Position numbers and translations under genes: made by a program
In this document: positions 1 to 64,000 of the stretch, piece by piece
How positions within the stretch are numbered: position 1 is the stretch's first letter
Layout: every line of letters begins with the position of its first letter
Assembly (NCBI RefSeq): GCF_051622035.1
Contig: NC_135361.1
Span: 26,839,205-26,903,204 of the forward strand
DNA from: Arctopsyche grandis
Taxonomy: Eukaryota; Arthropoda; Insecta; Trichoptera; Hydropsychidae
Length of the DNA: 64,000 nucleotides
Direction of reading: 5' to 3'
The notes under the pieces: model-generated
Seen by the model: the letters and a program-made list of their open reading frames with translations, nothing else
The model's database searches: none
Told to the model about the DNA's origin: nothing

Positions 1-759
1 AATAATAATGCAAATGGAAATTGCTCAATACTCCTTTCTTCCAATGCAAGCCGCATTGCTGCTTCTAAGTTTGCGTCTGTTGGCTGGTTTCTAAATTTGT
101 TTTTAATAAAGTGCATTACACTGAATGATCTTTCGCAATATACGGTAGTGGGAAAAATAGACAATATTAATAAAGCAATTGTTGCCAAATCTTTATATTG
201 GTTTGTTTCATTGTCAACGTATATTTCCGACCAAAATTTTTGAACTGAAATATTATTAAAATGGTTATTAAGTACTTGATCATGACTAATTTCTAATAAT
301 GCATATTTTACGTTAGCCCAGTTAATTAATATCAATACTGAAAATGATTTTAATCTATTTTGTAGTAGTATGAAATTTTCATCTGTCATAATAAAAGTGG
401 AAGATACAAAAGAAACAGTTTTAAAAAAATTCAATTCTTCGAACCTTTTATCAAGTTCCAGATTCAGAGATTTAAGATACTCTATTATTATAAGTTTTAA
501 TTTTAATTTTGAAGTTGTGTCTGTCATCTTATCTATCAAATCACTAACAGAAGATAAAATTGAAAAATTGTCATTTTAAACTTCCGTCACAAGTCTTTTT
601 TTAGTTTGTCAATGATGAGCATGGTTTTTATTATTGTTGAGTTACTTTTTTGTAGTTTTGAAAAAATATATTAAATTTTTTTAAATATTAGTATTATTTT
701 CTATTAAGTCGCTGGTGGCCGCAGTAAAATCCACTAGTGGCCGCACTTGAGAACCACTG
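1..759 (-). mobile_element. hAT DNA transposon, C-terminal transposase and one terminus
   Basis: On the minus strand a frame is open from about position 527 to the left edge, roughly 175 codons without a stop. Near its end it contains CERSFSVMHFIKNKFRNQP followed by EAAMRLALEE, which resembles the C-terminal dimerisation region of hAT transposases. The right terminus, at about 745-759, reads CAGTGGTTCTCAAG on the minus strand, the classic hAT inverted-repeat start. An in-frame stop lies just upstream of the open stretch and only about 200 bp separate it from the terminus, so the N-terminal DNA-binding and catalytic parts are missing. This is therefore an internally deleted copy whose other end lies outside the window. 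Confidence 0.75.
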
Positions 760-1186
760 GTCTACAGTCAAAGCAACATAAAATGGTGCAGTGAATTTGA
801 TGATTCTTAATTTGAAACTAGATTTGTATAGCAAACATACACTCATCTATATTAAACTTTGTACTTATTGTAAATAATTCCATAGCAGAAAAACATTAAC
901 GAATTTGTAGACATAACCATCACTATCAATTGATTTTAAATCCGATTTCGAAAAAATCTCTAAACGCCTTACAATCGTATATTAAAAGATAACTCTACTA
1001 ACAAAATTAGATCTGTATCATATAACAAGAACAACTTAATTCTGGATTCTATAATCTTCAAATTGATAGCAAGTGCGTCAAACAAAAGATAAGCCAATAA
1101 TTCAGCGATAACTACATAAGTTTCCACATAATTAAACTTACGTTTTATCGTTCGAAGCGAGTACACATCCTATACAAGCCACAAAA
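760..1186. other. Intergenic and upstream region of the SIAH-like gene
   Basis: AT-rich sequence between the hAT terminus and the first coding ATG of the SIAH-like gene. It presumably holds that gene's promoter and 5'UTR. I see no convincing TATA box, repeat or open frame. Confidence 0.4.
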
Positions 1187-3664
1187 ATGAACAAATGTAA
1201 GTATTCGTACAAAATAAGAACATGCAAATCTCAATTGATTGTAACGGATTTCCAATTGTATTTTATTTCGAAAGCACTGAAAGATCTTTTACTTTCGGAC
1301 CACTATGCCAGCCTGACCGGAGAGTTGCAGTGCGCATGCAAAGCCTATTTGCAACCTCCCATATTATTGTGTACCCAAGGACATGGTTCGTGCAGTAAAT
1401 GTCGCAGAAGATACCAACGGTGTTCCACTTGCAAAGTATTGAAAAAAATGTACTTACATATATAATGGTATCTTGTTTTGATGATTTATATCCATAATAG
1501 TATGTTTCATCAGGAAGAGTTTACCGAGACCAGAAGCGTGGCATTGGAAGCATTGGCAGACAAGTTGCAGTTCCCCTGTCCCCATAAAGGATGCAAGGCT
1601 CGCGTGCAACTGAGCATGCTCAATGAGCACGAAGCGTCATGTTTGTTCAGACCTACTCCGTGCTTCATGAACAAAGTTTACGGTGATTGTAAAGAGTTTA
1701 TTTTACATATATTCTATTCCACGTTGCTGTTTCGACGTAATTTTTCAGCTAGTTTAGTTTTTCTTAGACAACCGATTCTTTTACCTACCTATCAAACTGC
1801 GTCAACTTGCTTGATCCTGCAAGATATGAAGTGCTTAGGTATTTTAGGATTAGTATGGTGAAAAAGGTACAATTTTCAACACTCTTGCCAATGTATGTAA
1901 AGCATTATAAACACAAGTTCATTTTAACTTTTAATCAGTGTAAGATTGAGATTGTAAATGTTTATACTCTGTTTTGAGGAAGTCCACATTACTCTGGTGA
2001 ATGGTGAAGATTGTATTCAACGCACTTTCCATAGTAACCCGATAATTGGGCACTTTTCTGGAACTTGTTATTCTTTTTGAACTTTTTGTCCTTATAAATG
2101 ATTGAAAAGTCGACACTATTGAAAACTTAAGCATTCTTATCTTGCTAAATATCAAGTTGAATCCATTGAAAATAAACCGGGGCTGAACATGTCTACCCTC
2201 AATGTTTTATAGGTTGTGGCTATTTACAGGTACTATATCTGCGAATTATTGGCTATTTGCAGGTACTATATCTGCGACAGGCGCAAAGCCTTATAATCCG
2301 ATTATAATTTCTTACATTTAATGTATGCTAGACTTGTTTAATCAATCGTTCATTATACATGAGGCAAATACATTTCGCACGTTATTATAATTGATTTGTA
2401 TCATTTAGCTAGTTCGCGGCTTGTACTTGTATGTAGGTATTATACGTTGTATATGATAATAATTTTCTAACAATTAATAATATTAACTAATTTGGATTAT
2501 ATTTTTTACTCTAAGTCACTTTACGAGTTCGAACTAAATTTTTAGAGGTTTAAATCAAAATTTGAACAGTAAACACGCTGACAGTGACAGTTCACGCGCA
2601 TGCGCAGAAGGCTTTGCGCCTGTCGCAGATATAGTACCTGCAAATAGCCAATAATTTGCAGATATGGTATCTGCAAATAGCCACAACCTATTTTATACTT
2701 TCAATTAAAAATTAATTAAAACCACATCATATACCTGGCATATGCATAGCAACATTTTATATCTTTAGGGCAAAGCTATTCTGAAATTGTGTGACATGCA
2801 TTTTGTGAAAGCATATGATTGCACTTGTATTTTAAGGTGGCTGCAACTGGAAAGGTATAGCGTCTGAATGGTTGAACCATTGCATCGAGAAGCACAACGA
2901 TAAAGTGAGTGATCTGCCTTTCGTTAAGTTCAGCGAACCATGGTCTCCGAGGCACCGAGATCCTGTTATGCGTTACCACTTGTTACGTTGCTTCGAAAAA
3001 GTTTTCAGCATGTATCAAATATACGATAGCAAATCAGGTATTAATATTGATATACGCACACATGGCATGTAAATAAATTTATTTAACTTATGTGTTTCGG
3101 TGATTTAAAAGGAAAGACGATGTGGACTGTCATATCGATAGGAGACGAGAAGGAAATAGACAAATCATATTATTTTGATTTAGAAATGTACGATCCTAAA
3201 AATCCTATGAAGAAGATAGCCTTCAGGTATTGTTTGATGAATATATTGAAATATTAATGAGTACCAAATTCTATACTTTTATTTATTATATATGTATATA
3301 GGCAAGTTTGTAAGTCAGAATCAGATGCAGACATTTTAGATCCATCGCAGAACGTTTTGATTCCATTGGAGCAAATACTATATATGTTAGACGGTGAAAA
3401 GAATATTCATTTCAATCTACGGATAGATGAATTCAATGACTCCGACGTTGATGATACTCTTATTAAAGTGAATGGTAAATCTTAAATATATGTACATATA
3501 TTGAATCAAATTTTCTTTTTATACTGTTACGTTGAAATAATTATATAAAATCTTTCATTGTCATATATCGAATATATTTACATTGTTGAAAAATAAAACT
3601 CATATCCCAATAAACATATTCCATACGATTTGTATCAAATTTATTTGCAGAATTGTCCTTTTAG
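1187..3664 (+). CDS. SIAH-like RING E3 ubiquitin ligase
   Basis: Model: exons 1187-1196, 1275-1435, 1514-1688, 2837-3037, 3112-3226, 3302-3474 and 3651-3664, total 849 nt, 282 residues, the usual SIAH length. The first coding exon is only 10 nt (ATG AAC AAA T) before a strong GTAAGT donor. The RING part reads C-A-C, then YLQPPILLC, TQGH, CSKC and CSTC. A SIAH-type zinc-finger region follows (FPCPHKGC ... HEASC ... CNWKG ... HCIEKH), then a divergent substrate-binding domain ending NELSF. SIAH proteins ubiquitinate substrates in the cytoplasm and nucleus. The first RING cysteine pair is C-x-C rather than the family's C-x2-C, so ligase activity may be altered. The gene is convergent with eIF2B beta. 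The last exon is the least certain; without that splice the protein would end after VNGKS. Confidence 0.85.
2211..2690. mobile_element. MITE with long inverted repeats in SIAH-like intron 3
   Basis: The left end AGGTTGTGGCTATTTACAGG is mirrored at the right end (..AAATAGCCACAACCT). The inner arms repeat a unit resembling CAGGTACTATATCTGCGA, including TGCGACAGGCGCAAAGCC and its mirror, flanking an AT-rich core. TTTTAT lies on both sides, a possible target duplication. There is no coding capacity. The superfamily is uncertain. Confidence 0.75.
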
Positions 3665-3666
3665 TA

Positions 3667-6600
3667 TTATAACTTATAGTCGTCACGATGATACAGCTCG
3701 GATAGATGATAGTATATGTAAGATGGAGCGTTGTTTCCACTGGAATATTAACAAAATGCATAAACAATAGTTCACTTATGTAGATTAAAACTTCAATTGA
3801 CATTGAAAATTAACATACGAATTAGTAATAAATAAAGTCACCAAATCGGGCGGCACGTAGTCGTAAATCGGACAGTAAGCGTGAGTTCGATGAATCAGTT
3901 GACCATTGCTGGAAATAAACATCATTTTTATTGACATAATCGCCGTAATATACGTGCATATAAAAGTATTATTAATTTCAATATAATCATTTTGGCCTAT
4001 AAACATGCTTGTTTCCATTTGTTAAAAACATTCCCAAATTGGATAAATTTATACGCTCCGCTGCAATTGGTTGCAAACCACGTGGCTGCATGCTCATTTC
4101 ATACTTTTGTCTCGGTTTTTGCCATTTTAAACTTGCCAGAAAGATCCAACTCAATTTTAAGAATTGCCAATCATCATTGTACATCGAAATGTCATCTGCG
4201 CAACCCCATGAATATCTCGTCTTTCGAAATGAGCATGCAGCCGCGTAGTTTGCAATCATTTGTAAAAAAACCCAAATTTATAATGTAAAGGTTCGTTCAC
4301 TTTAAAAACTGAAAAATGTTTATTGTCAATGAGATAAAATTTTCAAAAATGATATTTCCTATAATTCTTCCAAGAGCCAGATTTTTTATGAACCCTTTTT
4401 TAAATCATATATCTAATATCACTATTCGGTCTGTGTGTCTGTCTGAGATAACGCTCGCCGTACTATAATAGTCGTTTCGATTCGACATACATACGTACAT
4501 CATAGCTAAACCACTGCCAAAACGTATATACGAATACAATAACAAAAGAAAAAACTTCTATATGTACTGATCGCTACTAATGTTTCCGCTTGGCAGGAAA
4601 TTTAACGCCATCTATTAAAAATTTATATTATTTATTTATTTATTTTTCTATCGGTGTTTTATATTATCAATATGTAGGTAGTTTTTAGCGTTTTTTTTCA
4701 TACCACTTCAATGCCGTTGACAGCTATAGCCGCACACGCTATAAGGCGAAATTGTGTAATTAAAGAATTCAGCTAAAAATCAAGAGACCTCTGTATATTT
4801 TTAAGGAAAATTATAAAAAAAAAAAAAAAAAAATTTTCCAACTGGTTTCAAAGTTAATCGTCATTAAGTGAATATATGTCGTTAGGGCTACCACATGTTC
4901 ATTGTGACGTGTCAAATTTCACAAACAAATTATTTTCGTATTTATTTTCGTCTACAAATTTACTAAACTTGTTTACATTCCGTTTATTTTATTAATTTTC
5001 TATTTTAATTTTTTTTTATTATTTTCCGTGAAATTTGTGATTTTTTTTTTGTTTTGATGTGGCAACCCTATATCATTACATATTTCCAACGATTTACTAC
5101 ATTATAATAATGAACAACTTTCTACATTTAATTTTTTTTTTTTCAAATTAAAAATTTGTGGCAGCCCTATTATCAAAACACAAATATGCGTATTTCTAAT
5201 GAACTAATGACTAAAAATTAAAGTTGAAGTCTATATTATGGATAAAAAAATATTGATTTTTTTTTTTTTTGGACTGATTTAAGTCTAAAAAAAATCTTAA
5301 ACATCTCCGGCATTCAAGTGCTTAAAAAATTAAATATAAATATATTTAAAAGGTATTTGAAAAAAATTCGACGGCGTGGGGATCTAACACATGACCGACG
5401 ACACATTTCTTTTAATTTTTTTAATTTAATAACTTAATATGCCAACACCCATGCAATGATATGACATCGGGTACAACACTAGTAATTATATATTTATGAA
5501 TTATAATAGCCAATACTTTTGCTAGAATGTACTTCACAAATACCGTTACTTCTCGGATTTTTAAATTAAAACTATTTAGCATATCATTATTTACTGCCAT
5601 TCACCTTTCACTGTTAGACGAAGGCCTCTCCAACACGCTTCCATTCACCTCTGGTTTTGTGCAACTGTCAACCATCTCACCCCACCTATTTTCCTAATTT
5701 CGTCAACCCATCTTCTTTGCGGCCCTCCTTTTACCTTTTTGCATTCTCTCGAGTACCATTCTAGCACTTCTTTTGACCACCTTTCGTCCATTCTTCTAGC
5801 TAAGTGACCGGTCCATTGTCATTTCAATCTCTACATTCTCTACACTATATCCACTACCCTTTTCATACTTCTCAACCACGTATTCCGTTTCCTATCGCTC
5901 CTCGTTATGCTGAGCGTACTCCTTTGAGTGCATTCAACTCCAAAATATTATAAAGCATAACCAAATAGCTTGTTATACAGCTGAACACTTGAACCAAATT
6001 TATTGTGACTACATATTCCTACATAACATAAAATATCTCACTATATCCATGTTTATAATATTGTAACATAGAGATTAGGTGAGTGGCGCTCGTGGACCGA
6101 TGACCGACGCCAAAATGGCCTCGACGTATAGAGGAGTCGTGTATAACGGCCAATAGGATCGCGCGACTCATCGACCAATAGGATCTCGCGAATATCTGTG
6201 CACGGAAAACACCCGATGAGTATAAATATTGGGCGCTTTCGAACTGTAGAGCATTCGGAGCTGGAGAGCTGACGAGTGCAGATCAATAAACAACTTCTAC
6301 AACAACCTGGAAACCACTCTTCAAGTCCACGCAACAATGCTATTCATCTTTGTCTGCAAGATAAATATTGAGTTATATAATAATCAAAATAATCTTAACC
6401 TGTATGGTAGAGCTCCTTCGGGACTTGCCAATATATTGAATTGCTCTTGTTCATAGTTACAAAGATGCTCGGGGCATAGTTTGTACAACGGACATAATAT
6501 AATCACCTAAGAAAAAATAAATAGTTCAACATATGTAAATATATTTATCGAAATTATTTGGATTTCTTTTAATAAAGCACTTACAGGTACGCTATAATGT

Positions 6601-7999
6601 TTTGCCGCCAAGGCAACAGTATGACTTCCGACTACAGCTCGAAGTCCTCCACCAGCCAGCACAGTTTGTGTACCCAACATCACCTATTCGAAACAAACAG
6701 CATAATTCAACCAGTGTCAATAAATAGACGTGCGTATTTATTATATATTAACCTTATTAACACGGGACATGACAGCGAAAATGGCACTATCGGCTATAAC
6801 CGTAGTTTCAATTTTGGCTTTCGCCAACTGTGCAGCCATACGATGTCCCTACATAGACAAAAAAAACATTAGCAAACCAATCCAAGTCATCAGACACAAA
6901 CATTCTTATAACAATTACCTCTCCGTTGGGTGCGTTTTCGGCGACCAATACATGAAACTGTCTTTTTTGTGCGGCGCGTTTCAAAAACGATTCCACAAGT
7001 CTTGAAGCGCCGAGAGTCAAAATGATTTCATTCGAATGTATATGCTCTGTAGCCTGCGATGCGATACTCTCGAGACTGCAAAATTCATATAAAGCCGTGT
7101 ACGAAATATCATCAAGTAATTAACACAAGTATGAGCATCTATAATGTAATACCAAGTCTCCAATTCAATTTGAAATTCAGATATGTGTTCGAGTACCGTT
7201 TCTTTAAGATTGGGTACATTTTTACGGTACGACGTTGCAGCTTCGTCGTTCGGTCTAACAATCCCTTCTAAGGAATTAGTTGTCGAGGCACTCGCCGATG
7301 AAGAGTCCTTCAAAGAATTTCAGACATTGTATTATACATCTAATGACCAAATTGTTTACACATTGTTGATTACAGTAATAAGTTCAACCTTGGTTGCGGC
7401 AATGTATTCCGTTCTTATGATGCACAAAATCCTTCGGACCATATTCCCCGCTACGGCTTCTTGAGGCAATCTGTTTACAAGTAACTTTCCAGCAGTTTTC
7501 ACTTGATCCAATAATTCTCTAATTTTCAGAAGATATATTAATACAGTTTTATATTATATATTAAATGTTTATGTAATATTTTGACTTACTCTGCATTTTC
7601 GAATTTTGCTTTTTGTATGAGGTCTTTCAATAAGGTTACCGTATTTACGGCTATTTTAAAAGACCCGTCAATTTTCCTAGACAAAAGAAAACATTTAATA
7701 AAACTTTCATTTTTTTTTTAGGCAAATAAAAAGTAAAGATTTCAAAAAGGGTATAAATTGTGTCCATTCTTATAAATAGTTTTATATATCTAAATATGTT
7801 CCTCCAAACGCAAGTGACAAGAGTGTTAATATTATAAAGAAAAGGTGATCCAATTAGACCTGGTCTTCACATCGGAGATAAACTTGACGATAGGGTCTCG
7901 CACCGTCTCTTCAGGCATCCTGACTGATTGCCAACTGTCAAGTTTTACACCAGCTGCCTCTTCCACTAAACAGGTTAGCTCGATTGAATCATTTGACAT
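3667..7999 (-). CDS. eIF2Bbeta: Translation initiation factor eIF2B subunit beta
   Basis: Ten exons on the minus strand: 7999-7860, 7676-7590, 7518-7389, 7307-7153, 7075-6919, 6848-6753, 6683-6585, 6506-6400, 3908-3819 and 3739-3667; 1134 nt, 377 residues. eIF2B beta is a regulatory-core subunit of the guanine nucleotide exchange factor that recharges eIF2 with GTP. Recognition blocks: [77 protein letters not shown], and a terminal block [19 protein letters not shown], all typical of EIF2B2. The donor after exon 1 is weak (GTCTAA). Intron 9 is 2.5 kb and holds a MITE, a LINE fragment and a solo LTR; the other introns are short. The terminal exon begins 3 bp beyond the SIAH-like stop codon on the opposite strand. 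Confidence 0.93.
4067..4257. mobile_element. Short palindromic MITE in eIF2B beta intron 9
   Basis: The left arm TTGCAAACCACGTGGCTGCA continues TGCTCATTTC and is mirrored with a few changes by GAAATGAGCATGCAGCCGCG continuing TAGTTTGCAA at the right end. The arms are about 30 bp around a core of about 130 bp. No coding capacity and no clear target duplication. Confidence 0.7.
4300..5590. other. AT-rich intron sequence
   Basis: Part of eIF2B beta intron 9. It contains long A and T runs (for example at 4817-4833 and 5255-5269) and no recognisable gene or structured repeat. Confidence 0.5.
5600..5890 (-). mobile_element. LINE 3' coding fragment
   Basis: Read on the minus strand this is a decayed C-terminal segment of a non-LTR retrotransposon reverse transcriptase, resembling W-x-G-H-x-A-R-R-x-D-E-R followed by a basic linker and WRRGL. 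The same segment occurs in plus orientation at 49765-50020 and in poorer form at 38955-39125. It lies in eIF2B beta intron 9. Confidence 0.55.
6062..6336 (+). mobile_element. Probable solo LTR (fossil)
   Basis: The segment starts TGTAACATAGAG and ends GCAACA. It is more GC-rich than the surrounding intron and contains a TATA-like box (GAGTATAAATATTGG) followed downstream by an AATAAA signal, the usual LTR order. No second copy or internal region is present nearby, so it reads as a solo LTR, probably of the Gypsy or BEL group. Ends and family are uncertain and I see no clear target duplication. Confidence 0.45.
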
Positions 8000-8227
8000 T
8001 TATCATAACACTACAAATAATGTCCATTAACTGATGAATTGAGGGAATAAATCACATTAGAACGATTGAATTTATACTGCATAATTATGCTGTATTTACA
8101 TGAGGCCATTTTTTAAAACACTTCACGAAGGCTATAATAGGCGTTCTGAGTCAGAAAGCCTATATTATCTCGGCTTAGTTGAATGTCTTAAAAATTGACT
8201 TCGTGTAAATGCAACGTTATTCTAAGG

Positions 8228-8380
8228 GGTTCGGTGATTCCTCCGCAAAAAGCGATCGCGCGCACGTCACTAAAATTTTGATCACAGAACATCTGGCACC
8301 CAAAAATTCCATCAATCGCGAAATATTGTACTAACGAGAACTCGAGTGCCAGATGTATTGTGTATTCCCGATTTTTACAT
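8228..8380. mobile_element. Left part of a GGTTCGGTGATT-family element
   Basis: Begins GGTTCGGTGATTCCTCCGCA and continues with CACGTCACTAAAATTTTGATC, then GGAACATCTGGCACCC-like sequence. Near-relatives occur at 14058, 14470-14596 (reverse), 29040-29147 (reverse) and 29295. It is cut on its right by the palindromic element at 8390. Confidence 0.65.
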
Positions 8381-8389
8381 ACCTCCTTT

Positions 8390-8766
8390 GCCGGTTTCCG
8401 TGACGAGCCAGAATGTTAAATTACAGAAAACGCAAATATCGGAAGGCAAAGATCGAAAATCGAAAGATCAAAAAAAAGGGTGCATGGTAAACGATACATA
8501 CTCACTTAATTTGCGCGAGCAGGGTACAACAGGAACAAGAGGAATAGGCTTTTCCTCCCGTATTCTGCGCGCGCACATTAATACGGGAGGAAAAGCCTGT
8601 TCCTCTTGTTCCTGTTGTACCCTGCTCGCGCAAATTAAGTGAGTATGTACCGTTTACCAAACACCATTTTTTTTGATCTTTCGACTTAAGGTCTTTCGAT
8701 TTTCTATCTTTGCCTTCCGATATTTGTGTTTTCTGTAATTTAACATTCTGGCTCGTCACGTAGACC
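8390..8766. mobile_element. Near-perfect palindromic MITE with 8-bp target duplication
   Basis: A foldback of about 377 bp. The left arm runs GGTTTCCGTGACGAGCCAGA ... GAGGAATAGGCTTTTCCTCC; the right arm mirrors it almost base for base and ends GGCTCGTCACGTAGACC. The direct repeat CCTCCTTT lies at 8382-8389 and 8767-8774, a perfect 8-bp duplication as made by hAT-type transposases. Apparent open frames are by-products of the palindrome. A second copy is at 24842-25160. Confidence 0.85.
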
Positions 8767-8780
8767 CCTCCTTTACATAC

Positions 8781-8935
8781 CTAAAACTGGTCACACCCTA
8801 AAATCGGTCAACCAGTTTTCTCGTGACCGATTTTAGGGTGTGACCAGTTTTAGTGTGACGGGTGATCACGTGTGACCGATCTAGAGCGATCGGTTGTCCT
8901 GCGACCGGTTCACATTTGACTAGTAATCACCGAAC
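8781..8935. mobile_element. Half copy of the ACTGGTCAC palindromic element
   Basis: Contains the right half of the family described at 29447: repeated ACTGGTCACACCC-type motifs, then GTGTGACGGGTGATCACGTG and the right terminus ending AATCACCGAACC. The left terminus is missing. It lies head-to-tail with the fuller copy starting 5 bp later. Confidence 0.75.
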
Positions 8936-8940
8936 CAGTG

Positions 8941-9247
8941 GGTAAACGGACTACTAGTCATATGTGAACCAGTCACAGGACAACCGGTCGCTCTAGATCG
9001 GTCACACGTGATCACTCGTCACACTAAAACTGGTCACGAGAAAACTGGTCACACCCAAAAATTGGTCACGAAAAAACTGGTCACACCCAAAAATTAAAAT
9101 TTGGTCGAATTTTTGGGTGTGACCAGTTTTCTCGTGACCAATTTTTTAGTGTGACCAGTTTTCTCGTGACCAGTTTTAGTGTAACGGGTTATCACGTGTG
9201 ACCGGTTGTCCTGTGACCGGTTCACATTTGACTAGTAATCACCGAAC
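8941..9247. mobile_element. ACTGGTCAC palindromic element, copy A
   Basis: Left end GGTAAACGGACTACTAGTC, right end GACTAGTAATCACCGAACC. Both arms carry CACGTGATCACxCGTCACAC and several ACTGGTCAC units around a short centre. Same family as the copies at 17151, 22308, 28720 and 29447. The flanks are other repeats, so no target duplication can be assigned here. Confidence 0.85.
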
Positions 9248-9269
9248 CCCCTGAGTGACACCTACGGAA

Positions 9270-9545
9270 TTAAACTTATACATATATAAATTTATTGATT
9301 ATAAATCTGCAATCATATTCAAATAGTGGTTAAATAGTCATAGAGAATAAGATAGGATTTTGCCAATTTTGATGAGGAACCGTTTCAACAATGAAATCAG
9401 ATAAATTGGTAAAGTTTGATAGGAAACGATCGACTTGGAGCACAAATATACAAGTCTGACCAGCACCACTGCAAAAATACTTCCAAATAAATTCTTTTCA
9501 ATCGAGGTCTACCCAGAGCTTGAACCCGGGAACTTTTAAGTGGTA
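9270..9545 (-). mobile_element. tRNA-derived SINE, partial copy
   Basis: Minus-strand copy with a B-box-like GGGTTCAAGCTC and the family body (ATTTCATTGTTGAAACGGTTCC on the minus strand). The 3' part is divergent. Fuller copies are at 45009-45432 and 55262-55646. Confidence 0.6.
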
Positions 9546-10236
9546 TAATACATTAAATGGTTAATATACATTAAATGTGCACCATTGAAATTCGCCAAGG
9601 TTCTTATTTGGACAATAATACACGTTCAAATTTAACAACGTTTTTTTATAATTTTATTCAAATAATTTTATACAAACATTTCATATAACAGAACAGTATA
9701 TGTATGTACAAGAAAATTATTCAATTATGCAATTAATATTTTTACATTAAACATATATGTATTTAAAAATTATGTATTACATTAAAAAAAATCAGTTATT
9801 TCATTCAAAATAAATTCACAAAGTTACACATTATGTAATATTAAAATTGCTCGATTTAAGTACAAATTCAACAATAAAAAAATCAATTAAGTCGATCCAC
9901 AAATCAATCAATTATATAATATTATGCAGAGACTAGAAAATTTTCAAGACGCTATATATATAAAGGCACTGTTTTAAACAGCAAATAAATATATCAGAAA
10001 ATTGTATATATGTATGTATATAATTCAAATTATTTAAACAAATATGAAATTATATTAATCTTTGTGATTTGTGAGAGAGCAACAATAACAAACAAATATA
10101 ATTTAGATGTATTATTGTAGTATTAGTATCATAAGCAGGATGATAAGTAAATAAAAAATAATAATCTACTAACAAATAAGTATCTATTTAAAAATATACT
10201 TTTATAATGATGTGCGATGTACATTAAAATTAAAAA
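9546..10236. other. AT-rich 3' flank of VPS50
   Basis: Very AT-rich, with TATATGTATGTATA-type microsatellite and many TTTATT strings, which are AATAAA on the minus strand. The VPS50 3'UTR and polyadenylation site should lie here. Nothing else is seen. Confidence 0.4.
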
Positions 10237-13095
10237 CTAAGGAATTTTCACCGGAACACCTTTCACCGCTACATAACTATCTCGCCCATCAATAAGTGCC
10301 AAAAGTTCCTGCCTTCCCTTTTTGCTATCACAGGCACAGTGTACGAGGGCAGTCAGATGCTTAACCGAATACTCTCTATGTTCGGAAATAAATTCCCCGA
10401 GCAGAGACTGTGGAAGATAATATCCCTTGACGTACACATCGACGTACTCTTGAAACGGCGACGGCTTAATTCCCGAGATTTTCTCCATCTTAGAAAGCAG
10501 CTGAGTATAATCCAATTGCATCAAGCCGCGTCCGCTATCCGAACACTTATTGACATTCGAAAACCCTTCCACGAGTGTATGCACGACGAACTTAGAAATG
10601 GAAGACCAGAGAGCTCGGTGAACCTCATCTGTCACGGGCACTTTCTGTCCGACCTGATCTAAACGCATCGAAAACACTTGAATATCCCGCACTATCTGAT
10701 CTACATAACTACTGTGTTGTGACATGACATTCTTGACCTCCCAATTCACTTGCGACATGCTTATCAGTATATTTCTCACGTTGAAAACTTGAGAAGACAC
10801 GCACATGTAAATCGGCACTCTGATATCCACCGTGGCGTATACCGTCTGTTCGAAAAATGTCTGTAAAATAATCTTCTGATGCGGCTGTATAAGATTTTCT
10901 AAGTACGGCTGGAGTATGTCTAATTGCTTGGATAAAAATAACAGACTTTCCACGGCCGCTATTCTTTCAGCGAGTCCATGCAAAGTTTCAGGATTGCTCA
11001 AATTTACCAACTGGGAAGCTTGAGGTCTTAAATACTTAGTCGGCATGCTCTGTTCCTCATCGGCAGAAGGAACCATCTCGGTATCCTCAGATAAAGTAAT
11101 GTTATTGCCGACTCTTCTAATAATCCAATTCAATTTAGCTGAATATAGAGTAGAAGACGAAACTTTCAAATCCGAAGCGAAGAAGTAATGAACCGAATAC
11201 AAGTAATAGTCAAACATTTGAATCATCAACATGACGACTTCGAAAGACACTTGCTTTAAAAATCTACACATTTGTAAGTATTGACCGATGTCTCTCAGAA
11301 TCGAAAGGGCCGTGTTCGTTACGATTATAGTATCCGTTGAAGTCTTCTTCAAAGCACTTTTATTCGTTGTATGCAACTTTGTGGGATCTGATTCAGTTTC
11401 GTCGACAAAGTCTCTTTTTAGCTCATCGGGTTCGTCGTCGTCGGAGATGTCGGTGCTTTGATCGTCTGAATAATTGTCCAATTCGTTCTCTAGTATGTCT
11501 TCATCTATGGCACTATCGTTGCGAAAGATGTGGAATGGAGTGTGTTTGGAATTCCGTGTGAAATACCTACCGATGTAAAAACTATCAGACGGAGCCGACG
11601 ACCCTGCATCGGACGAATGAGTTTTCGTCGATATCGGAGTGTCTCTGTTTTTCACCGTAGCACTGCTCATATTGGAGCACGCTTTAATGTGACGCTTCAA
11701 CTTGTCGAACTCTTGAAGGTGCATCAAATTGAACGACGACTTCACCGGACACAATTCCCATCCTTCATTCTCGAGAAAGATCCTCAGGACTTCCATGCGT
11801 CCAGCATGATAATTCTTCAAATATGCGATCGTACGATTTTTGATGAAGTTCTGAAGACCGTCAGACGTGTCTCCACAAAACTCCTCACCGACGGATATTA
11901 ATCGTTTGAGAATGCCCAATACACGTACAAACTTCTCGAACGGATACTGAGACAGATCTGACTCGGTCAAAAAGGTCTTCACTTTAAATTGAACGTCATG
12001 CCAAATTTTCAACAGGCCGTTTTTCAACTTTTCCCTGACATACTCCCGGTTGACGTTGATTTCGAAATCAGACGTCTCTTGAAAGTATTCGAAATTTTCC
12101 AGCGAGCTCTCGTTCTGCTTAGTATTCCAATTGACGACGTGGTGATAGCTCAACATTATAGCCCACAGCCTATCACAAAGATCAAGCAGACAAATTACGA
12201 CACTACTCTCTTTTACATTTGCACACAATTCCTTAAACTTCAACTGTTCGTTTGAATTTTCACCGTTGTCCTTTTGATGAACTGTGATAGCTTGTAAGGC
12301 CGCATTGTTAATCGCAGATGCAAAGTGCATGTGCAGTTGATCCATCGCCACTTGAGTCTTATTCAAAAGCGAATAGGCCCGTTGTAGCTTAGTGAAAGTC
12401 TCATCGTCGAAATTGTAACAGATACTGGCTAACACTACGTCTAATTGCTCCTCAGCTAAATCCAACGTATCCTGAAGCCTTTGCGTCAACGAAGCCACGC
12501 ACTTGAAATGGCGATGTTCAGATGCCGCTTTCTGCCCAGCTAAAACCAACCTAACGGCGGCTTCGTATTCCCTGCTCCGCATCAAATTCTGAACTTCGTC
12601 CTCTGCTTGTCGAAGATTCCTTATAGTATTCAAAGATCGCAATACTCCTTGAACGATTTGTTTCTTTCTGAAGTTTGCCAATATTGCAAATGTAGAAACC
12701 GTCAGGTTGGATTTTGCAGTCTTCAGCTCGTATCTGCTACGTCTGCAGGTCTGTATCGCTTCGGCTAGCTGCTGTTGAACGGTCGTGATCTCTTTGAACT
12801 CTTTATCGCAAGCGTCCCTCTTCTGAGAAATTAAATGAAGGGCTTTGTTCGAGACGACTTGCTGTTGTCGTTTCAGCTTCATGAACATTTCTTCAATGGC
12901 GGTGCAGTCTGGAGGGAATGGTGCTTTTTCAAGGACGTATCTACCCGGATCGACAGTTTCCGAGCTGGAGAAGTAAAATTGATCTATCTCTTTGAATACC
13001 TCCATATCAGCAGGACAATTCTCTCCGACATTAGTTCTACTATTGATTGTAATGCAATCAGCATTTTTCAACTGATTTGAATTATTTCTCTCCAT
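10237..13095 (-). CDS. Vps50: Syndetin / VPS50 (EARP tethering complex subunit)
   Basis: A single uninterrupted coding exon of 952 residues, close to the usual syndetin length. VPS50 replaces VPS54 in the GARP-like EARP complex and tethers vesicles in endosomal recycling and dense-core vesicle maturation. The N-terminal Vps54_N-like coiled region (about residues 50-290) contains KKQIVQGVLRSLNTIR and LNKTQVAMDQLHMHF. A long acidic, Ser/Asp-rich linker lies around residues 530-580. The C-terminal DUF2451-like part contains GIKPSPFQEYVDVYVKGYYL. The sequence TTTTAG sits directly before the ATG on the minus strand, so a 5'UTR intron is likely. The absence of coding introns contrasts with the neighbours and could reflect an ancient retrocopy that replaced the parent, or intron loss. 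Confidence 0.94.
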   Translation of the reverse strand: MERNNSNQLKNADCITINSRTNVGENCPADMEVFKEIDQFYFSSSETVDPGRYVLEKAPFPPDCTAIEEMFMKLKRQQQVVSNKALHLISQKRDACDKEFKEITTVQQQLAEAIQTCRRSRYELKTAKSNLTVSTFAILANFRKKQIVQGVLRSLNTIRNLRQAEDEVQNLMRSREYEAAVRLVLAGQKAASEHRHFKCVASLTQRLQDTLDLAEEQLDVVLASICYNFDDETFTKLQRAYSLLNKTQVAMDQLHMHFASAINNAALQAITVHQKDNGENSNEQLKFKELCANVKESSVVICLLDLCDRLWAIMLSYHHVVNWNTKQNESSLENFEYFQETSDFEINVNREYVREKLKNGLLKIWHDVQFKVKTFLTESDLSQYPFEKFVRVLGILKRLISVGEEFCGDTSDGLQNFIKNRTIAYLKNYHAGRMEVLRIFLENEGWELCPVKSSFNLMHLQEFDKLKRHIKACSNMSSATVKNRDTPISTKTHSSDAGSSAPSDSFYIGRYFTRNSKHTPFHIFRNDSAIDEDILENELDNYSDDQSTDISDDDEPDELKRDFVDETESDPTKLHTTNKSALKKTSTDTIIVTNTALSILRDIGQYLQMCRFLKQVSFEVVMLMIQMFDYYLYSVHYFFASDLKVSSSTLYSAKLNWIIRRVGNNITLSEDTEMVPSADEEQSMPTKYLRPQASQLVNLSNPETLHGLAERIAAVESLLFLSKQLDILQPYLENLIQPHQKIILQTFFEQTVYATVDIRVPIYMCVSSQVFNVRNILISMSQVNWEVKNVMSQHSSYVDQIVRDIQVFSMRLDQVGQKVPVTDEVHRALWSSISKFVVHTLVEGFSNVNKCSDSGRGLMQLDYTQLLSKMEKISGIKPSPFQEYVDVYVKGYYLPQSLLGEFISEHREYSVKHLTALVHCACDSKKGRQELLALIDGRDSYVAVKGVPVKIP

Positions 13096-14057
13096 CTAAA
13101 ACAAAATCAATATAAACTTTAATATCAAAATTATATCTGCACGTTATATGTAAGTAAGTACATTCGAACATAATTCCGAAGCAAAAAATATTTATATATA
13201 ATACAAAACAAAAAACATTAAACACATAAAACATTTAACAAAAAACATTTAGGCTCGGAATGTGATTTATGAGATTATTTAAACTAAAGCTTGTGAATTG
13301 CAACTCAATCTTAAAATTCAACGACTTAAAAAAGCTACATAGTAAGTAACTTATTTATATTTTATAATTTTGAGAATCCTAATTTTTACATTGTAACATA
13401 CACTTCAGAATAAGAAAAGAAAAATATGCAATAGGAATAAGCAAATCCTATCTAGTAAATATAAATATATGATATAAAATGATTTTTATCCACTATAAAT
13501 AGAATTACGTTTAAAAACATTTTTCTTGCATTTTATAAAAAAAATCTATTTTGTTTCGAATAATTTTCTGTATATATATTATTCAGTTTATTTGCAATAA
13601 ATTTGCAATTAAAAAATAAATAAATTACAGTTAATTATTGTGCAACGTTGAAACGCAATTGCACATATTTATGATTAAGTATGCAAAAAAATATTTACCT
13701 TAATTTTTTGATAATAGCGCAAAAGACGTCGAATCAAATAATTATCATGCCTTAGATCAGCAAGAAATAACCATGTTTTACTAATATACGTGAATAATGA
13801 ATGAAGTGCGGCATATTGTGACAGCTGTCAGTTGTGACTATTATACTTGGAATATCGGCCATGCCCTTGTCATGAAAATAAAAATATATTATATGCTGTA
13901 AATAAAGGATTTCCTTTTACTATATTGGGTAGGTAAATTAACAAGATGTATTCCTTTGAAATGTGGTGCTATCGTAGAATGATGAAGATCTCCTGGAAGG
14001 ATCACATGAAAAACGAAACTGTCCTCCAACTGCTTCACAAAATAAAATGCTTTTTTT
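13096..14057. other. VPS50 upstream region
   Basis: AT-rich intergenic DNA that probably contains the VPS50 5'UTR intron and promoter. No strong core promoter motif or further gene is recognised. Confidence 0.4.
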
Positions 14058-14596
14058 GGTTCGGTGATTACTGGTCACAAAGTCACTAAAATCTCTATAA
14101 CGGAACATCTGGCAGCTGAAAAGTCCATCATACTAAGAACTTGAGTGCCAAATATTGCGTATTCGCGATTTTAATATGAAACATTGTCTTTTTGACCACC
14201 GCAATGTGACGAATAATCCAATTACCGCTATTTTACCGTAAATCTTCATAAAGTGGAATATTTTGGCCACGTTACTCGTGACACCAACTATCGTCTTCTA
14301 CAGAATAATGAAAGGGAAAGTAGAGAGCAAACCGTGGCTTTGAAGAAAGAGGCTCTCTTGGTTCCGGAACATTTCGACTTGCCCAAGATAAAACAAAGTT
14401 CGCACAGTGTGTTAATAATGTTAAACGGAGTATTGCGCAAATTGCGATCGCGCGCACGATAATCGTTGCATTCAAATATCTGGCACTGAAGTTTTCGTCA
14501 GTACAATATTTCTCGTGGGTTTCAATTGATGGAGTTTTTGGGTGCCAGATGTTCCATGATCAAGATTTTAGTGACGTGCGCCAGATCGGAATAACC
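14058..14596. mobile_element. GGTTCGGTGATT-family composite element with LINE scrap
   Basis: The left end GGTTCGGTGATTACTGGTCA is followed by GGAACATCTGGCAGC, GAACTTGAGTGCCAAATATT and CAATGTGACGAATAATCC. The right end is an inverted relative (CCAGATGTTCC ... TAGTGACG ... CCACCGAAACG). Inside, near 14253, the plus strand encodes EYFGHVTRDTNYRLLQ, typical of the C-terminal end of a LINE reverse transcriptase. The left half is closely related, in reverse, to the element at 28670-29147. Confidence 0.65.
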
Positions 14597-14639
14597 ACCG
14601 AAACGTTAATAATATCTGCCCGTGGTAGTCATTTACGCC

Positions 14640-15378
14640 CGAACCCGGATACCACACAAGAAGAGAAAATAGATATACTGCATATATTGCCACGCCTATC
14701 GTATATTGAAAGTTAAGTTCGGGTGATAGGTTTCGACCGTTTACCGGCCTATGGAAACTCAGTTGAGTTTTGAAGAGAATCTATATTGCTCGATTAGTAC
14801 AGGTAGTAGAAGTAAGTAGTTGCTTCGACGGAATGAGCCAGGTCACCCTCCTGAAGCTCACTGGCATCTGGGGACGATGCGCTGGTTTATATTCTCGTTG
14901 ATTGTGCAACGCGAAGCTCGGCTGGTGAGATCACGTTCTGGAAGATTCCTACGTACAGTTCCTAGAGCTCTCACCCTCTTCATACGCCCCTGTTTACGGA
15001 ACAGCCAGAAGCGTCTACGTGGAGGAAGGACTCGTGACCGGGTCTCCAGCTTTTCTCCCGCCAGCTCGTACAGCTAGCTGCAATACGACGACAACTTGCA
15101 ACCAGGAGAACTCCTACGACAGATAACGACACATTCCAGGTCAGTCCATGTGTTCCGATACCAGTCGTTCTCAATCGAGATGCCGCCTGACGTATGTTGT
15201 AGTTGCTCAGCGGTAGAGCGTGGCGTGGTTTTCCTCAATGGTGCCTTCCTTCGTCGTCTCTGGTCTGGTCTCTGATGATGGAGTACAGCGTGTGTTTGAG
15301 TGTAATGTGGGGAGAAGGAAATGGCGGGAGAATATATCCAATGACAACAGGTCGTAAATCTGTTTATAGTGATTATAT
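14640..15378. other. GC-rich segment of unknown origin
   Basis: Markedly more GC-rich than the surrounding DNA, with open frames in several directions but no recognisable protein motif. An A-box-like stretch (GTTGCTCAGCGGTAGAGC at about 15203) resembles a tRNA, but no B box follows at the right distance. Together with 16467-17150 it flanks the young LTR-bearing element, so both may be parts of one older repeat interrupted by it. Confidence 0.3.
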
Positions 15379-16466
15379 TGTGGCGGCTCGCTTATACGAC
15401 ATGGTCGAGTTTGGTTGCCTTCCTGCGAGTGGGGACCAACCCGGCTGGGTTCGGAGAGCCGCTACTCACTCTGTCTTCAGCTGTCATATAATAAACACGT
15501 GCATTAACATGCCAGTCGTCTCATTCGTTCATCCTCTATACTGGTGACCCCCGACATCGAGCCACGCAGCCTCGATCAATTTCAATATGCCGCTCATCCC
15601 TGCCTCGCCGAGCCAGGCGGGAGAAGCTACCCGCCGCGCCCCCATCGCCATCAACAGAGCGCGTCGCGGCCCGCGGGTGACAATAAACGAGCAGACACGG
15701 CTACCTACCTACCTACCTACCGACTGGAGTCCAGCCAACGTCGACGACAGGTGCTTTTAAAAAATGGGGGAGCGAATGAGACGACGATCTTGACAGCTGG
15801 ATGTGGAGTCATGCGCGATCCACTACACATAGAACGGTCATCCAGCACCACAAGACATACACCACCTCAGCACCATCATCATCATCAAGGCCCCGTCCGT
15901 CCCCACGAGCGTCGTCACGCCGAGACGGGCGGTAGCGCTACAACACCTCCACGAGCCACAACGACTCACAGTCCAGCTCGGAGTATCATCAACCACATCG
16001 ATGCCCCTGCCGCCCCCACCGCCCCACCAACCGACATCAGCCTCGGAAGAGCGGCGCCGCCGCAGCATCGCATCGCATCGGCGCGACCATCGGACCACCC
16101 ACCGTCCTGCTCGCGACGTCACCGCCCTCGAATCTACCGACCATTCAGGGCGGTACACCTATGTACACAGCGGATGACCCACGTCAACAATTTTTTTCTC
16201 CCCACGTAATAATTTTTTCTCTTTGTGTAACAATAATTTTTTTCTTTTGTAAAATTTGTTTCTTTGTAATTTTGGTATCGCTGATGCTGGGGGGGGGGAG
16301 TGATGTGGCGGCTCGCTTATACGACATGGTCGAGTTTGGTTGCCTTCCTGCGAGTGGGGACCAACCCGGCTGGGTTCGGAGAGCCGCTACTCACTCTGTC
16401 TTCAGCTGTCATATAATAAACACGTGCATTAACATGCCAGTCGTCTCATTCGTTCATCCTCCATAA
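15379..16466 (+). mobile_element. Small non-autonomous LTR element (TRIM-like, fossil)
   Basis: Two direct repeats of about 160 bp (15379-15541 and 16304-16466) start TGTGGCGGCTCGCTTATACG and differ at about one base, so the insertion is recent. A primer-binding-site-like TGGTGACCCC follows the first LTR, and a G-rich polypurine tract precedes the second. Each LTR has an AATAAA signal. The internal region of about 760 bp has no recognisable gag or pol and includes Pro/His-rich low-complexity sequence, so the element looks non-autonomous. Family undetermined. Confidence 0.75.
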
Positions 16467-17150
16467 TATTTCCGTAAAATATACAGAGAGCAAGCAGGGG
16501 GGAAATGGGGGGGGGGGGTTCGTATACAAAGAAGTATGGCGGGATTGAGGTTATTGTACCAAATACGCGTGGCTACGTGGTCTGACTTCGAGGCGAAGAC
16601 AGACCAGGCTTCCTTACTAAGAATCCGGACGAATACTGGAGCTGATCTCCAAGTATCGTCTGCAGGCGATCAGATTCGAACCGTGCGGTGTCTCGATAGT
16701 AAGGAAACCGCCGAGAGCGAGAGTTGATCACTCGTCGGTGGCTGAGTAGGAATAGGCAGAGAAACCGCGCGCAAAACGCGGCGTCTCATAAACAATAGCC
16801 TGTTTTCGTGGGTCGTAACGCCACGAACGCCGACCATCAGGCAATTGGTCTGAACATTATGGTTTCCCTTTAGAACGTGTTCCTAGAGGACACCTGTTCG
16901 CCCTGCGCATCCCAACATGGCAGCCATTTCCGCGCATAAAGGTGTTCGTCACAGCTGCTAATTAACGCCCAATAATAATAAAAATCGATCCATGATTAAT
17001 TTAACAAGTGATTTGATCATTTTAAAACTATTCATCGCGATTATACGTGCGATATTATTAAAAAGAAGAACAAAAGGTCAAGTAAAACATTTTGCACCAT
17101 TGAAATAAGCTATTAATCGAATAACCAACACTTTTCGGCATCGAAACCGC
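16467..17150. other. GC-rich segment right of the LTR element
   Basis: GC-rich, with a G run near 16509 and a GGTTCGAATC B-box-like string on the minus strand near 16676. No coding motif is recognised. See 14640-15378 for the suggestion that the two are halves of one older element. Confidence 0.3.
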
Positions 17151-17333
17151 GGTAAACGGACTACTAGTCATATGTGAACCAGTCACAGGACAACCGGTCA
17201 CAGTTCACGAGAAAACTGGTTGACCGATTTTAGGGTGTGACCAGTTTTCTCGTGACCAGTTTTAGTGTGACGGGTGATCACGTGTGACCGATCTAGAGCG
17301 ACCGGTTCACATTTGACTAGTAATCACCGAACC
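17151..17333. mobile_element. ACTGGTCAC palindromic element, copy B (short)
   Basis: Starts GGTAAACGGACTACTAGTC and ends AGTAATCACCGAACC. The arms are shorter than in other copies and part of the left arm is missing. The flanks GAAACCGC (17143-17150) and GAAACCGG (17334-17341) form an 8-bp duplication with one mismatch. Confidence 0.85.
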
Positions 17334-17475
17334 GAAACCGGAAAACAATTTAAAAAAAAATAACAGTATTATGGCCAAAATAGATTAGGCGTCAAGTGTC
17401 ATATGACAGTTTGTTTGCGGTTCTTACGGCATCTCCATATCTAAATTTTTAATAGCTGTTGGATCAAAAGCGGCC

Positions 17476-20400
17476 ATGGCTCAACCTGTCTACAATCCGG
17501 TTAATATTTCTGAACACACAACATTATATGTTTAGCTAAATAAGAAACCTATGTAAATATTGCATTCGCAGTGACCTTAGCAATGGCAAAGATGAGTCAT
17601 ATATCAAACAAATCCAAAAGAAAATGTGCACTTACTCTGTGTTCTACACGATACGAGTGCACTCGTATCGTTTCAAAAACTACAAACCACTGACAAAAGA
17701 TTAAATAATGATTTTTATCAAATAAAATAATAATTAGCTAGAGGCATGTTATTCATTCATGTTAATCTCAGATCATTGTCTGATAAAATTTATCCCAAAT
17801 ATTTATACACCTATCTCTGGGTATTTTTATTTACCTCGCTTTAGAAACATGCTTGCTATCAAATCATTTGATTTGCATAAAACACCATATGTTCATATTT
17901 ATTAAAATATATTAAGCTTGTTGTAGATTATATTGTACTAATCAAAGATAAATTTGAAACTGCATAGATTTTACTAATTACTGATATTTGTAAGTAATGA
18001 CCACTGTGAAGAAACAATCGCTCGAGTCTTCGATTCAAGAAAAACAAGTTCGATTGTTCATTCATAACTAATTATATTTTGACCAATGAAGTTTCTTATA
18101 GATTTATATATATTTTAGCTATCAAGCTAATTAAAAAATACATCTTAATTATTATACTTAACTCTAAAATTTATAATTAACTTATATGTACTGTCCCTCA
18201 CAGAGGTGTCTCTTCGCACCTCGCAGGAATGCATCCATGTTTTTAGCAGACCTGACGCACTCAGGGAGGGCATTATACATGAGCACACCCCTGTGAAAAA
18301 CACCCCCAGCCGTCTTATTCTTTCTTACTCTACTTACAACTAGTTTGTCCTTATTTCTAGTATAAAAACTATGTTTATCTCTATTCCTTATTATATAATC
18401 ATCAAAATATTTAGGTAATAACTTATGATCTAACTTATAAACAAAAGACAATGTACTAATATTTAGACTAATTCTAATACTCATCCATTCTTATTCATCT
18501 AACATACTTCCAATACTCTTAAATCTACTCACATTCAAAATAGCTCTCATAGCTTTATTCTGTATTTTTTGCATTTTTTCTAAATCTTGGCCACTAAACA
18601 AATTAAGCACAGTGGCACAATAAACCACATGTGGCAAGACAATTGAATTAAACACTAAAATTTTACTTTTTTTACTTAAAATATTTCTTAATCTACATAA
18701 TACACCAACTTTTCTAGCCATTTTTTTTATTATATAGTCAGCGTGCATTTTAAAATTTAGTCCTGAATCTATGTATACACCTAAGTATTTTATATTTTCA
18801 ACTTTTTCAATTAACTTATCATCAATTCTAATTTCATTCAATATATTTTTATTTTTACCATTCAACCACATCATTTTTGTTTTATTCACATTCAACTTTA
18901 ATTTATTTTCACACAACCAGTCATTCACATAATTTAATTCTATATTTAAAATCTCAGACATTACATCAACATTCTTTCCAATTATATATATCAATGTATC
19001 ATCTGCAAACAAATGTATTTTACACATCTTAATTACCTTAACAATATCATTTATATATAATATAAATAATAAGGGTCCCAATTTGGACCCTTGCGGCACT
19101 CCATGAGGTGTTACAAATTCAGAGGATAACACCTTATCAATTTTTAATATTTGCCTTCTATTATTTAAGTATGATTGAAGCCACTTTAATACTATACCAT
19201 TTATTCCTAACTTATATAATTTTTGTAATAAAATAATCCTATCTACTGTTTCGAACGCTCGCTTAAAACCTAGAAAAACTGCTCCAACAACCATGCTAGA
19301 TTCATCCATCGCCTCCATCCAATCAGAAACCACCAATTGGATAGCGGTTTCTGTTGAATGTTTCACTCTAAATCCAGACTGTTCCACAACCAAACAATCA
19401 TTTATACTAATGAACTCTTTCAATTGAATCATAACGATTTCCTCCAGCATCTTCTCAACAATTGGTAACATATTGATGGGCCTCATTTCGCTGGCTTTAT
19501 GTGTGCCAGTAACCTTTGGTACCGGTACAATAGTAGACACCTTCCATGCATCCGGGACGGATCCCACTTCTAACGATTCATTTATTAATTTCAGTAACTG
19601 AGGTCCAACCATGTCCCAAGGGTTGATTAAAATATCTAGAGTCAATCCATCCATACTAGAAACTGATTTCATGCCCTTCAATACACCATTTAATCCCCCC
19701 ATTTCCACTAATTTAAACCTATCAAACTTATTTAAACCCAAATTAATATCATCATTCACACTATTATGCCTTGTTTGTATTGAATTAACTATATCATTCA
19801 CACTATTGATGTAAAACTCATTCAATCTTTCAACCATATCCTCTTTATCATTATATACTACCCCCTCGACTTCTAATTCATTCAAAGAAAGATTTTTTCC
19901 CCCGGAAATCAAAGTTTTAATTATTCGCCACATTTTTGTGGGATCTTTTTTTGCACCATCTATATTTCTTTCATGCCAATCCCTCTTCGCATTACGCAAA
20001 ACATTCACACATTTATTCCTCTTCCTTTTATACTCTAACCAAGCCTTTTCTTATTGGATTCCATCCATAGCCTTAATAATTTTATATCTTTTATAACTAA
20101 CATTCTTATCAACTAAGCTTTCCTTTACTTCCTTGGTAAACCAAGGTTTCAGCTTATGCTTATGCATGATTCTTGTGGTTTTTACGCATTTACTTTTAGA
20201 ATATGTTATATTACGATACATTATCTCCCACATTTCATTCACACTATCACCATCCTTTCCCCATACACACTCCTTTAACAATTCATTCATCGATTGATAA
20301 TCAATGTTTTCTCTTTCAGTCACCTGCATACTTTTAAGTCCTCCGTCAACCTTATTAACTATTACATTACCGTAACTTAAATCATCCCTTAAATACAATA

Positions 20401-23400
20401 GTACCCCACCCGTATCTCTAGAATTAGAGTCACACCTCAAAACACAATATCCATCTATATTCAGCTCAAAATCTTCAAAATCACTAGTTACATGCGTTTC
20501 ACTTAAACCTATAAATTATGGTTTTTGACTTACAGTTAAACTCCAAACCTAATCCTTGTGAGCAAAAAAACTTTGTACATTTATACCGATACCTTTTGGT
20601 GGTTGCTATATATTATTATACTTAATTCTATTTCTCATTAATTCCATATTTCTTTTATATACACTGCACTTAGTGTCCAACGGTCCGTGATTCGTGTTCA
20701 AATTTAATTTTAATTTATTATTACACTTGAAGCAATTAATACATTTTATATAAATGGGAGTCAATTATTGAGTATCCTCTCTCCACTTGGGTTCTTGCTT
20801 AACACTATAGCGGCCGCTGACTCATATTTGTATCATATTGGGTGCACAACGCTTACTGGCCGCTGATACATAAATGATTCACTTCATTGATATATATATT
20901 TGTATCACATACAAAACGTGATACATAATTGTATCATCGGCCACAAACGATTGACGCAAACGTGATACAATAACATATCAGCGGACTGAAACAGTACGCC
21001 CAGTCGTAAATCATACCAGCGGTCATTAAGCATTGTGCACCCAACATGATACAAATATGAGTCAGCGGCCGCCATAGTGTTAATAACATAACAGTTACAA
21101 TACTGTATAATGCAAAACATACTAGTATTATTATATCAAAATAGTATTAATTTATATTTCATGTTTACTCTGCATAGCCTATCCCATATTTGGGGCCGAT
21201 ACCTGGAGGTTGCCAACCAGGTCAAATGATAACGATTGACGGATTCATTCCGAATCATGCTCAAAGGTATTGAATTAAAATTGCCATAGATTCTTCTGTA
21301 TGTTAACCTTATTTAAATGGCAATTCAATTTTTCAGATTCGCTATCAATATTCAATGCGGACCTGGTGTAAATCCTCGCGATGATATCGCGCTGCATATA
21401 AACGTCAGATTTCCGGAGATGTGCATTGTTCGCAACAACTTGCAGTCCATGAATTGGGGTGCGGAAGACGTGTCTGGAGGAATGCCGCTCTCGCCCGGAA
21501 AGAACTTCCAAGCGATCCTTCTATGCGAACAGCAAAGTTTCAAAGTAAACTTTGAAATTCAAACGACCTGGGCGAATCACCAATTGCGAAATTTTGTTTA
21601 ATTTTATATTTTTGGATTTTAGTTAGCGTTGAACGGACAGCATTTCTGCGAATTCCAGCATCGCACACCGATATATAGAGTTTCTCACTTGACTATAGAT
21701 GGTGACGTTACCATTTCTATGATCCAATTTCAAGGTTCATCCCCAAGCTATCAAGTATGAAATTTTGCTTTTGATAAATGAGTAATCATAATGCGGAGCA
21801 ATTCATAGATAGTTTCGTTTTACAGCCTGGCTCTTGGAATAGTCCAATGGGAATGGCGTCCGCGCCTTCGATGGAAGCTCCGCCTCCATATGGTCCTCCA
21901 CCACCATATAGTAACCAACCAGGTACTTTATAGAGAATATGCGGAATAGTAAAGCCTTTTGATAGTGTGTTGATCGTGATTCCGTTGCAAAGTAAAAACC
22001 TTTATTTTCCATAAGAACGGTGTCCCAACAAAAATGTCTTTCAAAACATGCAGCTAATGCTTTGCAAAAACATGCACAGTCCGGGTGTTCACTCCGATTC
22101 ATTCATAAGCAAACAAGTTTGTTCATACATGGACTATTGGTTTTTAGTTATAGGGGTCCACCTTACGGCACAACCTTTTGAGTTGAAGAAGACTCGAAAA
22201 ATGAACTCGTACCAAAGCATTAATATTAAGAGTGGGGGTAGATGGTTTACGAGACAAGTACGCGTGTATGCGTGAGAAAACGTCTACCTCCAATCCTAAC
22301 ATAAATGGGTAAACGGACTACTAGTCATATGTGAACCAGTCACAGGACAACCGGTCGCTCTAGATCGGTCACACGGGATCACCCGTCACACTTGAACTGG
22401 TCACACCCAAAAATTCGACTAATTTTTGGGTGTGACCAGTTTTTTCGTGACCAATTTTCAGGTGTGACCAGTTTTAGGGTGACGGGTGATCACGTGTGAC
22501 CGATCTAGAGCGACCGGTTCACATTTGACTGGTAATCACCAAAACCTATAAATGCTTTGGTACGAGTTAATTTTTCGAGTCTTCATCAACTCAAAATGTT
22601 GTGCCGTAAGGTAACTAAAACCAATAGTCTATGTATGAACAAAGTCGTAAGGCCACCGTAGTTTAGTCAAAAGCCATCTTCAAACTTTTAACTGTCAAAG
22701 TGCCAAGTATTGAAATGATTACTGTTCGAAGTATTTCCAAAATACACAAGACACATTTTATAAAAAGCTTAAAAGCGTGATCAGGGATTGATGTTGGCAT
22801 TTCTCACGAATACATAGTATAAAGGAAATCTACAAAGCAAAAAATCAGTGTAATAAACAAGGATTTCACACTAATAACTAAATTACTATAATTCTCTCAA
22901 CATGAATTTGATATTTTTCACTTCATTATTGCTGTACCGGGTTCAAACCGAAGATCTCTCAATCGGAAACGGTTTCATGACTAGAGGTAGGACTGGAAGC
23001 GTGCCGTTTTTTTGTTTATTGATCGCCGTGCACTGTTCATTTTTATGATGAACCTTTTTTTTGCACTCTAGCTTTGTAGTTTGCTCTATTTCCTGGAAAA
23101 TAGACCCAAAATGCCCTGTTTCCTGGAAAAAGACACTCTTCCGGTCCTACCTCTAGTCATGACAGAGAAGTCCCTGAACAAATAGCGAACGCCACAACAT
23201 CCCCAACAAAATGATATCGCAACTTAATGTCTACGAACAAAATGATAAAGCGACATAATATCCACGGACAAAATGATAATGTGAAATAAAATGATATTCA
23301 TATATTTAAAACTGAATTTTTTAACGTATTCTAGTACATTAGAAAGTGATAAAAATTTCGATTAGACTGCCTTATCTAATATTTATTTATTAATATGTCA

Positions 23401-26400
23401 AAGTACGTGTATACATAGATCTTCGTCATCACACGTTTTATTGAATTCTGGTACGTTTTCTTCATCAAAAAATTCGCTTTTGAACATATGAACGTCATAT
23501 TATGTCACGTTATCATTTTGTCTGGTTCACCGTTTTGTTGTGGAACCATCAGTAATAAAAGATTAGGACTTCCATTGCCGATTTACCGATTAAATCGCCA
23601 AAATTTCACCATCGGTAATCAAGCATATAATTAAATTAAAAATCGATACAGATGGCTTATTGTGGTTAGTATAGTCTGGAATTTGTTTATTTTCAATATT
23701 AAATGTCCAAAATGACTAAAATTTTGAGTAGGAGGTATCATATTTATCTTGTTATAATCTTAAAGTTTTATACAGTTATAGCGAGCTTTGTCAATTTAAC
23801 AGTTCTCTTGTAGCACCACTGATGCATTCATAAGCGAGGCTACACTGATGCATGCTTAAGAGTGGCAAAACAGACCAACCAAGTCGTAATAATTGCTATT
23901 GACACAGTGTTTTCAATTATAATTATTGATTATTATAAATGGACTTAATGTATTTATATGACATAATTCACTTGAGATTTATTTTTAATTATTTACAGTT
24001 CAATCTAAGTTAACGTTCTTAGAAAAAGTAACCATATACAGTTATCTAATCGACTTTTCATTTACCGATAAATTGTAATCCCTACGTAGGATACTCTCTG
24101 ATACTACTGTGTTTCAAGTACATATGTATCTACATATATATATAAAATTGAATGTCTGTGTCTCGAATAGGCTCTTAAACCACTGAACCAATTACGATGG
24201 AACTTTCAGGATTTGTCGTATGCATGTCCGGGAAGCTTACTGTGAAAAAAACCTCTTAATAATAATATTCGTAATTACGATTTTACTGACGCGAAAGTAA
24301 AGCTATCCCGCCTTCAACGCATCACGCAGCGAGTGTGACAATAATCGCGCCACGCCTACCTCGCACTCGAATGTACTGACCATTCAGGGCTGTACCACAA
24401 ACACACATCGAATGGCCCACGTCAACAAATATATATATATATATATATACCTATATATAAAATTGAATGTCTGTGGAACAGGAACGGGAATTGAACGCGT
24501 CATCGTGGCATTGCAATGCATGCCGAGTTCAGCTAGTAGTAAATAAATAAAAAAAAAATATGATTTTGTTAAATCCTAATGAATAACCGGGTGACTGTGA
24601 AAAACTCGAAAATATTCGTTTATCGTGCATACATATGAAAAATGGTTAGTATATATATATCAGTGGCGTGCGGTAAAAGTCTCTCTCCCCCCGTCGTACA
24701 TCCTCACTTAATTTGCGCTAGCAGGATACAACAGGAACAGGCTTTTCCTCCCGTATCCTGCGCACGCACATTAAACAAGGCTGTATGACAAAAAGAGAGA
24801 TAATTTCACCGCATGCCACTGATATATATTTATATTATATCGGTCTCCGTGACTAGACAGAATGTTAAATTACAGAAAACGCAAAGATCGAAAATCGAAA
24901 GATCAAAAAAAAATGGTGCATGGTAAACGGTACATACATACAACAGGGACAAGAGGAACAGGCTTTTCCTCCCGTATTAAAGTGCGCGCGCAGAATACGG
25001 GAGGAAAAGCATGTTCCTCTTGTTCCTGTTGTATCCTGCTCGCGCAAATTAAGTGAGTATGTACCGTTTACCATGCACCATTTTTTTTTTGATCTTTCGA
25101 TCTTTGCCTTCCGATATTTGTGTTTTCTGTAATTTAACATTCTGTCTCGTCACGTAGACCCATATTATATATATGTACATAGTACCGTTTACCATGCACC
25201 CTTTTTTTTTGTCTTTCGACTTAAGATCTTTCGATTTTCAATCTTTGCCTTCCGATATTTGCTTTTTCGACCATTTCACTTTCGGTCCCGTAAGGTAGAC
25301 CCATTACGTAAAATGTCTCTTTGATCCAAATGTATTGCAACTATTTATAAAACTACATATTAGTCATGTTATAAAAACATGCGCACACTACCAAAACAGC
25401 TCTATTGTTCCGCAAAATCTCCAAAAATTATCACGTTAAACATTTCGCCAACACCCAAGGTATGTAATAAAATATTATATTTCATGTCTATTTTATTTTA
25501 TGTGAGCTTGCTATCCATTTCCTTTGTTTATAATATTCTTGTTTTCCTATGCTTTCTGTGTGGATCAAAATAAAGTAGTTGTGACCTATGTAAATGTGCT
25601 AGTGACGGTAACGTTTAGCAAGAGTACTTCGTCTGGTTGTTGAGTTCGGTGTAAAATTCGCCCTTATGATCGTATCAAATTTAACGAGAAATACGTATTT
25701 TTTTCATTTTAGTATATACGCAGTCTACTGTCCCTCTCAGTTATTCGTCTATGCCTCATGTCGGTGGCTTTCAGCCACCAGCTCCGATAGGCGGATATCA
25801 ACCGCCGCCTCCGGTAGGCGGATATCAACCGCCTCCTCCGATAGGCGGATATCAACCGCCACCTCCGATAGGTGGATTTCAACCACCTTTCGGTGGTGGT
25901 TACCAGCCACCATATCCTACTAATGCTTATCAACCTAATCAACAGGTAAAATTCGAAAGCTATACCGAATAGACGTCCTTTGAAATTAACGTTTGTAGGA
26001 TTGAAATCGGTGATGAGCTAAAACTTTTTTTTTTCTTTCTTTTACATACATATGTTATTAACAAACTGGACCGCAAGTCCCATTTTGAATATTATACCAT
26101 TTCAATCATTTGTTTCAGCTAATTTGAAACATATTCAATTAACATAAAGTAATTTTCTTTCCAGGTGCCTTCTTTTAATCGGGGAAATGTCGCAAATCCA
26201 CCTATGCCACCAGCAGGATCGACACAGGTTATGTTCAGATAAATATTCTTATTTTTAAACTGCACTCGCACTCACTGCTGAACATCGCACTCACTGCTGA
26301 ACAAAGTAAAAGTTTCTTTCGTTGAATTTAATTAAATAATAATAAGATCATTCACAACCGAAACACCCTTCCCGATCATGATTCATACATTCAAATTTAG

Positions 26401-26897
26401 AATTTGCTACACAGAAATGGACTATATAGAAAGATTTGTGAATGCATATGAATTTTGTATATATGAAAGTACCAAATATATAAAAATAAGTTTTATATGT
26501 CATTAGCGAGTATCAAAAATGGTTTCATTTGTTCAGCAGTTGTTTTAAATGTATGATAATTATTTTGCTTACTGAACAGATTGAATTGTAATGAATAACA
26601 TGTTGTATGTAGAAAGCATGGATGTTATGCTTTTGAAACGCCCGTCAGTCTGATACAATAAATACATTCAGAAAATAACTTTTTTTATTATCATCATCAC
26701 TACATTATAACAATTTTGTACTAGATAAGTATTATAAATTTTATGTTTTTCTTCAGTGGCAGAAAAAAGAGTCTAGCATGGGAGTGAAAGCATTGAAATA
26801 CGGAGCGCCACTGGCCGCTGTTGGTTTGGGTGCATATGCTTTAGGTGGTGGATTCTCTCGCTCTTCGTCATCATCGGATGATGATTGGCTAGGTTAA
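17476..26897 (+). CDS. Galectin with Pro/Gly/Tyr-rich repeat tail
   Basis: Eight exons: 17476-17499, 21178-21266, 21337-21544, 21623-21754, 21826-21922, 25713-25945, 26165-26227 and 26757-26897; 987 nt, 328 residues. The start MAQPVYNP splices in phase to PIPYLGPIPGG. The carbohydrate-recognition domain (about residues 10-145) contains GQMITIDGFIP, RFAINIQCGPG, H-I-N-V-R-F, IVRNN and NWGAED, so the H, N, R, V, N and W of the sugar-binding signature are present; the usual NPR reads NVR. Next come a Pro-rich linker, five GGYQPPPPI-like repeats, and a C-terminal tail with KYGAPLAAVGLGAYALGGGF and a Ser/Asp-rich end. Galectins bind beta-galactosides and are exported without a signal peptide; none is seen here. 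Introns 1 and 5 (about 3.7 kb each) are full of transposons. Exons 1 and 7 are the least certain. Confidence 0.85.
17500..18181. other. Galectin intron 1, proximal part
   Basis: AT-rich intron sequence. A short palindrome (ACGATACGAGTGCACTCGTATCGT at 17648-17671, a 24-bp perfect mirror of which the core is GAGTGCACTC) is the only structure noticed. The LINE 3'UTR may reach into the right part. Confidence 0.45.
18182..20605 (-). mobile_element. Dead CR1/Jockey-type LINE in galectin intron 1
   Basis: The minus strand encodes an apurinic-type endonuclease remnant starting GINVQSFFAHKD and continuing IGLSETHVTSDF (about 20605-20440), then a reverse transcriptase. RT motifs: SGFRVKHSTETA, GVPQGSKLGPLLFILYINDI and LFADDTLIY. 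An in-frame TAA at 20051-20053 and a stop at 18491-18493 split the long frame, and the endonuclease has further stops and appears internally deleted after NVIVNKVDGG. The RT motif A reads FLGFKRAF where families have LDFKRAF, so a catalytic aspartate is replaced by glycine. The element is inactive. The clade call is tentative. Confidence 0.85.
20803..21079. mobile_element. piggyBac-like MITE with TTAA flanks
   Basis: The ends CACTATAGCGGCCGCTGACT and its mirror AGTCAGCGGCCGCCATAGTG extend through CATATTTGTATCAT and GGGTGCACAA into arms of about 65 bp. TTAA is present exactly at both junctions (20799-20802 and 21080-21083), the target preference of piggyBac transposases. No coding capacity. 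Confidence 0.85.
22105..22650. mobile_element. Foldback element interrupted by copy C
   Basis: The left arm (TTTGTTCATACATGGACTAT ... CTTACGGCACAACCTTTTGA ... CTCGTACCAAAGCATT, 22105-22223) is mirrored at 22551-22650. The mirrored arms continue through GGTAGA-type sequence around 22240-22290. Its right arm is split by the palindromic element at 22308-22546. Lies in galectin intron 5. Confidence 0.75.
22308..22546. mobile_element. ACTGGTCAC palindromic element, copy C (nested)
   Basis: Starts GGTAAACGGACTACTAGTC and ends GGTAATCACCAAAACC. The flanks CATAAATG (22300-22307) and TATAAATG (22547-22554) match at 7 of 8 bases. The centre contains CCAAAAATTCGACTAATTTTTGG, another small mirror. It inserted into one arm of an older foldback, so it is the younger of the two. 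Confidence 0.85.
22982..23156. mobile_element. Short MITE with TAGAGGTAGGAC ends
   Basis: The ends TAGAGGTAGGACTGGAAG and CTTCCGGTCCTACCTCTAG are inverted repeats, and TCATGAC flanks both sides (22975-22981 and 23157-23163). The TAGAG start and the 7-8-bp duplication suit the hAT superfamily. No coding capacity. Confidence 0.75.
23195..23295. repeat. Degenerate tandem repeat, about 36-bp unit
   Basis: About three units of the form ACAAAATGATAAxGCGACAT followed by AATxTCCACGG. Related sequence occurs in reverse orientation at 23490-23545 and 38180-38240, so the unit belongs to a dispersed repeat. Confidence 0.55.
23955..24112. repeat. Dispersed repeat, copy 1
   Basis: About 155 bp that reappears in opposite orientation at 30243-30412. 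Shared stretches include AATCTAAGTTAACGTTCTTA, TTTTCATTTACCGATAAATT and CCTACGTAGGATACTCTCTG. Family unknown. Confidence 0.65.
24131..24540 (+). mobile_element. Helitron-like remnant
   Basis: Begins TATATATATAAAATTGAATG followed by TCTGTGTC, the start seen in many insect Helitron-like elements, and ends with GCATGCCGAGTTCAGCTAGT. A second start-like block lies at about 24452. A stretch at 24350-24430 (CCATTCAGGGCTGTACC ... CCCACGTCAACAA) also occurs inside the LTR element near 16141-16190. Strongly decayed. Confidence 0.45.
24700..24785. mobile_element. Fragment of the palindromic MITE family of 8390
   Basis: CACTTAATTTGCG, CAGGATACAACAGGAACAGG and CTTTTCCTCCCGTATCCTG match the central arms of the elements at 8390-8766 and 24842-25160. 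Confidence 0.6.
24842..25160. mobile_element. Palindromic MITE, second copy of the 8390 family
   Basis: Starts GGTCTCCGTGACTAGACAGA and ends CTGTCTCGTCACGTAGACC, with mirrored arms containing GTTAAATTACAGAAAACGCA and GGAGGAAAAGC. Shorter than the 8390 copy because part of the left arm is missing. Near-identical TATATTATAT lies at both flanks, consistent with a target duplication in AT-rich DNA. Confidence 0.8.
25184..25308. mobile_element. Right-half fragment of the same palindromic family
   Basis: TACCGTTTACCATGCACCC, GATCTTTCGATTTTCAATC, TGCCTTCCGATATTTG and the end AAGGTAGACC match the right arm of the copy at 24842-25160 with divergence, including a changed subterminal block. A diverged solo arm in tandem with the fuller copy. 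Confidence 0.65.
25781..25885 (+). repeat. 27-bp coding repeats in the galectin tail
   Basis: Tandem units resembling GGCGGATATCAACCGCC plus GCCTCCGATA encode GGYQPPPPI-type nonapeptides, about five copies, all in frame within exon 6 of the galectin gene. Third-base changes between units show they are not freshly duplicated. Confidence 0.85.
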
Positions 26898-27558
26898 AAT
26901 TATATAAAGCATTGCTTTGCTTAAAAAAAATTCTATCAAAGTTATCTTTCCCAAGCTTTATTTTAGTGTTAATTTATTGACACGAGTGAAAATTTCGCTT
27001 TACCTACAAAATTTTTCTTAATTATAGTTAATGCAATTCCATTCCCATTTATATGTATCTATTATATTACATAATAGCAATATTTAGAAATCATTACTGC
27101 TTCATTTCAATCATCACTAATATATTATTATAAAAACAAATGGTCACAAATACAGTTTTTTCTAATGTTCGTTATATAATATCTTATTGATAAATCTGTT
27201 ATCCTTAGTTTCATATAACATTGTTATCTGTATAATGAAAATATTTACTTATTGTTGTTAATATTATTAAAGTATTTAGACACATCAATGAGAGTAATAT
27301 TTATATTGTGATTGTATTTACACTACCAATATATAAGTAATTGCAGTTGAAAATGCGGTTTGCATTTATAGTTAATGCAAGTAACGACAAAATACAAAAC
27401 AACACGACACATCTTAATTTCCTTACGATAATTGTACAACATTTGAATCAGGTATGCATAAATCAAACATGCAATAAACATACATACAGCTCGTCTACGA
27501 CTTTTTCATAACACAAACTTAAATGCACAAATCAAATTTTAATTTTCCTTTTCAAGTT
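26898..27558. other. Intergenic DNA between galectin and the zinc-finger gene
   Basis: AT-rich sequence between two convergent genes. It should hold both 3'UTRs. No repeat or open frame is recognised. Confidence 0.4.
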
Positions 27559-28590
27559 TCAATCTCCAGCAATAGACCCAATAGATGACTGTAAAAAAAT
27601 TATAAATAATATTATTTGTAAATAATTTCAAGAACTGTCATGTGCAAAAAAGATGCATTGTATTATTACCAATGCGACATTATCTTTAGGTAGTCCGAGA
27701 TGCGTTTTCATATGACGGTACATATGAATGTGCAATCTCGTATTATAATTGCAGTATTTGCAATATTGCAGAGGTCGAAAATGCATGTGCCGATGTGCTT
27801 CCATACGCCGCTTATTCTTGAATTTGCAATCGCACAATGTGCAAACAAAACATTCGGATGTCTGGTCGTTGACGGCATGTTTAAACATGTGTTTAATTAA
27901 AGCGTTCTTATCGACGAACCTAGAATGAAACAATGGCGAAATTAATACAATAATAGTAAATTCGAATACCAAGCTGTGATAGAACTTACACTGCCTCACA
28001 GTGATCACAGAGTAGTGGATAATTGGAAGTTTGAGAGGACGGTTCTCGTTTTATATTACAAATATCGTTAGATTCGTCGTCATCTGAAGAATCCGAATGA
28101 TATCGATATCCCATAGCACTACTAACATTTGCAATACTGCCTCGGGGAAGGTAATCATCGGTTGGATTTTCTTCGCGTTTTATTTTGAATCTTGTATCGA
28201 TGTGCGACGGTTTCAGATCGATTTCTAATGTTTCAGTTTTGATTTGACGACGGGGTAACCGTGAGAATGCATTTTCCAATAGAGTGTTGGTCGCTATGAA
28301 TTTTACTTTGAACATATATGAGGTTAACAAGTCCGTGTTGCATTTTTTACATATGACTTCGGGATATCCTTCCCCAATGTTTGCCTGGAAATCAAATGAA
28401 ATACTCATTGAACAATAAGGGGATGTTAGTGTTGATGTGTATACGGACTAACCCGGATTCCTGTACAGTTAAAGATCATGGAGAGGTGGGCAGTAGAAAT
28501 GGGATGCAATTCGCCAGAATCGGTAAGACACACACGACATGCACGTTCTCCATGTCCTGAAGCTTCACCCCCAAAGGAAGACATAACCAT
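27559..28590 (-). CDS. ZAD-domain C2H2 zinc-finger protein
   Basis: Four exons: 28590-28453, 28384-27990, 27919-27670 and 27588-27559; 813 nt, 270 residues. The N-terminal ZAD zinc-coordinating fold is seen as CRVCLTDSGELHP (exon 1) and VICKKCNTDLL (exon 2). An acidic linker with two I-K-R-E-x-P-like motifs (possible SUMO sites) follows. Three C2H2 fingers come next: CDHCEAVF...HMFKH, CTLCDCKF...HRHMH and CKYCNYNT...HMKTH. ZAD-ZnF proteins are a DNA-binding family expanded in insects, usually nuclear and dimerising through the ZAD. The last 10-residue exon (SSIGSIAGD) is inferred from splice sites; otherwise the frame continues about 11 residues into the intron. Specific ortholog not identified. 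Confidence 0.85.
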
Positions 28591-28669
28591 AAACGTCAAA
28601 ACAACTCAAAATGTCAAATAAGCTAGTGCTGCCACTATCACGCCATGGGCGATTGAGGGTTGTCAGTGT

Positions 28670-29147
28670 AAAAAATAAATGCACGTCTTTTTGACGGTAA
28701 TTGGACTATTCGTCACATCGTTAAACGGACTACTAGTCATATGTGAACCAGTCACACGACAACCGGTCGCTTTAGATCGGTCACACGTGATCACCCGTCA
28801 CACTAAAACTGGTCACACCCTAAAATCGGTCAACCAGTTTTCTCGTGACCGATTTTAGGGTGTGACCAGTTTTAGTGTGACGGGTGATCACGTGTGACCG
28901 ATCTAAAGCGACCGGTTGTCTTGTGACCGGATCACATTTGACTAGTAATCACCGAACCGTCACATTGGGGTGGCCCCAAAGACAATTTTTGCCATGAAAA
29001 TCGCGAATACACAATATTTGGCACTCAAGTTCTCGTTGCTATGATAGTTATCGTTAGTATGATGGACTTTTCGGCTGCCAGATGTTCCGTTATAGAGATT
29101 TTAGTGACTTTGTGACGAGTAATTTGTGACCAGTAATCACCGAACCC
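28670..29147 (-). mobile_element. GGTTCGGTGATT-family element split by copy D
   Basis: On the minus strand it starts GGTTCGGTGATTACTGGTCA, then GGAACATCTGGCAGCC and GAACTTGAGTGCCAAATATT, and matches the left half of the 14058 element through CAATGTGACGAATAxTCC. The palindromic element at 28720-28958 interrupts it. The 28670 boundary is approximate. Confidence 0.7.
28720..28958. mobile_element. ACTGGTCAC palindromic element, copy D (nested)
   Basis: Left end GTTAAACGGACTACTAGTC, right end AGTAATCACCGAACC, with arms mirrored almost throughout. The flanks GTCACATC (28712-28719) and GTCACATT (28959-28966) are an 8-bp duplication with one change. The related element at 14058 has the same site once, uninterrupted. 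Confidence 0.9.
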
Positions 29148-29289
29148 TTTTTGAGATGAAGTCGTAAATTTTCGATATTTATAATTAAACTTCTCTACTA
29201 AACCATAATCTATTGGTATACATATTTCTAATCTACATTTTGGATTCACCCACTGTGTTAAAACATTTTTAAGATAAGTGCAATATATT

Positions 29290-29395
29290 GAGATGGTTTG
29301 GTGATTATTCCGCAAAAAGCAATCTCGCGCACGTCACTAAAGTCTCGATCACGGAACATCTGGCACTCAAAAACCACCATCATCCGTTGAGAGTG
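29290..29395. mobile_element. GGTTTGGTGATT-family fragment
   Basis: GGTTTGGTGATTATTCCGCA, then CACGTCACTAAAGTCTCGATC and GGAACATCTGGCACTC, match the left end of the 8228 element. Only the first 100 bp or so are present. Confidence 0.6.
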
Positions 29396-29446
29396 GTGGT
29401 GGTTTAACTATATTTATAATAATTTCAATTTTAGTGCATGTACAAC

Positions 29447-29743
29447 GGTAAACGGACTACTAGTCATATGTGAACCAGTCACAGGACAACCGGTCGCTCT
29501 AGATCGGTCACACGTGATCACCCGTCTAAAACTGGTCACGAGAAAACTGGTCACACCTTAAAATCGGTCACGAGAAAACTGGTTGATCGATTTTAGGATG
29601 TGACCAGTTTTCTCGTGACCAGTTTTAGGGTGTAACCAGTTTTCTCGTGACCAGTTTTAGTGTGACGGGTGATCACGTGTGACCGATCTAGAGCGACCGG
29701 TTGTCCTGTGACCGGTTCACATTTGACTAGTAATCACCGAACC
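29447..29743. mobile_element. ACTGGTCAC palindromic element, copy E (best preserved)
   Basis: 297 bp from GGTAAACGGACTACTAGTC to GACTAGTAATCACCGAACC, flanked by a perfect 8-bp duplication TGTACAAC (29439-29446 and 29744-29751). Each arm holds the terminal block, GATCGGTCACACGTGATCAC and repeated AAAACTGGTCACGAG or ACTGGTCACACC units. The repeat number differs between copies. There is no coding capacity, so a hAT-type transposase acting in trans is the likely mover. Confidence 0.92.
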
Positions 29744-30242
29744 TGTACAACATGAGATCGACAAACTGGTGGCTTAAGTTTTGTTAACAGATATTTATGA
29801 TACTTATTTATAACTGTATGTCAAAAAGATAATCTGTAAGTATATAATACACAGTCCCGTGGCGGGTCAAATAAATGGGGGGCTCCCAGGTGCATTTGAA
29901 ATTTGAGACCCCCATTTCAGTAAAAAAAAATGCTATAATCGTTTTTTACCATACTTTTCAGTATATGGGTTTTCATTAAGATTTTACAAAACTATATTTT
30001 TAATTATTATATGTACATACTTGAAACACTAACAGTTTTTGGAATTAAATATATACTATTTTAAAATACTATACAAAATAGGTAATAATTTCATTTATTC
30101 TTGGCTTACGAATGTATTGCGGACATTGATAATAATTTTTAAGTTGTAAATTTTGTAGCAAAGGCCCATATCGTAGCCCCCAAGATTCGGGGGCCCCAAG
30201 CGCGCGCTTATTTTCAATGTATGATAAAACGCTGCTGGGTAT

Positions 30243-30412
30243 TTTATAACTGAGAAGTAGTATCAGAGAGTATCCTATGTAGGGATTACAATTTATCGGT
30301 AAATGAAAAGTCAATTAGATAACTATATGTGGTTACTTCTCCTAAGAGCGTTAACCTAGATTAAACTGTAAATAATTAAAAATAAATCTGAAGTGAATAA
30401 TGTTATAAATTT
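30243..30412. repeat. Dispersed repeat, copy 2
   Basis: Reverse-oriented relative of 23955-24112, containing GAGAGTATCCTATGTAGGGA, TTACAATTTATCGGTAAATG and GAGCGTTAACCTAGATTAAA. Confidence 0.65.
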
Positions 30413-30474
30413 TAGAAATTGTTAGAAATAAATTGTAAATTTTGATAGCAAAGGCTCATTTCGGGGGCCCCAAG

Positions 30475-31612
30475 TAGAGGTTGTGATCGAGAAATCTCGT
30501 CTCGAGATTTCTCGATAATTCTCGAGAAATTTTGATTCTCGCTTCTCGAGAATATTTTATTGTAAAATTTCGAGATTCTCATTTCTCGAGAATATTTTAT
30601 TATGAAAATTCGAGATTCTCGTATCTCGAGAAATCGTTTATTAGAATCTCGAAAATATCGAGAATATTCTTAATTTATCACTACATGTTTTTGCTCAATA
30701 AACTGACTGATTTGTATACTTGTTAACTCGTAAATAATTTTGTGAAGTATTGTAATATGTATAGATGGTCAGTATTTTTATTATTTGTCCGGTAAATTAT
30801 TATTCGGTCATCATATAAGTAGGTACATATACACATGTTACAACGAAATCGCACCATTTTTAAGTTACATATATGTATGTGCACGTAGGTACTAGTCATT
30901 AGTGCGAAAGTATTCGGTTATGATATCACTAAAACACTAGTGAAAATATATTTTCACTGACAATATGACCCCACTTAACACACATAAAACAAAGATTTTT
31001 GATTTATTATTTATTTATTCGAGTATTTGTTCCTTAGATATTAATCAATTTATAGTCAGTATTTTAATATGCATATATGGTCAGTATTTTTATTATTTGT
31101 CCGGTCACAAAAACACGGTCAAAGCCGGGTAGCAACACTGGGAATTTTATAAAATTCTTTTTTACATATTGTTATTTTTACTATTTTAAATAACTTTTGC
31201 ATATTTTTATTTTCTTTTCATGCCTTCTTTTATAATATTTTTTTTATATAATTTTACTTTTTTTCTATTCAATGTTCTATTGTATCTCTCTATATCTTTC
31301 TTTCGTCATGTCTTTAATAAAGTTGTAAACCCCTGATATAATATACATACATATGTAGTGTTTGTGTCCTTTTGATTTTTGTATGTTGTCAAGTTTATAT
31401 GCTAAAAAAATCAATTCACTATATTAAAAAAAAAATTATACTTTCTCGAGAATTCTCAAAAATCTCGAGAAACAAAAAAAGAAAATCTCGAATTCTCGAG
31501 ATTCAAATATTTCGAGAAAATAAGATTCTCAAATCTCGAGATTCAAATATTCCGAGAAAAGGAGATTCTCGAATCTCGAGAATCAAAAAAAGTCGAGAAA
31601 TCACAACCTCTA
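30475..31612. mobile_element. hAT-type element with TCTCGAGA-rich ends, 8-bp duplication
   Basis: 1138 bp with inverted ends TAGAGGTTGTGATCGAGAAA and TCGAGAAATCACAACCTCTA, flanked by a perfect GCCCCAAG duplication (30467-30474 and 31613-31620). About 180 bp at each end is packed with TCTCGAGA, AATCTCGAG and TTCTCGAGA motifs, the layout of subterminal transposase-binding repeats. A roughly 40-bp stretch (GGTCAGTATTTTTATTATTT followed by GTCCGGT) is duplicated inside, at 30765 and 31078. No transposase frame remains. Confidence 0.88.
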
Positions 31613-31658
31613 GCCCCAAGCATGCGCTTATTTTCAATGTATGATAAACCGCCGCTGA

Positions 31659-32560
31659 TATATACCTGTAAGGCTGTAAATCATTTAATAATAATACCTC
31701 ATTAAAACTAATCTTTACTATAATTTTTACAAATTGCCCGATGAGAAATGGAAAATTAATTTCACACCTTACTTACATTTAACCACGAACTTTACATTAT
31801 AGTATGAAAATCTTTCAGTATTAAGCAACAACAATCACAATATTAAATGTCGTTGGTGTTGTTTAAAACAAAAACGAAGTTTATTGGAAATGTCTTCACC
31901 CAAGAATTGATAGTAAATAGCTCATAATGATGATTGTGGTTCCATAGTGTGAATTTTATGGTGTTTTATAATGTAACCAATCCAATTTTAGACATTGTTA
32001 GTATGAGTATAAGCTGTTGGCTTTTCCTTTTTTTATCATTTTTTAGCAAAAGTCAACAATCATCATGAAAATTTAACTGGTAAGAAATAAACTAAACATA
32101 TATACATGTGTATACATATCATTATATTCGAAATTGAATACATAACTGATGTAACCTGCTACATCGAATTTAACTTAGATTTAATAATAATACTGTTTAT
32201 CTGCACCCATTCTAATTATCCACTAAACCATGTCTCAAATTAACCATTTGATACTTCTACCGTTATTTAATCTCCAAGCTAGCGATGCGCGAATCCCACA
32301 TGAACGTTGGTTATATGGATTTGTTGCATATAATTTGCATTATCTGAAGGCTGTATAAATGCGTAGGTAAGAAGATTAAATTTAGAAGCATGTACCTATC
32401 TATTATATTATATATAAATGTATATTTGGATACATACTAAAAACTTGTCAGTGTACATACATACTTGTTTTTGTACATACATACTTGTTTTTGTCAGTGA
32501 TGTGGCACCTGTTATAAAAATCAATAGTCAAGAAACTGTCCCATAAAGTCATATCTAAAG
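31659..32560. other. AT-rich intergenic DNA
   Basis: No gene, clear repeat boundary or promoter is seen. Contains TACATACATACTTGTTTTTG repeated twice near 32455-32495. Confidence 0.4.
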
Positions 32561-32713
32561 GGCGGCTAGTCGTAGTTGCTTTTGCAAATAACAATAGACC
32601 GTGCCATTAGTGTTCAAAGCAAGAGAACAAAAAGCATGGTTTTTTCTAAGAAATTAGCAATAGTGACCTTTTTTCTGCCAAAAGCAACTTAGCCGATGTC
32701 TAGTCATATCTAA

Positions 32714-32888
32714 GGGCCGGGCCGCACCGTGCAACTTTGTCGGCCGACTAGTTGCGCGACACGAAAAAATGTATGGAAATGTATGCGACAAAAAAGTTGA
32801 CGGGTGTGGCATGTCCCATCTACCTGCATGCATTGGTCGGGTCACCCTCAACCAAGTCGCTCGCAAGTCGCACGGTGCGGCCTGGCCC
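32714..32888. mobile_element. Harbinger-like MITE with TAA flanks
   Basis: Ends GGGCCGGGCCGCACCGTGC and GCACGGTGCGGCCTGGCCC are inverted repeats; TAA flanks both sides (32711-32713 and 32889-32891). GGGCC ends with a 3-bp TAA/TTA duplication suit PIF/Harbinger. No coding capacity. Confidence 0.75.
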
Positions 32889-32895
32889 TAAGGTT

Positions 32896-33026
32896 CGGCG
32901 CGACCCAGTGCTATTTGGACAAAAATTGGGTTCATCATTGTCTATTAGAATGGCCAACCTTTTTTTTTGCTTTCTAGCTTTTTATTTCATTGTAATTTTT
33001 TATCTCAATAGCACTGGGTCGCGCCG
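32896..33026. mobile_element. Short inverted-repeat MITE
   Basis: CGGCGCGACCCAGTGCTAT and ATAGCACTGGGTCGCGCCG form perfect 19-bp inverted ends around an AT-rich core. It lies 8 bp from the previous MITE. No target duplication is obvious. Confidence 0.7.
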
Positions 33027-34920
33027 ATCTCAAGTCATATCACGCTTTTAGCAAATTTACGCGAGATTCAACTGGTTGACAGCAGCTGGAATCGGTTCTT
33101 GCCTTGTGCAGTAGTTTTATGAATCACGCAATACTGGTGGGAGGGTCCCTGTACTGCGACATGGCTATATTTGGCTGCGGCAGAACCGTAGAAGTGGTTT
33201 CTCGGAGACTATTGATCTACCAACACCAGCCAAATGCTTCTACCATATAAGATCCATACACAGCTTCATCACTCCCATATGCCATATTTAGCATAAAATC
33301 CCAGCGGACAACTTTCACTCGAACGAGTGAGATAAAAATACGCGTACATGGATCTCCCACGAAGATTTATTTCGAATTTTCATTCGCTGATTTCACTCTA
33401 ATTAAGGCCAAATTTTACCTATTGTGATTTAGCATCCGTTTTGACCTTCGACACGATTTATTTGTATGTAAATGATAAATAAAAGCTTTGTAATGATAAA
33501 TAGTCAAAAATTCATGGTTTTTGGTGTATGAGGTCAGCTTATGTACGTAGGTCGATACATACATACTATAAATTAAATCCTACTATAATCCTTCAAAGAC
33601 GATAAACTACAATACGAAATGTATCAATGCGACGATTTTAAGCAGCTGGCAGTAGGATATACCAAATTGGTATTCATTCCTGTGTCTTTTATTTTGTCTG
33701 GAGGCCTAAAATAGTCTTTGTAAACGAACGAAGTTTTGTATCTGCGTGCTTTTCTCTCGTGACTCTTTCACTGATATATAAATTTTACAAAGAAAATTTA
33801 TCGTCTTGCCTTTTTCCAGTATTTTAAATAGGTAATCGGTTGCGTGTTTTTTATATACATGTCTGCATATTATATGAAAAATGATGTCACGCACCCAACC
33901 ACATGGCATTGAATTAATTGATTTTCCTGTTATTAAGGCACATTTGTATTTATGTATGTAGTCAGAATGCTCAAAAACATATTCTAAAATAAATTTTAAA
34001 CATCATTATGCAAAAAATCGTTCGGAATACAACTTAAAGATTGATCGAAATGGTTGATCATGCATATCGTTGACCAACTAATCCTAATTTCTAGTGATTT
34101 GTCTGAAGAAACTTACAAAATGGTAACTATGTAAATGTAAAATATGTGTGTGGTTTAGTAAATGAAGTAATTGAAGTTAAGCTAAAATTTCAATATGTAA
34201 TATGATCAAACATTTACTTACAATCAAACTTTTAGTTGGATCCCAGTGATTTCATCTGTTAAAATGTACATATTTATTCATTTATATAAGAATACTTGGA
34301 AAAGACAGTATAGTCGATGGACCCAATGATCTAGTATGGAACAAATGTGTTATATTAGGATTACCCATACTCCATATTTTTATAAACCAGGACAAAATAA
34401 AAATAAACGATAAAATTTACTCCTTCAAAATTAGTGTTGCAATTATTGCTTGCCACAGAACCCGTTAATTTTTTTAGTAAAATCATATTTTTAATGATAA
34501 CTAAAACATCATAGTTTACTGTAACTAGTTAATTCACGTGTATGGGAATATTACACGTGAATGGGAATACATTTAATATGACACGTGTCATGGGAAATTA
34601 AATAAACATAAAAAGAAAACAAGTAACGGAAGCAAACTTTCTGTTATTTTGAGCTATATGCTTCATTTAGTATGTAGAAATGTGTTTTGTATCCAAATAA
34701 ACGAGCAAAGTAAGTAAATTTCGCAATCAATTAAAAAACCCAAAAAATGTTGAAGAACACCTGGTCAATACCAAGTAACGATCGCATCATGTAGCTTCGC
34801 CTTTTGACCGCAATTTGCAATAAAAATACAGTAAATGAGAACTGAAATATAATAATTTATAAGAAATGCATCAACCCAATTGTACATTTTACTAATCGAA
34901 GTAAAAACATGAATCACAGG
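33027..34920. other. AT-rich intergenic DNA upstream of tubulin
   Basis: About 1.9 kb with no recognisable gene or structured repeat. A CACGTGTATGGG / CACGTGAATGGG direct repeat near 34535-34570 is the only oddity noticed. Confidence 0.4.
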
Positions 34921-35049
34921 ACGCGACGATGACATCACTATTCAACGGTCAGACAGACGAGAGAATCGTTATTCTTCCCACATGCCGTTATCCAGTGTAG
35001 GCGGTCAGCGACGCGCGCTGTGATTGGCTCTCGGCCGCGACGCGCTCCA

Positions 35050-35130
35050 AATCGAACCAATCGCGTGAGCGGTAAAATCGGCGCTGCGGCGTCTATATAA
35101 AGGCCGGCCGGCGGAAAGTGGCGCATTGCT
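35050..35130 (+). promoter_or_regulatory. Alpha-tubulin core promoter
   Basis: A CCAAT box (GAACCAATCG at about 35056) and a TATA box (CTATATAAAGG, TATATAA at 35094-35100) lie about 130 bp before the ATG in GC-rich DNA. Transcription probably starts around 35125-35130. Confidence 0.75.
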
Positions 35131-35228
35131 AGTTTGGTGAGCCCCCGTAATCGGCCGGCCGAACTGCACCGCTGCTTCAAAAGCTGCTCATTCTTTCGTG
35201 TTCTACATAACTCAACTACCTAATCAAA

Positions 35229-37501
<2,273 letters not shown>

Positions 37502-38950
37502 ATATATTTTTCAGTTTTGCTTTCCGACGAATCGATTCCCATCAGTCGCATTCCAGATCCCTGACCAACCTCTGAATTGTTAACTTTGTTTTAATTTATT
37601 GTTTGCCTGATATGTTCGGGCAGTTTTAATTTATGATTTCATGCAGTCATGGACATTCCAACTGATAAGGAGACTGATTATTATTAAAGAATTGATTCGA
37701 ATATCTAAATATGTTTTTTATTCCTTATTACTTCACATGTAATTGTTTCATTATTATCTGTAATTTGATAATCTTATATAAGGTCTTTATGGCGCCAACA
37801 TCAAACGACTATGACTCAAAAACAGTAAACACCATTAACTAGCCATTTCATTAAAATAAAAATTTCCACTGGATCAATAATGCGCCCATAGGCGAGAGAA
37901 AGGTTTGGAGTATACATGTATTCGTAAGTATTACAACTGGAACGACATAGCTTTTCAACAATATATTCTCGATTATTCGGATGTGGATTATCCTAGCTTT
38001 AAATAAATTGAACTGTTTTTTTTACATACCTCTTCTTACTTCGCCTTACAATTACTATTAAGGAAAAGTTTTGCCTCTTATCCGATCGTTTTTTAAATCT
38101 CAATATTTTAAGTGAAAATACGAAATAATTTGATTTTTGGAGTATTGGCTGATGGGTGGGATTTCTGTTAGATATTTATTTTGTCCATAGACGTAATGTC
38201 GCGTTACCATTTTGTCGGGGACGTTTTGTCCGTAGACATATGTCGTGAAACCGTAACATATTACATGTATCTGAAATATGCAGATTAATGGAAGTTTGAA
38301 TATGTTAAACGGGAAAACGTCGAGCAGTGGTTTGATCGTGATTTAAATTATGCAGGTTTTCAATATACGAGTGTTTTATTACCAAAACAATAGAAACGAT
38401 ATCAAAAATTGATAGTTAGGATTATCCGTGGTTTTCATTTATCCAGTCCCGTAATCCCCATCATTAACCCGGATAATCGACAGTAAACTGTATTGCAGTA
38501 AAATTAGCGTTAAGCACAAAAGTCATACTTTTCATCCGATTAATTGAAGCTGAATTCAAGGATGTCCCTAATCACGAATACAAAACATGTGTACACCCAC
38601 GTGTATTTTATTGTGCGACAACTTTCGTGGTCGGAAATGCTGCCTACACAGTTACTCCATTACCAGATTGTATGCGAGATGTCGACCTCGAGTCGTGAGA
38701 TTGCTTATTTTTATTACCTCAGATTTTGCGCAAACGAGACATGAATGATCAACCATAATGGGACTGCTTTGTGCCATCGTGAGGTCAAATTGCAAGTCAA
38801 CTCAATTGGTAGTGGCTTAAGTTAAATACTAGGACACGATAACGTTCAGACGTTTTACTAATTTTATTGGGAATACTCCGTGTTGGGCTGCTGGAAAAGT
38901 ATCAGCCGCAATATCAGCAATAATTACAGCCATTGATCATCAATTGATAG
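37502..38950. other. Tubulin 3' flank and intergenic DNA
   Basis: Begins with the tubulin 3'UTR; an ATTAAA-type signal lies near 37684. The block at 38180-38240 (TTGTCCATAGACGTAATGTC and TTTTGTCGGGGACG) is a reverse-oriented relative of the tandem unit at 23195. Otherwise nothing recognised. Confidence 0.45.
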
Positions 38951-38954
38951 ATAA

Positions 38955-39125
38955 AAAAAGCCTTCGACGCGCTTCCATTTGTCTCTGTTTGGAGCAACTT
39001 TCATCCATCTCATGGTGAGATGGATGAGATCCTCACCCTACACATTTTACTTGTTTTATCCACCCGTCTTCCTTGTTCCCATTAACATTCTCCTGGGTGC
39101 CATTCGAGCATCTTTCGTCCATTGG
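38955..39125 (-). mobile_element. LINE fragment, decayed
   Basis: Distant relative of the fragments at 5600-5890 (same strand) and 49765-50020 (opposite strand): CGCGCTTCCATTTGTCTCTG, CATCTCATGGTGAGATGG and CTTTCGTCCATTGGCC align with those copies. Confidence 0.45.
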
Positions 39126-39146
39126 CCCGCCCTTCAACTAAGGGCG

Positions 39147-39390
39147 AAATCACACAGAAAGGAACGCGGCACATGGTGTTTTTTTAGATACTTTTAAACA
39201 TGCGAAAAAAATATTCATGGCACGCCCAACACACACCGTTTCAAAATCGCCCCCTGGAGCGTTTTCAATAAAATTTTATCCTTGCTTGATAGTGATCGAT
39301 AGCGGTGTATCCCATATTTGAAGAAATGTAGGAGAACCCCCACAGCGGGGAGCCAAGCACACGACGTGCCGTTCTTCCCTGTGTGATTTA
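39147..39390. mobile_element. MITE with AAATCACACAG ends
   Basis: AAATCACACAGAAAGGAACG with CGGCACATGG at the left is mirrored by GTGCCGTTCTTCCCTGTGTG followed by ATTTA at the right. The arms are about 30 bp with some mismatches. The flanks give no clear duplication. Confidence 0.6.
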
Positions 39391-41090
39391 TGTGATGCCT
39401 ATTTCAACTGTTTTAAGGTTCAAAATTGGTTGAATATATCACTGAGAGTTGAATGCCATCTATTCAATTTGCTTAAAATGAATATATACCAGTCAAAAAT
39501 TAGTTTTTTGTGGAACCATACTCAAACCTCGTCTATGTGGCGTCACGTCTTCATACAATTATGAAGAATGATTATTTGACAATTAATCCAAAACTACGAT
39601 ATATATTATGTATATTATTGTTTAAAATAATACTTTATGTGCTAATTAACATATCTGGTTACTTGAGTAAATATTAAAATCTGTATTTAAGGTCGAAAAC
39701 TCGATTGCCAAATTCGCGAAAAAGGTGCCGCGTACAGGGCTTGTTCGCTATATTTATTGCCGCGGGCAAAGGGTTAGTAACTCACTGCTACAGTCCCACT
39801 TTATTTTTAAAGAAATTTAAATATTTTTCTACAGTGTACAGAGATGTCGCTAACCACTCGTAATTTTAACAAAAATATATGGAAAAAAACTATTGATTAC
39901 ATTGCGTAAAAAAACCATGAAATTAATGTAGATTATCAAGACACTATTAAATGCCTTACTTTGAGGCCATTGTCATGTTGAGAGTGGCTTCTCTGCGTTA
40001 TCTTCAAATATTCTTCCTGCTGCCTCAGCTACCCACTTCATCATACATATATTCGATGGATGAACCATAAATCATCCATTCATTGAAGTAAAAATGTATT
40101 ATGATTGAATGTCAATTAACACTTCGAGAAAAGGATTCGGAATTAGTAAAGCTTAAGCTCCAACAATTTGGTACTTAAATGTATGTCGAATCCAAATACA
40201 ATATGATACCCATTTAGTTTTGAAATGAAATCGTAGTTCTTCGGATATTATACAAAGCAATAAGGTAATTAAATAAAAGATAAAAGAACTATATTAAGGA
40301 GATATTTAAAGTTAATTTATTATAAATTTTATTAATAAGGATTTTATTTTCATTATTTATCATATAGTTTATATTTATTCTAATGTAATCGAACTCCTTT
40401 TGATTTTGCTGAGGAGAATTAGTTTCAGGATTTAATATTGAATATGGGAGAAGAGAATTTGCTTTGATTTTGTAGAATAGAAATCATTAATATAACTAAC
40501 TTTATTAAATGAATTAAAAATTTCAACTCATTAGATAACTAAGTAATGATATTAGCGCATATTTCTCTTTTATTTACTTACGCATTTGTATCAAAATTCT
40601 TGCCTTTACATTTATTTACTTTCAAGAATGAAATTCTAATACTCTGTTGGTTTTGTAACAACAAATAAAGAATTATCAAGTTTTCAGATTTATTGTAAAT
40701 ATGTAAGTATATTGAATTATGTAAACATAAATTTGAACCTTATATAAAAATAAAAACGATAAAATAGTGTATTATAAAATTTATTAAGAGAAAAAAAAAG
40801 AACAAATGTGTAATAATAAAAAAAAAATCAATACTCAAAACATGTGGAAAATATACAATTGGATATATACTAAATACAATCTTGTTTTTGATATATATGT
40901 AAAACATCATGACACAAAAGTAATATCACCCCTATTTCTACATTTGTCCAGTATCCATTAAAGGAATACTCTACTATTTGATCTTTATTGTTTTATTAGA
41001 ATTGACAATGTCGAACTATTAAAAGCGAAAAACATTAAGACTAAGACTTCAAACACGGCAACTGCTTAATTTTGTCTCGCAGCGTATAAA
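39391..41090. other. AT-rich intergenic DNA
   Basis: No recognisable gene or structured repeat. The right part contains the 3' flank of the ferritin light-chain gene. Confidence 0.4.
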
Positions 41091-41929
41091 TTACGATTTA
41101 AGATATTCATCGAACAAGAACAAAGCCAAAGAGCTGTCCGTTTGGCTGTACGACAACTTCTTCAGATCGTTTGTATGGCCAGCCAAATCACGCACAAGAG
41201 CAGAGTGTTTGTGAACAAACTTTTCTTCAATGAACGATGCAATCTGAAACAAAAAAAAAAACAATGTATTTTCAATAACATGAAATAAAATACAACTGAA
41301 AGTGTGTTAAAAAAATCACAATTACCTCAGGATCGTGATGTTCACCGCCCAATTTGGAAGATTCGCCGTGGATTGCATGTGCTTTCTTGGCCAAACCTTT
41401 CTGAATGTCCAAAGCGTAAGCCATGGATCCCAGTTCATACTCTTCGAAGGTAGTGTCGGTGTTCATTTTGGCACTGTACGGTGCGAATTTGACGTGACCG
41501 CCTCGTTTAGTAATGTGTTTGATCAGGTCGATGGAGGATTCCCAGTTCTCGTCGCTGAGCTTCTGGAACAGCTTTTGGAAACCTTCACGGTTCTTCTGAT
41601 AGTTGCCGAAGTTGGCGGCCATCAACAAGTACTGGTACGAATAGGCGATGTGTTCCATGGCGTAATCTTGAAGTCTACCGGAGATCACCTCATGGTCGAA
41701 AGACGAGTATTTCGAGTTGCAAGATGGCATGTCTACGTTATAATATATTTTACATTAGCTCGGAGTTCATCTGGTTGAGGTTTTGTACATGTGTTTGATA
41801 AAAATGAATACCTTTAACGTCTGTGTATCTTCCAGGGTTGTTGCGGCACACAGTAGCCAATTCGCTATAACAACTTTCAGCATTGGCCATGGCCAAGTAG
41901 AGGGCCAGGAATGCAAATATGGACTTCAT
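41091..41929 (-). CDS. Fer2LCH: Secreted ferritin, light-chain homologue
   Basis: Three coding exons: 41929-41812, 41732-41326 and 41243-41091; 678 nt, 225 residues. MKSIFAFLALYLAMANA is a clear signal peptide, so the protein enters the secretory pathway like other insect ferritins. Cysteines ESCYSEL and TVC follow, typical of secreted chains and thought to form inter-subunit disulfides. The ferritin four-helix core runs from about residue 50 to the end (HIAYSYQYLLMAANFGNY, LGSMAYALDIQK, HDPEIASFIEEKF). It lacks the full set of heavy-chain ferroxidase ligands, as expected for the chain that promotes iron mineralisation. An acceptor site (TTTCAG) lies 9 nt before the ATG, so an upstream untranslated exon exists. 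It is divergent from the heavy-chain gene at 47840. Confidence 0.93.
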
Positions 41930-43726
41930 TTTTGATCTGAAATTAAATTTTAAATAAATCATGTGTTATAATTATTTATTCTGATCGGTGTTTAGTTGCT
42001 ATGTCGTCCAATTTCAAACCATACAAAACAACAGTCATCATTTGATAAACATAGATAACTAATATCGCGTACAAGTATTATATTATGAATAGCATTATTG
42101 CATTATTACTTTATATATTTTTAAGCTACTTTTGTATGTTTGTTTTCGATTTAGAAAATTACTACATTTTCCTCTACTTTTATGAGCGATAATTATTTCA
42201 CAATAATATTTTTATACGCAGATTGAACTTTGATATAACATTTGAGTCACAATTCAAAGTCAATATGCGAGTCGTATTAAACACAAAGGTTTTCATTTTA
42301 TTCACATACTAAAGTATAATGATATTTATCGGGTTTTGCTCTTGAAGCATATATTTTTTTCGTGTTAATTCATTATCTGATTTCTGAAACCGTCTATCCA
42401 ATCATCGGGATTTTTTTTTGTGATTTTAATGGTATACTTTTTCAAATTGTTCTAGAAACGAAAACTTAATGCTACAGCGAGATTTTCTATTACAATTTTA
42501 TGACAAGTTCGGTTGATAATGTGTTGGTAGAGAATTCGTTGTATTTCGGGTACTTGTCGATTATACGGGCGCATCTGAGCATCAAGTATACACACTTTCA
42601 CTAACACATACAAATACAAATCTAGTTGTAGCAAATAGTTTTAGTAAAGTGACAGTATACAGTATGGTACGGCTCGTCAACTCATGACAGAGTTTGTGTC
42701 GGCATATAATACGAAACTAAGATCCATTTGAAGCGATTTTATCTGAGATAAGACAATGCTGGCCTCCACCAGAACATTTGAAATTATTTGGGATGTGCGT
42801 TTCCGATTTTTATCGATATAACGTCAATCACTGATTGCGTACTGTCAATTAAACTAATTGCAACACCTGAATGCAATCCATGTAACTGTCTTGTATTTGT
42901 ATTTAGTTAAAGTGTGTATGGTGTGTGATGCTTGGATGCGCACGTATAACCAATAAGTACCCTACTTTGTCTTTACATACATATAATTCATTGTATTACT
43001 TGGATTGCTCACAATTTATTGATAATTTTAAGAAAAATATCTTACTTATGTATTTATTAATGATTTTTAATTAAACCTGAGTATGTATGTATGTTAAAAA
43101 AATGACTGATAAGTATCAATTTTAGCACTTAAAAGTTTGATAAATTTTTCAAAGATTTCTTACGATTGAAAATAAATGGTAATTTACTGTTTCATCAACT
43201 TTAATACTTACGGTATTAAATAATTCCGATAGATTAAATAACTATTATGCTGCACGGGCATGTGGGCCTTTTAGATTTAGATTTTTAAATAAAAATACTA
43301 GACATTTTTTAAATTAAAGTCTTGGAAGTCAAGTTATAACTTCGTTAAGAAGTGATCTGAATGCAACAATGTCTATTAAACAGTTTTTGGATTTGTAAAT
43401 TTCAAAATATCTATGGAAAGTGTCGGTTGCTTAACTTAACCGGTTATTGTCGCTAGTGTTGAACGAACTTTTAGTATATAAAAATGAATAAAAGACTATA
43501 AAAGAAATTCGATTCGGGTCCAACAATATTATCAATTGAACATAAAGAAGCTTCTGAAATGTCTTTGAAAAAATATGTAATTGCATAATTTGCGAATTTT
43601 GAAGGCGAGGAAAAAGAAAATTTTAATTATCATCAATATAAATTTAATTAAAAAAAAAGACTACTAAAGGAGGGGGTCTTTTGCTAACATTTGCATGCGG
43701 ACTCAATTTTTCTAGTTACGTCCCTG
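41930..43726. other. Upstream and 5'UTR intron region of ferritin light chain
   Basis: AT-rich. The untranslated first exon should lie here or further right; I could not place it. No structured repeat seen. Confidence 0.4.
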
Positions 43727-43936
43727 GATAGTCATATCTAATATATAATTTCTAAAGAGACTTTGTATGTATGTAAGGTTTGTTGGGAGTTTCGAAAACA
43801 AATCAAAGTTTCTATGACAAAGTGGTTAAATTTTTTTTTCGATTCAAATAAATTTAATAAAAAACCAAATGAATATTTACTTTTAGATTTATGTTTATAT
43901 TATAAATACTGAGCGAAGCCGGGTAAAACAACTAAA
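43727..43936 (+). mobile_element. Helitron-like remnant
   Basis: ATCTAATATATAATTTCTAA with AGAGACTTTG at the left and AATACTGAGCGAAGCCGGGT with AAAACAACTA at the right resemble the two ends of short Helitron-like elements common in insects. The interior is AT-rich and non-coding. Confidence 0.45.
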
Positions 43937-45008
43937 GAAAGCTATGCACATACTATTGCAATAGAACGAAACTTGCTATATTTCTATAAATTAACAATAC
44001 ACCTTGTGTTATTTTCAAAGTAATTACTTTAAAGTACCAAAACGGTTTAGAAATTGTATAGTATATTCAATTGAAATTAATCGAACGTTGAACTTTACCC
44101 ATAATTTCTATATATAAATACAAAAGAATAATCTTAACAGACTCTAATCTTCAATCTACATTTATAATACATACATATTGAATAACCCAAAAGATAACAA
44201 TATTCAGAATATACATGATATAAAAAAAAATCCGCCTACCTACTCGTATCACAATCGATTTGGCATGGCAATCAAAATGGCTCGCGGTTACATGGAAATA
44301 AAATTGAGCGGAAATAATGCACGATGTCGAAACGTGCCAAATGGTGATAACCGGATATCGAATTCGCACGACGCAATTCGATTTAAATGCATGTAATTTT
44401 AGAATAGTATTGAAGCGCAATAATTCAATTACGTTTTATAAGACGTTGGTAAACAAAGTGCGTATGAGGCGGGGGCAAAGTGTTCCGTTTTTAGCGGCAC
44501 AACGCTTAGTCACCCTAGTCGAACAATGAGGCTGCTGAGTGCTGAGACTCGGAACGATCGAATGGAAAATGGAAAATGGAACTAATCGAATAATGGATCG
44601 AGTGCTTACCGAGTTTGAGACTGTAGTCAGAGTCGGGGGTGTGGGGCGGAGCGCTAAGGGGCGATCGCCTCGGGAGATGAGACTCGAATGAGCTGGAGCG
44701 AATGCAGACAGACGACCTTTACACTCCCTGGTGTAGAAGGCTCTGAGAAATGGAATAAGCCGATCGGAGACAACACTAGTGTTCGAGCGAAACGATACTC
44801 CACACTAAGGTGCTGTCGTGCGCACACATTTCAATTAGATTATCTTTTATTCAATTCAATTACCCAAATAGCGGAAGCATTAATTGTTTCGTAGAGATCA
44901 ATTTTAGTAGCCAAATCAACTTCGTTTTGTCTAATGCTTACTTGTATGGCTGTGTTATTAGTTATTACATACCTCCTTTATTGTTATTTTATTTTATTTT
45001 TTTTTTAC
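43937..45008. other. Intergenic DNA with a GC-rich block
   Basis: Mostly AT-rich, but 44460-44830 is clearly GC-rich. That block is a candidate for the promoter and untranslated first exon of the ferritin light-chain gene. No core promoter motif is convincing. Confidence 0.35.
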
Positions 45009-45432
45009 ATATATACCAGGAAGGCCTTACAGGTAAATCCCAATGCGCCTTCTTGGCCAATTACAAATACAAATGCAGCATTTTTATTATAAGTCGTTGA
45101 ATTGCAAGACACTGAAAAAACTCGCAAATTAACGAGACATCTATGAATTGTACATAAATTTTTATTGTACATCAATCAAATTTCAAATAGTGGTGACATA
45201 GTAGGTAGGAAGGATTTTTTGGCCAATTTTTTTTTTTTCGGGAACCGTTTCAACAATGAAATCAGAGAAAATTGGCAAAGTCTGATAGGAAACGATCAAC
45301 CTGGAGTCACAAATCCAGGTCTGACCAACAGCATACTCTGAAAAATTCATTTTTATTCAGGGATTGAACCCGGCACCTTCTTGACGGTAAGCAGAAGCTT
45401 AACGTCAGAGCTATGCTGCTGGTTGTAAGAGC
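45009..45432 (-). mobile_element. tRNA-derived SINE, near full length
   Basis: On the minus strand the head has an A-box-like AGCATAGCTCTGACGTTAAGC and a B box GGGTTCAATCCC. A body follows with CAGAGTATGCTGTTGGTCAG, GACTCCAGGTTGATCGTTTC and TTCATTGTTGAAACGGTTCC. The 3' end is GTAAGGCCTTCCTGGTATAT. About 424 bp. Three more copies lie in the window (9270, 55262 and 60410). Confidence 0.75.
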
Positions 45433-45539
45433 TATATCTTACAACCTACATATGTATGTACTTATATTACTCTTTATTCCCGCTTGTTGTTTATCTTGAT
45501 TCTTTGAGCGCACGTTTAATTGATGTTTTTTATGAGACT

Positions 45540-46095
45540 TTCAAAATCTTTATTGCTTTAGCTGCATTTTTGTCTCACAACTCGTGCTACCCTCAAATAT
45601 TATTATCCCTTTTAATCTGCACAACAAATTGTGTGTATGTAACCCAACCATTTCTCGATACACTCTAGGGATACATATGCAAACCTAACCTAACCTAACC
45701 CAACCATTTCTCGATACACTCAAGGGATACATATGCAAACACTAAATCTTAAAATATTGTTTTTAATTAATTTTATTGCTTTGCTATATTTTTCTCACGA
45801 ATTGTGTTTCCCTCGAATATTATTATCCCTCTTAAATCTGTATGACTAATTCTGTGTATCTACAAAACCATTTCTTGATACACTCAAGGGATACATATGT
45901 ATGTCAAATACTAAATCTTAAAATATTGTTTTTACTTAAATATATTTTTACTTAAATTTTTTAAATTAAATTTTTACTTACTTTATTACTTATATATATA
46001 TTTTTCTCACGAATTGTGCTACCCTTAAATATTATTATCCCTCTTAATCCTACCCATCCATTTGTCAGTACACTAAGGGATACATATATCAAATA
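45540..46095. repeat. Degenerate tandem repeat, about 210-bp unit, with telomere-like AACCT run
   Basis: About three units share TCACGAATTGTGCTACCCTC, AAATATTATTATCCCTCTTAA and CCATTTCTCGATACACTCAAG followed by GGATACATATG. Between units one and two, around 45680, there is a short AACCTAACCTAACCTAACCC run equal to the insect TTAGG telomere repeat. Confidence 0.7.
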
Positions 46096-46728
46096 CTAAA
46101 ACTATCTTGCGCATGAATGCCACTGTTAATCACCAGTTGTTTTACCAAAATGTGATTGGTTGAAATTGTTACCCTTATTGAATATATGCTCATGTTAATC
46201 ATATTGAAGATCACTTGCGATTAAACAGCCTAACTAGTAACTTGCGATTCACTTTGAGACTAGTAGCTTGTAATACAAGCTTGTACATTAATCTCGTGTA
46301 TACTTACTGCTATTTAAATAATATAATCATCTGATAAAATCTGTGACTATAATATTTTTACACTATCTCCTACTCGTCCCCGTAACAACATACCTCCTTT
46401 ACGTTTCACTTACGATTACAATTCAGGAAAAAATTTTTCTCTTATCCAATCGTTTTCATACTTTGCCATATTGCTCATTTTGGTCATCAATATAAGTAAA
46501 TGGATCCTCCGCCATTACGATGGTGCAAAAATATCGTGTAAGACGCGTTTGAAATCTGCCCGGCGAGGTAGTCGTTGACGTTTATCCACCGTTTGTTTAT
46601 TAGTAGTCACCGGAGCCTGAGGGGGCCGTGTATTGTTCAAAGGTTGTAAATGCATTGTTAAAGGTTTGCCGAACAATGGATAGCACTGTGACTATCCTAC
46701 CTCTATTTATTAGTTTTATTTTATGTAA

Positions 46729-46765
46729 TACTAGTGTTGCGCCCGTTGATATTTCGACGGGTGGT
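46729..46765 (-). mobile_element. Helitron-like 3' terminus
   Basis: Read on the minus strand, a hairpin (ACCCGTCGAAATATCAACGG followed by GC) precedes GCAACACTAGT, the hairpin-plus-CTAGT layout at the 3' end of many insect Helitron-like elements. The rest of the element (to about 46900) is not resolved. Confidence 0.5.
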
Positions 46766-47190
46766 TTTGGAAAGAAATAAAGGCAGCCCCGCAGCCCGTA
46801 TAGACGAGCCGCGACTGAAGAGAGCAACAAAAAAAAAAATGGTTGACAATAGTGAACTATGTTTTGTGTGAAAAACATCAACAAACGCCGATTTCTAGTT
46901 CTTACCATAATAATTGGTTTTTGAGCGTGGAGCCGCTATACTAGCTATACTAAAAAAGTAAAAAAGTTCCCACTAAATGAGGATCGAGAAGCTTCCATCC
47001 ACCGTAGTGTGCAGATAATGATGCAAAAAGTGGAAACTACAGAGAAATGTTATATTAATAGAAGTGACTTTAGGCGTCATATTGTTGTCAAGTGACGATT
47101 GTCCACAGACAATCCTAAATAATTTTACCATCAATCGTATTTGATGCTTGGTGTTCGACGTATGTCCGATAAAAACTTATCTGTTTGTTT

Positions 47191-47389
47191 AGGCCTTGTT
47201 CATAGTCTCGACAATGTCGCTGTGAAAAAAACGAAGAAGTGTCGCTGTTCATACTAATGTCTAATAGTGTTCATAGTAAGCGCGACAGTTAGTCGCGCTC
47301 ACTATGAACACTATTAGACATTAGTATGAACAGCGACACTTCTTCAATTTTGTCGCAGCGACATTGTCGAGACTATGAACAAGGCCTTA
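47191..47389. mobile_element. Near-perfect palindromic MITE, 199 bp
   Basis: AGGCCTTGTTCATAGTCTCG followed by ACAATGTCGCTG is mirrored at the right end, and the arms continue through GAAGTGTCGCTGTTCATAC and TGTCTAATAGTGTTCATAGT almost to the centre. It would extrude as a hairpin of about 90 bp. It lies some 450 bp upstream of the ferritin heavy-chain transcript region. Confidence 0.85.
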
Positions 47390-47679
47390 TATTACTCACA
47401 AGATCGGCAAGAATCGGTAAAAATTGCACAATACATTCAAAAACACACAATAAACAAAATGGGATACATTATTATAAGCAAAATTGATCCGATTGTATTC
47501 CGTGCGTTGTAGCGTATTTATAGAGACGTATCGCGTAATATTGACAACAGTTATTTCTTCGTAAGGGCCCTTCTATTATTACTACATTTCTCTGGGAAAC
47601 TAGTAAAAAAATGGACATAAATGAAACGGAATCGAATACGAGACACTATTGGTATATTTGTATGTACGGCGCAATAGCG

Positions 47680-47687
47680 TGACGTCA
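47680..47687 (+). promoter_or_regulatory. CRE-like TGACGTCA palindrome
   Basis: A perfect 8-bp TGACGTCA site about 70 bp before the iron-responsive element of the ferritin heavy-chain gene. This position suits a promoter-proximal CREB/ATF site. Confidence 0.5.
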
Positions 47688-47748
47688 CAGAATCCCCCCA
47701 CTCTCGATATTCTGATGGCGCGTTTGTTGTTCGAAGAGAGAAGCAGTC

Positions 47749-47775
47749 GCCTTCTGCTCCAGTGCGTGCAAAGGT
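47749..47775 (+). promoter_or_regulatory. Iron-responsive element in ferritin heavy-chain 5'UTR
   Basis: The sequence folds as lower stem GCCTT/AAGGT (with one G-T pair), a single bulged C at 47754, upper stem TGCTC/GTGCA with one T-T mismatch, and the hexaloop CAGTGC. A CAGUGN loop exactly five bases after a bulged C is the defining layout of an IRE bound by iron regulatory protein 1. It lies 64 nt before the ATG, on the coding strand. IRP1 binding to such elements represses ferritin translation when iron is low. Confidence 0.88.
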
Positions 47776-47839
47776 CGTCCCTGTCATATTCGCTCGGTTC
47801 GTTGTCTGTTCAACATTCTCACACTCAACTTCCCAAGAA

Positions 47840-50800
47840 ATGGCTGCGACGATCACCTCGCTGTTAGTCCTTCTGGCTGTGGCGGCTTTGGCCGATGCCA
47901 AGTTGCAATGTGAGTACATCTTTTGTAATAAACACTAACACCAAATATATACCACAATACTAATCGCCAATACGGGGCCGGCTGTCACTTGCGCGCTGTC
48001 AAAATGTAGGGTGACCATGCGATCTCGTCCCTCAAATCGGGACTTGACAGTTGCTCTCACATCTTCCACTTAGGCTTTTTCATCATATTCATTTTCGTTA
48101 TATGATTGTTCTGTGCAAACGTTTGAAAATTTTTGGAGCTACAAAAAAATAATCATACTTTTCGGACTTTTCTTTTGGGTCTTTGCATTTTTTTTTGTTG
48201 ATATTCAAATTTAATAGACGTATTTAAAGACTTGTCCAATATGCGGTGACGCTTATTAAATATTTCAGTTTTTTTTTGCAACCGGTCTATTCAAATAAAT
48301 AGAAAGTCGTTTTGAAGAAACTAGATCACAATTTGTATATGGAAATTGTCTCAATTTGAATAACATGCGCTTTTTAAATTGTGGACATTCATACTTTTTT
48401 TATTAGCATCTTTACACTATTGTGTATTTGTAGTAATACTTCTTTTATTCAATATTCATATATATTAATTGGCTCATTCCAAATCCATACTTGCAAATGC
48501 GCAAGTCTTCTTTTTGTTCCATCAGTTTTGCCAACGAGAGAAAACTTTCTTTCAAAATGGCCGCCGGTTTTTTTGAAATTGCCTATGGAACCTGATAGAT
48601 TGTTGCAGAATATAGTCGGATTTGCAATATTATGCGACCTTGAATACGATTGTGCGCCGTTGGCGTTAAATTCGCCATCCCCACTCGCTTTGTATCACTT
48701 TCCATCAACTTTGACCTGGCCGATGGAAACAACAACAATGGACGCCATCTTTTCTACCACAAAAACGATAATAACAACAATAATCAATATGCGACTCTGC
48801 ATCACCGTGACTTTGCACTTTGCTTGCGCATTAATCATGCTAAAATGGCGCGTGATCGACACTTCCGTTCTACAAATCTCGGAAAAAAAATTGCACATCA
48901 TTCATGGCTGTCATAGATTGGCCGCCATTTTGTTTCTAATTTGATTGGAAAATCCCCTTTTTTTTCTTACAATTTAATGATCTGCTGTAATAGATGCTCC
49001 GCCATTTTGTTTCTAATTTGAATGGAAAATCCCCTTTTCTTTCTTTCAAATTAATGATAGATTAGATACGCCGCCATTTTGTTTATGATTTTATTAGAGA
49101 ATCCCCGTTTTGTATCAGGTTAATGTTTTATTTTTATGTCAATTACATACATATATAGAGATAATGAAATAATTTGATATTAAATGTTACACGTTCTGGT
49201 ACATTTGTTTATGTTTGCCGAGATAAACTATCACGGTTTGTTGATTTATCTGCGAAATGCACACATGAAACAAAATATGTATTCCGAGGTTTCGGAGAAT
49301 AACAAAAACAAATTTTCAACGTAGTTGTAAAGCTCAAGAGTTTTTGGACGATGACCAAAAGTTGACACTGTCTTATTTTGAACGCTAATAGCTATATACG
49401 ACTTGCCGGTACAAATATTCTACGTCTTCAGAACTGTATGCTTTTAAAACTAAAATAAAAATCGTTCCGTAAAGAAAAAAGATTTGAGTAATATTGTATT
49501 TCAAACATTGTAACTTTATGATGCGATTTTGTACATATAATACGGACATATTTATTAAATGCTTATTCAATACTGTGCTAGTATATATGCAATATCAATT
49601 AAACTACTTAACTTTTGGCTTGAGAAAAGCTGAGTAGATCTAGCGATTAAATAATAAATAACAATTGCCAAGCAATGAAATTATCACGATAACTATTGGG
49701 TATAAAAATAATCATTTATTTTTGCTTATGATATGTCGAATATGATGAATTGAGGTATTACAGATTGAAACATACATAAAGAGATTGAAATGGCAATGGG
49801 TGGGCCACGTGGCTAGAAGAATGGACGAAAGAAGTGCTTGAATGGTACCCGAGAGAATGCAAAAGGGTAAAAGGAAGACCGCAGGGAAGATGGATAGACG
49901 AAATTAGGAAAATGTGTGGAGTGAGATGGATGAGAGTTGCGCAAAACAGAGACGAGTGGAAGCGTGTCGGAGAGGCCTTCATCCAGCAGTGGATGGTTAT
50001 CGGCTGTAGATGATTATGATGATATATGTACACTTAAGATTTATATTATAGTTGTTTTTATTCTTTACAAAATGAATGATTTTCTTGTAGATTGAATAAT
50101 TTTTGTAGAACTATAATACAAACTGAATAATTTTGAGGGAAAAAAACGTATTTACAATATTAAACAAAGACTTATATGAATAAAATATGAATCGTAAGTC
50201 ATTTATGTGCTGTTAAGTATTCCGATGATTCATCACGTATGCTGAATAATCGCCCTTTGTCCTTTGTGGAGTGAAAAAAAAATAGAACTAACGTTCAATC
50301 GCAAACAAACACGTGTTTTGTTGTGCAATACTTCCATTGTCCCTTTGTGAGACATATTTTTAGATACCGAAGCCAAATATGAAAATTGAAACCGACATTG
50401 TATCAATGTCGTAAATTTTCATTCGAACCTTCATAATTATTTGATGAATTAAATATTTCATCATGTTGCAAATGTTATATATATATATATATATATATAA
50501 ACGACCATGTCACGTGTTTCAATGACTCATTTAAGAATTTCCTCACTTTTCAGGTCAATCTAAACCGGCTGATATTCCGACCGATTGGATTACCATGCAA
50601 AAAACATGCACCAACGCCATGAGAGAACAGATTCAGATGGAAATCAAAGCATCCATGGAGTACTTGTCGATGGGAGCCTACTTTTCGAGGGATACGGTGA
50701 GAGTATTTTACATATTTATCATACATTTAGATTTATATTGTTCGCTTTTGTTTACCGTATCCTTTCCCGTTGCAGGTTAACCGACCGGGCTTTGCTAAAA

Positions 50801-51345
50801 TGTTCTTCGAAGCGTCATCAGAGGAGCGTCAACACGGAATGAAACTCATCGAGTACTTGCTGATGAGAGGAGAGCTGACCAGTGAGATTAGCAGCCTCAT
50901 CAGAGTACCGGTTAGTGAATTGGGAATAATTTAACAAATATTCAATATTTACTATTATTAAAGTGTATTCGTATTTCAGATTCCCAAGAGACTTGAATGG
51001 GAAAACGGTGTGACTGCTTTGAAAGCAGCTTTGAATTTGGAGGCTGAAGTTACAAAGAGTATCCGAAACTTGATCAAGATCTGCGAAGATTCCGAAGAGT
51101 TCAATGATTATCATGTAAGTTTGTTGCTATTATTAATTAATTGCATCAAATGCTGAATTCAACTGATTTATTTGTTTATTTGACAGCTTGTGGATTATCT
51201 TGCCGGTGATTTCTTGGACGAACAATACAAAGGACAGAGAGATCTTGCTGGTAAATCTTCTACCCTCGATAAGATGATGGCGAACAACGCCCTCCTCGGA
51301 GAGTTCCTCTTCGACAAGAAACTCCTTAAAGGAGAACTCATCTAG
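47840..51345 (+). CDS. Fer1HCH: Secreted ferritin, heavy-chain homologue
   Basis: Five coding exons: 47840-47909, 50554-50696, 50776-50910, 50980-51114 and 51187-51345; 642 nt, 213 residues. The signal peptide MAATITSLLVLLAVAALADA sends it to the secretory pathway. Ferroxidase ligands are present: the Glu of MEIKASMEYLSMGAYF with the following Tyr, and E-E-x-x-H in SSEERQHGMKLIEYLLMRG. This subunit oxidises Fe(II) and co-assembles with the light chain encoded 5.9 kb away in divergent orientation. Intron 1 (2.6 kb) holds a tandem repeat and a LINE fragment. An IRE sits in the 5'UTR and AATAAA lies at 51598-51603. Confidence 0.95.
48918..49110 (+). repeat. Tandem repeat in ferritin heavy-chain intron 1
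   Basis: Three units of about 75 bp, each with CCGCCATTTTGTTTCTAATT, TTGGAAAATCCCCTTTT-like sequence and AATTAATGAT. The core GCCATTTTG matches the minus-strand consensus-like CAAAATGGC seen in YY1 sites, so a regulatory role is possible. Confidence 0.7.
49765..50020 (+). mobile_element. LINE 3' coding fragment
   Basis: The plus strand reads KWQWVGHVARRMDER, then, after a frame change, EVLEWYPRECKRVKGRPQGR, then WIDEIRKMCGVRWMRVAQNR and [10 protein letters not shown], the C-terminal end of a non-LTR reverse transcriptase. Better preserved than the copy at 5600-5890. It lies in ferritin heavy-chain intron 1. Confidence 0.7.
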
Positions 51346-51597
51346 TTATTAAATTTACATTCAATACTCGCCACCTGTTCTTAATCTATCATTAAATCAG
51401 CCAGTGTTTACTTTATCTATACATAATCCAAAATCAGATTTCTAGATGCCATAATTGAACGATAATCGTTCTTCAAACGTTGTCGTTCACGGTATGTACC
51501 TGTTGCTAAGTGATGCGTCGAAGATTGTATAGTTTTACAGTCTAAAGTTTTCTGCCACTACTACTAGTACTGTATTTTGTATTACACATATTTGTAA

Positions 51598-51603
51598 AAT
51601 AAA
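51598..51603 (+). terminator. Polyadenylation signal of ferritin heavy chain
   Basis: AATAAA about 250 bp after the stop codon, followed by T-rich sequence. Confidence 0.6.
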
Positions 51604-51609
51604 CATTGT

Positions 51610-53115
51610 ATATTTGTTTGTTTATTAAAAAAAGGTTAACAACAATGAATTGTGATTTCGTATTTTATTTATCCTAGTAAAATATGTCTTTTTTTATATA
51701 ATATATATAGAATGTTTCCATTTGTTTTGTATTTCATTATAAAGTTTTGTAGAATATTAGGATATTACAATAAATTTAATTTTTAGCATATATGATCTTT
51801 CATTTATAGTACGTAACTAATTTAATTTAACTGAAGAATCAACGAGTTCAAAATATAGAGATGCCATTTTTTATATATATATATTTGTTTTTCGCTGTAT
51901 GTATTGTCTTATAAGTTAAAATTAAATGATATAAAATGGGAATGATATTGAGTTTTAAATTTGACATACACTTTGGATTCAGAAAATAATGTTTTTGATA
52001 ATTAAATAATTATACTACAATGTTGAAAATAATGAAGACAATTCAATTCAATATTATTATACTGATATGAGTATTTTTATCATGAATAAGATATCACATG
52101 GAAATCTTGGAAAGTACGTACATCTTATATATATATGTAGATGCCGAGTGTGATAGTAAATAAAAGATGTGTTCAATTGCAAAACTTCAATCTTATAAAA
52201 TTGTTGGTGATGTCAAATATGGTTATTAACATTATCATAAAAAATTTAAATTCTGAATCTCAATTCATTATGGATTGCCGGAATTTTTTACAAACAGTAA
52301 AAATATTATAATAGGTTTTGTAAATTAAACATATGTATCTCCTAAACCTTTCTATCAATTAAATTGAAAATTGGAATACAGATTTTTTTATAGTTGTCTT
52401 CGACCGTATGATTTATCAGATCGGTGATCATTCTATGTTTGAGACTAACATACGTAAGTCTAATTTCTAAACAAGTACTAATTTCCAGTTGGTTTCTTCT
52501 TTTTTCGTGATGAGGTATGATCCACGTTTTAATAAATAGGAAGATGGGAAATCAATCAGCATGTTCTGTATAGTGCCTCATAATGCAGGATATAAACTTG
52601 GTATCTGTTTTTGTCACCAGAATTTGTGGTATCCTTGTTAAAACAATGGTTTCAGTTTCTCGTTTGTGGATAATTCAATAAATTGCCTCTGTTTAGTATG
52701 GATTCATCTCAGTTTGTGGGTCTACTTTCAAAAGGGTCCCAATCTGGGATAACCAAGTGAAGAATGTCTTCAAATCTTTGACTGTGGTCAGAATGAAGAA
52801 CCGTTGACAATAAGCAAGCAAATCTCTATCTCGTTTTTGCAGTTTTAAATGATTTGGAAAGAGCATTCTCATCTCCCCAAGTTTTGTTTGTATAGAAAAA
52901 TTTTAGTTTTGATTTAATTTTATTGATCTATTGAAGCTGTTTCATTTTTTGAATTAACCAAATTGAGTCGCAAATCATTGTCTTTACTCTCCAGGAATTC
53001 CAAAACTGAATCAAAGAGTGCACTTTTGTGCGATTTTATGCATACAATCGATACAAACATGCAGTTTTAGACAACCAACAAACTTCGGTGCTAAGTTGCA
53101 AACAATTATAGTCTT
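51610..53115. other. AT-rich intergenic DNA
   Basis: No recognisable gene, structured repeat or promoter in about 1.5 kb. Confidence 0.4.
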
Positions 53116-53116
53116 C

Positions 53117-53330
53117 ATCAGTGGCGGATAAAGTAAATGAGGGGGCCCTAGGCGCATTTTAAATTTGAGGATTTAATATTTCAGTAAAAAAAATGCTGTC
53201 ATCGTTTTTTACCATGCTTTTCAGTATATGGTTTTTCATAAGGATTTTAAAAAACCATATTTTTTTTATTTATTTACTATATGTACTTGAAACACCAACA
53301 GCTTTTGGAATAAAATAGGTACTGTAAGGC
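53117..53330. mobile_element. hAT-like repeat fragment with CAGTGGCGG end
   Basis: Starts CAGTGGCGGATAAAGTAAAT and continues with GGGGGCCCTAGGCGC, ATGCTGTCATCGTTTTTTACC and CTTTTCAGTATATGG. It matches the left part of the repeat at 29852. The right half is absent. Confidence 0.6.
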
Positions 53331-53339
53331 AGGTAAGGT

Positions 53340-53818
53340 ATGTTGACCGTATCACGGTCTAAGAAAACACCGTTTGTGTTTGTAAGAGGATCGTTTATTT
53401 TTGTTCAATTGTTACAATGGTATGTACGAAGAGGTTGAGCTTCGGAGAAGTGAGCTGGTTGAACTCCAGAGGTTCACTCTGGTATTGGGAGCTGGTGCCT
53501 CGCTTTATATATGTACGATCTGACTTGAAGCGTGCCGTGTGCAGATGCATTGTCTTCATTTCCAGGACACGTTTTGATCTGTTTTCGAGGCACGTGTCTT
53601 CGGTACACGTTTGGTTTATAGCTATGGGGTCAGCGCCGGGACGTCGTTCGTTTGAGAATCGGGTCGTGTGCCACGCGTAAACGACTTTTTAGGACACGTG
53701 TTACAGTTTCCTGATGACATCACTGTTGGGTTTTGTTCCGTTTACGATCGAGCGATGAACTCTTTCTTCTGGAATGGTCGAAGGGGACGTTCCCCTTGGG
53801 TTATGCATGTTTGTACAG
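53340..53818 (-). mobile_element. Possible solo LTR (fossil)
   Basis: More GC-rich than its surroundings. On the minus strand it starts TGTACAAACATGC, has a TATATAAAGCGAGGC box and further on AATAAACGATCC, and ends GTCAACA. The TG...CA ends and the box order suit an LTR. No partner or internal region is present and no target duplication is clear. Tentative. Confidence 0.35.
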
Positions 53819-53876
53819 GATCGATGATGAGATCACTGGTTTTGATTCTTAATAGCACAAGTTGCGCTTCTCCAAT

Positions 53877-54213
53877 TTTCTCCTCCGAAACTGGACCAAT
53901 TTTTAAAAAAATTTCATCATCGGTATGAGAAAGATATTTTCTGTGCAACTATGCGCATATTTTTTTTAAAAATCGACCGTTAAATAAGCACGCTGGACTC
54001 TTTTCGTGGGTGTAAAAAAGAGGCGATTTTATAGATGTTTGGCGGCTCCTAGCTCCTATAAAAAATAGCTAATCAAAAAAATAAAAGCACAGATGCATGC
54101 CAATGGTGGATATCCATAGCATATTAAAAAATAATTTCTCTAGTGTCATAATTGAGGAAGGGAGAAGTGTAATACGTTTGTATGGACAAGGCGCTGGTGT
54201 CCAGCCCTCTTAA
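53877..54213 (+). repeat. Dispersed repeat shared with 62668-63005
   Basis: About 337 bp nearly identical to the right two-thirds of the TTAA-flanked element at 62465-63000, same orientation. Shared blocks include TTTCATCATCGGTATGAGAA, GGACTCTTTTCGTGGGTGTA and GGCGGCTCCTAGCTCCTATA. It ends TCCAGCCCTC followed by TTAA. The left end of the element is missing here. Confidence 0.85.
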
Positions 54214-54219
54214 GGGTTT

Positions 54220-55261
54220 ATGTTACATTCTTGATAGTACACAACATGTACATATAAAGAAGAATCTTATTGTTATATAATTAGATCAGTCAAACGTTTT
54301 AAAGTAAGCTGACAAAGGATGTAACTACATATGTAAGTAGTGGGTTCAAATTCCAATAAATTATAATATCTTCTCTAATTCGTGTACCAATCGGTTTCAA
54401 GATAAAAAGACCCACTCATGATATGCTACATCCGTAACATTCAAACTGTTCAAGTTATCACTAAGCAACAGTCTCACATATTCGGCTGATTAATATTATC
54501 AACAGCAGTTCAAACAAAAACACATCTAATCTTGAATCTAAATTTTCAAGTTAGATGCTTGTATTCGAATCGAGATAGCAACAATGTAGAAATAAAACAA
54601 GACATATCGGTTCGTGCCATCACTCGGTCGCGAGATAACACTTGAGACGGTAAAAATCACAATTGACATTCAAAATGTTACGTGCACCCTTACCAATCAT
54701 AAGTTCATCGATGCCAATGTCACTAATCGACATCAGATAATAACTATAGTAATTAGATATATGTAGTGATACAACGGGAAAAGAAATTTTAGTTGTTGAG
54801 ATTGTTTGTATTGATTGCTATATAATTTCAAGAGGATTATCTCGTCACGTAAGGATCATGGAGATAGCCGTTCAAATTCCAAATCTTGGTATACATCTAC
54901 GGCACGTTCGGAGTCAAGTTAAATAAATATCAACAAAATAATAGATTATCTGTATTATGTGAGGCGTCAAGATTTAATTTATCGCTAATTGAATCTATCA
55001 CTTTACTTAATATTCGCTAATAGTTATAATGTTGATATTATCGCAATAGTTGAATGTTAAATACTGTTGCATAGGGGTTGGTTCAGGATCCAAATGAAAG
55101 GCTAAAGTCGCTTCACAGCATTTATTCAACGATTCAAGAGGTCCACACGGATTCACCGCTCCACTCCAGAATAATCTGATCTACCGTGTGTATCTCCTTG
55201 TAAAGGACAAGTTGCCCAGCACAGCTTCCCTGATCCATTGTGTCTATTTCATCTATATCTA
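54220..55261. other. AT-rich intergenic DNA
   Basis: No gene or structured repeat recognised. Confidence 0.4.
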
Positions 55262-55646
55262 TATTTAGCCAGCGGCATATTTCGGTCGTTAAGCTTCTGC
55301 TTAGCGGGTTTGATCCCAGGGCCGGGCCTCGAGTGAAAATTAATTTTTCAGAGTATGCTTTTGGATTTGTGACTCCAGGTTGATCGTTTCCTATCAGAGT
55401 TTGCCAATTTTCTCTGATTTCATTGTTGAAACGGTTCCCAGTAAAAATTGGCTAAAATCCCTCCTATATACAATATGTCCTTCCTATATAGATACATTAA
55501 ATAAGTGTGTGTACAATTTGATAGATGTCTCATTGATTTGATTTGCGAGGTATTCAGTGACTTATATAATAAATAAAAAAAATGCTGCAATATTTGTAAT
55601 TGGCCAGGAAGGCGCATTAGGGTTGCCTGTAAGGCCTTCCTGGTAT
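55262..55646 (+). mobile_element. tRNA-derived SINE, plus-strand copy
   Basis: Head with GCCAGCGGCATATTTCGGTC and GGGTTTGATCCC (degenerate B box). Body with GACTCCAGGTTGATCGTTTC and TTCATTGTTGAAACGGTTCC, and 3' end GTAAGGCCTTCCTGGTATGT. Same family as 45009-45432. Confidence 0.75.
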
Positions 55647-56615
55647 GTGTTTTGAAAAAAAAATTTCAGGTTTACCCTGGCGAGTCTATTGTATACGCAC
55701 GCACTCGCCCAGGTCTGCGAGAACTCCAGCGTATCCTTTGTTCAGGCACTTATTGAGTCCCGTTAGCCTAATCCGGGGTCTCTATTGTTCACCCACGAAT
55801 GCACTAAGACAGTGGATACTCTCTCTCATGTCCCCAATGCGAAGAGTTGATAGAAAGACCGACAAGAGAATGGTACCAAAGAATGCAGGGCTGTGGATCT
55901 GGAGTCAAAGTCGTAAAAAATCAACCGACCGACTCCTTTTTTTTATTTTTAATAAATAGTATTGTTAAATTGATTTATTTGTGTATGAAATTCATACACA
56001 TATACTGTGAATGTAATTATATTTTATTTATACCTATTTAATTACCAATAATTCAATAAATTGGATTACATGTCAATTTTTAGCGATTTTTTTTTCCTTA
56101 ATTGTTTATATTTTGATTACTAATAATTTTATACGTTGGCAAGAAAAGTCCATTTTACTGAAATCGTTGAAAAGTTGGAGTCGAACCATAAAATAAAGCC
56201 GGAGTCGGAGTCAGAGCTGGTAAATTTTGATCAGACTCCACCGCCCTGTAAGAGAATATGGAAGAATAGAAGTATGTTGAAGAGGCTTTCATCCACAAGC
56301 AGATGGAGGGCGGCAATAAATGTTGATACCTTTCAATATTAATTAACACAATTGCGAAACAATGATCATCACAAAACTGTAAAATCAAAATGGTAATCTT
56401 AAATTATAAAGAAGTTGAAACCCTTTTCATATAATTCTGGGAAGTAAATATTTTCATAGAACTTAGAAAAGCCATTTTCAATCCAGTATTGCAAATAAAA
56501 ATACAAAAATTTGTACACAAGATTTATTTTGATTCATTTAAAATTTTACATACTTAAATCCTATCATTACAAAGTAAAACGGTGTACTTATAGTGGTAAA
56601 AAACAGAAATAAAAT
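55647..56615. other. Repeat scraps and 3' flank of Brr2
   Basis: 55850-55900 and 56255-56320 look like scraps of the LINE family at 49765 (GAAAGACCGACAAGAGAATG; GAGGCTTTCATCCACAAGCA). 56340-56615 is AT-rich and contains the Brr2 3'UTR, with an AATAAA on the minus strand near 56523-56528. Confidence 0.4.
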
Positions 56616-63940
<7,325 letters not shown>

Positions 63941-64000
63941 CTGAAAAATATAGTTAATTAAACATTGATTAATAATATTCATGTAAGGTTTATTCATTTA

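Follow-up and report, generated by a model that had tools for sequence, protein, structure and literature searches.

A thousand-copy, unnamed group of foldback-type MITEs in Arctopsyche grandis

What is the 297-bp palindromic sequence at positions 29447..29743 of the window (the whole 64-kb stretch analysed here, from contig C7 of a 475.7-Mb assembly in 189 contigs), and what kind of enzyme might move it? The preliminary description saw in it one of five copies, plus a half copy, of a multi-copy palindromic transposable element with target duplication. All six are there, and the counts of their ends in the genome, the hairpin fold and the duplications agree with that description: this is a small hairpin-shaped mobile DNA that has spread about a thousand times in the genome. 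What was described as one family is indeed a multi-copy family, but this family, A, shares its end cores with several others. The members in the window are as follows; the letters of copies A to C are those of the preliminary description.

8228..8263, + strand: family C-type right end with no recognised partner
~8783-8936, + strand: family A half copy that has just a right end, 4 bp ahead of copy A
8941..9248, + strand: copy A, family A; no target duplication seen in the flanks read
14058..14226, - strand: family B copy with its right end at 14058 and its left end at 14226; flanks of 9 bp, GCTTTTTTT/GCTATTTTA, with two mismatches
14420..14604, + strand: degenerate family C-type copy; perfect 9-bp flanks GTTAATAAT
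17151..17333, + strand: copy B, family A; flanks GAAACCGC/GAAACCGG
22308..22546, + strand: copy C, family A; flanks CATAAATG/TATAAATG
28696..29146, + strand: family B element, host of copy D; 9-bp flanks CTTTTTGAC/CTTTTTGAG with one mismatch
28720..28958, + strand: copy D, family A, within the family B element; flanks GTCACATC/GTCACATT
29295..29330, + strand: family C-type right end with no recognised partner
29439..29446, no strand: target duplication of copy E, left side, 8 bp, TGTACAAC
29447..29743, + strand: copy E, family A foldback MITE, 297 bp; left end GGTAAACG..., right end GGTTCGGT...
29744..29751, no strand: target duplication of copy E, right side, 8 bp, TGTACAAC

As had been proposed, copy E lies between two perfect copies of TGTACAAC, and the copies at 17151, 22308 and 28720 have 8-bp flanks with one mismatch. 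Among the genes of the window are one for a tubulin and one for a protein in which Vps54_N and Syndetin_C domains were recognised. Retroelement remains occupy 18491-20515 on the minus strand, with two open frames and an RVT_1 reverse transcriptase domain in the longer one.

Exact matches to the left-end 20-mer GGTAAACGGACTACTAGTCA occur at 1,039 genome sites and matches to the right-end 20-mer GGTTCGGTGATTACTAGTCA at 1,091, whereas the reversed control matches none. Individual end positions were taken from contig C1, for which they are complete (99 left, 95 right). Among 51 neighbouring convergent end pairs no more than 12 kb apart on this contig, 46 span only 159-464 bp, and these short pairs comprise 44 left-right and 2 left-left combinations, with no right-right one. 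Reading of the five longer pairs revealed nested insertions in three, a chimeric-looking structure in one and, in the last, something other than a single element. Contig C1 thus yielded no autonomous element bounded by two exact ends.

Several candidates for long elements were rejected individually. The 1,562-bp copy (L079 52-1613) holds an insert with CAGTGGCGG ends and a GTGACGAG duplication, which is presumably hAT-like, judged by its ends only, and the 1,071-bp copy (L078) contains another insert, which we take to be Harbinger-like. The right-right pair of 898 bp (L041) is without a duplication and appears to be chimeric. The pair spanning 7,264 bp (L080) does not form a single element; its right member is part of a complete copy at 7050-7322.

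Copy E is predicted to fold into one long hairpin over nearly its full length, with a folding energy of -144.2 kcal/mol compared with a mean of -38.5 for shuffled sequences (z -30). The repeat unit ACTGGTCAC occurs 22 times in the window against an expectation of 0.21, and none of 100 shuffles reaches that number. Across 31 copies the unit is present 0 to 8 times, and its number follows copy length closely (rho 0.90), bearing out the earlier view that the arms expand and contract with unit number. The suggested test of unit count against copy age gave a negative answer: for 25 copies that are shorter than 600 bp and differ at no more than 12 positions per 50-base arm, unit number is uncorrelated with divergence (Spearman rho 0.00, p 0.99, n 25). 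Over the outer 100 arm bases, copies differ from the consensus of their end type at 3.5 positions on average. We saw no coding sequence in the element copies, Rfam yielded no matches, and the right-end pattern has no match in viral contigs and none in prokaryote contigs.

Target duplications were assessed in 43 deduplicated end pairs, namely 38 left-right, 4 right-right and 1 left-left, all of which were kept in the denominator. Eleven pairs are flanked by perfect 8-bp duplications and 14 by perfect 9-bp duplications, where shuffled pairing predicts ~0.2 and ~0.4, respectively. Allowing one mismatch adds two pairs to each class, and duplications of 7 or 10 bp are absent from the 43. Copy 22308 was counted as lacking a duplication in this set, its end being displaced by one base there. 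The right-right pairs (L023, L041, L084 and window positions 8228-8936) are all without duplication. Thus, the 8-bp duplication proposed for the family is real, but it is accompanied by a 9-bp class, and both sizes occur inside family A.

The sites of insertion share some features. The 11 8-bp sites give 22 readings when both strands are used: 21 have a purine at the outer position, and every one has A or T at position 3 and hence also at position 6. The 25 perfect duplications have a G+C content of 0.24, compared with 0.36 for the window. One insertion can be reconstructed directly, as copy D splits the family B element at 28696-29146 between GTCACATC and GTCACATT, while the unsplit site TTCGTCACATTGGGGTGG is intact in the family B copies at L039 and L080, which provides a paralogous empty site. 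Copy D therefore entered a pre-existing element and duplicated 8 bp of it.

The two duplication sizes bear on the superfamily. Elements of the hAT and P type make a strict 8-bp duplication, so that a hAT- or P-type MITE would account for the 8-bp sites but not for the 14 perfect 9-bp ones. A hAT dimerisation domain does lie at C1:5282719-5285185 (2,467 bp, L077 120-2586), with a right end on one side and a left end on the other. This domain, however, belongs to a separate hAT element that has CA(A/G)TGGCGG ends, is flanked by a GTCACACG duplication of its own and is nested in a family A copy; it was rejected as a partner. The 9-bp class leads us to set hAT and P aside as very improbable.

Three families were recognised by ends within 3 mismatches of a left core, GGTAAWYGGAYTA, or a right core, GGTTCGGTGATTA. 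Families A, B and C have these cores in common, with scattered mismatches. Next to the core, family A ends carry CTAGTCA-ATGTGAACC, family B ends have TTCGTCACATTG on the left and CTGGTCACAAAGTCAC on the right, and family C ends have TTCCGCACAAAGCGATCTCG and variants of it. Of 225 collected ends, 140 were classed as 'other', most of them chance matches by their look. The arms of families B and C are visibly related, and those of family A are different. Exact 20-mers of family C number 207 for the left end and 550 for the right, and all nine family C pairs of up to 600 bp that were read by eye, from C1, C2 and the first matches listed on C3, are left-right.

These elements are short, multi-copy and noncoding, with inverted-repeat ends, duplications of two sizes (8 and 9 bp) and, for copy D in family B, an empty site at L039 and L080. 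They are almost certainly foldback-type MITEs. We place the probability of the whole explanation, a non-autonomous cut-and-paste DNA transposon of this type mobilised in trans by what is most likely a Merlin transposase, at roughly 55%. In each element, 13-bp end cores would cap two long arms made of subterminal ACTGGTCAC-type repeats. A DDE transposase acting in trans, probably encoded by another element, would excise the element and reinsert it by staggered cleavage of A+T-rich targets, the two cuts lying 8 or 9 bases apart; the 8-bp sites read purine-N-W...W-N-pyrimidine. One left-type and one right-type core would be needed by each element, and gain or loss of repeat units would let arm length drift.

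The attribution to the Merlin (IS1595) superfamily, which we regard as an even call, draws on the termini and the duplications. In the available part of PMC8101967, the hallmarks of Merlin elements are given as GG termini and 8- or 9-bp duplications, and highly imperfect terminal inverted repeats (TIRs) are on record there. The elements studied here likewise begin with GG and have duplications of 8 or 9 bp. We searched the genome with the transposase profiles PF12762, PF05699 and PF10551; the preliminary description had called for an autonomous transposase with the same termini, and none was found in the loci that could be read. PF12762 gave 41 Merlin matches, and in none of the 32 loci inspected is a Merlin gene enclosed by a left end of these families on one side and a right end on the other, so we do not file the element as a proven Merlin member.

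Of 30 Merlin loci scanned together, four have such ends nearby. At L016, L029 and L033 the ends belong to short copies beside the Merlin match. The nearest case, L023, is a foldback with a Merlin fragment between two family B right ends; it proves nothing, because it lies inside a 440-bp inverted duplication and has no target duplication. Two further Merlin matches, L083 and L084, revealed no credible element ends.

Most PF12762 matches cover positions 68-149 and belong to one foldback of ~626 bp that carries a transposase fragment. Its ends are GGTAAAAGTCGG, and 12 two-ended loci among 30 searched include 4 with perfect 8-bp duplications and 3 with one mismatch. The foldback is exemplified by L032 1362-1987 (L012-L038), with ~210-bp arms, many copies, GGTAAAAGTCGGAATTC ends and 8-bp duplications. 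One Merlin element with an open 318-aa frame (L010) has ends GGTACCGG/GGTGCCGG and a 9-bp duplication. A Merlin lineage other than that of L010 accounts for at least 124 matches (some of them two per element), mostly fragments and many in a foldback that ends GGTAAAAGTC and has 8-bp duplications. Long open frames with an IS1595-type transposase domain were also seen at L009, L011 and L015 (C6:7929-7935 kb, C1:39437 kb), where no element ends were found, and L011 has in addition a partial zf-AD domain (24.2 bits, cut-off 28). The zf-AD domain is mainly an insect domain. These three loci may be domesticated Merlin genes.

A strong rival to Merlin is a MULE of the Muta1 kind, of which the elements would be non-autonomous derivatives: foldback elements whose long TIRs combine a terminal motif with variable subterminal repeats, moved by a MULE transposase. 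An 8-10 bp target duplication with long TIRs, as expected of a MULE, is what we find. According to the portion of PMC5225508 available, every one of the 14 Aedes MULE families makes duplications of 8-9 bp, subterminal tandem repeats of 9-15 bp occur in 10 of the 12 families with long TIRs, and Muta1 derivatives vary in repeat number. The available part of PMC13359780 adds that most arthropod MULEs start with three G/C bases. Since subterminal tandem repeats, 8- or 9-bp duplications and G/C-rich first bases are, by the accessible portions of both sources, equally typical of insect MULEs, they count against Merlin. The genome also holds 60 MULE domain matches, many in open frames of 450-690 aa.

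Several observations, weak as evidence, speak against a MULE origin, which we hold to be the less probable of the two. The first 10 bases here are unlike the palindromic terminal motif described for Muta1, and Muta1 is presented in the part of PMC5225508 at hand as lacking a target preference, whereas the 11 8-bp sites show one. Family C-type ends at L087, L089 and L090 point away from the open frame or sit in short separate copies and do not bound the frame. On the same side is the absence of the ACTGGTCAC unit from six MULE loci read (of 60 matches), in reads that stop short of the MULE ends. As a separate observation, the MULE loci L085 3806-4201 and L086 3639-4001, with open frames of 487 and 482 aa, contain tandem repeats of ~80-99 bp.

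The asymmetry of the ends, noted in the preliminary description for the copies in the window, proves to be a family-wide property, with AAACG on the left and TCGGT on the right at positions 4-8. In a comparison of 31 copies, all of family A except one B-like copy, the two arms agree in 61-100% of copies over positions 1-60, the exceptions being positions 4-8, 11 and 21, at 0-3%, and position 31, at 23%. An AAACG-type left tag is paired with a TCGGT-type right tag in 34 of 34 left-right copies shorter than 600 bp, a count limited by the choice of copies through their similarity to these ends (up to 4 mismatches in 20). The tags are exactly AAACG and TCGGT in 23 of the 34, and the rest are off by one or two bases on one side.

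Seven variants are mirrored on both arms of a single copy, compared with a mean of 0.88 and a maximum of 5 in 500 trials with random arms. The arms of one element may exchange sequence with each other. Inheritance within subfamilies is also possible for the mirrored variants, because 68 variants occur on one arm only and 6 of the 7 mirrored ones are found again in further copies.

Convergent pairs of 100-700 bp, collected across all families and loci, number 42, of which 38 are left-right. The other four have two ends of the same type: left-left at L071, L091 and L090, and right-right at L084, which combines a C-type with an A-type end. Of the 38 left-right pairs, 30 are bordered by an 8- or 9-bp duplication with no more than one mismatch, whereas none of the four same-end pairs is. 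Elements with two like ends thus exist, and none of those examined bears the mark of transposition, although four is a small number. The left-left copy at L071 is a rearrangement and not a product of transposition, as its flanks are mutually inverted over ~19 bp with one mismatch. Foldback elements with inverted flanking DNA were seen at L023 1009-2104 (443 bp, 93%), at L028 ~1245-1870 (40 of 40 bases seen) and at L071 1480-1741 (~19 bp); the flanks at these loci are either mirror-image duplications or assembly artefacts.

The differing tags hint at an enzyme that distinguishes the left end from the right. Descriptions of TIR transposons usually present their ends as close to interchangeable. 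Here, it is about as likely as not that the transposase recognises each end as a site of its own, such that only left-plus-right elements transpose, which would give a eukaryotic TIR transposon a fixed end polarity. This reading is encouraged by the families, as A and B/C differ in their subterminal arms and yet keep the same left and right cores. The tags, fixed in otherwise palindromic elements for which no partner was found, might also point to a different superfamily, perhaps one not yet recognised, whose transposase treats the two ends asymmetrically. We consider that improbable, as known superfamilies already account for the terminal GG and the 8- and 9-bp duplications.

Overall, the locus belongs to an abundant, unnamed group of foldback-type MITEs of a known, ordinary kind, for whose end strings a search of open-licence literature text gave no match. 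The fixed left and right tags are the point worth following. Many natural elements have arms that are alike save for a five-base tag and a few single positions, so that end polarity is isolated as a variable. Any need of a Merlin- or MULE-type transposase to pair left with right is therefore testable with natural substrates.

Terminal GG, 8- or 9-bp duplications and highly imperfect TIRs are common to these elements and to Merlin DNA transposons (IS1595/IS1016-related), as the latter are described in the available part of PMC8101967. They differ from Merlin in that certain fixed positions distinguish left from right ends, with matching arms behind, and in that no Merlin gene was found between such ends in the 32 loci inspected. 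The Merlin-fragment foldback of the same genome likewise has a GGTAAA terminus, an 8-bp duplication and foldback arms. It differs in holding a partial Merlin transposase and in having two ends alike, which past the first six bases (GGTAAA) show no significant similarity to family A or to family C (p ~0.12). With MULEs of the Muta1 kind and their derivatives, as portrayed in the accessible portion of PMC5225508, the elements have in common 8- and 9-bp duplications, long TIRs in which subterminal tandem repeats lie behind a terminal motif, a repeat number that varies and a foldback shape. Compared with these MULEs, they are without the palindromic 10-bp terminal motif, and they have a target preference and ends specific to left and right.
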